Source of the DNA: Thermoplasmatales archaeon
GTDB lineage: Archaea > Thermoplasmatota > E2 > DHVEG-1
DNA: 64,000 bases
Reading direction: 5' to 3'
NCBI GenBank assembly: GCA_030672305.1
Contig: DAOVGR010000080.1
Span: 1-64,000 of the forward strand
Positions 1-64,000 of the stretch are shown here, in pieces. Every line of letters starts with the position of its first letter. Position 1 is the first letter of the stretch. A program made the position numbers and the translations under genes. Below the pieces are notes generated by a model. The model ran no database searches and was not told the origin of the DNA. It worked only from the letters and a program-made list of their open reading frames with translations.

Positions 1-126
1 AGGGTACACCCTAAGCGGTGTGCCGCGTGCGACAAAAAAAAGAACGTTTAGCTAATCAAAAATAGGACGGCTTTTCATCTGCAGGCCTTACACTATCGTT
101 TCAGTCCATGCAGTATTCTCAGCCGT
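1..126. other. GC-rich, hairpin-rich segment; possible structured RNA(s)
   Basis: Bases 1-33 are strikingly GC-rich for this AT-rich chromosome and contain two adjacent perfect hairpins (AGGGtacaCCCT and GCGGtgtgCCGC). A second nested structure lies at 67-126: outer stem ACGGCT/AGCCGT (67-72 with 121-126) and inner stem CTGCAgg/cc-a-TGCAG (79-85 with 106-113), leaving internal loops of about 6-7 nt, somewhat like an H/ACA-type guide hairpin. On the plus strand bases 1-51 could also be the last 16 codons of a gene ending in TAG, but the GC-rich codons are unlike the rest of the window. The strand and RNA family cannot be decided because the left end is cut. From 127 to 378 only AT-rich sequence is seen, apart from an imperfect inverted repeat at 222-238. 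Confidence 0.3.
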
Positions 127-378
127 AAAATAAAATTGATCAAAGTCTTTAATTTTTTTAATATTAACTTGCTTTTTCTATTACAACTCCAAAAGCAAAC
201 CGAGAGCAAATTTCATCATCTAATCATAAATTGTGATTATAACTAGTATTTATCCTGAGAAACTCTAATCATATTCTTTAGATTATTATTAGTGAATTTA
301 TTTAATGCTATTTTAACAGATTAAAGATAAATAACATGTTATTAATACAGATATATTTGATATACTCAGAGAGATAAT

Positions 379-1263
379 ATGAAATCAAAATATATTCGTA
401 TGGTACGACCCGTTGCTTGGATTGTTTTTCTTTTACCCTTTTCATTAGGTTTTGGAATTGGAGCTACGAAAAATACTGATCCATTTCATATTATTTTCGC
501 CTTAATTGCATTTGCTTCTTGGATGAGCTTTAGTTTTATGCTAAATTCGTTATCTGATAAAGATGTTGATAAATTCCATGATGGAAGAGCAAAGGACATG
601 AATCTATCAAATCAGCCTTTTGTCACTGGAGAAATCTCTGAAAAAACAGCTTTATATCTAGCACTGATATTAGTAATTATTTCTCTCTTCTTTGCATGGC
701 TGGTTAACTATCTCTTTTTTACGTTATTTATTATCGCAAATATAATAGGCTATATTTATTCCATGCCACCAACTAGATTTAAAACAAAACCTATCACAGA
801 CATTCTATGTAATGCTTTAGCAGCTGGAGCAGCTCTAATAGCTGGATTAAGTATCGGTGGAACAAATATGAATTTACTATTCATAATAGGTTCTTTTATT
901 GCAGCTTCAGTTTTTTATATTCCAACTGTTGTAACTGATTATGATTTTGATAAAAAAGCTGGGCTAACGACTTCTGCAGTGTTTTTTGGTCCTAAGAAAA
1001 TTTTAATGGCATTGTATCCTTTGACTTTTGTAATACTTGCAATTTTTACCTTTGTATTTCTAACTACAAATTTTGAACTAAAAATATCTTCTTTAATCAT
1101 TATTGTTTATACTTTGATTTTTGTTATTGCCTCAAATATCAAATTTAAAGATGGGAGATTATACGCTCATGAGAACTGGATATTTGTTCCATTCATTTTG
1201 TTATCGGTAGGTTATTTTATTTATGGTTTCTTAAAAATAGCAGATTTAATTGGTATTCCCTAG
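379..1263 (+). CDS. UbiA family prenyltransferase
   Basis: Integral membrane protein of 294 aa with about eight hydrophobic helices. It carries both acidic motifs of the UbiA superfamily: a first Asp-rich motif at residues about 56-73 (N56, D60, D62, D64, D68) and a second, D187-D191 (DYDFD). These bind the Mg-diphosphate of the prenyl donor. The enzyme therefore transfers a polyprenyl group to an acceptor within the membrane. Archaeal members make digeranylgeranylglyceryl phosphate, heme or quinone intermediates; the acceptor cannot be read from sequence. An ATG preceded by a GAGAG stretch gives a good start. No operon partner is obvious: the next gene is a tiny zinc ribbon 62 bases downstream. 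The family call is firm, the substrate unknown. Confidence 0.85.
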   Translation: MKSKYIRMVRPVAWIVFLLPFSLGFGIGATKNTDPFHIIFALIAFASWMSFSFMLNSLSDKDVDKFHDGRAKDMNLSNQPFVTGEISEKTALYLALILVIISLFFAWLVNYLFFTLFIIANIIGYIYSMPPTRFKTKPITDILCNALAAGAALIAGLSIGGTNMNLLFIIGSFIAASVFYIPTVVTDYDFDKKAGLTTSAVFFGPKKILMALYPLTFVILAIFTFVFLTTNFELKISSLIIIVYTLIFVIASNIKFKDGRLYAHENWIFVPFILLSVGYFIYGFLKIADLIGIP

Positions 1264-1325
1264 ATTTAACACCTTCAAATCACAACACAACAATTAACAA
1301 ATGATTCTGCAAAGAAGGAAACTAA

Positions 1326-1454
1326 ATGAGTACGAAATACAAGTGTAATTGTTGCTCAACAGATGAGAATTTAGTATATGTTGTACCAATTATAAGAGAG
1401 GGTAACTTAATATGTCCATATTGTAGCAGTATAGAATTGGAGGAGGTAAAATAA
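1326..1454 (+). CDS. Small zinc-ribbon protein, 42 aa
   Basis: Short ORF with an N-terminal C7-x-C9-C10 cluster and a C30-x2-C33 pair (CPYC), separated by a beta-hairpin-like hydrophobic stretch, as in minimal zinc ribbons. A possible A/G-rich ribosome site (AAGAAGG) precedes the ATG. The stop is immediately followed by another ATG (TAAATG), then the SerRS gene, so the three reading frames are probably co-transcribed. No specific family is recognised. Such proteins usually bind RNA or protein partners, but here that is only an inference. Confidence 0.55.
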   Translation: MSTKYKCNCCSTDENLVYVVPIIREGNLICPYCSSIELEEVK

Positions 1455-1526
1455 ATGGAAAAGTTAAAGATTAGTAAAGATTTTAGAAAGATAAAAATTA
1501 ATAATCTTTATGTAATCTTGGTTTGA
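1455..1526 (+). CDS. Very short ORF (23 aa) upstream of serS
   Basis: A 23-codon ATG-TGA frame rich in Lys and Ile whose start abuts the stop of the zinc-ribbon gene and whose stop ends two bases before the SerRS ATG; an AGGAGG-like site lies upstream. It could be a translated coupler or leader for serS, or chance. It contains no serine-codon run; the only Ser is residue 7, so attenuation by serine starvation is not suggested. Confidence 0.2.
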   Translation: MEKLKISKDFRKIKINNLYVILV

Positions 1527-1528
1527 CT

Positions 1529-3025
1529 ATGATATTTGATTTAAAAGTAATTTTCACCTTTAGTAACGAGATTTTTTTAATTAAAAATGAATTACAATCT
1601 TCAATTTCAAACTTCAATGAAACATTGCTAGAAAAAGACAAAAGTGTAAAAATTGATATTAAGGACATTAATAAGAATTTATTATCGATTGATATTATCT
1701 CTGAAGGAATTTTTCGTCCACATAACGCACTTCTTCAGATGAAAAATTTTTTAAGTAAAGAATTAGGAAAAAAACATCATCTTGGTATTAGAGAAATAAC
1801 AATTGAGAGTTATACAATTGATTTTGACCTAGAGAAAAAACCGATTAAAAAAATAAATATTCCATTCGCAGATGTTAAAATAAATGAAAAACAAGCAACG
1901 ATTATATTAAAAAATGTTGACGAGGAGTTTTTGCGAAGAAATTACATTGACAGAATGATAAGCTTAGTCAAAGAAAAGGTTGAAAATCAATATTATGAGG
2001 GTAAAGAAGAATTTTGGAAACTTATTTGGAAATCAAATGAAAAAAAACATACATGGTCAAATGATCCAACTGAGGAAATGACTAAACTTGGTTGGTTAAA
2101 GCAAGGTCCAACTAAAGGAAAGTGGTTTTATAGACCTCAAGCTGCAACCATTTTAAAGACCATGGAAATAATAGCAATTGAAGAGGTACTTAAACCTCTT
2201 GGTTTTGAAGAAATTATTGAATCAAATATTGTACCCTTTAATGTTTGGTTAAAAACCGGTCATCTTGAAGGTATGCCCGGAGAAATATACTATGTAACAG
2301 AACCTGCTACTAGAGATGTTGAAAAATGGGAGAGATTTATCGATCTTACAAAGATTACAAAAGATGTTCCCTTAGACGAATTACAAAAAAATGTTTCACT
2401 TCCTACAGCAGGTATCTGTTATGCTCAGTGTCCTTTGATATATTGGTCATTTAAGGGAAAAACAATTTCTGAGGAGTCTTTGCCGGTTCTTCTGTATGAT
2501 AAAACAGCTGTATCAGGTAGGTATGAATCTGGTGGAAGACATGGAATTGAGCGAGTTGATGAGTTTCATCGAATCGAACCTGTATATATTGGAACAAAAG
2601 AGCAATTATTTACTCTTCGTGAAAAAATGATTGAAAGGTATAAGCATGTTTTCAATGATATTTTTGACCTTGAATGGCGGATGGCATGGGTGACTCCCTG
2701 GTATATGCAACAAGCTGGAAAAATTAGCGATAATAGTACACAAGAAACAGGTACAATTGATTTTGAGGCATATATGCCTTATCGGGGAGACCGGGCAAAA
2801 TCTGAGTGGCTAGAATTCCAAAATCTCAGTATTCTTGGTGATAAGTACATCAAAGCATTCAATATCAAGGCTCAAAAAACCGAACTATGGAGTGGATGTT
2901 CAGGTATTGGTCTTGAACGATGGACAACAGCATTTCTTGCCCAAAAAGGAATTAATCCTGATAAATGGCCAGAAGGTTTTAGAAAATATTTAAAGAACTT
3001 ACCAAAGGGTCTCAAATTTCTATGA
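1529..3025 (+). CDS. serS: Seryl-tRNA synthetase, rare methanogenic type (SerRS2)
   Basis: Charges tRNA-Ser with serine. The 498-aa protein matches the atypical archaeal SerRS, not the usual SerRS of bacteria, eukaryotes and most archaea. It lacks the long N-terminal coiled-coil arm and instead has a compact alpha/beta tRNA-binding domain (about residues 1-160) followed by a class II core. The core shows conserved Cys in the segment GICYAQCP (about 297) and in GCSGIGLERW (about 457, motif 3); Cys-Glu-Cys zinc ligands that recognise the serine amino group are the hallmark of this type. Motif-2-like residues lie around the ESGGRHGIERVDEFHR segment. An in-frame TTG lies two codons upstream at 1523; the ATG was preferred because the family begins with a similar short strand. 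The stop overlaps the next start (ATGA). Confidence 0.9.
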   Translation: MIFDLKVIFTFSNEIFLIKNELQSSISNFNETLLEKDKSVKIDIKDINKNLLSIDIISEGIFRPHNALLQMKNFLSKELGKKHHLGIREITIESYTIDFDLEKKPIKKINIPFADVKINEKQATIILKNVDEEFLRRNYIDRMISLVKEKVENQYYEGKEEFWKLIWKSNEKKHTWSNDPTEEMTKLGWLKQGPTKGKWFYRPQAATILKTMEIIAIEEVLKPLGFEEIIESNIVPFNVWLKTGHLEGMPGEIYYVTEPATRDVEKWERFIDLTKITKDVPLDELQKNVSLPTAGICYAQCPLIYWSFKGKTISEESLPVLLYDKTAVSGRYESGGRHGIERVDEFHRIEPVYIGTKEQLFTLREKMIERYKHVFNDIFDLEWRMAWVTPWYMQQAGKISDNSTQETGTIDFEAYMPYRGDRAKSEWLEFQNLSILGDKYIKAFNIKAQKTELWSGCSGIGLERWTTAFLAQKGINPDKWPEGFRKYLKNLPKGLKFL

Positions 3026-3375
3026 AAGATAAAGATTTGGCTGAATATAAAACAAAATACAATGTGTTTAGACATCACGCTTGGGCAGGGCTAGGTTTTT
3101 TATCAGTATTTCTTGCATTTAGACTAATTTTTTTAGAACAAGCACAAATATTGACCCCAGTTGTTGTAATTCTTGCAATCTACATTATTATCGCATTGAT
3201 TTTTACTTATAGATATAGAATAGGGCTTGCTGCTGAAGAAAAGGTTGTAAAGGTTGAAACCTCATCAGATGAAGTTGAAAAAGAAAGAATTAGAGCAGAT
3301 GTTGAAAAAGAGAAATTAAAAACAGAGAAAAAAAAGGCTAAAGCAGAGGCTAAAAAAAGCAAAAAAAGTCAATAA
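3022..3375 (+). CDS. Small two-helix membrane protein with charged tail
   Basis: Predicted 117-aa protein with two hydrophobic segments (about residues 20-38 and 45-63) and a strongly charged C-terminal half of Glu and Lys heptad-like repeats ending KKSKKSQ, likely a cytoplasmic helical or coiled-coil tail. The ATG overlaps the serS stop by 4 bases (ATGA), so translation is probably coupled to serS. No family is recognised. Confidence 0.65.
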   Translation: MKDKDLAEYKTKYNVFRHHAWAGLGFLSVFLAFRLIFLEQAQILTPVVVILAIYIIIALIFTYRYRIGLAAEEKVVKVETSSDEVEKERIRADVEKEKLKTEKKKAKAEAKKSKKSQ

Positions 3376-3477
3376 ATAATTTTGAAAAAAAATAATTGTT
3401 AGCTATTATTAAAAAATAATAAATTTGTAACAAAATAATTATTGTATATTATATTTTATAAATCCTAAAAAGAGGAA

Positions 3478-3492
3478 AAACCTTTAAATAAG
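3478..3492 (+). promoter_or_regulatory. BRE/TATA promoter giving a near-leaderless transcript
   Basis: The sequence AAACCTTTAAATAAG is a classic archaeal BRE-TATA element. Its centre lies about 23-25 bases upstream of the ATG at 3510, so transcription should begin at or just before the start codon. No Shine-Dalgarno sequence precedes the ATG, in keeping with leaderless translation. Confidence 0.6.
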
Positions 3493-3509
3493 AACTATAT
3501 CCTCCTCCG

Positions 3510-4694
3510 ATGGCAAAAAGAAGAAAAGAAAAAGACGAAGAGGAAGAAAAGCCCTTTAAACTTCCAAAATTTGATGAGGAGGCATTTCTTAAAAGGGAAC
3601 GAAGAAACATTAAAGCTACTTTTATTTCATTTTTATTTGGCTTTTTAATGGCCCTTATATGCTTTGGTTTTTGGGCTCTTATGGGTAGAGAAAATGCTCT
3701 AAGATGGGAGCTTGTATTACTTGTTGCTGTTGTTGATGCAGCATTTCTAAAATATATTTTAATTAGATTTGGTCTTGACCTTACTGACTTTCAAAGGAAA
3801 AATTGGTTTGGATCATTTGCTACATACTTTGTAACTTGGTTAATTGTGCTTATTGTACTTGTTAATCCACCATTTTATGATGATGAAGATCCCAGGATGG
3901 AAATTGTTGTTCTTCCTGAAATGCAAGAGCGAGGTGGAGATGTATTAATCGTTGCTAAGATTACTGATAATTCAGGTATTGAAAAACAGGACATTTCGTT
4001 AACTCTTGATGGTAATCCGGTTCCTAATAGTAATTTTGATTATATTGACAACATTTTCTATTATTCTTATAATGGTTCTAATAACATAACTGGTGAAGAA
4101 ATCCATAATTACGTATTAAATGTAAAAGATAATAGTGGAAATTCAAAATCAGAAGAAGGCTCTTTTACATTTAGTGAAGAAACAATAAATCTAGCATTAC
4201 CTACTTCTGGTGATCTTGTTAAAGCCGCATCTGATATTAAATTTCGAGTAAAGACCGATGTTTGGAGAGTTTATTACAAAGTAGATAATGGGAAACAAAT
4301 TAATGCATCTCAACAAAGTGATAGGGCAGATTTCTATATTACATCACCTGAATATGTGGGATGGTCACCTGGAGATAATAAAACAGTAAATGTATCAGCT
4401 GAGATTAGATACAATTTTGAAAATGACTTTCTGAAAGATGAAAAAGGAAATATAGTTGTAGATAAGAACAATAATGCAATATCTCGTTGGTTTGTTAACT
4501 ATATTAACGATACAACTACATATCATTTTGATGTAGCAGATGAGTCATCAATTGGTGATGAGCTGGCTATAGTAATTGCTCGACCGAAAGCAAGAACCGT
4601 TGCAGCACCAGGTTTTGAGATATTAGTATTTCTTATATCTCTTGCTGTAGCAGTTTTAATTTTGAAAAATAAAAAGAAAAATAGAAAAAACTAG
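3510..4694 (+). CDS. Surface protein with N-terminal TM helices and PGF-CTERM-like sorting signal
   Basis: A 394-aa protein. A cytoplasmic Lys/Glu-rich start is followed by three hydrophobic helices (about residues 36-58, 66-84 and 99-117), then an extracellular region of beta-sandwich character with several N-x-S/T sequons and Ig-like strands (ITDNSGIEKQDISLTLDG and similar). The C-terminus is a tripartite signal: PGF, a hydrophobic helix, then a basic tail (KNKKKNRKN). This matches PGF-CTERM proteins processed by archaeosortase A. No archaeosortase is in the window. The multi-TM N-terminus is unusual for PGF-CTERM substrates, so the C-terminal helix may simply be an anchor. Confidence 0.6.
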   Translation: MAKRRKEKDEEEEKPFKLPKFDEEAFLKRERRNIKATFISFLFGFLMALICFGFWALMGRENALRWELVLLVAVVDAAFLKYILIRFGLDLTDFQRKNWFGSFATYFVTWLIVLIVLVNPPFYDDEDPRMEIVVLPEMQERGGDVLIVAKITDNSGIEKQDISLTLDGNPVPNSNFDYIDNIFYYSYNGSNNITGEEIHNYVLNVKDNSGNSKSEEGSFTFSEETINLALPTSGDLVKAASDIKFRVKTDVWRVYYKVDNGKQINASQQSDRADFYITSPEYVGWSPGDNKTVNVSAEIRYNFENDFLKDEKGNIVVDKNNNAISRWFVNYINDTTTYHFDVADESSIGDELAIVIARPKARTVAAPGFEILVFLISLAVAVLILKNKKKNRKN

Positions 4695-4696
4695 AA

Positions 4697-5734
4697 ATGA
4701 ACGAACTAGCAAAATTCTGCAAAGATCTGAAAAAAGATTTTATACCAAAAACTAAAGATCCGGCAAAACCTGTAAGATTTTGGTCTGAAAAAGATGTATT
4801 AGATGGTAGAATAGTAGATGCTTTTGTCATAATATTTAGAACAAAGGGTTGTTCTTGGGCTTTCAAATCGGGATGCAGCATGTGTGGTTATTTTAATGAT
4901 AGCATGTGGCAAGATGTTTCTGATGATGATCTATTAAAACAATTAAATTTAGCGATGAACAGCTATTCTGGGCAAAAATTTATAAAGATATTTACCTCAG
5001 GTAGTTTTTTAGATAATACAGAAATTAAACCGAAGGTTAGAAAAGAAATTCTAAATAAACTTACAAACTTAACAGAAAAAATATCTGTTGAATCAAGACC
5101 AGAATATGTAACTGATAAAACCTTACAAGAAATTAAATCCATTGTTGACTCAAATAAATTTGAAATTGGAATAGGACTGGAAACATCAAATGATTTTGTT
5201 CGTGAAAAATGTTTGAACAAGGGCTTTAAATTTGATGATTATAAAAAGGCTGCAAATATTATAAAAAAACAAGAGATTGAATTGAAAACCTATGTATTAA
5301 TAAAACCGCCTTTTTTAACTGAAAAAGAGTCTATTAAAGATGCAATAACAACTGTTGAAAAGATAAAGAACATAACAGATTGTATTTCATTTAATCCAAC
5401 AAATGTTCAGCGTAATACATTTGTAAATTATCTTTGGAATAGAAGGAAATTTCGTCCACCATGGTTATTTAGCATTATTGAAATTATAAAGGAAAGTAAA
5501 AAAATCTTAAAAGATGTCAGAATCAAATGTGATACTGTAGGGGGTGGCAGCATAAGAGGAGCACATAACTGTAAATTATGCGATCGGAAATTCCTTGATG
5601 CAATAGCAGAATTTTCATTATCACAAAATCTAAATGTTTTTAAAGGTCTTGACTGCGAATGTAAGGAAAAATGGCTCGATCAACTTGAAATTGAGGATCT
5701 TGGCTTCGGTTCTCTTAATAACATGTATGGATAG
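4697..5734 (+). CDS. raSEA: Archaeosine biosynthesis radical SAM protein RaSEA
   Basis: Radical SAM enzyme of 345 aa. The [4Fe-4S] cluster cysteines are C52, C60 and C63 (CX7CX2C, in GCSWAFKSGCSMCGY), a spacing diagnostic of the RaSEA/Elp3-like group rather than canonical CX3CX2C. Two further Cys pairs near the C-terminus (CKLCDRKF and DCECK) probably form a second metal site. RaSEA works with ArcS, which attaches lysine to preQ0 at tRNA position 15; RaSEA then converts the adduct to archaeosine. ArcS is not in this window. The start lies two bases after the previous stop, and the next gene, another tRNA-modifying enzyme, begins 6 bases downstream, suggesting a tRNA-modification operon. Confidence 0.85.
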   Translation: MNELAKFCKDLKKDFIPKTKDPAKPVRFWSEKDVLDGRIVDAFVIIFRTKGCSWAFKSGCSMCGYFNDSMWQDVSDDDLLKQLNLAMNSYSGQKFIKIFTSGSFLDNTEIKPKVRKEILNKLTNLTEKISVESRPEYVTDKTLQEIKSIVDSNKFEIGIGLETSNDFVREKCLNKGFKFDDYKKAANIIKKQEIELKTYVLIKPPFLTEKESIKDAITTVEKIKNITDCISFNPTNVQRNTFVNYLWNRRKFRPPWLFSIIEIIKESKKILKDVRIKCDTVGGGSIRGAHNCKLCDRKFLDAIAEFSLSQNLNVFKGLDCECKEKWLDQLEIEDLGFGSLNNMYG

Positions 5735-5740
5735 ATAAGT

Positions 5741-6508
5741 ATGGTAAATAAAGTAAAAAAAGATGATACTGTGGTTCTGATTGATCAGTCCTACAAAAAG
5801 TATATAATTAATGTAAATGGTAAAATCGATAAGTACAAAGGAGTAGGTGTATTTGATCCATCAACTCTTATTGGAAAAAAATATGGGAAACAGCTCCTAA
5901 TCGGAAGCAAACAATTTTGGATTTTATCTCCATCACTAAAAGATAAACTTCAATGTATAAAACGTCGTGCACAAATAATTCTTCCTAGAGATGCTGCACA
6001 TATTATAATGAATTGTTCTATTGAACCGGGTTATACTGTTCTTGAAGCAGGTATTGGTTCAGGCTCTCTTACAATAGCTCTAGCAAATTTTGTTGCACAA
6101 AAAGGTAAAGTAATTTCATATGACATCCGGGAAGATTTTATAAAGCATACAATAAAAAACCTAAAGATGGCTAAGATTGAAGATTTTGTTGAAACAAAAA
6201 TAAAAGATATAACTAAGGGAATTGATGAAAAAGAACTAGATGCGATAATTCTTGATATCCCAAACCCTTGGGATGCTGTTGAACATGCTTGGAAAGCCCT
6301 TAAAACAGGTGGATATTTATGCTCATATTCTCCACTGATATCTCAACTAGAAAAAACAGTTAAAGAAATTAAAAAATATAGTTTTATTGAAGTAAAAACG
6401 TTTGAAAATATTCAACGAAAGATGGTTGTTTCAGAACAAGGAACTAGACCAAGTTTTCAAATGCTAGGTCATACAGGTTATCTTACTTTTGCAAGAAAGG
6501 TTCTATAA
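5741..6508 (+). CDS. trmI: tRNA (adenine-N1)-methyltransferase, TrmI family
   Basis: A 255-aa SAM-dependent Rossmann methyltransferase. The N-terminal beta domain (about residues 1-75) is typical of TrmI; the SAM-binding motif is VLEAGIGSGSLT, followed by an acidic strand end (YDIRED) and the catalytic-region motif LDIPNPWDA, equivalent to the DxPxPW motif of TrmI. Archaeal TrmI methylates N1 of A57 and A58 in the tRNA T-loop and acts as a tetramer. It follows RaSEA closely. Its 3' end overlaps the convergent dCTP deaminase gene by 6 bases. Confidence 0.9.
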   Translation: MVNKVKKDDTVVLIDQSYKKYIINVNGKIDKYKGVGVFDPSTLIGKKYGKQLLIGSKQFWILSPSLKDKLQCIKRRAQIILPRDAAHIIMNCSIEPGYTVLEAGIGSGSLTIALANFVAQKGKVISYDIREDFIKHTIKNLKMAKIEDFVETKIKDITKGIDEKELDAIILDIPNPWDAVEHAWKALKTGGYLCSYSPLISQLEKTVKEIKKYSFIEVKTFENIQRKMVVSEQGTRPSFQMLGHTGYLTFARKVL

Positions 6509-6976
6509 TTTGATTCCTCTCTGGTTTTGATAATTTCCAGATTTTGTATCATAGAGATCTTCAGGTTTAGAAGAAAGATTTTCAAATACTATCTGACAAA
6601 ATCTATCCCCAATTGGAATTTCAAGTGGACTATCATTTGAATTAAAACAACTAATTGTAAGTGTCCCATGAAATCCTGCATCTACTTTTCCGAAACTTGC
6701 CATAACTCCTTTCCGAGCATAACTTGAACGTATCCATAATTGCGATGCTAGTTTTGGTCCTATTTTAACAAATTCTTTCGTGCTTATCGCAAACCATGTT
6801 AGAGGTGGTACAGTGGCAAATCCATTTTTAATGTGTGATTCTGTTTTTTTAATATACACCTCATCTATTGTTAAATCATAACCATTTGGTGTAAGATTCT
6901 TGTTTACAAATGGCTCTATTCCAAGTTCATTATTTCTAATGTAATCTTCAATATCTTTATCTGAAAGAATCGTCAT
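6503..6976 (-). CDS. dcd: dCTP deaminase / dUTPase family protein
   Basis: A 157-aa member of the trimeric dUTPase-like fold. Motifs include the QLWIRSSYARKG phosphate-binding loop and VDAGFHGTLTISCFN, equivalent to the catalytic motif of dCTP deaminases. It would convert dCTP to dUTP (or dUMP in bifunctional archaeal forms), feeding thymidylate synthesis. Bifunctional and monofunctional members cannot be separated by eye. The protein is shorter than many bacterial Dcd proteins (about 190 aa) but in the archaeal range. The cyclophilin gene downstream runs in the opposite gene order, 11 bases upstream on this strand, so the two may be co-transcribed. Confidence 0.85.
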   Translation of the reverse strand: MTILSDKDIEDYIRNNELGIEPFVNKNLTPNGYDLTIDEVYIKKTESHIKNGFATVPPLTWFAISTKEFVKIGPKLASQLWIRSSYARKGVMASFGKVDAGFHGTLTISCFNSNDSPLEIPIGDRFCQIVFENLSSKPEDLYDTKSGNYQNQRGIKL

Positions 6977-6987
6977 AAAGTTCCCTT

Positions 6988-7449
6988 TTATTTGATTGAA
7001 ATGTTATTTATTACAACATCTTGAAGAGGTTTATCAGACCTGTCTGTTTGAACTTTTGATATTTTATCAACAACATCCATACCTTCGGTTACTTTCCCAA
7101 AAATAGCATGTTTCCCATCAAGCCAAGGACTTGGTGCAACAGTTATGAAGAACTGACTACCTCCGGTATTAGGACCAGCATTTGCCATTGAAAGAAATCC
7201 TGGATTATTGTGTTTCAGATTTGGATCGATTTCATCACGGATGGTATAACCTGGTCCCCCATAACCCGTACCCTGAGGGCATCCACTTTGTATCATAAAA
7301 TTAGGTATTACTCTATGGAAAATCAGACCATTATAAAATCCTTTATCAACTAGTTTAATAAAATTCCCGACAGTTAATGGTGCTTTTTCCATAAAAAGTT
7401 CTATTTTAAAATTACCAATATTTGTATTAAATTCTGCTAATTTATTCAT
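6988..7449 (-). CDS. Cytoplasmic cyclophilin-type peptidyl-prolyl isomerase
   Basis: A 153-aa single-domain cyclophilin that isomerises Xaa-Pro bonds. The core motifs are intact: [13 protein letters not shown] (catalytic Arg and Phe), [22 protein letters not shown] (Gln, Phe and the active-site His region) and a C-terminal [17 protein letters not shown] strand. Trp in the cyclosporin contact position (SPWLDG) is retained. No signal peptide. It lies 13 bases downstream of an anchored paralogue, indicating duplication with divergence of location. Confidence 0.9.
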
Positions 7450-7462
7450 ATAATTCTCCTCT

Positions 7463-8425
7463 CTATAAGATATTATGAATAGTAATTGAATTAATTTTTA
7501 TATCTTTTATTGGTTTTCCACCACCTGCGGGGGAACTACTATCATGATTCTCATCAGCTATGTCTCTAACAACGCTCATTCCATAGATTGTTTTGCCAAA
7601 TGCTGCATAATTGCCATCTAAGAAACCTTGAGCTCCATCACATATAAAGAACTGTCCACTTCCTCCAACGCCTGCTCCAGTACTTGCCATTGATATTGAA
7701 CCATCAATATGTTTAACATCTGAAATTTCAAATTCAATATTTCCAAAAGGACTCTCTTTCGTTGTACCATCAGGATAAGTATTTCCTGCTTGTATCATAA
7801 AATCATCCGATATTCTGTGGAAAATCATTCCATCATAAAATTCACTAAATGCGAGATTAATAAAGTTTTCACATGTGATTGGCATTTTATCATAATATAA
7901 TTCAACTGCTATTGTTCCCTTTGATGTATCAATTAAGGCAACAGGATTATTGTTTTCTGGAACAATTATATTAACTGTTGAGGTAGTCTCTTTTTTACCA
8001 TCACTAATTGTATAATCAAATGAATCCTCTCCACTAAAATTTTGCGGTGGAGTATATGCTATTGTCGTATTCAACATTATTTCAGCTTCCCCATTCGAAG
8101 GATCAGTAATGCTTGTAATGTTTAATTCATCATTATCTAGATCATAATCATTTGCAAGAACCTCTAATCGAAAAATATAAGAGTTTTTTGGGACAACAGA
8201 ATAATCTTCAGTTGCAACAGGAGCTGTATTTGTAGTTTGTCCATTTGTAACTTGTCCATTTTCAGTCGTATCAAGATTTGTTATTACATAATACCCACCA
8301 ACAATCCCACCAATGATTATGATAAAAAAGATAATCAAAACTGAAAAATTACTTTTTTGCATTTGTTTACGCTTTTTTTGTTTTAGTTCGGCTCTTTTTC
8401 TTGCTGTTAGTTTTTTTCCAGGCAT
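7463..8425 (-). CDS. Membrane-anchored cyclophilin with cadherin-like domain
   Basis: A 320-aa protein in four parts: a strongly basic cytoplasmic start ([18 protein letters not shown]), one TM helix (about residues 29-50), a beta-sandwich of about 90 aa with the [12 protein letters not shown] and [12 protein letters not shown] motifs of tandem-95/cadherin-like domains, and a C-terminal cyclophilin domain (about 160-320) with [13 protein letters not shown] and [23 protein letters not shown]. The isomerase therefore sits outside the cell. The Trp usually found before LDG is replaced by Gly-Phe, suggesting altered inhibitor binding. It probably helps fold the large secreted proteins encoded nearby; that role is inference. 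Confidence 0.8.
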
Positions 8426-8496
8426 AAGAATCGTAGGCAGAATATAATACCAGATAAATAAGTATTTTGAATAGAAAAAGGAAAAAAATAGGAGAT

Positions 8497-10413
8497 TTAA
8501 GAAGTTATATCCTTGATAATCTCGTCTTGTGAGTAAAAGTGGATATTATCGTCTTTGTCTGTTTCTCCTTCTCCATAAAGTGCCCATCCGGCATATGGTA
8601 CATCTGGTTGAACTAAGATTTTTATTTCCTTGTAATTTGGATATTTATCTTTGTCTTCAAGTTTAAATACTAACCAGTTAGCATCTATTGGATCAACTGG
8701 TGACCATCCTTTCATATCTTTCGTAATTTTTTCTGTTAATTCCTCATCATATGCATAGCCAGTTACCGAAGTCTCTGTCTCTCCATATACTATCTTATCA
8801 AACCCTGGAGGGTAGAAAAATATTTCTTCAATAAGTTCAGCATTATATTGGTAACTAGGTACAAATAGCATTAACCAGTCATTTTGATCATAGGGCGGTC
8901 CGTTACTACCATCAGAATAATCTAGTAACTTTGTTTTATATATGTGATAGTAGTTCATAACACTGTAATAATTTCCCCAAGTTTCATCGTACTTTTTTGC
9001 TGCTTGTCTTCCTTGTGCATAAGTGAAATTATCGCATCCTTCAAAAGTCCATGGCGATATCCCAACGCTGTGACCTAATTCATGCATTAGAGTTGAAGCT
9101 ACTTTTATTCGTATCCCTCTTCCGGTTGGTGGAATCTTATAAATAAGTAAATTTTTAAGAATTGATTTAGGTTTAAGGTTATAAGCAATATGTATGGTAT
9201 CGTAAACATTTGATTTTGAAGGGTGATTAAAAGCTCCAGCATGTCCCATTACAACATATCTAAATATACCCTTTCTTTCATCTGGGAAATGATGGTTGTA
9301 AAATTGTAGAATCATACCAGAATCTTGAGATAGTTGATCATAATGTTGTAGTTCTTCTCCTCCGCCGTTTTGTGGAGTGTCTGGCCAACCATGATCAAAA
9401 TACATCTTGATATTGTGTTCAGCATATTTTTCAATAATTGCTTGTTGAGATTCCTCCCATAATATGTGTGGAGGGTCAAAAAGTCCGCCTTTACCCATAT
9501 AGTCTACTTCTATGTAAATATCCTGAGAGAATGGATCTGCTAACCATTTTGCCATTTGATATTCTTCAATATTTTCTAATCCATCTATATCTGGATCAAG
9601 TTTTTCATGATCATCCCATGTGAAAGGATCATAGCCCCATCTCCATTCCCAAGCAGTAGGAACACCATCTCCATCAGGATCTTTATCGCTATCATCCCTT
9701 TGTGGATCAGTACCCAAAATGTTTACCTCAGTCCAATATGGGATATAGTCTAAGTCAGAATCGATTTGATAAATATTAAACCACAACTCAAAGGTTTCTC
9801 CAACCCAATGTCCATAACCATCATAATCCCTAAGAGTATCATCACCATACCATCTACCAGTTTTATAATCATAAGTTACTTGTAATTTTCCCCTTTCAAC
9901 ATCTTTAGATTTTATACCCAATAATCCAGTTTTTACTTTTTCCATAAGAGTAATTGTAACCTCAGATGTATTTTGTTCTTCTTCGGCATCTCTCATTATT
10001 TTATTTTCCTGGAACATTGTGTCCCAACCAGTAAATAGTATCTCTTCTACTCTTCCCAAGTGTTCAACGTCTTTACTTATGTATTCTAGACCATCCAACT
10101 CGGCTACATAATAAAATGATGGTTTATTTTTCCAACTTTTCCCAGGTGACATAAGTTTATCATATAAACCTCTATGACGTATTCTTAAAACCTCAAGTAT
10201 TAAAGCCTGATTTTCAAAAGGACTAACTTTATTATCAAGTATGAACTCCTCTTTTTCTTCAACAATTTTTTCCTCTTTGAAAATATCTGTATAAGCAAAC
10301 ACACCTGCAACTATTAAAATAGCTACCACAATTAATGTGACTCCTGCTATAATTATTCTATTTGTTTTCATGTTTTTATTTACTTTTTTAGATTTTGCCA
10401 TTTTATCCCCCAA
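8497..10413 (-). CDS. Secreted/anchored zinc metalloprotease with Asp-rich calcium repeats
   Basis: A 638-aa protein starting with a basic stretch and TM helix (about residues 18-40). A mid region (about 215-290) carries Asp/Gly/Pro-rich repeats (DSDLDYIPYWTE, DSDKDPDGDGVP, DPDIDGLENIEEY) of the thrombospondin type 3 calcium-binding class. The catalytic helix is HELGHSVG at H444-H448, followed 38 residues later by SVMNY (M486), resembling a metzincin Met-turn. The usual third ligand (H or D three residues after the Gly) is not evident, so the ligand set may be unusual. The start could be the second Met (residue 5). A promoter-like AT-rich region of 264 bases lies upstream. It probably degrades extracellular protein or peptidoglycan-free surface material. 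Confidence 0.7.
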   Translation of the reverse strand: MGDKMAKSKKVNKNMKTNRIIIAGVTLIVVAILIVAGVFAYTDIFKEEKIVEEKEEFILDNKVSPFENQALILEVLRIRHRGLYDKLMSPGKSWKNKPSFYYVAELDGLEYISKDVEHLGRVEEILFTGWDTMFQENKIMRDAEEEQNTSEVTITLMEKVKTGLLGIKSKDVERGKLQVTYDYKTGRWYGDDTLRDYDGYGHWVGETFELWFNIYQIDSDLDYIPYWTEVNILGTDPQRDDSDKDPDGDGVPTAWEWRWGYDPFTWDDHEKLDPDIDGLENIEEYQMAKWLADPFSQDIYIEVDYMGKGGLFDPPHILWEESQQAIIEKYAEHNIKMYFDHGWPDTPQNGGGEELQHYDQLSQDSGMILQFYNHHFPDERKGIFRYVVMGHAGAFNHPSKSNVYDTIHIAYNLKPKSILKNLLIYKIPPTGRGIRIKVASTLMHELGHSVGISPWTFEGCDNFTYAQGRQAAKKYDETWGNYYSVMNYYHIYKTKLLDYSDGSNGPPYDQNDWLMLFVPSYQYNAELIEEIFFYPPGFDKIVYGETETSVTGYAYDEELTEKITKDMKGWSPVDPIDANWLVFKLEDKDKYPNYKEIKILVQPDVPYAGWALYGEGETDKDDNIHFYSQDEIIKDITS

Positions 10414-10677
10414 ATTTATTTTCTATTAATTTTATCGGTATTTAAGATTTACTATTTTAATTATATTGGGCTTTTTATTTATATTATAACAATTTATGGC
10501 ATTATAAATTTTATCATTTAATTATTTTATGTAAAATATATTAACAAAAAAAAGTTTTCCACATTATTTTTTTAATATAAATTTGGTAGATTAAGTGTAA
10601 AATTATTAAATTTTTAATTATTACTTTTAGTAAACTCTTCGGTAATTATTTAAACTAATTTATCTAATGACCTTATA

Positions 10678-11949
10678 TTGTTAAACACAAAATTAAATCA
10701 AAAAAAAATTTTAAAACCTCCTAACCAACAATCTAGTAGTCTATGTGCTTTATGTAGAGGGACGAAATTTCTATGTGGGAAATCTCGTTGTCCAGTTCTA
10801 GTAAAATTTCACTCTAGAGACAAGGTCCAACCATTAATTGATAAAGTGAGAATTGGCGGATCTTCCCCCCCTAGTGTTTTCATAGGCCGGATAGGTTATC
10901 CAAAGGTATCAATTGGCCCTATGGTCCCTCCAATTACTGGAGACACCTCATTAATAGATACTCCTGAGCTTTGGTTAAATAGAAGTTTAGATGATATTGT
11001 TGATTTTCGTTCAATGCTTATTCGCGGGAAGCATACAGTTGATGTTTTCGATGTTGAAAGTTCTAATAAAATTGTAGAATATACAAGAGAACTTGCCATG
11101 TCAAAAAATAGTGTTTTTACTGATGTATTATTTGAAAAAAAACCTAAAGGCAGAATTGCTTTTTATGATGAATCCCAACCACATGGACCTTCAGCACCAT
11201 TAAAGAGTTTTAGTATCTCAAATCCAAAATATGAACAGCATATTGAAAAAGCATTTTACGACACAGATTTGAAATCAAGCAAAGCAATTTTAAGTTTATA
11301 CAAGAATGGTGTAAATATTTCAAAAATACAACGAGCCTTTAGTGTAGGAGCATTTGGTAAAAAAAAATATAGACGTTTTGTACCAACCAGATGGAGCATT
11401 ACTGCAGTTGATTCAAGTATTGGAGAAGCTATGATGAAAAATACAAAAACATATCCATGGATTAATGAATTTAGAGTATACTATCATAATCAATTTGATA
11501 ATAGATGGGCAGTTCTTATGACACCTTCAGAATGGCAGTATGAATTAATTGAGGCATGGTATCCAAATACAACTTGGAATCCATATGGTAGATCAATTTC
11601 TATATTCAACAGTTATGAATTTTACAAAGGTAGAACAAAATACGCAGAGATAGGAGGTTGTTATTATGCAGCTCGTCTTGCAATAAATGAATTATTAAAT
11701 AATGAACGTAGACAAGCAGGAGCTGTTGTTCTTAGAGAGGCTCATCCTGGTTATATACTGCCTATTGGTGTATGGAATGTCCGTGAAAGTGTGAGAAAAG
11801 CACTGAAAGAAACGTATGAAAAATTTGAAACTCTTGATCAAGCACTAATCTACATTTCAAATAAAATGGATATACCATTACAGAGATGGATTCGTAATAG
11901 TGCAATTCTAAAAAATCAATTGTATCAGAAAAGACTTGAGGATTTTTAG
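10678..11949 (+). CDS. Nre family DNA repair protein
   Basis: A 423-aa protein with the Nre-type N-terminal zinc motif C23-x2-C26-x6-C33-x4-C38 (CALCRGTKFLCGKSRCP), the conserved core with IGRIGYPKVSIGPM and the C-terminal domain. It ends QKRLEDF, a match to the QxxLxxF PCNA-interacting (PIP) box found at the tail of Nre proteins. Halophile NreA/NreB act in repair of DNA damage by mitomycin C through PCNA. The start is a TTG; the next ATG would remove the zinc finger and is rejected. The upstream 264 bases are AT-rich without another gene. A radical SAM gene starts 8 bases downstream. Confidence 0.85.
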   Translation: MLNTKLNQKKILKPPNQQSSSLCALCRGTKFLCGKSRCPVLVKFHSRDKVQPLIDKVRIGGSSPPSVFIGRIGYPKVSIGPMVPPITGDTSLIDTPELWLNRSLDDIVDFRSMLIRGKHTVDVFDVESSNKIVEYTRELAMSKNSVFTDVLFEKKPKGRIAFYDESQPHGPSAPLKSFSISNPKYEQHIEKAFYDTDLKSSKAILSLYKNGVNISKIQRAFSVGAFGKKKYRRFVPTRWSITAVDSSIGEAMMKNTKTYPWINEFRVYYHNQFDNRWAVLMTPSEWQYELIEAWYPNTTWNPYGRSISIFNSYEFYKGRTKYAEIGGCYYAARLAINELLNNERRQAGAVVLREAHPGYILPIGVWNVRESVRKALKETYEKFETLDQALIYISNKMDIPLQRWIRNSAILKNQLYQKRLEDF

Positions 11950-11957
11950 GAATAATT

Positions 11958-12743
11958 ATGCAAATTAGGGAAGTAAAATGCAAAACAGCATTGTCAAATT
12001 CAACTTTACCTGGCTTAAATTATTCTCTTAATCCATATAGGGGTTGTCAACATAATTGTGCTTATTGTTATGTTCCAAATGTTTTACGAATTAAAAGAAG
12101 TAATTGGGGTAAGTTTGTTGACATTAAAAAAAATATCCCAAATGTTCTTTCAAAGGAATTAAGAAATAAAAAACATGGTGTAATTGCAATTTCAACTGTT
12201 ACAGATCCTTATCAACCAATTGAAAAAAAATGTAATATTACAAGGTACTGTTTAGAACAACTGCTTATTTATGATCTCCCAATTAATTTACAAACAAAGT
12301 CTAAGTTAATCACAAGAGATTTAGACATTATATCAAAATTTTCAAATGCTGAAATAATGTTTAGTATCGGTACATTAGATGATAATGAAAGAAAACTTTT
12401 AGAGCCATATACTTCAACTATTCAAGAAAGACTTGATGCTTTAAAAAAGTGTTCTGAAATAGGAATTAAAACAAGTATATTTTTTGGTCCAATTTACCCA
12501 ACTATATCACCTGAAAATTTATCAAACATTATTGAGATCTTTAAAGAAAATGGTGCAGCAGAGATTATGATCGATAAATTCAACCTTAAACCAGGCGTGA
12601 AAGAAAACGTTGAAAAATCAATAAGATCAAATAAATTATTTCTAGAAAAATTTGCAAAAATTCAAACTAACTATAAGTTACAAAAAGAAAAATTATATGA
12701 AATCGGTAAAAAAAGAAATGTGAAAATTGTTGATGCATTTTAA
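11958..12743 (+). CDS. SPL-family radical SAM protein
   Basis: A 261-aa enzyme with the cluster motif C30-x3-C34-x2-C37 in NPYRGCQHNCAYCYVP, diagnostic of the group related to spore photoproduct lyase (Rv2578c-like). Also conserved are the STVTDPYQPIE segment and the TKSKLITRDLD strand. The reaction is unknown for this clade; members use SAM to make a 5'-deoxyadenosyl radical. The gene lies 8 bases after the Nre gene, so a shared role in nucleic-acid repair or modification is plausible but not shown. It lacks the C-terminal part of true spore photoproduct lyases. Confidence 0.75.
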   Translation: MQIREVKCKTALSNSTLPGLNYSLNPYRGCQHNCAYCYVPNVLRIKRSNWGKFVDIKKNIPNVLSKELRNKKHGVIAISTVTDPYQPIEKKCNITRYCLEQLLIYDLPINLQTKSKLITRDLDIISKFSNAEIMFSIGTLDDNERKLLEPYTSTIQERLDALKKCSEIGIKTSIFFGPIYPTISPENLSNIIEIFKENGAAEIMIDKFNLKPGVKENVEKSIRSNKLFLEKFAKIQTNYKLQKEKLYEIGKKRNVKIVDAF

Positions 12744-12744
12744 G

Positions 12745-15700
12745 TTAATTTCTAAAACATTTTAAAAAACTGGATAATCTTTTTTGAAAAAATAGTATAA
12801 CAATTATTACAAAACTAATGATTGCTAATAAAAAACCAATTCCTGGTCCCCAACTTGATGGCAAAATTTCACCTTCTGCAATTCCGGGAAGACTTGTTTC
12901 AAGGTTACCATTTCCCATAAAGCTACCGACACCAACCCCAGTGATTTGTCCCATCGCGTAAGAAAATATTGAAACTGTAAAAATTAAAAAAACAATGCTT
13001 AAAATTGAAAAGACCATAGTAGTTCTTCTAAGTCTTTCTTTTGTAAAAATAGTTGTAAAAATTATTAAACATGATATTACAAGTAAAATTGACAGCAATG
13101 CAAGAATCATGGTAATCTCAGATGGGACTTGGCTTACATCTCCTCCAATAATATCTGAAGAAGAACTAAGAGTAACAATCTTAGGCGGAAATAAAAGCGT
13201 CTTTGTGGAAGTTTCTATATTTCCATCATCACCATTTAAAATCCACCAAGGTGAAAAAAGTGCCATAATTAATAGAGCTAAAACAAAAAGGGTCATTCCA
13301 GTATAAAATTTCTTTTTCAAGAACATAAATAAAATTGAAAATATTGCTAGAATGATTCCAAGATAGATTACAATATTATGAAAGAAGGATTCTTGCGAGG
13401 TTAATATATCAATTTCTTTATCTCCTCTTACATGGATTTCTTGCTTAGCAATATCTTTATTCTCTGAATTAACAATTATTTTATATTGACCTGGGGGAAC
13501 AGTAATTTTTACTTTACCATTCTTATCAATTGATAATCTCTCAGTCTTTGTATTTCTTTGTATAGTAATTTCGCCACCTGAAAGAGAATAACCATAAGAA
13601 TTCATAGTATCAAAATCAAGCTCATATTCAGCCGGAAACAAGACATCAACAGAGTTATCTTCTGGAATTGAAAGCTTATTTTCAACTTCAAATGATTTGA
13701 ATTTCATAAAAAGATCGTATTCTGCTGGATAAAGATTAGTAAAAAGATATTCTCCCTCTCTTGTTTTTTCTGCAGTTATTCGAACAGGTTCTATCATTTC
13801 ACTACTTGTTAGCTCGGGGTCTACTTCAACTGCTGGTGCAAAACCCCATTTATCTTTAAGATTTAGATTTAACTTAAAATGTTCAATTGAAAATGATTCT
13901 TTTAATTTGACGAAGCGGTTAACAAAGCCCAATTTTACTTTTTTTTCTTCAATTAAAAAACCTTGATAAAGCACCTTTAAAATGTATGGTTTGACAGTAT
14001 AACAAGGAGCATTTAGTAATACAGTCCCATTTTTATCAGAAATCGCATTAGCTATTGTTTCTCCATTACTTTCTAATGAAAACTTCACATTTTCAATTGC
14101 ATAATCAAATTGATCTACAATAGATAATTTTACTGTTCCTTGTGGTCTACAAAAAATTCGGACTTTTTCATCCTTTTCGAGTTTAACAATTGAAAAACCA
14201 ATATATTGTTTTTCTCTATTAAAAAGCAGGTTTTCTTTATATATTTTTACTACATAGGTACCAGGTTCTAAATCTGGAAATCTTATTTTTTTAAAAAATG
14301 AAATATTTCTCCAGTCAAACATTCCAACTAAGGTTTTTAATATTTGAAGAAAAGATTTATCCTCAAAATCAAGCTCAATTGCACCAATAGGTAGTCTTCC
14401 AATAGATCCTGCTGATTTAAAGGAATTTTCTTTATAAAGCTCAGCGCTAATGTATAGAATATTTTTACCAAGCAAAGCAGAAAGAAGTGATCCCATAGGA
14501 GCTGAAGGTGCAAAATGAACAGAAACAGTCAAGGAATATTTATCTTCCTCTTCTGCCCCATCAGTTACATTCCCTCTAGATACTGGGAAAGTTTTAATTA
14601 ATGTTTGAAATATTTTAGATTCAGTATCTACTTTTTCATAACCTTCATTTTCATCTGTGATAAATAGAACATTGAAATTTACATGAAAATCTTGAGGGAG
14701 AACAGTTAATTGATTTTCACCTTTTTCATATGCATTTCTTCCTAAAAAAACACTACCTGTATCTCCTTCAATACCTGGTAATTTAATATTTTGTTTAACA
14801 TATGATTTAATTTGAATTCCATCATCCGCTCCATCAACAAATCCTATGTTTGAATCCATTATTAGACCATGCACTTTACCTGTTGTAGGATCACTTAAAG
14901 ATACCCATCCTTTACTACCAAGATCTATATCATCCTCTGTTGACAAAATTAGCTCCTTTGCAACAGACTCAGGATCACTTGGTACATAATACTCTTTAAT
15001 TGACTCAGTTTCGTCATATAGATTTAGATTTGGAAGCAAGTTACCAACATTCATCTTTTCAATTGTCGTACTTCTCGCTTTGATGGTAATAATTCCTGTA
15101 TATGCTCCATCTAAAACATCTGGATCTTCAATATTGATAGTTTTAATAACCTCATGATCTACATTAACAAAAATCCTTTTTGTTTCAGTTGGACAAAAAT
15201 AATAGGTGTAAATGTTATCTGTTATAATATTTCCTTGAGGTGATGTGCTTTCTACCCTTAATCTAACCATTAGATTGCCATCAACAATGATTTTCTTAGT
15301 TGCCTTAGTCGCTGCTGAAGGACCGGTATAATCTGGTTCGCCTTTTACTCCATATCTTAAATCAAAAGCTGCAAGTTGCTCTATTGTGTTGGTTTCTAAT
15401 ATATCAGCATTAGGAATACATTTAGCTATTGTGTGAGATACTGGATTTCCGATGATTTCTCCTTTTTGGATTACAGCATAAATTATTAATCCATCTTCAA
15501 ATATCCCGAAATAATCGAAATCTATTTTTTGTCCTGATATTGGCTCAAAATAATAATGTGTATCTTCTAAGGTTAAATGATCTTCATAATTTGGAGCTTC
15601 TGTTTCTGATGAATCATAAAAAACATAATACTTTTCTTTTCCATTTGCCTTTTCGGGTATAAGAAAAACAAGACTGCAAGATTTAATATTAGCATCATCA

Positions 15701-16011
15701 ATGTATTCTAAATCATAAATCTGCGAATCTATTTCTACCAAATCCGAACCATCATCAATACCTACTCGAATTGAATGATGTTTTTCATCTATTGCCCAGC
15801 AAGGATTAGAAAACTCTACTCGTAAATCAATAGGTTGGAATTTTGCAATATCTATACTTGTATCAATTGGAATATTTATTTCTTGTTTATATGTAAGTTT
15901 ATCAATATCTTGTGAATTGTAATTACTATTTGCTTTTATTTGAATTATAGAAGAAGATAATAAAAGTATGATAATAAGAATTGAAATTCTGCTTTTTAAT
16001 ATTTTTTTCAT
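12745..16011 (-). CDS. Large surface protein with regulatory-like beta domains and C-terminal membrane domain
   Basis: A 1088-aa protein of unknown function. A signal peptide (about residues 8-28) is followed by a region similar in style to DUF2341 domains (KEKYYVFYDSSE). About 300 aa of mixed sequence follow, then a series of carboxypeptidase-regulatory-like beta sandwiches (KFSLESNGETIANAISDKNG, and KNGKVKITVPPGQYKIIV near 810). Four or five C-terminal TM helices (about 880-930, 985-1010, 1020-1050 and 1060-1080) anchor it. The architecture suggests an envelope receptor or transporter accessory protein. It converges on the radical SAM gene with a 1-base gap. No family can be named for the whole protein. 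Confidence 0.6.
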   Translation of the reverse strand: MKKILKSRISILIIILLLSSSIIQIKANSNYNSQDIDKLTYKQEINIPIDTSIDIAKFQPIDLRVEFSNPCWAIDEKHHSIRVGIDDGSDLVEIDSQIYDLEYIDDANIKSCSLVFLIPEKANGKEKYYVFYDSSETEAPNYEDHLTLEDTHYYFEPISGQKIDFDYFGIFEDGLIIYAVIQKGEIIGNPVSHTIAKCIPNADILETNTIEQLAAFDLRYGVKGEPDYTGPSAATKATKKIIVDGNLMVRLRVESTSPQGNIITDNIYTYYFCPTETKRIFVNVDHEVIKTINIEDPDVLDGAYTGIITIKARSTTIEKMNVGNLLPNLNLYDETESIKEYYVPSDPESVAKELILSTEDDIDLGSKGWVSLSDPTTGKVHGLIMDSNIGFVDGADDGIQIKSYVKQNIKLPGIEGDTGSVFLGRNAYEKGENQLTVLPQDFHVNFNVLFITDENEGYEKVDTESKIFQTLIKTFPVSRGNVTDGAEEEDKYSLTVSVHFAPSAPMGSLLSALLGKNILYISAELYKENSFKSAGSIGRLPIGAIELDFEDKSFLQILKTLVGMFDWRNISFFKKIRFPDLEPGTYVVKIYKENLLFNREKQYIGFSIVKLEKDEKVRIFCRPQGTVKLSIVDQFDYAIENVKFSLESNGETIANAISDKNGTVLLNAPCYTVKPYILKVLYQGFLIEEKKVKLGFVNRFVKLKESFSIEHFKLNLNLKDKWGFAPAVEVDPELTSSEMIEPVRITAEKTREGEYLFTNLYPAEYDLFMKFKSFEVENKLSIPEDNSVDVLFPAEYELDFDTMNSYGYSLSGGEITIQRNTKTERLSIDKNGKVKITVPPGQYKIIVNSENKDIAKQEIHVRGDKEIDILTSQESFFHNIVIYLGIILAIFSILFMFLKKKFYTGMTLFVLALLIMALFSPWWILNGDDGNIETSTKTLLFPPKIVTLSSSSDIIGGDVSQVPSEITMILALLSILLVISCLIIFTTIFTKERLRRTTMVFSILSIVFLIFTVSIFSYAMGQITGVGVGSFMGNGNLETSLPGIAEGEILPSSWGPGIGFLLAIISFVIIVILFFQKRLSSFLKCFRN

Positions 16012-16137
16012 GAATTAAAATATTAATATTTTATATTTATATAAAGATATCTTATTTATTTGTAAAACAAATAATTGTATCGGGGCATTATTTTAAAAAT
16101 AAATTTCAATTAAATGAAACCAATCTTTTTGGCGTCA

Positions 16138-17256
16138 TTAAAACATAATATTTTCATTTCGATAATCTGTAAAAAAATTTAAGATTTCATTTTCTGTAAC
16201 TATCCCCTTTCTCTTTAATTTAGCATAATTTAATATCTTTTCCACATCATCTTTATTTGCTACAAGTTTCATTTTTTCTAATTTTTGTCTAACTGTTTGA
16301 ATGCCTGCCATTTTATCTAATATAAAATCTCTTTTTTTACCAACAAGCTCGGCTGGAAATAATTCATAATGACTCGGATTATTCACAACAGCAGAGACAT
16401 GAAGACCTGCTTTATGTAAAAAGGCATTTTCACCAACAATAGGCATATTTGGTGGAATACTTATATCTGAATAATCAGAAACTATCTGTGAAATCTTAGC
16501 AAGTCTATCCAATTTCCAATTTTTTTTCACTTTATAAAAACAATTTAATGCCAGGCATATTTCTGAAAGAGGAGTTATTCCAACCCGTTCTCCTATTCCA
16601 TTTACTGTTACATCAATAAGTGTAGCTCCCGCTTCATATGCTGCTAAAGAATTTGCTGTAGCAAGACCTAAATCATTATGACAATGGACATTTAATTTTA
16701 CATTTAAATCTGCCTTTATTTTTTTTACAAAATTGTACATATTAATAGGTGTCATTGCCCCAACTGTATCTGCGATACTTATTCTGTCTGCCCCAGCTTC
16801 GATAGCGGCTCTTGATGCTTTAATTAGATATTCATATTCAGTTCTAGTTGAGTCTTCAGGAGTATATCTTACTTTTAATCCATGATCTTTTGCATATGTA
16901 ATTGTATTTGTAATTTGTTCAATTGCTTTTTCTAAATCTAATTTGAAGTGTTGTTTTAATCTTTTTTTTGAAACACAGAAAAAGATTCCGACCCAATCTA
17001 CATCACATGAAATTGCATAGTCTATATCTTCTTTTTTTGCTCTGCAGTGGGCAAGTATATCCGCATCGTATCCTTGATTTGATATTAGTTTTACACCTCT
17101 AAAAACATCATCTGAAACTACTGGATGTCCTGCTTCTATTATGTCTACTCCAAAATCATCTAACAAATTCGCAATTGACAGTTTTTCTTCTATACTAAAA
17201 GTAACTCCTGGTGCTTGTTCACCTTCCCGTAGTGTAGTGTCAAGAATCTCTACCAT
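16138..17256 (-). CDS. Homocitrate synthase (alpha-aminoadipate lysine pathway)
   Basis: A 372-aa member of the isopropylmalate synthase family that joins acetyl-CoA to a 2-oxoacid. The TIM barrel has LDTTLREGEQAPGV at the N-terminus (catalytic Arg-Glu, metal Asp), metal ligands in NVHCHNDLGLATANS, and NGIGERVGITPL. A short helical C-terminal region (about 270-372) replaces the long LeuA regulatory domain, as in homocitrate synthase and AksA; the HKAGLH motif is present. The adjacent LysW carrier makes homocitrate synthase for lysine the best call; citramalate synthase or AksA cannot be excluded. The gene follows lysW by 10 bases in one transcript. Confidence 0.75.
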   Translation of the reverse strand: MVEILDTTLREGEQAPGVTFSIEEKLSIANLLDDFGVDIIEAGHPVVSDDVFRGVKLISNQGYDADILAHCRAKKEDIDYAISCDVDWVGIFFCVSKKRLKQHFKLDLEKAIEQITNTITYAKDHGLKVRYTPEDSTRTEYEYLIKASRAAIEAGADRISIADTVGAMTPINMYNFVKKIKADLNVKLNVHCHNDLGLATANSLAAYEAGATLIDVTVNGIGERVGITPLSEICLALNCFYKVKKNWKLDRLAKISQIVSDYSDISIPPNMPIVGENAFLHKAGLHVSAVVNNPSHYELFPAELVGKKRDFILDKMAGIQTVRQKLEKMKLVANKDDVEKILNYAKLKRKGIVTENEILNFFTDYRNENIMF

Positions 17257-17266
17257 TAATTCACCA

Positions 17267-17410
17267 TTATTCTTCAGGAGGTCCTAGTTGCAAGCCAATA
17301 AGTGTGTTACCAACTAACTCTAGTTCAATACCGCACCCATCACATTCTATTCTTTCTCCTTGCACACTATCAATATGAATTCTTGTACCACATTCAACAC
17401 ACTTTAACAT
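17267..17410 (-). CDS. lysW: LysW-type alpha-amino-group carrier protein, 47 aa
   Basis: A short acidic zinc-ribbon protein with two Cys pairs (C4-x2-C7 and C23-x2-C26) separated by a strand pair (RIHIDSVQGERIEC), the LysW layout. In lysine biosynthesis LysW carries alpha-aminoadipate on the gamma-carboxyl of its C-terminal Glu. The usual ending EDWGE is replaced by GPPEE, but the terminal residue is still Glu, so the carrier chemistry is possible. The gene is too short for many ORF callers. It shares an 80-base divergent promoter region with an ACT-domain gene and leads the homocitrate synthase operon. Confidence 0.8.
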   Translation of the reverse strand: MLKCVECGTRIHIDSVQGERIECDGCGIELELVGNTLIGLQLGPPEE

Positions 17411-17438
17411 ATTATCTGTGAGATATTTAACAAAAAAT

Positions 17439-17470
17439 TATATATATACTTATTGTGATTATAATCACAA
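17439..17470 (+). promoter_or_regulatory. TATA box followed by a perfect 18-bp palindromic operator
   Basis: A TATA element (TTATATATATA, about 17438-17448) is followed by TTGTGATTATAATCACAA at 17453-17470, a perfect inverted repeat. For the plus-strand gene starting at 17490 the palindrome covers the expected transcription start, an ideal repressor position. It is also 43-60 bases upstream of lysW, within reach of that divergent promoter. A half-site-like match (TTGTGATTATAA) occurs at 231-242 upstream of the UbiA gene. Operator function is inferred. Confidence 0.55.
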
Positions 17471-17489
17471 ATATCTTATGGTGTTTGTG

Positions 17490-18140
17490 ATGGTAACAAT
17501 AAGTAATATTGTACAAAAATTAGTCGATGATAACGTTTATATTCAAGAGTCTATGAATCAAAATATCCTATCATTTGCATCTTTAGCAAGTCAATTAAAG
17601 CCAGAAATTGAGGAAATACTTGGAAAACCTGTTAAAAAACATGCAATAGAAATGGCATTAAGAAGATATTCAGGTCAATTAAAGCATAAACACAAAACAG
17701 TTTCTTTTGACTATTCTTCAGATATAATAATGAAAACAAAGATTTGTGATATCGCTGTTTTAAGATCACCTTCACTATTAATGAAGCTTAAAAAATTATA
17801 TGATATCGTAGATTTTGAAAAAAGCGATATACTAAACATTATACAGGGAAGCTCAGAGGTTATTATTGTTACTAATGAACGATATAAAAATAAATTACTT
17901 GAGATTCTAAAAGATGAAAAAATTTTAATGACAGAAGAAAACTTGGTTTCTTTGACAATGACATTTTCCAAAGATTTTTTCTATACACCTGGTGTAATAT
18001 TTAATATAATTCGTAATGTAGCTTGGGAAAATATTAACATTTATGAAATTGTTTCAACAAACACTGAACTTACATTCATAATTCATAAAAAAGATGCTAT
18101 GAGAGGATATAAAGCACTCGAAAAGCTTATCCAAACATAA
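17490..18140 (+). CDS. ACT-domain protein, putative lysine-pathway regulator
   Basis: A protein of 216 aa from the ATG at 17490; an in-frame GTG at 17418 would add 24 residues but would lie upstream of the TATA box and operator, so it is rejected. The N-terminal 75 residues are helical and basic (GKPVKKHAIEMALRRYSGQLKHK), which could bind DNA. The C-terminal part (about 85-215) looks like two small-molecule-binding ACT-like folds, the second (VSLTMTFSKDFFYTPGVIFNIIRN) resembling the ACT repeats of aspartate kinase. The gene is divergent from lysW-homocitrate synthase and has a palindromic operator at its own promoter. A role as amino-acid-sensing autoregulator of lysine synthesis is inferred; no characterised homologue is recognised. 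Confidence 0.5.
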   Translation: MVTISNIVQKLVDDNVYIQESMNQNILSFASLASQLKPEIEEILGKPVKKHAIEMALRRYSGQLKHKHKTVSFDYSSDIIMKTKICDIAVLRSPSLLMKLKKLYDIVDFEKSDILNIIQGSSEVIIVTNERYKNKLLEILKDEKILMTEENLVSLTMTFSKDFFYTPGVIFNIIRNVAWENINIYEIVSTNTELTFIIHKKDAMRGYKALEKLIQT

Positions 18141-18267
18141 TAATTTTAAAGAATTCTTTGGTGCTTATTAATCTATAGTAAATACCGTTTTTTTTATATC
18201 GGCAGTTGTTCCTGAAATCTTTAAATCATCTGTATCACTATTTAAAATCCCACTTTCTAGAATATTA

Positions 18268-19221
18268 TCAATATCGTATCAACCTATTCCATATTGCATC
18301 GCTAGGTTGTATAGTATTAGTATAAGTTTTGTAGATAACATTAAGATTTATTGCTGGACGCCAATCAAGGTTTATTAGAAATGTCCCTGAAATACGATAA
18401 GGCAGAAATCTTAATAATTTATATTTTAAACCAATCCAGTCATCCCAATAGTTAGATTTCCACTTATTGTTACATTCATCATAGGCGCTTTTATTATTTC
18501 CTATAAATGCATTTTTAGTTATCCTGTTACCATTTGAAGTAGGAGCAGTTGGATAATTATCTCTAGTTATTTTAATGCCAAAATTATTTTTTTCGAACCA
18601 ATTTTGTTTAATTAAATTATTATTTGAACCCTGTAGAGAAATACCATTTGTGTTATTTATTATGAAATTTTTTACGATATAATTTTCATTAGGACCTAAA
18701 TATTTCCCTTGGATGGTAAGCAAATGCCATCCAGGATTATACAAATAAATCCCCCTGTAGTTTTCCTTAATTATATTACTAGTTATTTTAACATAATTTG
18801 CAGCCTTGTAAACATACACTCCAGCCTCAGTGTCGCTACTATTTCTGATTGAGAAACCTATGATTTCGATGTTATTTGCTGAAATATAAATTACTTCTTT
18901 TTTTCTAGATCCATCAATAATAGTTGTATTTTTATCCTCACCTACCAAAATTATAGATTTTGATATCTTTAAATTTTCATAATATGGTGATGAATCATTA
19001 TAGACAAAAACTGTATCACCAGGATTTGTATCATCAATAGCACTTTGAATAGTTGTATAGTTATTTGGTCCGATACCACCTACATACAAAGTATTTCCAT
19101 TTTTACATGTAATTATTGGTTTTTCAACAATCTGTATACCAGAAGATGGAACAACACTCATCCCAATAAACAAAAAGGCAATTACAACTACCATCATCTT
19201 CTTTAATATATTTTTTTCCAT
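18268..19221 (-). CDS. Secreted NosD-like parallel beta-helix protein
   Basis: A 317-aa protein with a signal peptide (hydrophobic residues about 9-25). It opens with the typical NNYTTIQSAIDDTNPGDTV segment of periplasmic copper-binding/NosD-like and pectate-lyase-like proteins, followed by about six right-handed beta-helix rungs with alternating I-x-x-N patterns (NNIEIIGFSIRNSS, NNLIKQNWFEKNNFGIKI). The segment NYWDDWIG and the DWRPA motif close the helix as in many archaeal surface members. The ligand is unknown, probably carbohydrate. The C-terminal tail after DWRPA is short, without an anchor. A promoter for it is not evident beyond AT-rich sequence. Confidence 0.75.
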   Translation of the reverse strand: MEKNILKKMMVVVIAFLFIGMSVVPSSGIQIVEKPIITCKNGNTLYVGGIGPNNYTTIQSAIDDTNPGDTVFVYNDSSPYYENLKISKSIILVGEDKNTTIIDGSRKKEVIYISANNIEIIGFSIRNSSDTEAGVYVYKAANYVKITSNIIKENYRGIYLYNPGWHLLTIQGKYLGPNENYIVKNFIINNTNGISLQGSNNNLIKQNWFEKNNFGIKITRDNYPTAPTSNGNRITKNAFIGNNKSAYDECNNKWKSNYWDDWIGLKYKLLRFLPYRISGTFLINLDWRPAINLNVIYKTYTNTIQPSDAIWNRLIRY

Positions 19222-19296
19222 ATCCTTTTTTCCTCACCAAAGTTTTTCATTAAAAATATACCATTACTGAAAGATACTATGGATAATGCAAAGTTT

Positions 19297-19716
19297 TCAA
19301 CGATGAAGACTACCACGAGCTATCTTCGTGATACTCATAGAATCTATAAAACCAGATTGCAATAATAATTGTTTAATTTCATTTAAAGAATTTGAACATT
19401 TTAAAATATCTGCAATGATATCCCATCTAGCTTTTTTCCCTCTTTGAGAGCTTTTAGATTCGGTCATTACTAGATCTATCTTCATCTTTGCAATTTTTTC
19501 TGCAATTTTTGCCAAACAGCCAGGTGCATCACTAAATTCGATTTCTATTCTTACAAGATTTTTTGGTTCCCCATATGTTGGACTAATCATTAAGGTATAA
19601 GTCTTAGAGTCTAGGCTAATTAGAACCTCATCTCCCTCTTTTAGATTTAGGATTTCTCGAAATTCATTTGGTATAACCAAACGCCCTCTTGTATCTAACT
19701 TTACAATCGAGTTCAT
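19297..19716 (-). CDS. AbrB/SpoVT-type DNA-binding domain fused to an ACT domain
   Basis: A protein of 139 aa starting at the ATG at 19716. A longer frame begins at 19818, but its first 34 codons span a TATA-like element (TTATTATATA on the minus strand) and lack swapped-hairpin features, so the shorter start is chosen. Residues 1-45 form an AbrB/MazE swapped-hairpin domain (VKLDTRGRLVIPNEFRE, LKEGDEVLISLD). Residues about 57-130 resemble an ACT domain (VRIEIEFSDAPGCLAKIAEKIAKMKIDLV). It should bind DNA as a dimer and respond to an amino acid or similar ligand. The target is unknown; it lies 2 kb from the lysine genes. Confidence 0.75.
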   Translation of the reverse strand: MNSIVKLDTRGRLVIPNEFREILNLKEGDEVLISLDSKTYTLMISPTYGEPKNLVRIEIEFSDAPGCLAKIAEKIAKMKIDLVMTESKSSQRGKKARWDIIADILKCSNSLNEIKQLLLQSGFIDSMSITKIARGSLHR

Positions 19717-19756
19717 TATTAACCTCGTGGGATTTATGTGGGTATATAATAAGTGA

Positions 19757-20021
19757 GTATTTAAAATTTCCCCAGAAAGAGGCCTTAGCCCATTCAGAAT
19801 TTTCATGCCAAAAGGCATGGTTTATGTAGAAGATGGAAGAATTTCAAGTATAGGATTGAAATGAGTTAAAAAAAATAACTGTTGATACTGAACCAGTTAC
19901 TGTGAATTTAAGTTTTTTCACGGGTCTATCAATAAGTATTCCTGGTAATGAAGAGTCAGGTAGAGATTCATTTGTATTTGCTTCAGGAATTGCTTTAGAT
20001 GTAAGAGAATCTGAAACATAA
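19757..20021 (+). pseudogene. Possible decayed gene fragment
   Basis: No intact gene fits the 311 bases before the eS1 gene. On the plus strand an open frame (PERGLSPFRIFMPKGMVYVE) runs into TGA at 19861-19863; moving the frame by one base continues with protein-like sequence (NELKKITVDTEPVTVNLS) to TAA at 20019. Neither half has a convincing start codon, and the first half overlaps the abrB promoter. A 61-codon minus-strand frame (19844-20029) covers part of the same DNA and could instead be the real one. The call rests on coding-like composition only. Confidence 0.25.
19804..19819. repeat. Perfect short stem-loop
   Basis: CATGCC-AAAA-GGCATG: a six-base-pair perfect stem with a four-base loop, just upstream of the abrB-like gene on the minus strand. 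It could be an operator or RNA hairpin; there is no T-run, so it is not a typical terminator. Confidence 0.35.
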
Positions 20022-20129
20022 TCTCTCATTTTTTTTTTTTATTTTTAAGCCCATCAGCATATTTTAAGTATAAGGAGCGTATTACCCAAAAAACCTGTTT
20101 AAATAATTATTTAAAAAAAAGGGATTCGT

Positions 20130-21062
20130 ATGGCAAAAGCAAGATCAAGAGCTGCAGCACGTAAGGTAAAAGATAGATGGAAAGCAAAGAACTGGTATAA
20201 TATAATTGCACCTCCAGCTTTTGATAGTGTTACTATTGCTGACACTATGACAGATAATCCTGATAGTCTTATAAATAGAGTAACTGGAATATCTCTTCAA
20301 GATTTAACAAATGATTTTCGAAAATCTCATATAATCCTTTTTTTTAAAATAAACAAGGTAGAAGAAGATAAAGCTCACACTCAATTTTCAGGACATACTC
20401 TCACATCAGATTACCTTCGAAGAATGATTAGAAGAAGACGATCAAAGATTGAGGGAGTTTACGATGTTGATACTCGTGATGGAGCTGTAATTAGAGTTAA
20501 ACCTTTTGCTACAACTGATAAGAGAATTCAGAATTCACAAAGAAAAGTTGTTAGAGAAGCAATGAAAAGAACAATATCTAATCGAGCAAAGGATAGTACA
20601 CTTTCTGAATTTATGAAGAATATTTTAGACGGTAGAATGGGTAGTGATATCTATAAAAATTGTAAGAAACTATATCCAGTAAAAAGAATAGAGATTCATA
20701 AAACTGAAGTAATTTCACATCCGACTATTGTAATAGAAGAGAAGAAACCTAAAAAGGAAGAGATAGAAGAACCAAAACAACCAGAGAAAAAGGAAAAGAA
20801 ACCAAAGGATGAAAAAAAGACCAAAGAATTAAAAGAGCCTGAAACAAAAGAAAAAGAAATACCAAAAGAAGAGAAAAAACTTGAAAAACCAAAAGTAGAA
20901 AAAAAGATAGAAAAGAAAACACCAAAACCAAAGAAAAAAATAAAGAAGGTAGCAGCTAAAAAACCTGTTACCAAAAAGACAACAACAAAAAAGACTACTA
21001 AACCAAAAACTACATCTAAGAAAAAAACTACAACAAAGAAGAAGGTAACTAAAAAGAAATAA
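20130..21062 (+). CDS. rps3ae: Ribosomal protein eS1 (S3Ae) with Lys/Glu/Pro-rich C-terminal extension
   Basis: Small-subunit protein eS1, located near the mRNA exit. The core (about residues 1-198) matches the archaeal family: KDRWKAKNWYNIIAPPAFD, RRMIRRRRSKIEGVYDV and RVKPFATTDKRIQNSQ. After it, an extra tail of about 110 residues is built from charged runs (EEPKQPEKKEKKPK) and ends in a Lys/Thr/Pro-rich, histone H1-like stretch (TTKKTTKPKTTSKKK). Archaeal eS1 usually ends near 200-225 aa, so the tail is unusual; it may bind rRNA or DNA. A TATA element (GTTTAAATAATT, about 20098) and a GGGATT before the ATG support the start. Confidence 0.9.
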   Translation: MAKARSRAAARKVKDRWKAKNWYNIIAPPAFDSVTIADTMTDNPDSLINRVTGISLQDLTNDFRKSHIILFFKINKVEEDKAHTQFSGHTLTSDYLRRMIRRRRSKIEGVYDVDTRDGAVIRVKPFATTDKRIQNSQRKVVREAMKRTISNRAKDSTLSEFMKNILDGRMGSDIYKNCKKLYPVKRIEIHKTEVISHPTIVIEEKKPKKEEIEEPKQPEKKEKKPKDEKKTKELKEPETKEKEIPKEEKKLEKPKVEKKIEKKTPKPKKKIKKVAAKKPVTKKTTTKKTTKPKTTSKKKTTTKKKVTKKK

Positions 21063-21123
21063 AGTTCATTTATTTTTCAAATAATCTTTTTATATAATTA
21101 TAGTCATACTATTAATTAGTCGT

Positions 21124-23016
21124 ATGAATAAACATGAGATATTATCGATATTTTTTACAATTTTATTATTTTTAAATATTTTTTTAACTTTTAATGTTGA
21201 AGCGTGTAAGGATATTGTGGCATGTGGTGATGCTACTGCAGGTAACTACAATTTACTTTTAAAAGTAAGAGATCCAAGCAGACCAGGTCTCCAAGTTTTA
21301 TGTATTATTCCTGAAGGTTACGAATACACATATCACAACCCTTGGACTGGAAAACCATTAAAAAGTAAGGTTTTACACAAATTCATTGGTGTTGCTACAA
21401 AGGGAGATACCCTTCCAAATATTGTGAAGGCTGGAATGATCTTAACTGATGCAGGTCTTGCATTTGGCGATGCTGATACAGGCTCAAGATGGATAAATCC
21501 TACAAAAAATGCCTGGGATGACTTTGACTGGATTAGATATGCATGTGAAAAAGCAGACAATGAAGATCAAGCAATTTCACTTCTTACAAAAGATGCTGTA
21601 AAAAAAATGCATGCAACCGGTGTTTCTGAGAATCTTTTTGTTGTGGGTCCAGAAAAAGGTGTTGTTATTGAAGGAGATGCCTTTCATTATGTAATTGATG
21701 AATTTGAAAATGGCATTGTTGTTATGTCAAATTACCCTAAAGAGCTTTGGAAGACTCAAAGAATTAATGCATTTTTAATCTCTAGGACTTTTAATACAGT
21801 TAAAGAAAAAAATGTACGAAATAAAGGTGTTGTAAGATTAAATTCTCTTTATGGTATAAGAGTAGTTAAAATTGATAACGATTTCATTTCTGTAAAACCA
21901 ATATCCCATATTCATGCTCTTAAATCTAATAGTCTTGGTGTTACTACAAATATAAATTTAGGGGAACGAAAAACAGTTGGATTTTTTAGTGTTGAATTGT
22001 TAGATATTAATAGAAATAAAGCTAAAGTTAGAGTTAGTAATAAATATAAAGCATGGGAAGAAAAAATTCTTGAATATATTGAACCAAAATATGGAAGCAT
22101 TTCAGTAGAAGATATGATAAATTGGTCAAGACTTCATACAGAGGATTTAGATGGTCTTCGACCAATGTGTCAAGATTTTTATGAATTTGAAGCTGTAACA
22201 ATCTATAAGTTACCAAAGGAAAACTATGAGATAATAAGTAGTGGTTGGTTTTCTGCAAATCATCCTTGTACATCAATTTATGTACCATTCCATATCTGCA
22301 ATACTGATATTTATAATCGTTATGAATCAGGGGAAGCAGCTGAACTGTCCTTAAGTTTACTTAATGAATATGGACATGAAAATCTTGAAGCAAGTTTTTC
22401 AAATGTAGAAGAGGTTTTTTTAAACGAGATTGATTTTGCAGAGCAAATTGCAATACAAAGAATAGATGATACTGATGTTATTTCTGATTTTTTAACAATA
22501 ATAGATATTGCTATGCAAAAACAAGCCTTTATGACCGAAGAGATTTGGTTAGATATTAGTAAAATAACAAATCAAGAAGATAAGCAAGAAGTAAAAGATA
22601 TAATTGACAGCATTTGGTATAATAATTACTCTTTTTCTTTGAAAAAAATGAAAAATTCAATTAATGATATCGGAAAGTTTTCAAATAATATTGTAAAAAA
22701 AATTTGCGACATAGGACTTGATATTTGTAAGTCTAGAATTGATGCAGCAAGTGTATTAGGGAAAATGTGTCCTTCTGCAACTGAAGAATATAAAAAAGCT
22801 AGTCAATATATCAAAAACGCAGAATATGAGATAGGTTTTGATTATATCAATGAAGCATTTAGTAAATGCGATATGCTAATTAAAGGGCTATCTTTTCAGA
22901 ATGTAAAGAATGCAGAAATTTCAGAAAAAGTTAATCTACCGCTCTATTTTTCAATTTTCTTATTGGTTTTAGGAATTTTACTTTTATCAATAGTAGGATT
23001 AAAACAAAAACGTTAA
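21124..23016 (+). CDS. Surface C69/C45-type Ntn-hydrolase (dipeptidase or acyltransferase-like)
   Basis: A 630-aa protein with signal peptide (residues 5-27). Signal cleavage after VEA would expose C28 in the motif ACKDIVACGDATAG, matching the N-terminal nucleophile of C69 dipeptidases and C45 acyltransferases (typically C-T/D-x-I-x-x-G-x-x-A). Further Ntn-core segments include DAGLAFGDADTGSRW and EGVVIEGDAFHYVID-like strands (about 95-200). The C-terminal third is helical and ends in a TM helix (about 605-626) with a KQKR stop-transfer. It probably hydrolyses small peptides or amides at the cell surface. A TATA (TTTTTATATAATT, about 21088) lies 25 bases before the expected start. Confidence 0.7.
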   Translation: MNKHEILSIFFTILLFLNIFLTFNVEACKDIVACGDATAGNYNLLLKVRDPSRPGLQVLCIIPEGYEYTYHNPWTGKPLKSKVLHKFIGVATKGDTLPNIVKAGMILTDAGLAFGDADTGSRWINPTKNAWDDFDWIRYACEKADNEDQAISLLTKDAVKKMHATGVSENLFVVGPEKGVVIEGDAFHYVIDEFENGIVVMSNYPKELWKTQRINAFLISRTFNTVKEKNVRNKGVVRLNSLYGIRVVKIDNDFISVKPISHIHALKSNSLGVTTNINLGERKTVGFFSVELLDINRNKAKVRVSNKYKAWEEKILEYIEPKYGSISVEDMINWSRLHTEDLDGLRPMCQDFYEFEAVTIYKLPKENYEIISSGWFSANHPCTSIYVPFHICNTDIYNRYESGEAAELSLSLLNEYGHENLEASFSNVEEVFLNEIDFAEQIAIQRIDDTDVISDFLTIIDIAMQKQAFMTEEIWLDISKITNQEDKQEVKDIIDSIWYNNYSFSLKKMKNSINDIGKFSNNIVKKICDIGLDICKSRIDAASVLGKMCPSATEEYKKASQYIKNAEYEIGFDYINEAFSKCDMLIKGLSFQNVKNAEISEKVNLPLYFSIFLLVLGILLLSIVGLKQKR

Positions 23017-23050
23017 AAAAACACTTATATTAGGTATTTTTGGGGTTTAT

Positions 23051-24424
23051 TTGAGTAAAGATAAAGATATAATAATTATTGGTTGTGGAGCAGCTGGTGG
23101 TACAGCTGCGCAGTTTGCCAGAAAAACTGATAGAAAATCATCAATTACTATTTTTGAAAAAGATAAATACCCTCAATATTCCAAATGTGGTCTACCATAT
23201 GCTATATCAGGTAAAATCTCAAATTTTTATGATCTAATTGAATTCTCCACTGAGTGGTTTAAGAAATCTAAAATTGATCTCTTTTTAGAAACAACAGTAG
23301 AAAAAATTGATATTGAAAATAAAATTGTTATTGCAAAAAAAGGCAATGCTATAATTGAAAAGACGTACTGTTCTTTAATTTTAGCAACAGGAGCAAGACC
23401 ATTAATTCCTCCAATAAAAAATATAAAGAAAAATAATACGCTAATCGGGAATATCTTTACACTTAGAACTATGGATGATGCAAGAAAGATTTCTTCCTCA
23501 ATTAATAAAGGAAAAAATGCAACCATAATTGGTGCTGGACTAATTGGACTTGAAATGGCTGATAGTCTTTATAAAAAAGGGATGAATGTAACAGTAATCG
23601 AAGCACTTCCATACATTTTACCAAATACACTTGATAAGGATATGTCAAATATTGTTTTTAAAGATATATCTAGTAATGTAAAAATATTTACTAATCATAT
23701 TGCAACAAAAATTGAAGATCATGCAGATATAATTAGTGAGGTATCAATAAAAAATAATGAGACAGGAGAAGAGAAAAATATTGGGACGGATCTTTTAGTT
23801 ATTGCTGCTGGTTTAAAGCCTAATATTTCACTAGCAAAAGATGCTGGATGTGAAATAGGTCAAACTGGTCATATTTCTGTCAACAGGAAATGTGAAACAT
23901 CTTTGAAGAACATCTATGCAATAGGTGATTGTACAGAACTCTATGACTTTTATACCAAGAAATCTGTCCCAATTGGTCTCGGAAGTATTGCTGTAAGACA
24001 AGGAATTGCATCTGGAATTAATGCAGCTGGAGGAAATTACATTTTACCAGATGGAGTACTTCAAACTAGTACTTCTGAATTTTTTGGATTAGAAATAGCT
24101 GCGGTTGGTTCGAGTGTTAAAGGTTTACCTGTTGTTACAGGTAAATTTAATGGTTTATCTCTGCCACATTATTTTCCTGGTGGAAAACCGATTAGTATAA
24201 AAGTTTTTGTTGATGAAAAAACAGGAAAAATCATTGCTGCACAAGCTGTTGGAGATAGAGCTGCAAAAAGAATCGACACATTTGCATGTGCGATTCTTGG
24301 TGGTATGAATGTTGAAACATTTAGAAAACTTGAAACAGCATATGCCCCGCCAATTGCACCTACTCTTGATGCCGAAACTCTTGCATGTGATGTTGTTTCA
24401 ATAAAACTTGATCGTAAAAGATAA
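23051..24424 (+). CDS. CoA-disulfide reductase / NADH oxidase-like flavoprotein
   Basis: A 457-aa FAD- and NAD(P)H-dependent two-dinucleotide-fold enzyme. The FAD motif is IIIGCGAAGGTAAQ; the redox-active single Cys is C46 in YSKCGLPY, as in CoA-disulfide reductases and H2O-forming NADH oxidases. The second nucleotide fold is IIGAGLIGLEMADSL and the FAD flavin-binding segment is NIYAIGDCTEL. The C-terminal dimerisation domain is complete. It would keep CoA thiols reduced or detoxify oxygen or sulfur species; specificity is not decidable. The start is TTG, 34 bases after the upstream gene. The next gene, mre11, begins 2 bases after its stop. Confidence 0.8.
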   Translation: MSKDKDIIIIGCGAAGGTAAQFARKTDRKSSITIFEKDKYPQYSKCGLPYAISGKISNFYDLIEFSTEWFKKSKIDLFLETTVEKIDIENKIVIAKKGNAIIEKTYCSLILATGARPLIPPIKNIKKNNTLIGNIFTLRTMDDARKISSSINKGKNATIIGAGLIGLEMADSLYKKGMNVTVIEALPYILPNTLDKDMSNIVFKDISSNVKIFTNHIATKIEDHADIISEVSIKNNETGEEKNIGTDLLVIAAGLKPNISLAKDAGCEIGQTGHISVNRKCETSLKNIYAIGDCTELYDFYTKKSVPIGLGSIAVRQGIASGINAAGGNYILPDGVLQTSTSEFFGLEIAAVGSSVKGLPVVTGKFNGLSLPHYFPGGKPISIKVFVDEKTGKIIAAQAVGDRAAKRIDTFACAILGGMNVETFRKLETAYAPPIAPTLDAETLACDVVSIKLDRKR

Positions 24425-24425
24425 A

Positions 24426-25565
24426 ATGAAGATTTTACACATTGCTGATTCTCATCTTGGCTATTCTGCCTATCGAAAAGCAACTCCAGATGGGATAAAT
24501 CAACGTGAAATAGATACATATTACGCTTTCAAACAGTTTGTGGATTATGCAGTGAAATTAAAACCTAATCTAATAATACATGCAGGTGATTTGTTTGATT
24601 CTGTAAGACCAAATAATAGGGCGATAACCTTTGCAGTTGATCAGATTCTCCGCATTTCAGAAAAAAAAATTCCATTTGTTATTATTGCAGGTAATCATGA
24701 ACATCCAAGACTAAAGGAAACAGGGCATATTTTCAGTATTTTTAACCATATGGATAATATTTATCCGATTTATAATGCAAAATATGAAACTCTTTCATTT
24801 AATATAAAAAATAAGAATGTAACTGTTCATGCAGTTCCACAATGTGAATTAAAAAAACAATTTGATAGTGAATTGGAAAAACTAAAACCTGATTCATCTG
24901 CTGATTTCAATATTTTTGTCTCTCATGGTGCAGTATCTGGAATTCAAGTATTTAGTATGAATGAGTTCAATGAGTTAATTATACCAGCAAAAGCCCTTAG
25001 CAATGATTTTGATTATATAGCACTCGGGCATTATCATAAATTTACAAAGATTGCAAATAATGCATTTTATTCTGGATCAACTGAACGATTTACATACACA
25101 GATGCCCCAGATAATAAGGGATTTTTAGAAATTGAAATAATTAACCAATCAGTGAAATCCAATTTTATCCAACTAAAAATTAGACCAATGATAGACCCAA
25201 AGCCGATAAAATGTTCAAATCTGAAATTAGAAGAAATAATGAAAAAAATTAAAGAAGCTGTAAAAGAAATCAATCCAAAGGAGAAAACGTTTCGAATAAT
25301 CCTTGATGATATACCCCCTCAAATGTACCGAAATCTTGATTTTAGTGATATTAAAAAAATGAGTAGCGAAGCTATTCATTATGAGATTAAGGCTAATGTA
25401 GTTAAGAATGAAGAATCATCACCATCAAAAACATCTAAAGTCGATGCATTAACAATTGAGTTTAAAAAATTTATTGAAAGTCAGGATTTGAAAGAAAAAG
25501 ATACTCTTCTTGAACTTGGCATAGGGTATATTGATAAAGTAGAAGCAAGAGAAGAGGGGAAATGA
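24426..25565 (+). CDS. mre11: DNA double-strand break repair nuclease Mre11
   Basis: A 379-aa calcineurin-like phosphoesterase. All catalytic motifs are visible: DSHLGY, HAGDLFDS, GNHEHPR, SHGA and ALGHYHK, which coordinate two Mn ions. It has exo- and endonuclease activity and acts with Rad50 at DNA ends. The ATG at 24426 immediately follows the preceding TAA; a slightly longer in-frame alternative at 24408 overlaps the flavoenzyme gene and lacks support. The stop overlaps the rad50 start by 4 bases (ATGA), so the two are translationally coupled. No HerA or NurA gene follows, in contrast to many archaea. Confidence 0.9.
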   Translation: MKILHIADSHLGYSAYRKATPDGINQREIDTYYAFKQFVDYAVKLKPNLIIHAGDLFDSVRPNNRAITFAVDQILRISEKKIPFVIIAGNHEHPRLKETGHIFSIFNHMDNIYPIYNAKYETLSFNIKNKNVTVHAVPQCELKKQFDSELEKLKPDSSADFNIFVSHGAVSGIQVFSMNEFNELIIPAKALSNDFDYIALGHYHKFTKIANNAFYSGSTERFTYTDAPDNKGFLEIEIINQSVKSNFIQLKIRPMIDPKPIKCSNLKLEEIMKKIKEAVKEINPKEKTFRIILDDIPPQMYRNLDFSDIKKMSSEAIHYEIKANVVKNEESSPSKTSKVDALTIEFKKFIESQDLKEKDTLLELGIGYIDKVEAREEGK

Positions 25566-27667
25566 TTCTTAAAACATTGGCACTAAGAAATTACAGAAAA
25601 TTCAAAAATGTGATAATTGAATTTCCAGACGGAGTTACTGGTGTATTAGGATTGAATGGAGTTGGAAAATCAACAATTTTTGAAGCATTAGCATGGGTTC
25701 TTTATGGTTCTGTTGCAGCAAGAACTTCCACCAGTCAGATAAAACGTGAAGGTTCACTATCGACAGATCCATGCAGAGTTGAGTTAGATTTTATTTTTGA
25801 AAATGATATTTACCGGATTGTCAGGGAGATGATAGGTAAAAATTTAACTGCGTCCGCAACTGCTACGGTTAATGGAAAAATTGCTGCCACAGGCGCAGAG
25901 GTTGTAAGTAAATACATCCAAAAAAAACTTGGAATGGATTTTAAATCATTTTTTACTTCGATTTTTGCTAAACAAAAAGAGCTTAACACACTCTCTACCA
26001 TGAATGCAAGTGAAAGAAGACCATTGATTCTTAAAATGCTGGGAATAGATTCACTAGATGAAGTAATTAAAGAGATAAAATCTGACAAAAGAAACAAAGT
26101 TACAATTATTGAAAAGTTAAACCAGGATCTTGTTGATGAAACAGGCAAAGATAAAATAGATATCTATAAAGAAAATATTAAGGACCTTGAAAAACAAAGA
26201 AAGGAAAATGAGGTATTAATAAAAAAATCAAAAGAAAAATTACTAAATTTAAGAAAAGAACGAGATGAAATTGAAAAAAAATGTAAAACCATAAAAAGTG
26301 ATTTTGAAAATATAAATAAAAAGAAGGAAGAACTTGTTGAGAAAAAAACTCTTTTTGAAAATAAAAATAAATTAGCTGATGAAATCAAAATTCTAAATAA
26401 TAAAGTTGAAGATAGGATAAAAACTGTTTTAAAACAAAAAAAGAAACTTGATAATTTTAAAGATTTAGATAGTAATATAAAATCCTTGGAAAAAAAACTT
26501 AATGAAATCGATTTAAAAATTGAAGAATATGTAAAACAAATTGAACAAAAAAATACATTAATCAATAAAACCAAAGAGGATACAAATGATCTCGAGTCTA
26601 AAAAGAAAAAAATAGAAAAAATCGGTCCAGAAGCTAAATGTCCAACATGTGAAAGAGTCTTAGCAAGTCAATATAAGAATCTAATAACAAAATTTGAAAA
26701 AGAAAAATCAGAGAAGAAAAAAGAAATTATTACTTTTGAAAAAGAAATTAAATCACTAATAGAATCAAAGGAAAAAATTAAACGAGAAGAACAAGCTTTG
26801 CAAAAAAAGAATAATTATTATAATAATCAAATCAGAGAAAAAGAAAGGATTGAAACAACTATAAAAAACATTTCAAATGAAATTAACCAAGAAAAAATAG
26901 AACTAAATAAAAAACAGAAAAAATTCAAGGACTTAAAACAAATAAAATTTGATATAAAAGAATATAAAAATGTTATTGCTAAGACCAATCAGCTTTATAA
27001 AAAATATCAAGAAGCCTTGGTCAGTCTTGATAATAAAAAAGATACAATAAATTCTTTCAATCTGGATATAGAAAGAAAGGAAAGTGATAAAAAACTTATA
27101 ACTCAAAAAATTGATAATTTCAAGGAGAAAACATTAGAGTTAAAAAAGTATGAAGAGAAAATAAAAAAGGAAAAAATTATTGTTCATCATCTTGGTATGT
27201 TATCAGAGGTTATGTCTAATTTTAGAACACATTTAATCTCAAGAATACGCCCTACTTTGTCCTCTTATGCATCAGATTTTTTTGAACGTTTAACCGATGG
27301 CAAATATCATGAGCTTGAGCTTGACGAAGATTATGACCTTTTAATTTATGATGATGGTAATGCTTATTCAATTGAGCGATTTTCAGGTGGAGAAGAAGAT
27401 CTAGCAAACTTATGTTTGCGTTTAGCAATATCAGAGGTTATAACTGAACGTGCAGGTGGAGTATTTAATTTTATAATTCTTGATGAGATTTTTGGTTCAC
27501 AGGATATCTTTAGAAGACATAATATTATGAAAGCGCTTAGTAGTCTGTCATCAAAATTCCGGCAGATTTTTTTAATTACTCATATAGATGATGTAAAAAA
27601 TGATATGGAAAACACTATACTTGTCAATGAGAAAGAAGATGGGATTAGCACTGTAAAAATTGAATAA
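25562..27667 (+). CDS. rad50: DNA double-strand break repair ATPase Rad50
   Basis: A 701-aa SMC-like ATPase. Walker A is at G30-T38 (GLNGVGKST). Long coiled coils (about 180-350 and 370-540) flank a zinc hook with C360 and C363 (CPTC). The signature motif is FSGGEEDLANL and Walker B is IILDEIFGSQD, both in the C-terminal lobe. It tethers DNA ends and controls Mre11 nuclease. The length is below the roughly 850-900 aa of Pyrococcus Rad50, because the coiled coils are shorter; head and hook domains are complete. It overlaps mre11 by 4 bases. Confidence 0.92.
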   Translation: MILKTLALRNYRKFKNVIIEFPDGVTGVLGLNGVGKSTIFEALAWVLYGSVAARTSTSQIKREGSLSTDPCRVELDFIFENDIYRIVREMIGKNLTASATATVNGKIAATGAEVVSKYIQKKLGMDFKSFFTSIFAKQKELNTLSTMNASERRPLILKMLGIDSLDEVIKEIKSDKRNKVTIIEKLNQDLVDETGKDKIDIYKENIKDLEKQRKENEVLIKKSKEKLLNLRKERDEIEKKCKTIKSDFENINKKKEELVEKKTLFENKNKLADEIKILNNKVEDRIKTVLKQKKKLDNFKDLDSNIKSLEKKLNEIDLKIEEYVKQIEQKNTLINKTKEDTNDLESKKKKIEKIGPEAKCPTCERVLASQYKNLITKFEKEKSEKKKEIITFEKEIKSLIESKEKIKREEQALQKKNNYYNNQIREKERIETTIKNISNEINQEKIELNKKQKKFKDLKQIKFDIKEYKNVIAKTNQLYKKYQEALVSLDNKKDTINSFNLDIERKESDKKLITQKIDNFKEKTLELKKYEEKIKKEKIIVHHLGMLSEVMSNFRTHLISRIRPTLSSYASDFFERLTDGKYHELELDEDYDLLIYDDGNAYSIERFSGGEEDLANLCLRLAISEVITERAGGVFNFIILDEIFGSQDIFRRHNIMKALSSLSSKFRQIFLITHIDDVKNDMENTILVNEKEDGISTVKIE

Positions 27668-27672
27668 AAAAA

Positions 27673-28596
27673 TTATCTTTTAAATCTTAATCTTCCTTTC
27701 TTTTTTGGTTTTTTCTTCTTTTCTATATTCTCTTTGTGAGGTGTTGATTTAGGTGTATCCTTGGTAGTTTCTGTTGATGTTGTCGGAGGTGTTGCAAATA
27801 ATTTTGTAAAAATTTCTTTGTTTGAATTATACCAGTTCTGCCAACTTTGATTTTCTTGTCTTAATTGTACACATTCGGAATCAGTTTCTTCAAATAATTG
27901 ATATAACTTTGTAAGTCTTTCTTTTTCTTTTTCATATTCAGTATTAACCTCTTCAAACTTTTCTTTGAATTCTTCGAAATTTTCTTTTTCTTCTAATTCG
28001 TTGATTCTTGTATTAAGATTATTTATCATATTTTCTTTGTTAGAATTTTCTTCTTTTAAGTCATGTATTTCTCTTTCAAGTTGGTTTCTTATGTTATCAA
28101 ATTCCTCACTTTTCTGTTTGAAATCTTCAAAACTACCTACTTTATCTTCATATTCTGTAAGTCTTGAAGTTAGTGTTTCAATACGAGTAGTAAGATCGTC
28201 TTCAAGTTGCCTTTTAGAGGTTTCAGCTAATCTAGTTCTTTCTTCAAATTCATTAATTCTTTTTTCAGTTTTAGAGAGTTCCTCTTCCTGATTTTTGTAG
28301 GCATCCCAAAGTTTAATTAATCGTTCTTTTTCTTTCTCCAATTCCTCGCTATATTTCTTTGCACCTTCAGATGCTTCTACTTTCTGTTTTTCTGCTTCAT
28401 CAATTTTACTTTGAAATTTTTCTACTACTCCGCTGATATTTTCAATATCACCAACACTTAACATACTCTGAACTCTTGATAGATCTTCTGCGCCTTTTGC
28501 AAACGAATTTTTTATATCATCTATTTCGTTTGATACAGCAAGTAATTTTTCTCTAAGTGAGCCTATATCTTCCACCATCATATTTTCCTCAACCAT
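27673..28596 (-). CDS. Coiled-coil protein with Lys-rich tail
   Basis: A 307-aa protein that is almost wholly heptad-repeat coiled coil (about residues 8-240, e.g. EELEKEKERLIKLWDAYKNQEEELSK), then a Gln/Trp-containing linker (RQENQSWQNWYNSNKEIF) and a Thr/Pro/Lys-rich tail ending RLRFKR. There is no TM helix. Its position between rad50 and oapA, with the tail basic enough to bind nucleic acid, hints at a chromosome-associated scaffold, but no family is recognised. It converges on rad50 with a 5-base gap. A GGGAGG sequence lies about 11 bases before the ATG. Confidence 0.6.
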   Translation of the reverse strand: MVEENMMVEDIGSLREKLLAVSNEIDDIKNSFAKGAEDLSRVQSMLSVGDIENISGVVEKFQSKIDEAEKQKVEASEGAKKYSEELEKEKERLIKLWDAYKNQEEELSKTEKRINEFEERTRLAETSKRQLEDDLTTRIETLTSRLTEYEDKVGSFEDFKQKSEEFDNIRNQLEREIHDLKEENSNKENMINNLNTRINELEEKENFEEFKEKFEEVNTEYEKEKERLTKLYQLFEETDSECVQLRQENQSWQNWYNSNKEIFTKLFATPPTTSTETTKDTPKSTPHKENIEKKKKPKKKGRLRFKR

Positions 28597-28794
28597 AATA
28601 AATCATGCCTCCCAAATTTACCACGGACACAGATAATAAGCTTGTTGCTATATAAGGATTTTCATTAAATTAAGATAGGATTATTTAATATATTTTAAGA
28701 GTTAATATCTTGTTTATTATTAACCATTAAACTAATAAAGTACTTTGAATATATATTATTTCGTCAAAAGGGCTAATTACTAGGAGGATGCTAG

Positions 28795-29451
28795 ATGGGT
28801 TTATTCGGAAAAGTTACTTTAGCCTCAATATTACAGAGGGTTTTTGGAAAAAAGCATGCAAAAATTGGTATATATGGTCCACCAAACGTTGGAAAAACAA
28901 CCTTAGCAAATCGCATTTTGCGTGATTGGACTGGGGACATAATGGGTAGTGTTTCAGAAATCCCACATGAAACACGAAGAGCAAAATGGAAAAAAAATGT
29001 AAAGGTTGAAAATGGCGGTTCATCTCTTTTTATGGACATAGTTGATACACCGGGAGTTGCTACAAAAGTAGACTATAAAGATTTTATGAACACATGGGGT
29101 CTTACAAAAGATGAAGCTAAGCAAAGAGCAAAAGAGGCTACTGAGGGTGTTATTGAATCTATAAAATGGCTTGAGGATATCGATGGAGTGTTACTAGTCA
29201 TGGATTCAACACAGGATCCTTTTACTCAAGTGAATGTTACAATACTTGGGAATCTTGAAGCAAGAAACCTTCCTGTTTTAATTGCAGCAAATAAAATAGA
29301 TATGGAGGAATCAAGCCCTGCTACTCTTAAATCTGCATTTCCTCAACATCCTGTTATTCCAATTAGTGCATTAACTGGTTATAACTCAGATACTCTATAT
29401 ACAACAATGGTAAGTCATTTCAGTAAAAAACGAAAGAAAAAACGGAGGTAG
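28795..29451 (+). CDS. oapA: Era-like GTPase, OapA-type
   Basis: A 218-aa GTP-binding protein: G1 GPPNVGKT (G28-T35), G3 DTPG, G4 NKID, G5 SAL. It resembles the archaeal Era-like family (origin-associated protein A) encoded beside DUF2073 and DUF2072 genes in many euryarchaea, exactly as here. It lacks a KH domain. In haloarchaea the set lies near a replication origin, hence the name; biochemistry is not settled. A strong AGGAGG site precedes the ATG. The following two genes are close behind (5 and 2 bases), giving an oapABC operon. The 198 bases upstream contain a TATA-like region but no gene. Confidence 0.85.
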   Translation: MGLFGKVTLASILQRVFGKKHAKIGIYGPPNVGKTTLANRILRDWTGDIMGSVSEIPHETRRAKWKKNVKVENGGSSLFMDIVDTPGVATKVDYKDFMNTWGLTKDEAKQRAKEATEGVIESIKWLEDIDGVLLVMDSTQDPFTQVNVTILGNLEARNLPVLIAANKIDMEESSPATLKSAFPQHPVIPISALTGYNSDTLYTTMVSHFSKKRKKKRR

Positions 29452-29456
29452 ATTAA

Positions 29457-29834
29457 TTGGCTAAAAAAGAAAATGAAATCTCATTTAATTTAGTCTCGCG
29501 CCATAAACTAGATGAGCTTACTTCTTCAGAAAAATTAAGATTTATTTTAAAAGAGGTAAAAAAAGGAAAGATTTTGGTATTAGAGCATGGTCTAACACCT
29601 TTTGAGCAGACTAATTTAATTGAAAATACAATGAAAGAAATCGAGCAAGATACCTTTATTGGAGTAGAGATGGAAGGATTAGGTCAGGATAGACCGTCTT
29701 TTTTTCAAAAACTATTTGGTTATTCAAGAAAACCACGAGTAACTCTGATTGGACCAGCAAATTTATTAAAAACAATACGTAAAGACAATGATATGATTCA
29801 AACAAAAATTATACCTGGTAGGGGTGCAAAATAG
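29457..29834 (+). CDS. oapB: DUF2073 protein, OapB-type
   Basis: A 125-aa protein with the DUF2073 pattern: LTSSEKLRFILKEVKKGKI, VLEHGLTPFEQTNLIE and a C-terminal basic beta strand (KPRVTLIGPANLLKTIRKD). The start is TTG, 5 bases after oapA, preceded by the GGAGG that overlaps the oapA stop region. The molecular function is unknown. Gene order GTPase-DUF2073-DUF2072 is the main support for the name. Confidence 0.85.
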   Translation: MAKKENEISFNLVSRHKLDELTSSEKLRFILKEVKKGKILVLEHGLTPFEQTNLIENTMKEIEQDTFIGVEMEGLGQDRPSFFQKLFGYSRKPRVTLIGPANLLKTIRKDNDMIQTKIIPGRGAK

Positions 29835-29836
29835 AA

Positions 29837-30379
29837 ATGCCTCACCAATGCCTTAAATGCGGAAAGGTATTTGAAGAGGGGTCTTCTCAACTTTTAAAAG
29901 GGTGCCCTAATTGTAGTGGAAATCGTTTTTTTTATACTAAAGAACCATTAGATGAAAAAGAGAGAAATACAATTACTGAAAAAGTTGGTAAAGACTTAAA
30001 CTCAACAATAATGGAGTTAATGGGCCCTGAACTTGATAATGTGGTCGATAAATCTGGTAATTGGGTTAAAATTAAACCAAAAGATGTTCGCAAAGCAATG
30101 AAGAAGCACATATCAGAAAATAAAAAAGTATTTCCTGAAAATAAAGAAGAAATTGATGTTGTAACTGATGATGAATATAGAAAGGCATCACTTGAAAAAA
30201 TTGAAGCAGAATCTGAGAAAAAGGATACACCCGAAACTATTGATATTGAAAAGCCAGGTAAGTACAATATAGATATAAAAGGACTTTTAGAGGAAGAGCC
30301 AATAATTATTCAAAAAGATGGGTCCTATACTATTCATCTACCATCAATTTTTAAAATGATAAATAAAGATAAAAAGTAG
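29837..30379 (+). CDS. oapC: Zn-ribbon DUF2072 protein, OapC-type
   Basis: A 180-aa protein with an N-terminal zinc ribbon (MPHQCLKCGKVFEEG and KGCPNCSGNRFFY; C5, C8, C23, C26). An acidic, probably flexible middle (about 50-135) leads to a conserved C-terminal strand region (GKYNIDIKGLL and GSYTIHLPSIF) that probably binds a partner. It is the third gene of the oapABC set, with a 2-base gap. Its end converges on ribH with a 15-base gap. Confidence 0.8.
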   Translation: MPHQCLKCGKVFEEGSSQLLKGCPNCSGNRFFYTKEPLDEKERNTITEKVGKDLNSTIMELMGPELDNVVDKSGNWVKIKPKDVRKAMKKHISENKKVFPENKEEIDVVTDDEYRKASLEKIEAESEKKDTPETIDIEKPGKYNIDIKGLLEEEPIIIQKDGSYTIHLPSIFKMINKDKK

Positions 30380-30394
30380 TAGTAAAAACTACTA

Positions 30395-30817
30395 TTATAG
30401 CTTTAATCTTTTGTGCAATTTTACTACAGCCTCAACTGCACTTTTTGCTCGTTCAATTCTTTCTTCTGCTTGAAGTCGAGTCATACCAGGTCCAGTAATG
30501 CCGAGTCCAACTGGCTTATCATATTCAACAGAAAGATCCGCGATTTTTCTTGATGCATGTTGAATTACTATTTCATCATGCTCAGTTTCTCCCTCAATTA
30601 CTGCTCCTATAGCGACAACAGCATCAATGTCCTTTCGCTGCAACAATTTCTTTATTGCAAGGCCCATATCAAAAACACCTGGGACCTTAACGGTCTGTGT
30701 TATCTCTGCTCCTAAAAAATAAGCATGTTCTTTTGCTCTTTCTAGCATCACCATTGTTATATCATAATTGAATTCAGATACAACAGCTCCAATCTTTATA
30801 TTTTCTTCTTTTACCAT
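30395..30817 (-). CDS. ribH: 6,7-dimethyl-8-ribityllumazine synthase
   Basis: A 140-aa lumazine synthase; condenses 5-amino-6-ribitylaminouracil with 3,4-dihydroxybutanone 4-phosphate. Motifs: [15 protein letters not shown] (substrate-binding start), [11 protein letters not shown], and the catalytic segment [14 protein letters not shown], with the proton-transfer His. Archaeal forms are about this short. It is the last gene of the rib operon, 14 bases after ribC. Confidence 0.92.
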
Positions 30818-30831
30818 ACTTTAATTCCTCC

Positions 30832-31740
<909 letters not shown>

Positions 31741-31753
<13 letters not shown>

Positions 31754-32469
31754 TTTTCCCACGTCTTTACAATTTCGCCACCCTCTAAAAAAATTAGATT
31801 ATGGTCTTTTGCATATTTTTTAACCTTATCCTTAGATAAAGCTTTTCCATCATCACCCATAATTTCACAGCCGCTACCGATTGGTGTTAATCCTGCCAGT
31901 TTCATCATTGAAATTACAAGTTCTGTATGTCCTTTTCTTTCATTTAGAAGATTTTTTGCAGCAATACAGATTGGTACATGGCCTGGTGATCTAAACCCTT
32001 TTCCAAACATATTTATGGCTGCTCCATCGTTTAAAGTTTCAATTTTTTTTGCAAGTTCTGCAAATTTTTTCATAGTTAAGCTTCGATCATTATCAGTTAT
32101 ACCCGTAAAGGTATCTCTATGATTGATATAAAGTGAAAAAGAAGATTTCGCATCATATGGTATATCATTTGGGACAAGTTTTTTTAAAATGGGATATTTA
32201 TTTTCTATATTAAAATACATATCAGCTAAAAAAGGAAGTTGCAATTTATTTGCTACTTCTTTTGAAACCATTAAAAAAATAAGCCCACCACCATCTTTTC
32301 TCATCGTTTTTATAGAATCAGGGGTTACATATTCTGATGCAATTACTAGATCGGTTTCTGCTTCTCTAGAATCATCATCAAAAATTAAAATGAATTTTCC
32401 TTTTTGAAGTTCAGCTATCGCTTGTTTAATTTTTTCTATAAATTCACCCAAATCTAAAATCACCCCCAT
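31741..32469 (-). CDS. ribB: 3,4-dihydroxy-2-butanone 4-phosphate synthase
   Basis: A 242-aa enzyme making the four-carbon precursor of riboflavin from ribulose 5-phosphate. The acidic active-site loop is DDDSREAETDLVIASEYV, and DGGGLIF and SGHVPICIAA-like segments (GHVPI) match the family. Other catalytic residues are in DTFTGITDNDRSLTMK (Thr-Gly-Ile motif). There is no fused GTP cyclohydrolase II domain, as expected in archaea. It overlaps ribL by 13 bases and follows the eS17 gene by 19 bases, so it is probably in the same transcript. Confidence 0.92.
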
Positions 32470-32488
32470 TAAAATAAATTTTGGGTTA

Positions 32489-32710
32489 CTACTCAGAAAT
32501 TGGTGGACTAATTTTTCCCTTCCTTTGGGATACTAAGTATCGGGTTATATATCCAGCTATACGATTTCTTAAAAGTTTGCTATGAACATCACATAATTCT
32601 GCAACTTTTTCCTTATTATGTTGAAAATCATTATGTTTAAATTGATTTGGATATGTTTTTGTCAAATCAATAGCGATGTTTTTTATGAAAGTCTGTCTGA
32701 TATTACCCAG
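32489..32710 (-). CDS. rps17e: Ribosomal protein eS17, apparent CTG start
   Basis: A 73-aa small-subunit protein. The sequence (x)GNIRQTFIKNIAIDL, FQHNKEKVAELCDVHSK and RNRIAGYITRYL matches archaeal eS17 end to end. There is no ATG, GTG or TTG in frame between an upstream TAA and the conserved GN; the only codon at the expected position 1 is CTG at 32708-32710. A strong GGTGAT ribosome site lies 3 bases upstream (32714-32719) and supports this. Position 1 would then be Met decoded from CTG. A sequencing error is possible. The gene leads the rib operon. Confidence 0.85.
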   Translation of the reverse strand: MGNIRQTFIKNIAIDLTKTYPNQFKHNDFQHNKEKVAELCDVHSKLLRNRIAGYITRYLVSQRKGKISPPISE

Positions 32711-32713
32711 GGT

Positions 32714-32763
32714 ATCACCATTTAAGTTTTAGGGGGACGCAATATCTTTTTTCTATATATAAA
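32714..32763 (-). promoter_or_regulatory. TATA promoter and Shine-Dalgarno site of the eS17-rib operon
   Basis: On the minus strand TTTATATATAG (32753-32763) is a good TATA box; transcription should start near 32732, giving a leader of about 20 bases. The leader holds GGTGAT (32714-32719), complementary to the 3' end of archaeal 16S rRNA, directly before the CTG. No FMN riboswitch fold is seen in such a short leader. Confidence 0.55.
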
Positions 32764-32848
32764 CTTTGGCAATATAAGGGTAAATTTTAAAAAAAAGGAA
32801 ATCATTTTGTTTATTGGATATAGAATCATAATTAGGAGTGTTAAAAAA

Positions 32849-33007
32849 ATGCCTGTAGAAATTGAAGAATATTTCGGAAATCCTATCATTGTTTTAAAAA
32901 GAGATAAAAACGACAATTATCCTTTTAGATTTGGCTTAAGGAAAGCTCAGTTAATTCTTGATAATATAGAAGATATTAAAAAAATTGTAAAAGAAAAAAC
33001 AAGCTGA
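32849..33007 (+). CDS. Small hypothetical protein, 52 aa
   Basis: A 52-aa protein starting at the ATG at 32849, with a TAGGAG site 8 bases upstream; a longer in-frame start at 32807 is less likely because it would overlap the site. The sequence (EEYFGNPIIVLKRDKND, RKAQLILDNIEDIKKIV) has strand-loop-helix character and looks like a conserved small domain, but I cannot name it. Its stop overlaps another 21-codon ATG frame, and the cis-prenyltransferase gene lies 183 bases downstream. Confidence 0.55.
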   Translation: MPVEIEEYFGNPIIVLKRDKNDNYPFRFGLRKAQLILDNIEDIKKIVKEKTS

Positions 33008-33190
33008 TGATTATTTATAGCAAAATTGTAAATTTTAATAAATTAGTCGAGAAGCTCAACAATTATAAATAATAGGTTAGATATAGGGCAGATTTGGGGA
33101 TATAAAATTTCATCAAAAAAACCTTCACTTAAGGTTCTTGCAGATAAAAAAATCAATGATCTTGAGAAATATGCTCTCCAAAGTAATATT

Positions 33191-33997
33191 ATGAGAAAAT
33201 TAGGAGCAATGATATACAACTCCAACTCATATAGATACATTTCAAAAAAAATTGATAAAATTCGAGATGATAAGCTTCTAGAACAGATAAAAGAAAGCCC
33301 TGTTCCAGAACATGTTGCAATTATAATGGATGGAAATAGGCGTTTTGCAAAGGAATTTGGATTATCTCCTGACACAGGTCATCTATTTGGAAGAGATAAA
33401 ATAGAAGATGTTCTAGAATGGTGTTTTGAACTTGAAATTAAAAATCTAACGTTGTATGCTTTTTCAACTGAAAATTTTGAAAGAGATATCGAAGAAGTAA
33501 AAACACTAATGAATCTTTGTAGAAACGAATTAAATAGGGCCTTAAAGGATTCCCGTATACATAAGAACCGGGTTAAAATAAGAATTATTGGGCGTTTAGA
33601 TCTTTTACCAAAGGAAATATCGGAATCTGCTCAATATGTTATGGATGAAACTAAAGAATATGACAGATATTCATTTAATATCGCTCTTGCATATGGTGGA
33701 AGAGAGGAAATAATTCATGCAATACAGGAAATTGCATATGACGTCCAAGAAGGTAAGTTAAAAATTGAAGAGATTCAAGAATCAATTGTTTCAAAATATT
33801 TATATACAAATGGTATACCTGATCCAGATCTAATTCTAAGAACCTCTGGAGAAGAAAGGATTTCTAATTTTCTTTTATGGCAGCTAGCATATTCTGAACT
33901 ATACTTTTCAGATGTTTACTGGCCAGCCTTTCAAAAAAGAGATTTTCTCAAAGCAATTAGAACTTGTCAACAAAGGAAAAGAAGATATGGAAAATAA
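33191..33997 (+). CDS. uppS: cis-prenyltransferase (UppS family)
   Basis: A 268-aa enzyme that adds isopentenyl units in cis to make the long polyprenyl phosphate carrier (dolichol-type in archaea). All family blocks are present: HVAIIMDGNRRFAK (catalytic Asp and diphosphate binding), TLYAFSTENFER, FNIALAYGGREEI, and the C-terminal PDPDLILRTSGEERISNFLLWQLAYSEL. The lipid carrier serves N-glycosylation, relevant given the many N-x-S/T sites in nearby surface proteins. The frame remains open 48 codons upstream of the ATG but without ATG, GTG or TTG, so this start is used; the N-terminus agrees with family length. Confidence 0.9.
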   Translation: MRKLGAMIYNSNSYRYISKKIDKIRDDKLLEQIKESPVPEHVAIIMDGNRRFAKEFGLSPDTGHLFGRDKIEDVLEWCFELEIKNLTLYAFSTENFERDIEEVKTLMNLCRNELNRALKDSRIHKNRVKIRIIGRLDLLPKEISESAQYVMDETKEYDRYSFNIALAYGGREEIIHAIQEIAYDVQEGKLKIEEIQESIVSKYLYTNGIPDPDLILRTSGEERISNFLLWQLAYSELYFSDVYWPAFQKRDFLKAIRTCQQRKRRYGK

Positions 33998-34003
33998 ACT
34001 ATC

Positions 34004-34327
34004 TCAATCAATATCTTCCAGGTCCTCTGATTTTTCAATTTCATCAGCAATTTTTGCTAATTTTGCAAATTGACAATAGAAAAAATATAGAATTGCTCCT
34101 ATTCCAAGTAATATAATAGAAAAAGCAACAATGGAATTCGGATAGCTTGTTTGAGAAAAATCATAAATTTGTTTTGCTAAACCTATACTATCTTCTCCGA
34201 TAATTAAAGCACTTATTCTTGTAAATAAAAAAATTAAAAATAGAACTAATCCAAAAAACAATGTAAGTTTACAGAAAAACCCTGTTTTGAAATCATCCTG
34301 AGCAGAAAAATATCTTTTTTTAAACAT
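34004..34327 (-). CDS. Small two-helix membrane protein
   Basis: A 107-aa protein with two hydrophobic helices (about residues 20-40 and 65-86) and an acidic tail (EIEKSEDLEDID), probably with both ends in the cytoplasm. It lies 17 bases downstream of prefoldin beta and may be co-transcribed. No family is recognised. Confidence 0.6.
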   Translation of the reverse strand: MFKKRYFSAQDDFKTGFFCKLTLFFGLVLFLIFLFTRISALIIGEDSIGLAKQIYDFSQTSYPNSIVAFSIILLGIGAILYFFYCQFAKLAKIADEIEKSEDLEDID

Positions 34328-34344
34328 TTAAACCTATTAATATC

Positions 34345-34710
34345 TTAATTAGAACTACCAGATAAACTAAGTGCATTCTGCACCTTACTTTGTAGTTCAT
34401 TTAATTTTTCTTTTGTACTTCCCTCTTGCTTTTCAAGAGAATTTTTTCTTAAGTCTAATGATTCTTTATTTGATTTTAATTCTTTTGTAACTTCATTTTT
34501 TCCCTTCATTTTTATCAGTATTGCTCCAACGCTTTTGTATATCGGAGTTTTTTCTTCTGTTTTATCTAACTCTTCTAGTGCTTCTTCAATTTCTCTTAGT
34601 CGAAGTTCAACTTGTTGACGCTGTTGTAATATCATCTGAAGTTGCATTCTCATTTGTTGTAATCGATTTATTTGATCCTGTACTTGCTTAGACATCTCTT
34701 CTTCTGCCAT
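34345..34710 (-). CDS. pfdB: Prefoldin subunit beta
   Basis: A 121-aa jellyfish-chaperone subunit that hands unfolded proteins to the thermosome. It has the typical coiled coil (residues 6-46, QINRLQQMRMQLQMILQQRQ), the beta hairpin centre (TPIYKSVGAILIKM), and a second coiled coil (about 76-112). The segment around residues 56-66 holds the conserved YKxVGxILI pattern. The alpha subunit is not in this window. The 274 bases between its start and the C25 protease gene are AT-rich promoter sequence for both genes, with TATA-like elements at 34860-34870 (TTTATAAATT) and near 34925. Confidence 0.9.
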   Translation of the reverse strand: MAEEEMSKQVQDQINRLQQMRMQLQMILQQRQQVELRLREIEEALEELDKTEEKTPIYKSVGAILIKMKGKNEVTKELKSNKESLDLRKNSLEKQEGSTKEKLNELQSKVQNALSLSGSSN

Positions 34711-34984
34711 AATATTAAGCTCCTTTTTTTGGGGTAAATAGTTATTTCCCTATTAAAAGTATTGAAGGTTATGTCTTTCATTTTTGAATAAAAATTCCTT
34801 TGTAAATTTTTATAATAATTTACACTAATTTAATTCATAGCGTTATAATAAATACAAAAGGTTTATAAATTTAAGAATTGATTATTATAATTAAAATTGT
34901 TATATAAATTATAATAGAAAATATTATATAGAAAGATTCAAATATAGTAGGATACTAAATATTATTTTCTTTGGGGGATAAAAT

Positions 34985-37906
34985 ATGAAGAAGAACGATA
35001 AACTTATCGTTATAACAGGAGTTATTATATTAATTTTAGCTGCAATCGGTATCTATTATTGGGTTCCTGAAGAAGCTGGTGTAGGAGCTGCAAAGATAAA
35101 TAATTTTATCAGCGTTACTGGTGAATTAAAAGATAATCCAGATGCTATCACTGTCTCTGATAGTTGTCCTTTTTATCCACTTATTGCTACACCATTAGCT
35201 GTTAATTATTGTGAAAAAGGTGAGCAAACAGTAAAACCTCTTTATGTAATGAATATGGAAAATCCTTCTAGAGCAATTTTAAGAGTTCAAGATCAATTAG
35301 ATGGAGGTAAAGAGTGTGAAATTATTGGTGTGGATGAAACTGCTAAAGAAGCATCCATTAGAATTGCTAGACAGTATTGGGAAAAGAGTGATGCTGTTTT
35401 AATAATTGAATATACTGAATCTGGATACAATCTAGGATTATTAGCAACACCTTTGGCTTCGTATATGAGAATTCCAATAATTGTTACTGATGAAATAGAT
35501 ACTAATGTTTCTGATGTTCTTACCGACCTTGAAGTAAAGAAAACCATTGTTTGTGGAGAAAATATCCAAGGTTATGGCGATGTCTTGAAATTTGATACCG
35601 TTGATGAAGTAATAGATGCATCAATTGAGGTTATCGAAAAAAAGCTTGATGAAAGAGTAGAATACATTACCATTGCAAATCCAGTTGATGCTTGGCCACC
35701 TGAAGTTATTCATAGCGTTGACCTTAATTTTGGTCCTGTAAATGTGAAAACCGGTGCAACTACAGAAATTGTAAAAGCATTAATAGGTGGTGGATCTGGT
35801 GGAAAAATAATTGGTGAGTTTACAATTCCTAAGAATTACACCTATGCACTTGTTAAATTTACAGGTATAAATCTTAACATAGACGATGTGGAATTACTTG
35901 GAGATAATGCTGTTTTCAATATTGGTATTAAGGATGAGGAAGAACCCAGAGGATTACAAAAATTTGAGATATATGGAGGAAGCACTCATGGTGGTGGAGT
36001 ACCGATAAGAGACTCCAATGGAAATATAATCGAAGATAGGACTTATACTGAGGTAGTTTTATACGACAGAGGTGGAGCTACTTATACAATTAATGGTGTT
36101 GGTTCCTGGTTAGCAAGTAATGAGGGTGATCTAAAAGCAAATGTAGTAATTGAAAGACTAAGTGATCCGGTTTATTCTTTGATGAAGGATTTATCATCAA
36201 TAGCACCTTACTTAACTGCATATCATAAAGGTTTAATATTTGCAAAACCAGAATTTGCCTTTACAGCTGATGATGATGTTTTACACAATGGTTGGCCTTC
36301 ACCAGGTTATTGGGTACCACGTAGAAACGTTGATATTACTGGTGCATCAAATAATCATATTTTTGAAATTCATGATCAAATAAATGATTTATTAGCTAAA
36401 CTTGCAGATATCAAACTTGAAAAAGGATTTGATATAAAAGAATTACGTGACTATTATAAAGAAAATCCAGTTTATATTGCGCTTTGTGGAGGTACTATTG
36501 GTATACCTCAGTTTATTTATGATAATGGTATAGAGCCTGTTGACGAAGATCATGCAGGTTATTTTGGTGCAGGTCTTCCAAGTGATTTTATTTATGGTAA
36601 TATAGATCCTGTTAGAGATTGGCATGGAAACATTATGGACGAATATAGTGAACTACGTGAAGGAGAGAGATACCCATATCAAGAAAATATTGTAGGTAGA
36701 ATTACTGGTTGGGATGTTCAAGATGCCAATGCTTTAATTTTAAGATCTATATTTTATGATGATATCATTGATGATATGGATGAATGGAAAAATACAGCAA
36801 TTGTACAAACAGGTGGAGGAAGTGATTTCCAAAAACCTCGAATAAAATACAAAATATTCGGTGAGATATTGGGTTTGACGAGACGTGGTGAACCGTTAAA
36901 GATGTGGACAGGGGCTTCATATTTAACTGGACTAACAATGCAAAAGAATGTACAGGAATTAGGCTTCGAAACGGAAATTTATACAGAAAACGAGGCAATA
37001 CTTAAGGGTTTTAGTAACGAAGCAATTAATAAATTAAAGAAAGCCAACCTATTGAACAGGCTTTTGTTATCTAAGAGACAGTTAAAAAACACAATAGGTG
37101 AAGAGGTTTGCAAAGGTAAAGAACAGCAGGAAGGCGCTAATTTCATTTTAGCAAATGCTCATGGAAATCAACATTATATGGTCATGGGAGATGTTGGGGT
37201 TTATAAACTGGGGCTTGGACTTCCAAATGGTATTCTTAGTAAATTCTTTCAAAGATTTTTAGCACCAATTATGGGACTTGGACCTGGTATCTCTTATAAT
37301 GATCATGGTGCATTAAATACGCGAAATGTAGAACAACTGAATCTTGGACCTTCTGTTCTATGGATGGAAAGTTGTATAGTCGGAGAAATCGACGGTGTAT
37401 ATCCACAGCAAGGAATATCTCAAGCATATGTTCATGCTGGATGTGGAACAGTAATTGCTGCAACAACCTGCTCAAATATTGCAGGTGGTTATGTTGAACC
37501 AAAATCACGTCATTATGATCTTCCTGGTACAACATTAATAAGATATATTCGAGCAAAAAGAGATTTAGAAAAGAGGGGTATCTATCCAGAGCAACACTTT
37601 GGATTTAAATTTTACTCAAATATGTTAGAGGCTCTAAATAAAGAAGAAGGAACAAGCATTGGTTTTGCATTTAGAGAAGCTAGAAACAATTACTTTGATG
37701 AAAATGAGATAAATTGGAAAGTCTGGTGGTCTCCACCACTTGTTTATACTGGAGATCAAGAAACCGACCAAGATATATATAATCAGATGGCAGAACAAGC
37801 ATCTGGTTATCTACCACGTATGGATAATAAGTTTTTATCATTCTATGAGTACACAATATATGGTGACCCAGCTTTTATACCTTATATACCATCTCATGGT
37901 GCCTAA
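34985..37906 (+). CDS. Peptidase C25 (gingipain-like) cysteine protease, membrane-anchored
   Basis: A 973-aa protein with one N-terminal TM helix (about residues 7-27) and the rest outside the cell. The caspase-like catalytic dyad is H726 (in ANAHGNQH) and C797 (in WMESCIVGE), the latter followed by the hydrophobic segment GTVIAATTCSNIAGG, as in family C25. The N-terminal region (about 60-200) resembles the Rossmann-like subdomain seen before the catalytic domain of these archaeal proteases (KECEIIGVDETAKEAS). A beta-sandwich of uncertain class lies at about 225-380. No C-terminal secretion domain is present, so the TM helix does the anchoring. A GGGGG ribosome site precedes the ATG. It likely degrades extracellular protein. 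Confidence 0.8.
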   Translation: MKKNDKLIVITGVIILILAAIGIYYWVPEEAGVGAAKINNFISVTGELKDNPDAITVSDSCPFYPLIATPLAVNYCEKGEQTVKPLYVMNMENPSRAILRVQDQLDGGKECEIIGVDETAKEASIRIARQYWEKSDAVLIIEYTESGYNLGLLATPLASYMRIPIIVTDEIDTNVSDVLTDLEVKKTIVCGENIQGYGDVLKFDTVDEVIDASIEVIEKKLDERVEYITIANPVDAWPPEVIHSVDLNFGPVNVKTGATTEIVKALIGGGSGGKIIGEFTIPKNYTYALVKFTGINLNIDDVELLGDNAVFNIGIKDEEEPRGLQKFEIYGGSTHGGGVPIRDSNGNIIEDRTYTEVVLYDRGGATYTINGVGSWLASNEGDLKANVVIERLSDPVYSLMKDLSSIAPYLTAYHKGLIFAKPEFAFTADDDVLHNGWPSPGYWVPRRNVDITGASNNHIFEIHDQINDLLAKLADIKLEKGFDIKELRDYYKENPVYIALCGGTIGIPQFIYDNGIEPVDEDHAGYFGAGLPSDFIYGNIDPVRDWHGNIMDEYSELREGERYPYQENIVGRITGWDVQDANALILRSIFYDDIIDDMDEWKNTAIVQTGGGSDFQKPRIKYKIFGEILGLTRRGEPLKMWTGASYLTGLTMQKNVQELGFETEIYTENEAILKGFSNEAINKLKKANLLNRLLLSKRQLKNTIGEEVCKGKEQQEGANFILANAHGNQHYMVMGDVGVYKLGLGLPNGILSKFFQRFLAPIMGLGPGISYNDHGALNTRNVEQLNLGPSVLWMESCIVGEIDGVYPQQGISQAYVHAGCGTVIAATTCSNIAGGYVEPKSRHYDLPGTTLIRYIRAKRDLEKRGIYPEQHFGFKFYSNMLEALNKEEGTSIGFAFREARNNYFDENEINWKVWWSPPLVYTGDQETDQDIYNQMAEQASGYLPRMDNKFLSFYEYTIYGDPAFIPYIPSHGA

Positions 37907-37914
37907 AAATAATT

Positions 37915-37943
37915 CATTTTCTTTATTTTTTTCTTTTTTTTTA
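37915..37943 (+). terminator. T-rich transcription terminator
   Basis: The 34 bases between the C25 protease stop and the convergent gyrA stop contain three T runs on the plus strand (CATTTTC, TATTTTTTTC and a final run of nine T). Oligo-T without a needed hairpin is the usual archaeal termination signal. Confidence 0.5.
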
Positions 37944-40387
37944 ATCTAGATTATTCTCGTCGTTTTCATCTTCAATTATCTTTGCTATAGAAACGACTTT
38001 ATCTTTTTTATTAAGTCTCATAATTGTTACACCCATTGTACTTCTGCCCATTGTCCGTATGTCCTTTACTGGAACTCTAACCATCATTCCATCCATACTT
38101 GTAAGCATAAGTTCATCTTCATCAATGACCTCTCTTACCCAGATTACTTTTCCATTTCTTTCGTTTGTGATAATTGTTCTAACACCTTTGCTTCCTCGAT
38201 GTGTTTTTCTATAAGTCTCAATAGGTGAACGTTTCCCATAACCATTTTCAGTAACTGTCATAAGATTGCCTTCTTCACCTACAATTGCCATTGAAACAAC
38301 TTTATCATCTTTTCTCAATCTTACTCCAATAACGCCTCTAGTTACCCGGCCCATAGGTCGTACTTCTTTTTCATCAAATCTGCATGCTTGACCATTAGCA
38401 GTAGCAATCATAACAGTTTGTTTTCCATCAGAAAGTTTTGTATTAATCAATTCGTCATCCTCATCAAGCCTAATTGCCCGTATGCCATTAACTCTAACAT
38501 TACTATAGGCTGAGAGAACTGTCTTTTTTATAATCCCCTTTTTAGTTGCAAAAACAAGGTAATGCTGTTCATCAAATTCATGAATTGGAATTGCTGTTTC
38601 AACATATTCCCCGCCCTCAAGTCTTGGTAAGAGATTTATAATTGCTTTTCCCTTTGCATGTCTTGTACCTTCAGGAATTTTATATCCTTTTAACCAGAAT
38701 GCTTTTCCATGATTTGTAAAAAACATTATATAATCATGTGTAGAGGTAATAAATGAGTCAACAACAACATCTTCTTCTTTTGTTTTCATCCCTTTTAGTC
38801 CTTTTCCACCACGATGTTGAGTTCTATATGTTTCACAGGGTATACGTTTTATATATCCACTATCAGTAATTGTGATAACAACTTCTTGAACAGGAATAAG
38901 ATCTTCTACTTCGATATCAATCTCACCCTCAACAATTTCAGTGCGTCGTTCATCACCAAATTGTTTTTTGATTTCTAAAAGTTCATTTTTTATTACATCT
39001 AGTATGTTTTGTTTATCACTTAGCAATTGTTCCAGTTTTTCAATAAGAGTTTTTGTTTCATCGTAGTCTTTTTTGACTCCTTCGATTTCCATTCCAGTTA
39101 ACTTCTGCAGACGCATATCAAGAATTGCCTTTGCCTGTTTTTCAGAAAAATCAAATTTTTTCATTAGATTTTCTTTTGCTTCCTCAACCAATTTACTTTT
39201 ACGAATTATCCTGATTACTTCATCAATGTTTTTTAGAGCAACCATGAATCCTTCGAGAATATGCATCTTTTCCTTTGCTTTATTTAGTTCATAAGTTGTT
39301 CGCCGAGTTATAACTTCTATACGGTATTGGATGTAGTGCTGGAGAATCTCTTTTAATGCAAGTATCCTTGGTTCACCTTCTACTATTGCAAGGTTTAGAA
39401 TTCCAAATGTTGTCTGAAGATCAGTATGCTCATAAAGCTGATTAATAACAACATCCTCTATTGCATCACGTTTTAATTCAATTACAATGCGCATGCCTTT
39501 CCGGTCACTTTCATCTCTAAGATCAGTTATTCCTTCGATTTTTTTATTTTTAACAAGTTCTGCTATATTTTTCAGAAGTTTTGATTTGTTTACTTGATAA
39601 GGAAGCTCGGTAACTATGATTTTTTTCTTATCTTTCCCTTCAACTTCAACTCGAGCACGAACTCTCACAAGACCCCTGCCCTCAGAATATGCATTTAGAA
39701 TTCCACCTTTTCCATAGATAATTCCACCTGTAGGAAAATCAGGTCCATGTATAATCTCCATCAATTCTACTGTAGTCATTTCAGGATTTTCTATTAACTG
39801 AATTGTTCCATCAATTACTTCTGATAGATTATGAGGTGCCATGTTTGTTGCCATTCCAACGGCAATTCCTGAAGACCCATTAATCAAAAGATTAGGAAGC
39901 TTTGCAGGAAGCATAAGAGGTTCTTTTAGAGATCCATCAAAATTTTCTGTCCACTCAACAGTTCCTTTTCAATATCTTGAATCATAAGTTTAGCCATTTT
40001 TGAAAGTCTAGTTTCAGTGTAACGCATAGCAGCTGCAGAGTCTCCATCCACAGAGCCATAATTTCCTTGGCCATCAACAAGAGGATAACGAAGTGAAAAA
40101 TTCTGAGCCATTCTAACCATTGAGTCATAAACCGCTTGGTCACCGTGAGGATGATATTTACCAAGGACCTCCCCTACAACCCTTGCTGATTTCTTATAAG
40201 ATTTTTCATGTGTGAGACCCATATCATTCATAGCATACAGAATTCTTCTATGAACAGGCTTTAAACCGTCCCTTACATCTGGTAAGGCACGGCTCATAAT
40301 AACACTCATGGAGTAATCAATAAAAGCACGTTTCATTTCAGTTTCAATAGTGCGAATGAATTCCCTTTTCACTGGTTCCTCAACCAT
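37941..40387 (-). CDS. gyrA: DNA gyrase subunit A, interrupted by a one-base frameshift
   Basis: Two frames together make one complete GyrA of about 814 aa. The first (40387 to about 39966) holds the breakage-reunion start with the catalytic Y123 in [13 protein letters not shown]; the second continues with [21 protein letters not shown] and a C-terminal beta-pinwheel whose GyrA box reads QHRGGKG, so this is gyrase, not topoisomerase IV. At 39964-39966 the sequence AAAAGGAACT lacks one G: restoring it, or a -1 slip after the AAG codon, gives the expected [17 protein letters not shown] sequencing error is the simplest cause; a real mutation or recoding are alternatives. The residue equivalent to E. 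coli Ser83 is Gln84. The gene lies 8 bases after gyrB. Confidence 0.85.
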
Positions 40388-40395
40388 ATCATCAC

Positions 40396-43620
<3,225 letters not shown>

Positions 43621-43638
43621 TCACATCAGATTTAGTAT

Positions 43639-43710
43639 TTAGGCTAATTTAGTTAATTTTTTCAGGAATTTTTTCATCCCATCAGAATGACGTTTTTTCC
43701 AGTTTTTCAT
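43639..43710 (-). CDS. Very short basic ORF (23 aa) upstream of gyrB
   Basis: An ATG-TAA frame with many Lys and Arg (MKNWKKRHSDGMKKFLKK) ending 25 bases before the gyrB ATG. No clear ribosome site. It may be a leader peptide or chance. The remainder of the 213-base gap holds AT-rich promoter sequence for gyrB and, on the other strand, for the Vps62-like gene. Confidence 0.2.
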   Translation of the reverse strand: MKNWKKRHSDGMKKFLKKLTKLA

Positions 43711-43827
43711 ATGGAGTAAAAGCTAATAAATGTTACTATAATATAATACTATTTTGTTGGTTTAATTTTTAAAAAAGTGTTAAAAATGAAGCTTTATATT
43801 ACAATTATAACTATTTGGGGTTAAAAA

Positions 43828-45675
43828 ATGAGGAAAAAATATTTTTCTGTTATTTTGAAACGTAGTATTGTTTTGACTGTTTTTCTTATGATTTCAATAT
43901 CATTGGCAGGATTAACATGTAGCGGCCAAGCTTTAGCTGATACTTATGCACCAATATTTTATTTTGAGGGAGAAGAAACGTGTTATCCTATTGATGCTTC
44001 GTATCATATAGATAATTCACAATTAACTTGTATTGATCCTTTTTTAGAGGAAACCTGCTTTTATGATAATACTCATGGAACTATCAAGGACGATGGTGTA
44101 ATAAATCATTATAAAAGTGTAATGGACAGTTATGGTTTCACAGTCTATTATCATAATTATGATGATATTGCAACAGGATCAACTGTTATTCAATATTGGA
44201 TGTTTTATGCATTCAACAAAGGTGAATTAAACCAGCATGAAGGAGACTGGGAGATGGTTCAAGTTGTCATAGACGATAATGGACCATCTTGGGTTTCGTA
44301 TAGCCAGCATCATTCTGGTCAAAAAGCAACTTGGTCTCAAGTTGAAAAAGATGGGAACCACATCAAAGTATATGTAGCTCGTGGTAGTCATGCAAATTAC
44401 CTTAGGTCTTTCTCAGGTAAACTTGGAATTGCAAGTGATATTGTAGGAGCAAATGGTAAGATTCTCAATCATGATGAATACATTTTGGATAACTTAGAAG
44501 ATCAAACTTGGATTGATTTTGAGGGAAGATGGGGAGAAGTTGCTGATACTGAAGCAAACGCTATTGAAGCCTCTATTCTAGGTCAAGCTGGTCCAGAAGG
44601 CCCAAAATTTAGAGAAGATGGAGATATGTGGGGCGACCCTATTGGATGGGGTGGAAGCCTTTTTGAATCAAATGACATGCTATTTACATTAGAATGGTTT
44701 ATGTACAATTTTGTTACAATATTTATTGCAATTACTTTGATTATTATAGCTTTAATGGCTTTTCGTATCTATCGAGGTCACAAGAAGTATGGTCTTGGAC
44801 CACGTATTGTTTCAATGCTTTATATAAATGGTTTTAACTTGCATAGCATTGGGAACATACTTTGTTTTTTAGGGATTATTATAGCATTTATTGGTCTGGT
44901 AAATCCATGGTATCAAGTATCTTATGGAGTATCTGGAGAAGGTATCACAGAAACATTTCAAACCGGAGGAATGATTGATTTACTAAAATTTGATGGAATT
45001 AGTGGTCTTCAGGTTACTATTCCTGGAGCAAGTGGCCCTATTCCAATGGGTTCATTTGTTCTTCCATTCTCGTTGTTTATTGCCATTGGTCTTATATTTC
45101 TTATAATTGCTACAATTGGAATTCCTCTAAGCAGAAAGTTAGGTACAAAATATATATGGAGAGGTGTTAGACTAATTATTCCATTTATACTTATTATAAT
45201 TGCAATTATGGCAATGGGCTCTGTTATTCCAACCTCGCCTGTTGAAGCTAGTGCTGGTACTAATTATGCAGAAGAGATATTAGGTTCAATTTCAGGCTCT
45301 CCATTTGGTGGACAATCATCCACGTATATTGAAGTAGAGGGTGCAATAGGTGGTCAAGTAGCTGTTGAATGGGGGCTTGGTTTAGGTGGTTGGTTGTTAT
45401 TAATCGCTGGAAGTATTATTATTGTAGCAGGTATTTTAGAATTCATGTCAAAGACCCAATTTTTTGCCACAAAAATCCCTATGAAAGGTCAGATCCCTCC
45501 AGGAATGAATATTCAACCGCCTCCAGGAGCTCCACCAGCTTCACCTCAAACTCCTTCAAAACATAAAGTTCAACCGAAAGGTAAACACAAGGCTACATTT
45601 TGTACAGAATGCGGGGGAGAACTAGACGAGAAATCATCCTTTTGTGTGAAATGTGGTAAGAAGGCTGAGAATTAA
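43828..45675 (+). CDS. Vps62-like surface domain protein with TM helices and C-terminal zinc ribbon
   Basis: A 615-aa protein. A signal/TM segment (about residues 12-36) precedes a globular extracellular region (about 40-275) with the Vps62/DUF946-like pattern: YAPIFYFEGEE at the start, HEGDWEMVQVVID in the middle and a YVARGSHANYL motif. Then follow four or more TM helices (about 290-315, 340-360, 410-435, 450-470, 510-540). A Pro-rich linker leads to a cytoplasmic zinc ribbon, CTECGGELDEKSSFCVKCG (two Cys pairs), at the end. This links an outside sensor-like domain to an inside zinc ribbon. No function can be assigned. A GGGGT before the ATG supports the start. Confidence 0.65.
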   Translation: MRKKYFSVILKRSIVLTVFLMISISLAGLTCSGQALADTYAPIFYFEGEETCYPIDASYHIDNSQLTCIDPFLEETCFYDNTHGTIKDDGVINHYKSVMDSYGFTVYYHNYDDIATGSTVIQYWMFYAFNKGELNQHEGDWEMVQVVIDDNGPSWVSYSQHHSGQKATWSQVEKDGNHIKVYVARGSHANYLRSFSGKLGIASDIVGANGKILNHDEYILDNLEDQTWIDFEGRWGEVADTEANAIEASILGQAGPEGPKFREDGDMWGDPIGWGGSLFESNDMLFTLEWFMYNFVTIFIAITLIIIALMAFRIYRGHKKYGLGPRIVSMLYINGFNLHSIGNILCFLGIIIAFIGLVNPWYQVSYGVSGEGITETFQTGGMIDLLKFDGISGLQVTIPGASGPIPMGSFVLPFSLFIAIGLIFLIIATIGIPLSRKLGTKYIWRGVRLIIPFILIIIAIMAMGSVIPTSPVEASAGTNYAEEILGSISGSPFGGQSSTYIEVEGAIGGQVAVEWGLGLGGWLLLIAGSIIIVAGILEFMSKTQFFATKIPMKGQIPPGMNIQPPPGAPPASPQTPSKHKVQPKGKHKATFCTECGGELDEKSSFCVKCGKKAEN

Positions 45676-45715
45676 ATTTCAGTAAATTCTAATACAAGTT
45701 TGTACATATCAAAAA

Positions 45716-46963
45716 ATGGGATTTATGCTTATTAATGTTGATTTACATATTCATTCTCGTTTTTCTGGTGCTACAAGCAAAAAAATGAATATTAAAACCA
45801 TTTCTTTAGAAGCTCCTCGAAAGGGTGTTGATGTCGTAGCTACTGGTGACTGTCTTCATAGTGAATGGATGAAAGAAATAAGACAATGTAATGTTATCGA
45901 TGAAGGTACTTTTGAGCTAAATGGAACACGTTTTATTTTAAGTACAGAAATTGAGGATAAAAAAAGGGTACATCATCTATGCTATTTTCCTTGTTTATCA
46001 GCTGTTTGGGACTTTAAAGAAAGAATAAAATCAAAATCTAAAAATATAGAGAGTGACGGTAGACCTAATGTTAATATGAGTGGTGAGGAAATTGCTAGTT
46101 TTGCTAAAGATTTAAACATATTAATTGGGCCTGCCCATGCTTTTACTCCTTGGACCGCAATATATGCATATCATAATTCATTGGAGGATTGTTATGGTGA
46201 TTTGTCTGAATATATTTCTTTTGTAGAACTTGGACTTTCTGCGGATACTAATTTTGCTGATAGAATAAAGGAATTACATAGACTGACTTTTTTAACAAAT
46301 TCTGATTGCCATAGCCCTCATCCTGTTAGACTTGCAAGAGAGTTTAATCGTTTTGAGGTTAAAGCTGCTAATTTTAAAGAAATAAGTAAAGCTATATTGA
46401 GAATTGGTGGTAATAAATCTGTTTTAAATGTCGGTTTACCACCTCAGGAAGGAAAATATCATGAATCTGCGTGTATATCTTGTTTTACTCATTACTCTCT
46501 CGAAGAAGCAAATCGTAGACGTTGGAAGTGTAGCTGTGGCAAACGTATAAAAAAAGGCGTAAAAGATAAAATTAATGAAAAAGCTGATTTTACAGAACCT
46601 CATCATCCTTTTCATAGACCCAATTATATTCATCTTATTCCACTTACTGAAATAATTGCAAAAGCAATAGGACAGCGTACTCCATTTACTCAGACAGTAA
46701 GTAAAAGATGGAATGAACTTATAAATGAATTTGGCAGTGAAATTAAAGTGTTAATTGATGTAGATATTAAGGATATTTCAAGAATTACTGTTCCTGCTAT
46801 CACTGAAGCAATACAAGCATTTCGCGCGAAAAAAGTAATAATAAAACCTGGAGGAGGAGGTCAATATGGTAGTATTGAACTTCCTAGTAAAGAAGATAAT
46901 TATGTAGCATTAGCCTTTGGACCAAAAGATAAACAAACAAGCTTACTTGAATACGCACGGTGA
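45716..46963 (+). CDS. Endonuclease Q (PHP-family DNA repair nuclease)
   Basis: A 415-aa protein of the EndoQ family, which cuts 5' of deaminated bases (uracil, hypoxanthine, xanthine) and abasic sites. The PHP metal-binding motifs are DLHIHSRFS near the start, VVATGDCLH, IGPAHAFTPW and NSDCHSPHP. A zinc-finger-like segment (CISCFTHYSLEEANRRRWKCSCGKRI) and the C-terminal domain with KPGGGGQYG follow, as in Pyrococcus EndoQ. The start is ATG 45716; ATG 45725 is also possible and gives a shorter leader. Its stop overlaps the next gene's GTG, so the two are coupled. Confidence 0.9.
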   Translation: MGFMLINVDLHIHSRFSGATSKKMNIKTISLEAPRKGVDVVATGDCLHSEWMKEIRQCNVIDEGTFELNGTRFILSTEIEDKKRVHHLCYFPCLSAVWDFKERIKSKSKNIESDGRPNVNMSGEEIASFAKDLNILIGPAHAFTPWTAIYAYHNSLEDCYGDLSEYISFVELGLSADTNFADRIKELHRLTFLTNSDCHSPHPVRLAREFNRFEVKAANFKEISKAILRIGGNKSVLNVGLPPQEGKYHESACISCFTHYSLEEANRRRWKCSCGKRIKKGVKDKINEKADFTEPHHPFHRPNYIHLIPLTEIIAKAIGQRTPFTQTVSKRWNELINEFGSEIKVLIDVDIKDISRITVPAITEAIQAFRAKKVIIKPGGGGQYGSIELPSKEDNYVALAFGPKDKQTSLLEYAR

Positions 46964-47409
46964 TTTTTTTGGATTATATTTTAGCTGAGAAAAAGATAAA
47001 AGATATTGTTTATAAGAGTTCGAAGATTCTTGTAGATGTTGTTGATTTTCTATATGAAAATTTTAATCATTATAGTTGGATTGGCGTATATATTGTTGAA
47101 AATAATGATTTAATTTTAGGCCCATGGAAAGGAAAACATGCAACAGAACATACGAAAATACCTATTGGTAAGGGTATTTGTGGATCTGCTGCTGCTAGTG
47201 GTAAAACTGAGATTATTTCTGATGTGAATGCAGATGATAGATATCTTGCTTGTTTTGTTTCCACTAAATCAGAGATTGTAGTTCCAATTAAAAAAGAAGA
47301 TAGAATTTTGGGTGAAATCGACATTGACTCAGATATTAAGGATGCGTTTACTAAAACAGATAAAGAATTTTTAGAAATTATTGCAGATATGCTTAGCCAG
47401 CATATCTAG
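46960..47409 (+). CDS. GAF domain protein, free methionine-R-sulfoxide reductase-like
   Basis: A 149-aa single GAF domain. It matches the fRMsr family: IPIGKGICGSAAASG and YLACFVSTKSEIVVPI, including the Cys of the GxCG motif and the Cys of the LAC motif that is catalytic in E. coli. The third family Cys, upstream in the resolving position, is missing (KGKHATEHTKIP), so thiol chemistry may differ or it may be a sensor. The start is GTG, overlapping the EndoQ stop by 4 bases. A function in repair of oxidised methionine is inferred. Confidence 0.75.
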   Translation: MIFLDYILAEKKIKDIVYKSSKILVDVVDFLYENFNHYSWIGVYIVENNDLILGPWKGKHATEHTKIPIGKGICGSAAASGKTEIISDVNADDRYLACFVSTKSEIVVPIKKEDRILGEIDIDSDIKDAFTKTDKEFLEIIADMLSQHI

Positions 47410-47414
47410 CAATT

Positions 47415-47470
47415 TCAGCACTCAAGATCTTCATCACTGCCTAATGGCTCAGAAAGGGTTCGTTCATCAT
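47415..47470 (-). ncRNA. C/D box small RNA (2'-O-methylation guide)
   Basis: Read on the minus strand, all four boxes occur in order with exact consensus: C (ATGATGA, 47464-47470), an 11-nt guide (ACGAACCCTTT), D' (CTGA, 47449-47452), an 11-nt spacer, C' (GTGATGA, 47431-47437), a 12-nt guide (AGATCTTGAGTG) and D (CTGA, 47415-47418). The outer sequences TAGCA and TGCTA can pair as a terminal stem, though set back from the boxes. The D'-C' spacer is longer than the usual 3-5 nt. The RNA would guide ribose methylation with L7Ae, Nop5 and fibrillarin; targets, probably rRNA or tRNA, are not identified. Confidence 0.7.
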
Positions 47471-47548
47471 CTAATGGTGCTATCCTTCGACAGAGATTTA
47501 ATGTTTTTGTTCATTTTTAGGTAGTTAATACAAATATAAAGAAAAATC

Positions 47549-48844
47549 CTAATCAATATTAATAATTTCGGAACGTAAATTAATCAACTTATTCCATGTA
47601 TCACCTGAATCTGTGCTTTTATAGATATCATATCCTTCACAAGCAGCATATACTATTTCAGGATTAGATGGAGCAAATTCAATGTCTAAAACAACCATTT
47701 GAAGATCTAATACACCTGAATAACTTTTCAATCCATCATTAGACTTATAAATTTTATAAGATTGATAATTAGGTAGATTTGATCCAAAAAATAAAACTAG
47801 ATTAGAATCTTCTGGGGATACTTTAACAACACCAAAAAAAGGACCAGATTGTGTTGTCCAATTTTCTCCACCATCTATTGACTTATGCATCCATTTAGTA
47901 TGATCAGAGTACTCATATACATAAAATACCATTGCATCAGATGAGACATCAAAGGAATAAATTTGATTATTTTTACCAAAGGGGCTAAAGCTTGTCCAAT
48001 TCTCCCCACCATCAGTGCTTTTTAAAAATCCTAGATTAAGTGAAGGATCCGCAAAATTATAACCATAAGTAAAAAATGTAGTAGATGATAAGCCTCTTGA
48101 ATAAATCTGGTGAAACTCGTTATCATCATTTCCAACAGGAGTATTTGTTTCATACCAATTTTCACCTAAATCAGATGATTTGAATATTCCACCAGGAAAA
48201 AATAAACCTTGTAGTTGACTTTGTGAAGGCTGTTCAGAACTAAGTGCAGCAAGCAATATATTAGGATTATAATTATCAAAAACTACAGTATGCAAACCTG
48301 CATGTGAAAGCCCACAATTTGAAGATACCCAAGTACTTCCATTGTGTATAAGCTTATAAATCCCAGCACCTGCAGCATATTGACCTGTCAATGGACCTGG
48401 ACCATTTGTAGTTGCAGCAAAAACAGCAATATTACTTCCTAAAGGAGAAATTGAAATAAAATATATTTCAGGATAACCAAACTCGGTATGCTTAATACCC
48501 TTACGTAACCATTCCCAGGTAGCCCCGCCATCAATACTTCTGAAAATTCCATTTCTTTCTGTCCCTACAAAAATAATATCTTGATTAAGAGGATCAACTG
48601 CTAAAGAATAAAAAACGCTATCCCGATCAGATGGTCTATCTGGCTCAAGAGGACCTCTTACTATTTCTAATCCATTTCCAATTCCATTGCCACAAGGATC
48701 AGATTCTTTTTCATTTTGATCAGTTGTACTCCCATTTGTCTTTTTATCTTGATTAGAGCTTTCTTGCTCCGTAGTACAGCCAGTAATAAGAAAAATTGCT
48801 ATCAAAAATAGAAGTAAGATCATAATATGTTTTCTTTTTTTCAT
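47549..48844 (-). CDS. BNR/Asp-box beta-propeller lipoprotein
   Basis: A 431-aa secreted protein. The signal peptide ends in a lipobox (FLITGC, lipid-modified C23), followed by a Ser/Thr/Asn linker. The remainder is a beta-propeller with repeated Asp-boxes: SIDGGATW, SSDLGENW, STDGGENW, SIDGGENW and STDSGDTW. Such sortilin/Ycf48-like propellers bind proteins or glycans; no catalytic sialidase arginine set can be identified. The C/D box RNA lies 79 bases downstream of its stop on the same strand. Upstream, a T-rich promoter region precedes it. Confidence 0.75.
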   Translation of the reverse strand: MKKRKHIMILLLFLIAIFLITGCTTEQESSNQDKKTNGSTTDQNEKESDPCGNGIGNGLEIVRGPLEPDRPSDRDSVFYSLAVDPLNQDIIFVGTERNGIFRSIDGGATWEWLRKGIKHTEFGYPEIYFISISPLGSNIAVFAATTNGPGPLTGQYAAGAGIYKLIHNGSTWVSSNCGLSHAGLHTVVFDNYNPNILLAALSSEQPSQSQLQGLFFPGGIFKSSDLGENWYETNTPVGNDDNEFHQIYSRGLSSTTFFTYGYNFADPSLNLGFLKSTDGGENWTSFSPFGKNNQIYSFDVSSDAMVFYVYEYSDHTKWMHKSIDGGENWTTQSGPFFGVVKVSPEDSNLVLFFGSNLPNYQSYKIYKSNDGLKSYSGVLDLQMVVLDIEFAPSNPEIVYAACEGYDIYKSTDSGDTWNKLINLRSEIINID

Positions 48845-48962
48845 CCCATCTCAAATTACAATAATTCAAAAAAGGTTATTAAAATATTGGGTAAATAACT
48901 CTTTAAAATTGGAACCAATATTTTTTTAAACAAATAGTTAATATTTGATTTGGGAGGATGGA

Positions 48963-49088
48963 ATGATACATAAATGTCCCATATGCAGGCACCAGCCAAT
49001 TGAGAGATGGGAAGATAATGATTTGTATTGTCCTGAATGTGGTTGGCAGTCTGAAACTACCAAAATGGTAGTAGAACAAACATTCTAA
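48963..49088 (+). CDS. Small zinc-ribbon protein, 41 aa
   Basis: A 41-aa protein with two Cys pairs, C5-x2-C8 (CPIC) and C23-x2-C26 (CPEC), in a short zinc-ribbon fold. A GGGAGG site lies five bases before the ATG, which strongly supports translation. The gene lies alone between the lipoprotein and a coiled-coil protein. No family is recognised. Confidence 0.65.
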   Translation: MIHKCPICRHQPIERWEDNDLYCPECGWQSETTKMVVEQTF

Positions 49089-49240
49089 ATTCGCCCTTTG
49101 AATCTGTTGCCTTTTCAGAGGAAAAAACAGATATAGAGTATAGGCTCTAAAAATTTTATAAATCAGATTTTTTGAATTTTAATAGGAAAAAGTTTTTTTA
49201 TAGGTAAAAATATTCTCTTTAATAATAGGATGGGATGTAA

Positions 49241-49591
49241 ATGAGTAAAATAGCTTCAGTAACAGTAGATGATGAGATATTTACAAAATTGGATAATCAA
49301 GAAATAAAGCAAGAGGATATTTTTGCAAAATCAATACAACAATTGTTTGAAAATGAAAAGCAAAATAATGAGATTGTAACAACATTACAAGAAGATATAA
49401 AGATGTTAGAAAAACAAATTGAATCTTTGGAAATAGATAATGCTTGTGTAAAGCAAGAAAATAAAGAGCTAAATAAAAAAATTGATGATCTAGCTGAAAT
49501 GTTTCCCTCAGCAGTAACAATACTTGGAAAAACCCCTGAATCAAACGAAATGAAAAGGAATAGATGGATCTTCTCTAAACAAGAATTTTAA
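49241..49591 (+). CDS. Hypothetical coiled-coil protein
   Basis: A 116-aa protein. The N-terminal 35 residues (MSKIASVTVDDEIFTKLDNQ) resemble a short strand-helix of the ribbon-helix-helix type, then a coiled coil spans about 38-88 (EDIKMLEKQIESLEID, ENKELNKKIDDLAE). A basic C-terminus follows. It could be a DNA-associated oligomer, but that is only a shape-based guess. The upstream 150 bases have a TATA-like element (TTTTATAAATC, about 49153) and GGGATG before the ATG. Confidence 0.5.
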   Translation: MSKIASVTVDDEIFTKLDNQEIKQEDIFAKSIQQLFENEKQNNEIVTTLQEDIKMLEKQIESLEIDNACVKQENKELNKKIDDLAEMFPSAVTILGKTPESNEMKRNRWIFSKQEF

Positions 49592-49648
49592 AAAAAAATG
49601 AAAAAAGAAATAATTGAATTAGATCTGATGATCTAAATCAATTTATTT

Positions 49649-50701
49649 TTACTTTTTCTTCTTTGGAACTGGTTTGGTTTGTGTCTGAGTTTGTGACTGT
49701 TTTAATTCTTGTTTACCTTTTTCTTCTTGTGTTCTTGCAGCTATTAGACATCCCCTTGCAACCGAAAGTATTGGATCCTTGACATACTTTATTTTTGCCA
49801 AATCAACTCGCAGGTTAGCCTCTCTTAATCTTTTCTCGAATAACTCGAAAAATCCTTCTGGTTGTGCACTTCCTCCTGCAATTGCTACTGGGAATGCTAC
49901 TTTTGGTGGTGTTATTTCTGAAAGTTTTCGGTCCAAGTTTCTAATTATATAAGTAATTAAGGCATCGTAATAGACTGTTAGAGCACCCTCTACACTACCC
50001 ATCTTGACGTCTTTACCTAATTTAGAGACTTTTTCCTTTGTCGCAGTTACATGTTCCTTTGGCATTCCTGTTGATTTTGCAGCTTGTTCGTCAATCCAAT
50101 CTCCACCTCGGGCTATACTAAATGACATCAGTGGTGTAGCTAAGTATGCAAGTGTTACATTTGTCATGCCTGCACCTACGCTTATGCCAATACCTGTGAA
50201 GTTACTTTCTGATAATTCTGAGTAAATTACTGCTAAACCTTCATCAATAACATGTGTATCGTATTTCATACCCTTTGTCAGCATTTCCATTGTTTTTTTG
50301 TGATATAGTACATTCATATCTGTGTCTATTGGATTTGCTGGTGTTGAAATATATAGTACCTCATTTTGTTTTTTTGGTTCTCCTAAAACTGTACCTACTA
50401 TTAATTTCATAATAGGTATTGCTTCTTTTTCTTTAGGACTTATTATTCCATGAGTCATTGGTCTTCTTGCTTCTTTCTCGAAAATTGTTGCAAATTTAAA
50501 GGCATCTTCTCCCAATAGAGAAATACCATTTTTTCTCTCTATATAGAGAACTTTTGAAATATCTAACATTGTCTTCGTAAGATCACTTGAGTCAAGTTCC
50601 ATAAAAGCGTTTCTTTGCTGCGTAAAAACTATATCTTCACGGTCTTTTTCAGCACAAATTATATTCATTGTTCCAATATCAAGACCTTTTGCCATTTCCA
50701 C
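49649..50701 (-). CDS. Actin/Hsp70-superfamily ATPase
   Basis: A 350-aa protein of the actin fold. Phosphate 1 is GLDIGTMNIICAEKD, phosphate 2 is GIGISVGAGMTNVTLAY, and the adenosine motif is FPVAIAGGSAQPEG; connect-1-like residues occur around VIDEGLAVIYSE. This is MreB/Ta0583-like in size, shorter than DnaK, with no substrate-binding domain. A Gln/Thr/Pro/Lys-rich tail (KQSQTQTQTKPVPKKKK) is added. It could be a cytoskeletal filament former or a scaffold ATPase. The gene upstream on the same strand encodes a membrane protein, a possible anchor. Start ATG; a GGAGGGTG ribosome site lies just upstream. Confidence 0.75.
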   Translation of the reverse strand: MEMAKGLDIGTMNIICAEKDREDIVFTQQRNAFMELDSSDLTKTMLDISKVLYIERKNGISLLGEDAFKFATIFEKEARRPMTHGIISPKEKEAIPIMKLIVGTVLGEPKKQNEVLYISTPANPIDTDMNVLYHKKTMEMLTKGMKYDTHVIDEGLAVIYSELSESNFTGIGISVGAGMTNVTLAYLATPLMSFSIARGGDWIDEQAAKSTGMPKEHVTATKEKVSKLGKDVKMGSVEGALTVYYDALITYIIRNLDRKLSEITPPKVAFPVAIAGGSAQPEGFFELFEKRLREANLRVDLAKIKYVKDPILSVARGCLIAARTQEEKGKQELKQSQTQTQTKPVPKKKK

Positions 50702-50805
50702 ATCACCCTCCTTTTTATTTTTGTAATACCATGAGCGTTGATTGCTTTAAAAAGATTTCGGGACTTTTTGATTATTTTATTATTTTTTAATAGCTTTAAT
50801 AGCTT

Positions 50806-51663
50806 TTAATCTTCATTTTTTCCTTTAGAATCTTTCTTCGTCGATTTATTAAAAAATCTTTCCTTAATTCTCTCAAAAAATCCTTTCTTTTCCTTTGTTT
50901 TTGGTGTCATTGTATTTGCTAGAGCCATTGAGGCTTTATCAATACCGACTGAACCCCATTTTTCAGTTGAACCAGGACTTAGGGTTTGTTTTAAATTTGA
51001 TACCTCGGTAATTTTATCCTTAACTCTTGTAACGTTTTTTGGAGACTGTGAAACAAATTTACCGATCAGTAAATCACTTGGAGCAGCTTCCAAATCAAAA
51101 TGTAATTCAGCAACAGCTGCTTCTACACTTTTTTTAGTTGCTTCTTCAATGTCCCTTTGAATTTCCTCATCTGTGTATAATCTAGCCTGTTCTTCCGTTT
51201 CTTTTACACTATATTCAGGTCTGTTTCCAATTATCCAAAGAATTGCACCAGCAAAAGTATTTCCCAGGAGAAGTAGAAAACCAGCCACATATAATCCAAA
51301 AACATAACCAACAAGTGGATAGTACCAATTTTGTGGATAATATCTGATAAATAAGAAAATTGAGAGCGATACAGCAATTACACTTAAAATTATTATGAAA
51401 TAACCCTTTTTTGTCTGTTTCATCATCAGGTTAATACCTAATAATATCAATACAATTCCAGTTGCAACAGAAATTATTGTGTATAGTATTTCTTGCAGGT
51501 CAGATGAATAACCAATTTCAAAAAACATGATAAGAGCAGATCCTAATATTATTAGGGCAATCCCTGCAATAAAAACCATTGATCCTAAATAATAAACTAC
51601 AGCCCCTCGGCTAAAAAGTTTATTAAAACTCCTTTCTTCATCTACTAAATCATCGTTGTGCAT
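50806..51663 (-). CDS. Multi-helix membrane protein, possible actin-like partner
   Basis: A 285-aa protein with five hydrophobic helices (about residues 22-47, 55-78, 84-106, 115-140 and a weak one at 140-150) and a cytoplasmic region of about 130 residues. The latter includes an acidic helix (YTDEEIQRDIEEATKKSVEAAVAELHFDLE) and a basic tail (FFERIKERFFNKSTKK). No family is recognised. It precedes the actin-like gene by 104 bases on the same strand, so the two may be one unit that attaches filaments to the membrane; this is inferred from position only. Confidence 0.6.
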   Translation of the reverse strand: MHNDDLVDEERSFNKLFSRGAVVYYLGSMVFIAGIALIILGSALIMFFEIGYSSDLQEILYTIISVATGIVLILLGINLMMKQTKKGYFIIILSVIAVSLSIFLFIRYYPQNWYYPLVGYVFGLYVAGFLLLLGNTFAGAILWIIGNRPEYSVKETEEQARLYTDEEIQRDIEEATKKSVEAAVAELHFDLEAAPSDLLIGKFVSQSPKNVTRVKDKITEVSNLKQTLSPGSTEKWGSVGIDKASMALANTMTPKTKEKKGFFERIKERFFNKSTKKDSKGKNED

Positions 51664-51720
51664 TACACCATCCGAGCTAGTAATACTTTTGCTAATATAA
51701 AAGTATTTGTAGCAGATGAG

Positions 51721-54081
51721 TTAGCCCATTACATCCCATATAGCATTTTTCCAGAGGTCTCTTAAAATAGATACATTTAGATTTACAACCATTTTCTTTT
51801 TATCTTCAACGATTAGTTTTTTTCCTTTGGTTATACCTATTATAATAAAAGGTGTATTTTGTTTTTTCAATGTTTTTTCAAATTCTTTTTCATATTTCTT
51901 CTTTATTTCTAGAATCCATCTTGTATTTGATTCAGAAAATAGCTTAAAGTCTGTTCGTAAAGCTTTATTGATATTTGAAACATCGATTTCAGCACCAATA
52001 TCTCCACCAATTGTCATCTCCGCAAGACAAACAGCAATACCTCCCTCACTTATATCATGACAAGACGCGATATTTTTTTTATCAATTGCTGAAAGAATAC
52101 TATCCATACAATTCTTTAACTGTTTTGTATCTGCCTTTGGGACAATTCCTTCATTAAAATCCATAATGTTATAATATTCAGATCCGCCCATTTCCTTTTC
52201 AGTTTCCTTACCAACTAAATAAATTGGATTTCCTTCTGCTTTAAAATCAGATGTTACACATTTTCTAATATCAGAAACAATACCAACTCCTACTATTTCT
52301 GGAGTAGGCGGAACAGCAGTTTTAACAGACTCATTATAAAAACTTACATTGCCAGATACAAAAGGAAGCTTTAAACCTCTAGCAGTATCCCCAAGACCTC
52401 TACATGCCTCGTAAAACTCACCCATTCTTTCAGGCTTTTCAGGATTTCCAAAATTCAAACAATCAAGTAAGGCATCAGGTTTAGCACCAACAGAGACAAG
52501 ATTTCGGCATGTTTCATCAATAGCTGAACAAGCACCCCAATAAGAATCTCGTTCCATAAATCTTGGATTTATATTTGCTGTTACTGAAAGTCCTCTAAAA
52601 GAATTTTCAAAAGGTTTTAAAACCGTTGAATCCCCATGTGTCTGAATACCAATTTTACCCTGTAAAGGTTTAATTACAGTATTTCCTCTAACTTCATGAT
52701 CATACTGGCGAATTACCCATTCTTTTGATGCAATGTTTGGACAGGTAAGTAACTTCTTTAAAATCTCATTTAAATCAGGCATTTTAAAATCTTTTTCATC
52801 AACTCTCTTTATTTCTGGAATGATATATGGACGTTGACAGCTATCATATTCTGGTCCACCCGTGTAAAAGTCCATGTCCATTTCAAGAATTTTTTTATCT
52901 CTGAAAAAAACGCGTGTAATCTTTTCATCAATTACTTTACCAACAACAACAGCTGTTACATCCCATTGTTTACAAATGTGTAGAACTTTATCAACATTTT
53001 TAGGATCAACAAGAAACATCATACGTTCTTGACTCTCAGAAACCCATATCTCCCATGGCAAAAGCCCCTCTTCTTTCAAGGGAATATTATCAAGGTGTAT
53101 TTCAGCACCAAATCCAGCCGCATATGCAAGCTCACCACTTACACAAGATAGACCTCCCCCACCAAAGTCTTTAAGTCCTTCCAGCAATCCTTTTCTATTA
53201 CATTCAAGAGTAACATGAATTAAAGGTTCTTTTGTTATAGGGTCTCCCACTTGTACTGCTGATCTACTGCTTTCTTCACTTTTATCTGTTAATTCTGCAG
53301 ATGCAAAGGTCACACCATGAATTCCATCTCTGCCTGTTTTTCCACCCACATAAATGTAAATATTTCCAGGAGCTTTAGCCCTGCTATGAATAAGTTCCTC
53401 TTTTTTCATAACACCTATGCATCCAACATTTACAAGACAATTTCCTGTATATCCTTTATGAAAATATACCTGACCTGATAAGGTTGGAATGCCAATTCTA
53501 TTTCCATAATCTCTTATTCCATCTACTACTCCTTTAAACAGATATCGTGGATGCTTGGTTCCTTTAGGCACCTCATTTAATGGTAAATTTAAAGGTCCAA
53601 AAAATAATGGATCAATGTATGCAATCGGTTGACTTCCCATGCAAACTACATCTCTCACAATTCCACCAACCCCCGTCGCAGCACCACCATATGGTTCTAC
53701 CGCTGATGGATGATTATGTGACTCAAGTGCAACACAATAATAATGATTTTTATCAAACTCAATTACACCAGCATCTTCACGAGCAACAATTTTGTTTTCT
53801 TCAATTCCAAAGACATGTTTTTTCAAAGGAACTTTTGATGATTTATAACAACAATGTTCTGACCAAGCTTGCCCAAGGGCCTCTAGTTCAACATCAGTAG
53901 GATTTCTTTTCTTATTTTTAAAATAGTCTTTAATACGTTTCATCTCAGGTAAAGCAAGAGCAATTCCCATCCTATCACTAATGCCCTGTAGTTCTTGTTC
54001 AGATGCAGAAAAAACATCGACCTCATATAAATTAAATGGATAATTTTTTTCCTTAAATAATCTATCTAACTCCAATAGCAC
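51721..54081 (-). CDS. purL: Phosphoribosylformylglycinamidine synthase, large subunit
   Basis: A 786-aa small-type PurL, the ATP-dependent synthase of purine step four. It carries WSEHCCYKSSKVPL, ESHNHPSAVEPYGGAATGVGGIVRD (ATP-grasp-like binding) and VSGNVSFYNES. The paired domain structure is visible (two related halves, each with the AIR synthase-like fold). No fused glutaminase is present; PurQ must be elsewhere. The start is GTG with a GGGGAG site before it; it follows purS by 14 bases. Length is in the range of archaeal PurL. Confidence 0.93.
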   Translation of the reverse strand: MLLELDRLFKEKNYPFNLYEVDVFSASEQELQGISDRMGIALALPEMKRIKDYFKNKKRNPTDVELEALGQAWSEHCCYKSSKVPLKKHVFGIEENKIVAREDAGVIEFDKNHYYCVALESHNHPSAVEPYGGAATGVGGIVRDVVCMGSQPIAYIDPLFFGPLNLPLNEVPKGTKHPRYLFKGVVDGIRDYGNRIGIPTLSGQVYFHKGYTGNCLVNVGCIGVMKKEELIHSRAKAPGNIYIYVGGKTGRDGIHGVTFASAELTDKSEESSRSAVQVGDPITKEPLIHVTLECNRKGLLEGLKDFGGGGLSCVSGELAYAAGFGAEIHLDNIPLKEEGLLPWEIWVSESQERMMFLVDPKNVDKVLHICKQWDVTAVVVGKVIDEKITRVFFRDKKILEMDMDFYTGGPEYDSCQRPYIIPEIKRVDEKDFKMPDLNEILKKLLTCPNIASKEWVIRQYDHEVRGNTVIKPLQGKIGIQTHGDSTVLKPFENSFRGLSVTANINPRFMERDSYWGACSAIDETCRNLVSVGAKPDALLDCLNFGNPEKPERMGEFYEACRGLGDTARGLKLPFVSGNVSFYNESVKTAVPPTPEIVGVGIVSDIRKCVTSDFKAEGNPIYLVGKETEKEMGGSEYYNIMDFNEGIVPKADTKQLKNCMDSILSAIDKKNIASCHDISEGGIAVCLAEMTIGGDIGAEIDVSNINKALRTDFKLFSESNTRWILEIKKKYEKEFEKTLKKQNTPFIIIGITKGKKLIVEDKKKMVVNLNVSILRDLWKNAIWDVMG

Positions 54082-54095
54082 TCCCCAATATTTTG

Positions 54096-54347
54096 TTATT
54101 TTTCAACAATTTTAATCTCATATGTATGAATCACCGGGTTTGTAAGTAATCGTTGGCACATTTCCTCTACTTTCTTTTTTACTACATCCTTGTTTTTAGC
54201 CTCTATTAAAAGATCAACAGTTCTATTGGTCTTTGCTTCCTTTACGGTATCAAAACCAAGTAGATGTAATGCTTTAAGAGTGTTGGCTCCTTCAGGGTCT
54301 GAAACTCCTTTTTTAAGTCCAATTTTTACTTTAGCTTCATACATCAT
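54096..54347 (-). CDS. purS: Phosphoribosylformylglycinamidine synthase subunit PurS
   Basis: An 83-aa subunit that bridges PurL and PurQ. The pattern MMYEAKVKIGLKKGVSDPEGANTLKALHLLGFD and LIEAKNKDVVKKKVEEMCQRLLTNPVIHTYEI matches the whole family. It leads the purS-purL operon. The second Met may be used instead of the first. The 151 bases between it and the divergent giant surface-protein gene hold several TATA-like stretches. Confidence 0.93.
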   Translation of the reverse strand: MMYEAKVKIGLKKGVSDPEGANTLKALHLLGFDTVKEAKTNRTVDLLIEAKNKDVVKKKVEEMCQRLLTNPVIHTYEIKIVEK

Positions 54348-54498
54348 AATCTAAGCGGAAAATAAGAGATTGTATAGATTAAGTTATCGTTTTTGATTTC
54401 CTACTTTATATATTCTAAAAAAGCATAAGTTATATATATTTTGGTATATATGCCATATAATACAATATCATTAGAGAGTGCGGATGGGGATTGCCTAG

Positions 54499-57400
54499 TT
54501 GTTTTCAAATGTAATCACGAAAGTGAAAAGAAAGCAAAAAAAAGAAAAAATTAGTAATTTTAGTGATAATAATTTAGAAAAGAAAAAAAATAACACAATT
54601 GAAAATATCGATGATTTTGTAGATAATCTCATATCTCAGATTAATTCTAATTCAAGTGTGAAATATGCAAGATTCATAACTTTTTTAAGAATTAGACATA
54701 AATTGTCTACTAAAAAGTTACTTTCAATTACAATATCGGTTCTATTACTTTTTGCTGTTATTGCTTCTGCAAGTTCTTTAATCGACTCCAGCAGTTCACC
54801 CGTTGATATGGTAGGAATAGCTGCTGAAGATACTTTGTTATTTCAAAATAATCAAACAGAAAATTTATTGTACAATGATAATTCCACATTTCGTGATAAT
54901 GAGAGTTTGGTTAATAATGAATCTTCTGAACCCAATAGTAATGATACATTACTTATGGATGTTGATATAAATGCGTCTTTGAATAAGACAGTTTTTTATG
55001 TTGGATTAAATCTCACATTAAATTGTGACAAAAGCATTTACAATATAAATGAGACTGTTGTAACTGAAGGAACGGTTAGTTATAACAATTCGATGATAAA
55101 CACATATGTTAATATTTTAAGGACTAGCCCAAGTTATAATTTGTCTGAAAACTTAACAATCCTGGATGGAAGATTTATTTATGAATTTGTTCCAATTGAG
55201 AGTGGTAGTTATATTATACAAGCCAGCATTTCTTATTTGAATGAGAGTGTCGAGGAGGGATTAGTTTTTGATGTTTTGGATGAACCTGTTGAGAATATTT
55301 CGAAGAACGTTTCTTACTTAAGTGTTTGGGATGATTCTGATTATCAGATTGTGTTTGTTGGGGAGCAGGTTACTTTTTTCGCGAATTATTCCGGGTTTAA
55401 TGGTAGTATTTTGAATGCTAGTTGTCTGATTTCGTTTAATGTTGGTGGTTGGTCTTCTCCTGTTGAGATGAGTTATGTTAATGGTTTTTATATAATTCAT
55501 AGGTCTTTCAGTGTTGCTGGTTCTTATCAGTTTAGAGTGTCCTGTTCTGCTGATGGATTTGAAACTAAATCTGTAATAGATAGCTTTGTTGTTTCCGAGG
55601 CAGTTACTGACGTTACTGAGGTTTCAATTGTTTATCCGAAAAGTGATGAAAATGTTCATGTTTTGCCTGGTACTAGTTTTTATGTTGAGAGAACAATTAA
55701 TGGACCTCGTGGAATAAATGCTGTTTTTGCTCCTCTGTTTTCGGATGGTTTAACGGTTGAGAAATTTGAGATCATTAAACATAATACTTCTAATGGAAGG
55801 ATTTTAGAAATTGTGAGAGATGTTACACCTCAAGCATTTATTGCTAGTAAGGGATTGTCTATTGTCGAGAGAAGGATTGATAATTTACGTGAGAATTTAC
55901 CAGCAAATGTGAAACAGCTGAACCGTGTTTCTTATTCTGAGTCATTTAATTTAGATGGTCCAGTAACTATCAGAGTTTGGTTTAAAGCTCCTAGCTGGGA
56001 GGACATTATATCCGGAAGTAAGCCATCATCAGGAAAAATAAGTTACCTCACATTTGCTAATGATGAAAGTGATGGATTTGATTTTGAAAGTAGTACCTGG
56101 TGGAATTCAAACTGGGGTAAACGTAAGCTTATCACAATTAATTCTTCTCAGGTCGCTGCTGATCTTACCAACTTTCCTATTCTTGTTAACATTACAGATA
56201 CTGATTTACGTGATTATGCGCAGAATGATGGTGATGATGTTGCTTTTGTTCTATATTCGGATAATACTACTAAGCTTAATCATGAAATAGAATTGTACAA
56301 TGGTTCAACTGGTGAGCTTTTTACTTGGATAAATGTTACCAGTCTTAGCAGTAGTAGTGATACGAAGATTTGGATGTACTATAACAATAGTGGCAGTAGT
56401 AATCAGCAGAACCCAACAGGTGTATGGGACTCAAATTATACGGGAGTATGGCATCTTAATGATTTAGTAACCGATGAAGTAACATCAGGAACACATGTCG
56501 ACTCGACAGTTAATGGAAATAATGGATCTCAAAATAACAACGATGACGTCTTAGGCTTAATTGGAGGAGCACAAGATTTTGATGGTGATGATTACATTAA
56601 TATTGCCAGTACATCCAGTTTACAATTCACTACTGGGATAACACTATCGGGCTGGATCAGGCTTAGAACCTTTGGCGCTGGTAGTGATGTCGATCCGATT
56701 CTGCGAAAAGGTGAAGCTAATCCTAATAATTATCAGCTTATGATAGATGATAATTTGCCTCAATTTTTCTTAAATGGTGGTGATGGAGACGCCATCATCG
56801 GTACTACTGCTCTAATAGCAAATACTTGGTATTATATTGTGGGTACTTGGGAATCCGGTGGATCTCGCATAGTTTATCGTAACGGTGTTCAAGATGGTAC
56901 TGGCACATTCACTGGCCCAATTCCTACAGACACCAGAGACCTATATATCGGCGGTAGAGCCGGTACTGATAGCATTAATGGTTATCTCGACGAAGTACGT
57001 GCTTCAAATATTGTAAGAAATGCCAGCTGGATAAGTACAACCTATAATACAGTGACGAATACAAGTACATTCATAAGTGTTGGAAGTGAGGAATATAATA
57101 CAAACACATCAGTTAATACGATTTCACCTTATAATGTGACTTACTCACCTTATATTATTACTGCAACAGGAGCAAATGGTTTGGACAATGTCACACTCTA
57201 CTACCGCTATTCAATAGACAACTCAAGCTGGGGTAGCAATGTTTCTTGGAATAACAATAGTAATCCTGATACAGAATCACCATGGCAATGGAGTTTTAAT
57301 TTCTCAAACGGCACAGGCTATTATGAGTTTTATAGTATCGGTAACAAATCTGGTTTTTCTGATGAATCAGCACCTAGTAGTGCTGATGCAATTTGTTATT

Positions 57401-60400
57401 TTAATGAAAGTCTTAATACTCCCCCAGATATAGCTCTCATAAACCCGCAACCCAATGGAACAATAGATGTAAGTCCGCTTCCGATATGCAAGGTTTGGGC
57501 AAATGATAGTGATGGTGATACATTAACAGTTTATTGGTATGAGAATACTACTGGAAGCTGGTTTTTAAGAAATACAAACAATAGTATTAGTGCAAATTCT
57601 GTTGTTAGCTATAAATTTATGGAATTTAGCAATTATTCTACTACATATTGGTGGAAGGTCGCAATAAATGACAGCGTTGACAATACCACTGCATATTTTT
57701 ATTTTACAACCGAGCCTATCAGTACCTCAGTTGATTTCATCACCCCGTATAATATAACGACATCACCATTAACTATAACTGCTACCGGTGATTCTGTATT
57801 AGATAACGTTACATTGTATTACCGATGGAGTCAAGACAATATTACTTGGGAGATGGGCTCAGGAAACATAAATTGGTCGTCCGAACTATTAACCAATCCT
57901 GGATTCGAAACTGGAGATACAACAGGTTGGACAAATGGTGGCGGAGGTACAATGACAGTCGGTACAGATTGTCCCTGGGGCACAGAATCTCCTTATGAAG
58001 GTACATATTATTCATATTGGTTGCTTGCAGGTGAGAATGTAAATGCTTATGCTTATCAGAATGTGAGCCTGGATAGTTATGCTAGTTATATTGATGCAGG
58101 TGAGGCAAAAATAAATGTGACAGGTTGGCTTGTTTCTGATGAATATAATGTACCTGTATATGATGAGTTCTATATGAATGTCAGATTTTATAATGCTTCA
58201 AATGAGAATATGAGTGGTTGTTGGTATGAGTCGGGTGGAACTAATCCTATATCTCAGGGGAGTGGAAATAATGTTGATGATTGGGCTATATATGGCATCA
58301 CAAACTATACTATTCCTACAGAAACAAGAAAAGTACAGGTTAGTTACTTTACATGGGAATATACTCCCCCCTCAACCTGGTACGATGCAGGTTCAGCAGA
58401 CAACTTTTCAATAAAAGTTGGAATTGAAGATTATAATTGGACTGAGTTTGGAACAGATTCGAATTACCCTTGGAGCTGGGATTTTAACTTCCCAAACGGT
58501 ACTGGTTATTATGAATTCTATATTACAGGAAATAAATCAGGGTCACCTAACGAAACAACTCCAGATAATGCTGATGCTATCTGTAAATTCAACAGGCAAC
58601 CAACAATTACCAATGAAGGTCCAAACAATGGAAGCACTGATATATCGCTTACCCCGCAGATGAATATAACAGTAAATGATCCTGATGAAGATACTATGAC
58701 TATTACCTGGTACAGCAACAGTAGTGGTACTTGGCAGGTTTTCGGAACAAATTCCAGCGTCGTCAACGGAACTTATCACCAGATAAACACAAACTTTAGC
58801 TCGACTGGAAAAACCTACTGGTGGTATGTAACCGTTAATGATGGATTAGATACTAATACCAGTGCAACCTTCTATTTCACTACAACAGAAGCTGCACCAC
58901 CACAAGTAACCACCAATTCATCGACTGGTGTCGAAGAAACTAACGCGACATTATGGGGATACCTCTACGACGATGGAGGAGAATCGTGTACTGTCCGATT
59001 CGAATATGGAACAACAACTAGCTATGGAACAAATACGACGAATCAGACAAAAAATACAAATGATGAATTCTCTGCTGGTATAAGTAGTCTTACGCCAGGA
59101 CAACTCTATCACTACCGAGCATTTGCAAACAACACCTATGGCTCAGATATAGGTAGTGACTTAACATTTCTAACAAAACCACAACCTCCAACAAGCCTAA
59201 CTGCACAAGCAAACAATAGCGCAACTATCTTTCTCACATGGATCATAGGAACAGGAGCAAACAACACCTACATAGAACGAAACACATCCAGTAGTTGGTC
59301 ACGAGGAGAAGGGACAGAAATCTTTAATGGTACAGCTGCACTTTATGAAGATTCTGGACTTACACAGGGGACTACTTACTACTATCAAGCATGGAGTTAT
59401 TCTACCTGGACAGATGGCTTAACACTTTTCCAATGGTCAGACAACAATGCAAGTGATAGCAACACAACAAATTATAGACCAACAAGCACTCCTATCAACC
59501 CTGCAAATGCATCAACAGATGTGAGTCTGCAGCCTACTTGTCAAATATGGGCAAATGATACAGATGGAGATACACTAACTGTTTATTGGTATGAAAACTC
59601 AACATCATCATGGATACTCAGACAAACCAATACCAGCGTATCAGCAAACTCAACCGTGAATTGGACGTTTACACAGGCGAGTGCATATGGTATTACTTAT
59701 TGGTGGAAGCTCGCAGTAAATGATACAGTAGACAACATCTCTTCTGTGTATCATTTTACAACAGAATCAATAAATACATCCGTTGATCCAATTAGCCCAT
59801 ATTTAATATCAACATCCCCACTTACCATAAATGTCACTGGTGATTCAGGCTTAGATAAAGTTACGCTATGGTATCGCTATTCACCTAATAACTTCTCATG
59901 GTGGAATACAAATTGGTCTAGTAGAAAGCCAATCAATCTAAATGTTTCATCTGGAACTACGCCAGAAAACTACACGGTTTTATTAAATATCTCTTATGAT
60001 ACAATTATGCAATCTGATTTCAATGATCTCCGATTTATTAGATATAGTGACAATATAACCGAACTTGACTTTTGGATTGAAGATAAAAGCAATGGAAACT
60101 GGGCATCAGTATGGATAGAAATAAGAAATAATATTACCACAACAAATCAAACCCATACATGGATGTATTATGGAAATCCTTCAGCGGGATCAAATTCAAA
60201 TGGAACAGCGACCTTTGAGTTCTTTGATGATTTCCCGGGAACGAGTTTAGACACGAGTACATGGTCAGCAACTGGTAGTTATTCAGTTAATGATGGTATT
60301 ACTATTACTACTGGAAGCATATATACAGATTCTACAGTGGCGTCTTCTCCTCAAAATTTAACATTTGAAATGAAGGCTTATTATTCGGGCTCAGATGCAA

Positions 60401-61395
60401 GTTATTCGGGTCTTGAGATTGCGGATGCGCAATCCACATCTGGAGGAAATGGCGGAGCAAATGCATTGGCCTATCATATGACAGATAGTGGCGGCCAAGA
60501 TATAACTTTGTGGGGAGCTGATGGAACTGTATCTTCTTATAACATAGTTAGCGGTGGGTCGTTAACTCCTAACCCAACATTAAATACTGATTATATCTTT
60601 GGTTACTCATTTTATGACAGTTCTCAGATAAGCTACTTCTACCAAAACCTCGAATATAGTGATATTGATAGGGCAACTTACAGCGGAACTTGGAGTGATC
60701 CGTTTTATCTATGGTTAGGCTATTTCACTGGAAGCTCTGCTGGGGGAACAAACATTGATGATATAACTGTATCATGGGTTCGAATCCGTAAATATACCTC
60801 TTCAGAGCCAACATATTATATCGGCGAAGAAGCCTGGATGGAATGGAGTGATATAAATAATCCTGATACAAGTAGCCCATGGAGCTGGAGTTTTAACTTC
60901 CCCAATGGAACTGGGTATTATGAGTTTTATAGTATTGGTAATAAATCTGGTTCAGTTAATGAAACACCTCCATCTTTTGTTGATGCAATATGTCAATATG
61001 CTACTACAACTATTAATGTTACACCATCACAATGGGATGTAGGTACTACGACAATTGGTAATTATAATTACTCAACATCAAATAATTATTTCAACCTAAC
61101 AAATAATGGAACTGTTATTCTAAATATAGAAATCAAGGCAAGCAATGCTACCAATGAGACAACTGGAGCCTATTGGAATCTCAGCGATACACCAGGTTTT
61201 AATAACTATAGTTTACAATATAATAAGAGTGGTGATGTAAGCTGGACTAATATAAACCTTACATACGATTCTTTTGTCAATAGCCTAGGTATTGGTTTAT
61301 GGGATACATTTGATTTGAACATATTCATGGCTACTACGTCCACCAAAAGCGATCCAATGACCTTAACAGTTACATTCAAATCAGTAGTAGTATAA
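54499..61395 (+). CDS. Giant modular surface protein (DUF2341, LamG, repeated beta modules)
   Basis: A 2298-aa protein. A basic cytoplasmic head of about 70 residues leads to one TM helix (about 74-96), with the rest outside. In order: Ig-like region; a conserved block (VPGTSFYVERT-like to WFKAPSWEDI, about 390-525); a DUF2341 domain (about 532-640, TWWNSNWGKRK); a LamG/concanavalin-like domain (about 690-855); repeated modules of the ISPYNVTYSPYIITATG type (near 872, 1078 and 1761) and of the DVSxxPxxxxWANDxDGDTL type (near 990, 1385 and 1675), fibronectin-like segments (about 1470-1600), a second DUF2341 domain (about 1799-1900) and a Ser/Thr/Asn-rich end. Many N-x-S/T sequons suggest heavy N-glycosylation. 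The start is TTG 54499 (GTG 54526 is an alternative). It probably binds carbohydrate or mediates adhesion. Confidence 0.8.
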   Translation: MFSNVITKVKRKQKKEKISNFSDNNLEKKKNNTIENIDDFVDNLISQINSNSSVKYARFITFLRIRHKLSTKKLLSITISVLLLFAVIASASSLIDSSSSPVDMVGIAAEDTLLFQNNQTENLLYNDNSTFRDNESLVNNESSEPNSNDTLLMDVDINASLNKTVFYVGLNLTLNCDKSIYNINETVVTEGTVSYNNSMINTYVNILRTSPSYNLSENLTILDGRFIYEFVPIESGSYIIQASISYLNESVEEGLVFDVLDEPVENISKNVSYLSVWDDSDYQIVFVGEQVTFFANYSGFNGSILNASCLISFNVGGWSSPVEMSYVNGFYIIHRSFSVAGSYQFRVSCSADGFETKSVIDSFVVSEAVTDVTEVSIVYPKSDENVHVLPGTSFYVERTINGPRGINAVFAPLFSDGLTVEKFEIIKHNTSNGRILEIVRDVTPQAFIASKGLSIVERRIDNLRENLPANVKQLNRVSYSESFNLDGPVTIRVWFKAPSWEDIISGSKPSSGKISYLTFANDESDGFDFESSTWWNSNWGKRKLITINSSQVAADLTNFPILVNITDTDLRDYAQNDGDDVAFVLYSDNTTKLNHEIELYNGSTGELFTWINVTSLSSSSDTKIWMYYNNSGSSNQQNPTGVWDSNYTGVWHLNDLVTDEVTSGTHVDSTVNGNNGSQNNNDDVLGLIGGAQDFDGDDYINIASTSSLQFTTGITLSGWIRLRTFGAGSDVDPILRKGEANPNNYQLMIDDNLPQFFLNGGDGDAIIGTTALIANTWYYIVGTWESGGSRIVYRNGVQDGTGTFTGPIPTDTRDLYIGGRAGTDSINGYLDEVRASNIVRNASWISTTYNTVTNTSTFISVGSEEYNTNTSVNTISPYNVTYSPYIITATGANGLDNVTLYYRYSIDNSSWGSNVSWNNNSNPDTESPWQWSFNFSNGTGYYEFYSIGNKSGFSDESAPSSADAICYFNESLNTPPDIALINPQPNGTIDVSPLPICKVWANDSDGDTLTVYWYENTTGSWFLRNTNNSISANSVVSYKFMEFSNYSTTYWWKVAINDSVDNTTAYFYFTTEPISTSVDFITPYNITTSPLTITATGDSVLDNVTLYYRWSQDNITWEMGSGNINWSSELLTNPGFETGDTTGWTNGGGGTMTVGTDCPWGTESPYEGTYYSYWLLAGENVNAYAYQNVSLDSYASYIDAGEAKINVTGWLVSDEYNVPVYDEFYMNVRFYNASNENMSGCWYESGGTNPISQGSGNNVDDWAIYGITNYTIPTETRKVQVSYFTWEYTPPSTWYDAGSADNFSIKVGIEDYNWTEFGTDSNYPWSWDFNFPNGTGYYEFYITGNKSGSPNETTPDNADAICKFNRQPTITNEGPNNGSTDISLTPQMNITVNDPDEDTMTITWYSNSSGTWQVFGTNSSVVNGTYHQINTNFSSTGKTYWWYVTVNDGLDTNTSATFYFTTTEAAPPQVTTNSSTGVEETNATLWGYLYDDGGESCTVRFEYGTTTSYGTNTTNQTKNTNDEFSAGISSLTPGQLYHYRAFANNTYGSDIGSDLTFLTKPQPPTSLTAQANNSATIFLTWIIGTGANNTYIERNTSSSWSRGEGTEIFNGTAALYEDSGLTQGTTYYYQAWSYSTWTDGLTLFQWSDNNASDSNTTNYRPTSTPINPANASTDVSLQPTCQIWANDTDGDTLTVYWYENSTSSWILRQTNTSVSANSTVNWTFTQASAYGITYWWKLAVNDTVDNISSVYHFTTESINTSVDPISPYLISTSPLTINVTGDSGLDKVTLWYRYSPNNFSWWNTNWSSRKPINLNVSSGTTPENYTVLLNISYDTIMQSDFNDLRFIRYSDNITELDFWIEDKSNGNWASVWIEIRNNITTTNQTHTWMYYGNPSAGSNSNGTATFEFFDDFPGTSLDTSTWSATGSYSVNDGITITTGSIYTDSTVASSPQNLTFEMKAYYSGSDASYSGLEIADAQSTSGGNGGANALAYHMTDSGGQDITLWGADGTVSSYNIVSGGSLTPNPTLNTDYIFGYSFYDSSQISYFYQNLEYSDIDRATYSGTWSDPFYLWLGYFTGSSAGGTNIDDITVSWVRIRKYTSSEPTYYIGEEAWMEWSDINNPDTSSPWSWSFNFPNGTGYYEFYSIGNKSGSVNETPPSFVDAICQYATTTINVTPSQWDVGTTTIGNYNYSTSNNYFNLTNNGTVILNIEIKASNATNETTGAYWNLSDTPGFNNYSLQYNKSGDVSWTNINLTYDSFVNSLGIGLWDTFDLNIFMATTSTKSDPMTLTVTFKSVVV

Positions 61396-61483
61396 TATCT
61401 TTTAATTTTATTAACTTAATTTTTTCATTATTGTAATTAAGATTTTCTGGACTATGATTTTAATTAAACTATTTTCAAATAAA

Positions 61484-61688
61484 GTCAAATATACAGCTGA
61501 TTTATATGATTAGTAATATAAACATTTATAAATTACTTTTATTATGTCATATTGAGCTAGAGAGGTAAATTTTCTCGAGAGGATAATTAAGAATTTATCG
61601 TTCTACATCAAGTCGTCAAATATACAGCTGATTTATATGATATGTTATATAAACATTTATAAACTAATTTTTATTTCAAAACATTGAG
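61484..61688 (+). repeat. Duplicated promoter region (131-base offset)
   Basis: Two copies of a roughly 73-base unit occur at 61484-61556 and 61615-61688. The first 27 bases (GTCAAATATACAGC onward) are identical, as is TATAAACATTTATAAA (61517-61532 and 61648-61663), a TATA box. Both end in ATTGAG. The second copy places transcription at the start of the zinc-ribbon gene; the first is followed by a short non-coding stretch containing GAGAGG repeats. Upstream (61396-61483) the sequence is T-rich, consistent with the terminator of the giant gene. Confidence 0.75.
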
Positions 61689-61692
61689 AGGG

Positions 61693-62325
61693 ATGGTTAA
61701 CTCACGACGAGGGGTAGATATCAAATTATTGCATTTTTGCCCACATTGTCATAGCAGTAAAATTGTCAAAAATGGGTACCATCATCATGGTAAATTACAA
61801 TTTTTTTGTAATTCCTGTCGTAAATATTTTTATGAAGATTCCGCAAAAGGTTATCCACCTACTTCTATCCCATTTCCTGTCATTACTTATGTTTTGTATT
61901 TCCGCAGGAGAGTTCCTGAGTTTTCTAATATGAGAAAGTACAGGAAGTTTGTCAACTATTGGTTACAATATCTTAAGGTTAGTGACCAAGAAGTTTCTAG
62001 GCAAACTATTCATCATTGGATTAAGAATTATGATAAATTTCTTGATAAGGTTATTAGTTTTTCTGAGTCTCGTGATTTTGTTAGGCAGCGGGTTTCTGAG
62101 GTTCTTCCTGTTCCCATTCGTAAACCCATTCCTTATAGAAGAACCTTGAAAGTTTTGGAAAAGAAATTTGGTAAGGCATACTGTATTGGTTTGGTTCGTC
62201 ACAATCCTGTTTTTTTCCAGGATTTAGTGGACATCGTTAGTAAGCATGGTGTGTTTATTTGGGAGTTTCTTGAGAATGAATTTGGAGGTGGCAGCGTAAG
62301 CTATCGACCCTTACCTGTAGGCTAG
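61693..62325 (+). CDS. Transposase-derived zinc-ribbon DNA-binding protein
   Basis: A 210-aa protein with an InsA/IS1-type zinc ribbon (FCPHCHSSKIVKNGYHHHGKLQFFCNSCRKYF, four Cys in two CxxC pairs) followed by a helix-turn-helix-like region (VSDQEVSRQTIHHWIKNY). The DDE catalytic residues of a transposase are not visible, and there are no flanking terminal repeats or target duplications, so it is probably a domesticated regulator. The ATG at 61693 is preferred over a TTG at 61684; it lies about 30 bases after the TATA and would be nearly leaderless. It separates two paralogous giant surface-protein genes, 21 bases before the second. Confidence 0.6.
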   Translation: MVNSRRGVDIKLLHFCPHCHSSKIVKNGYHHHGKLQFFCNSCRKYFYEDSAKGYPPTSIPFPVITYVLYFRRRVPEFSNMRKYRKFVNYWLQYLKVSDQEVSRQTIHHWIKNYDKFLDKVISFSESRDFVRQRVSEVLPVPIRKPIPYRRTLKVLEKKFGKAYCIGLVRHNPVFFQDLVDIVSKHGVFIWEFLENEFGGGSVSYRPLPVG

Positions 62326-62346
62326 TAGAGCAGAAAGTGATATGAA

Positions 62347-64000
62347 ATGTTAGAGGAAGATTGGATTCAGAAATCATCCTGGATTCCCGGTGAGACTGAT
62401 AGCGATAGCTATAAGTCTCGTAGTTTTGAGAAGTCTTCCTCCAATATTGATTATCTTGTTGATCGTGTTCTCGCTAAACATTACGGAAGAAAAATCTTTA
62501 ATGGCACTAAGAGACGGCTCCCTTGGAAGCAGGTTTTAGGTGTTGTTTTAGCTTTGATCATTGTTTTAGCTGCCGTTCCTTATGTGTTGTCTCCGTTGTA
62601 TGGTGATTTTGGTTCTGATGTTTCTATTAGTTTGGATCCAGCTGATGTACATTTGAATGAGACTTTGTTTGTGAACATGAGTATTCCTTTAAGTTATAAT
62701 ATTACAACTGTAGTTGCTGATATGGCTGGTGTTGATAATGTTAGTTTAGAGCTAGTTGATAATAGTACTGGTTTGCATTTGTGGGGTGGTATTTGGTTAG
62801 TGGATGATATTGTTCCTGGTGAGCATGTTATAACTATTAGTGCATGGGATGATGTTAATGGTTCTTATTTTGCAGGTACCAGAATGAGTATTCTTCCTGA
62901 TGAAGAACCGGTTGATAATGAGACTTCTGATCCTATTGGAAATGATACAATAACCCCAGATGAAGATGATAATAGGACAGAAAATGATACAATTGTTCCA
63001 GTTGTTTTAAATCTTACATTAGGAGCTGATAAGAATTCTTATTTTGTAAATGAAACCATTTCCATCTTTGGCGTAGTTGCTTATAATGACTCGTTGATAG
63101 ATACATCTGTTGATCTTTTTATATTTGGTCCTGGTTTGAATTCTTCTGAGAATCTTAATGTGTCATTTGGTATGTTTAATTATGAGTTTATTCCTGTTGT
63201 AGCTGGGGAATATTTTGTTTTGACGAATGTATCTTATGAAAATGAATATATCTTGGAGCATCTAACGTTATATGTTATTGCTAAATCTGGTGAGAACGTT
63301 TCTAAGGATGTTTCTGAGGTTTCTATAATTGACCCGAAGGAAAAGGAGGAGGTTTATGTTGTTCCTGGTACTACTTTCTTTGTTGAGAGAACCATTATTA
63401 GTTTGAATAGTTCCAGTGCTATTTTTGCTCCAATGTTTTCTAGTGGTTTATCTATTGAGAGATTTGAAATTATTGGTGATAATAGACCTTCTGGTCGTTC
63501 AGTGAGTTTATTCGATGAAGAAAATCCAAAAGTGTTTGCTGCTGGAAGAGGTGAATCCATAATTGAGAGGCGCATTGATATTTTACGTAATAGATTACCA
63601 TTGGGCGTTAGAAGTTTGGATAGTATTTCTTATTCCAGATCTGTTAGATTAGATGGTCCCATAACTGTTCGTATTTGGTTTAAGGCCCCAAGTTGGGAGG
63701 ATATAAAATCAGGTCAATCACCTTCCTCTGGTAAAATAAGTTATTTGTTATTATCAGCTGATGGTAATGATTTTGATTTTGAAGGTAGTACTTGGTGGAA
63801 TTCCAGCTGGGGATATCGAAAACTCATAACAGTTGACTCCAACCAAGTTGAAGCAGATCTAACAAACTTTCCAATACTTGTTTACAACTCATCAGACAGT
63901 CATCTAGCAAACTATGCCCAAGACGACGGAGGTGACATCGCATTTATACAATACTCAGATAATACAACACAATTCAATCATGAAATCGCACTATACAACA
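62347..64000 (+). CDS. Second giant surface protein, paralogue, cut by window end
   Basis: The first 551 codons of a protein related to the 2298-aa one. It begins with a short cytoplasmic head (LEEDWIQKSSWIPGETDSDS), a TM helix (about residues 65-90), an Asn/Asp-rich Ig-like region and the same conserved block (VPGTTFFVERT, IRRIDILRNRLP-like, WFKAPSWEDIKSGQ). The DUF2341 domain then starts (TWWNSSWGYRKLITV) and continues to the window edge. The block and DUF2341 start are clearly homologous to residues about 390-640 of the first protein, while the head and TM sequence differ. An upstream ATG at 62342 is followed by a stop at once and was rejected. Confidence 0.85.
   Translation, partial: MLEEDWIQKSSWIPGETDSDSYKSRSFEKSSSNIDYLVDRVLAKHYGRKIFNGTKRRLPWKQVLGVVLALIIVLAAVPYVLSPLYGDFGSDVSISLDPADVHLNETLFVNMSIPLSYNITTVVADMAGVDNVSLELVDNSTGLHLWGGIWLVDDIVPGEHVITISAWDDVNGSYFAGTRMSILPDEEPVDNETSDPIGNDTITPDEDDNRTENDTIVPVVLNLTLGADKNSYFVNETISIFGVVAYNDSLIDTSVDLFIFGPGLNSSENLNVSFGMFNYEFIPVVAGEYFVLTNVSYENEYILEHLTLYVIAKSGENVSKDVSEVSIIDPKEKEEVYVVPGTTFFVERTIISLNSSSAIFAPMFSSGLSIERFEIIGDNRPSGRSVSLFDEENPKVFAAGRGESIIERRIDILRNRLPLGVRSLDSISYSRSVRLDGPITVRIWFKAPSWEDIKSGQSPSSGKISYLLLSADGNDFDFEGSTWWNSSWGYRKLITVDSNQVEADLTNFPILVYNSSDSHLANYAQDDGGDIAFIQYSDNTTQFNHEIALYN

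Follow-up and report, generated by a model that had tools for sequence, protein, structure and literature searches.

The window, that is, the whole 64,000-nucleotide stretch of DNA analyzed here, makes up nearly all of contig C38 (64,119 bp) of an archaeal genome of 2.8 Mb in 86 contigs. At its right end are found, in this order, the gene for surface protein 1, a gap of 288 bp, a gene encoding a zinc-ribbon protein (ZR), and the gene for surface protein 2, which starts 21 bp after the ZR stop codon and is cut by the contig end at 64119, 119 bases beyond the window. The features of this region are as follows.

54499 to 61395, + strand: surface protein 1, 2298 aa, with an N-terminal transmembrane segment, LamG-like and DUF2341 regions and its own promoter without a doubled element; purL-purS locus
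61484 to 61510, + strand: distal upstream element, putative operator 1, GTCAAATATACAGCTGATTTATATGAT (from sequence comparison)
61525 to 61532, + strand: distal TATA box P1, TTTATAAA (from sequence)
61551 to 61575, + strand: degraded copy, behind P1, of the start region of the ZR gene, TTGAGCTAGAGAGG..., without an ATG (from sequence)
61615 to 61641, + strand: proximal upstream element, putative operator 2, a 27-mer identical to the distal one
61656 to 61663, + strand: proximal TATA box P2, TTTATAAA, ~30 bp 5' of the conserved ATG
61693 to 62325, + strand: ZR gene, zinc ribbon plus helical/HTH protein, 210 aa (longest ORF 61684-62325)
61738 to 61833, + strand: zinc-ribbon coding region, C-x2-C ... 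C-x2-C, IS1/IS1595 N-terminal type (profile match)
61873 to 62040, + strand: helical, HTH-like region, KGYPP...VSRQTIHHWIKNY (sequence motif and model)
61961 to 62620, + strand: gene-conversion tract common to the C25 cassette, 78-100% nucleotide identity, flanks ~60-75%
62347 to 64000 (window end), + strand: surface protein 2, second gene of the putative ZR operon, 551 aa visible within the window

The two surface proteins have in common a block of 321 aa with 49% identity (BLASTP), which in surface protein 2 lies in front of and reaches into DUF2341, while their first 100 residues are only 18-27% alike; the shared block and the differing heads described in the initial annotation were thus both recovered. 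In Pfam searches, surface protein 1 matched DUF2341 with 86.2 bits (cut-off 23.4) and the LamG-like family Laminin_G_3. Surface protein 1 therefore resembles the known DUF2341/LamG-like archaeal surface proteins in both domains and surface protein 2 in the shared block, but the ZR-linked members differ in having a distinct cytoplasmic head of ~35 aa before an NIDYLVDRVLAK motif and the membrane segment. An unusually long cytoplasmic head with a conserved NIDYLVDRVLAK-like motif before the membrane segment (window 62347-62600 and relatives) was also seen in homologues without ZR; this head may serve in export or anchoring.

The start of surface gene 1 (54484-54510) reads ATG GGG ATT GCC TAG TTG TTT TCA, a four-codon ORF whose stop is directly adjacent to the TTG at which the 2298-aa frame begins. 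G002 and G021 share this TAG-TTG arrangement, whereas sense codons run throughout in G001 and other genomes (MGIPRLFS..., MGIISAFS...). Recoding of the TAG at codon 5 as pyrrolysine was rejected because TAG is the normal stop codon of 14 of the 44 ORFs in the window.

The ZR protein, whose start ATG at 61693 is conserved across its homologues, matched the IS1/IS1595 N-terminal zinc-binding domain (NCBIfam NF050000.1) with 41.7 bits against a curated cut-off of 28, a short domain match that was also found in seven of seven relatives. It remained below the Pfam InsA cut-off (16 versus 26.1) and reached only 32 bits with the full-length IS1 transposase model (cut-off 100). An AlphaFold model (mean pLDDT 71) contained the zinc ribbon followed by helices only, including a transposase-like VSRQTIHHWIKNY segment, and the sequence motif together with the helix pattern points to an HTH. 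No RNase-H/DDE fold was present in the model and no DDE domain was detected with Pfam or NCBIfam profiles; a fold search against the PDB gave no match with E<1, and no viral relatives were found in IMG/VR. Since genomes of the same class also contain full-length transposases that combine a similar front with a DDE domain (L011, L063), a transposase origin of ZR is plausible, while catalysis by ZR is not. ZR thus has the CxxC...CxxC zinc ribbon of IS1/IS1595 transposases above the curated cut-off but differs from them as a solitary protein of 210 aa without DDE, fixed before a surface gene; on the upstream side (61396-61700), no inverted repeats that could be transposon ends were seen. Its ORF is intact and, in the cross-genus comparison, dN was lower than dS wherever dS was unsaturated, which argues for purifying selection across genera. 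Separately, five ORFs of 311-334 aa (L012, L013, L019, L020, L104) combine a transposase-like zinc ribbon and HTH front with a C-terminal region resembling Cas4/RecB-type PD-(D/E)XK nucleases; this likeness is weak (a GHIDILQ...ILDYKP motif, and sub-threshold Pfam PDDEXK_1 matches in three of the five), and the proteins possibly constitute an undescribed mobile-element or defence family.

Upstream of the ZR gene, a 57-nt direct repeat (61484-61540 and 61615-61671) was found with 91% identity between copies and a spacing of exactly 131 bp, confirming the near-identical promoter pair that had been proposed for this site. The self-similarity score was 47, compared with a maximum of 19 among 300 shuffles, and each copy contains the upstream element and the archaeal TATA box TTTATAAA. 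The position of P2 ~30 bp before the conserved ATG suggests a leaderless or short-leader ZR mRNA; since the gene-start copy behind P1 has no ATG, transcripts from P1 would need the P2-proximal ATG for translation. No repeat was found at the promoter of surface gene 1, and no inverted repeats in 61396-61700. A target-site duplication of a transposon was ruled out as the source of the repeats, as both copies are upstream of ZR, and an RNA element or riboswitch between the surface genes was rejected after an Rfam search of the region between the genes yielded only two sub-threshold chance matches.

More zinc-ribbon/surface-protein pairs, for which a search had been suggested initially, do exist: the pairing was found at five loci in four genomes, and in five of five the ZR gene immediately precedes the surface gene on the same strand. 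A second pair in the same genome, on contig C25, has a ZR 79% identical to that of the window and likewise a gap of 21 bp; the other pairs are in G028, G021, and G061, which represent two further genera of the family, with ZR identities of 51-61%. The three named relatives with the cassette are metagenome-assembled Thermoplasmata/Thermoplasmatales genomes, which an alignment scan found after a single-sequence scan of named genomes had yielded none. An SD-like GTGAT precedes the surface ATG at four of the five loci. A class-wide profile search revealed no other close ZR member and two distant ones, C17 (in the same genome as the window) and G062 C117, both beside integrase genes. The C17 paralogue (L023 7295-7948; 34% identity) has, ~150 bp downstream, an archaellum/type IV pilus-like operon with two archaeal flagellin-like genes, a KaiC-type ATPase, two T2SSE, and T2SSF; it also adjoins a divergent integrase and DUF3987 pair and may belong either to the operon or to a mobile element.

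The order purL-purS-surface1-ZR-surface2 is the same in the window and in G021, which belong to different genera; in G021, a small gene with an HEAAHW motif follows surface2, and G028 has the order ZR-surface2-HEAAHW at a site away from purL. A recent ZR insertion, which had been named as an outcome that would speak against the proposed cassette, is ruled out by this cross-genus order; yet G001, from the genus of the window, has surface1 directly followed by the HEAAHW gene, without ZR and surface2 and with the neighbours kept, so the cassette can be lost or gained. From these comparisons, the ZR-surface2 pair is therefore old, and its two genes appear to come and go together. The HEAAHW gene itself is small and convergent, encodes a candidate M50-like metalloprotease, and in three genomes (L021, L022/L108, L099) comes after a surface gene that is either ZR-linked or at the purS locus; beyond it, G028 and G001 have similar series of genes for secreted proteins.

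Comparison of the window with the C25 cassette showed ~60-75% nucleotide identity through the zinc ribbon, 78-100% from 61961 to ~62620, and ~60% thereafter. The high-identity tract runs from the second half of ZR across the junction into surface protein 2, of which it includes the cytoplasmic head and the membrane segment, and dS fell from 0.9-1.9 to 0.14 in the C-terminal part of ZR. The segment 61961-~62620 is a gene-conversion tract, and the ribbon and the promoter elements have stayed distinct despite it. Over residues 1-220, the surface protein of C25 (L003 9830-16579) is like the ZR-linked heads found in the window and in G021, while its residues 250-1550 share mostly 55-86% identity with the body of the G001 purS-locus protein (L099 2997-7883), which has the head type of ZR-less proteins; the alignment marks it as a head/body mosaic produced by a swap between surface genes.

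Such mosaics, and the transposase-type zinc ribbon, would fit the idea that ZR itself recombines DNA, with the repeats as sites at which parts of the surface proteins are swapped or inverted to give phase variation. We consider this very improbable: neither the model nor the profiles show a nuclease fold, be it DDE or another, the repeats do not bound the segments that recombined (the C-terminus of ZR and the head and body of the surface protein), and they are direct and both 5' of ZR, so that inversion or swapping of surface-gene segments through them is impossible. The mosaics follow homology rather than the repeats, and with neither a recombinase fold in the ZR model nor inverted repeats in 61396-61700, the region was negative for these features of a phase-variable locus. 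Homologous recombination, not ZR, is a sufficient explanation of the mosaics. The initial proposal that the zinc-ribbon protein recombines adhesin genes was accordingly not borne out; its idea of a variation cassette survives insofar as homologous recombination has given surface proteins new combinations of head and body and has acted by conversion on parts of the cassettes, though not through ZR.

The doubled promoter was present at four of the four ZR loci that could be read, with offsets of 131, 107, 130, and 110 bp. At the fifth locus (G028), the distal copy falls within a run of N, another gene-start leader copy stands before the proximal promoter, and the proximal promoter and element are without the CGTCAAAT core. 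Nine homologous surface genes without ZR had no doubled promoter (scores of 7-13 versus 47-59 at ZR loci), which rules out tandem promoters as a general trait of these surface genes. The upstream elements are 86-97% identical within a locus and ~48% identical on average between loci. Within a locus, identity was 0.75-1.00 over the element and BRE/TATA only, compared with 0.40-0.66 in the leader and 0.25-0.50 further upstream; because it is limited to the element and BRE/TATA although the leader is also duplicated, it looks like the product of selection rather than of a fresh duplication. Concerted evolution of short tracts could be an alternative cause of the likeness between copies. Each of the three elements searched for, those of the window (up to 3 mismatches), C25 (up to 2), and G021 (up to 3), had exactly two sites in its genome, as expected if a dedicated local factor reads the element. 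The repeated arrangement thus recurs elsewhere, while each repeat sequence is confined to its own locus.

These data also bear on whether ZR is simply a decayed transposase or the passenger of an inserted element, with the doubled promoter having arisen neutrally through duplication and been kept alike by gene conversion. The integrase genes beside the distant ZR relatives (C17, G062 C117), the missing cassette in same-genus G001, and the gene conversion active at the locus would all suit such an origin. We nevertheless regard it as improbable, since the ORF is intact, 51-79% identical among relatives, has dN<dS, and always accompanies a surface gene, the repeat identity ends at the promoter core despite the duplicated leader, and the arrangement is kept in four loci of different sequence.

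We further compared the divergence of the elements with that of the proteins. Element identity correlated with zinc-ribbon identity (r=0.88; Mantel 2/120 permutations, with only five loci) and not with identity of the HTH region (r=-0.45, the same five loci). Without C25, where ribbon and element have both diverged and which contributes most of the signal, the correlation was r=0.56, and we regard co-divergence of element and zinc ribbon as suggestive.

Taken together, these results point to a dedicated autoregulator built from the DNA-binding front of a transposase, rather than a recombination machine, as the most likely nature of the locus. We hypothesize, and consider it reasonably probable, that ZR is a transposase-derived, dedicated transcription factor without a catalytic domain that binds both elements and controls its own ZR-surface2 operon. 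The first gene would encode a factor made from the zinc ribbon and HTH of an IS1/IS1595-like transposase whose catalytic part was lost, and the second gene, 21 bp downstream and presumably co-transcribed, a giant surface protein that has a membrane segment at its N-terminus. The factor would bind a locus-specific element of ~28 bp just upstream of BRE/TATA at each of the two tandem promoters, both of which may be used, and would thereby regulate its own operon. The control of adhesin genes by a domesticated DNA binder, as envisaged in the initial annotation, is therefore supported in its regulatory half by inference from the five loci in four genomes, the doubled promoter at four of four readable loci versus none of nine controls, and the three tested elements present exactly twice in their genomes, and is not supported in its recombinational half.

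The position of the elements immediately upstream of BRE/TATA, as for GvpE sites, favours autoactivation. Repression is the less likely sign: ZR would then be an autorepressor, both elements would be operators that limit the amount of a costly giant protein, and dosage or cooperativity would be all that the second promoter serves. All of the anatomy that favours an autoregulator fits a repressor equally, and negative autoregulation is common among regulators encoded by the first gene of an operon. Archaeal repressors, however, usually overlap TATA/BRE or the start site, and the elements lie where archaeal activators such as GvpE bind; we therefore consider autorepression unlikely.

Several known systems resemble the autoregulator proposed here. 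GvpE, the haloarchaeal gas-vesicle activator, is encoded in the cluster that it regulates and has a 20-nt site adjacent to BRE (PMC4390858), but it is leucine-zipper-like and acts at two divergent promoters, whereas ZR has a zinc ribbon and two tandem promoters in the same direction. TFB-RF1 of Pyrococcus, another archaeal activator, recruits TFB and thereby stimulates the operon to which it belongs (PMC5937170); the proteins are unrelated, and TFB-RF1 has no link to a surface protein. The C (controller) proteins of restriction-modification systems are small autoregulators co-transcribed with their effector and have a dedicated, locus-specific operator (PMC4824078). Here the resemblance is in how the system would work and not in kinship, as C proteins differ in fold and effector and act at bacterial promoters. 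In the literature searched, with subscription journals outside its coverage, no description of the ZR-surface pairing was found.

More tentatively, the ZR-promoter pairs might be orthogonal factor/operator sets, which in the case of the window and C25 stay distinct inside a single genome, and might define separately addressable surface-protein slots, beneath which homologous recombination swaps the giant bodies; the whole would then be an archaeal surface-variation system derived from a domesticated transposase DNA-binding domain, a reading that we think has perhaps one chance in a few of being correct.

To our knowledge, few archaeal transcriptional activators have been characterised, and little is known about how archaea control their giant surface proteins. 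The four natural ZR/element sets of different sequence provide a ready test of co-divergence between a zinc-ribbon factor and its site, and the head/body mosaics show how surface proteins diversify while the control module is kept. If the proposed autoregulation is true, the DNA-binding front of a transposase can turn into the private regulator of one archaeal operon.
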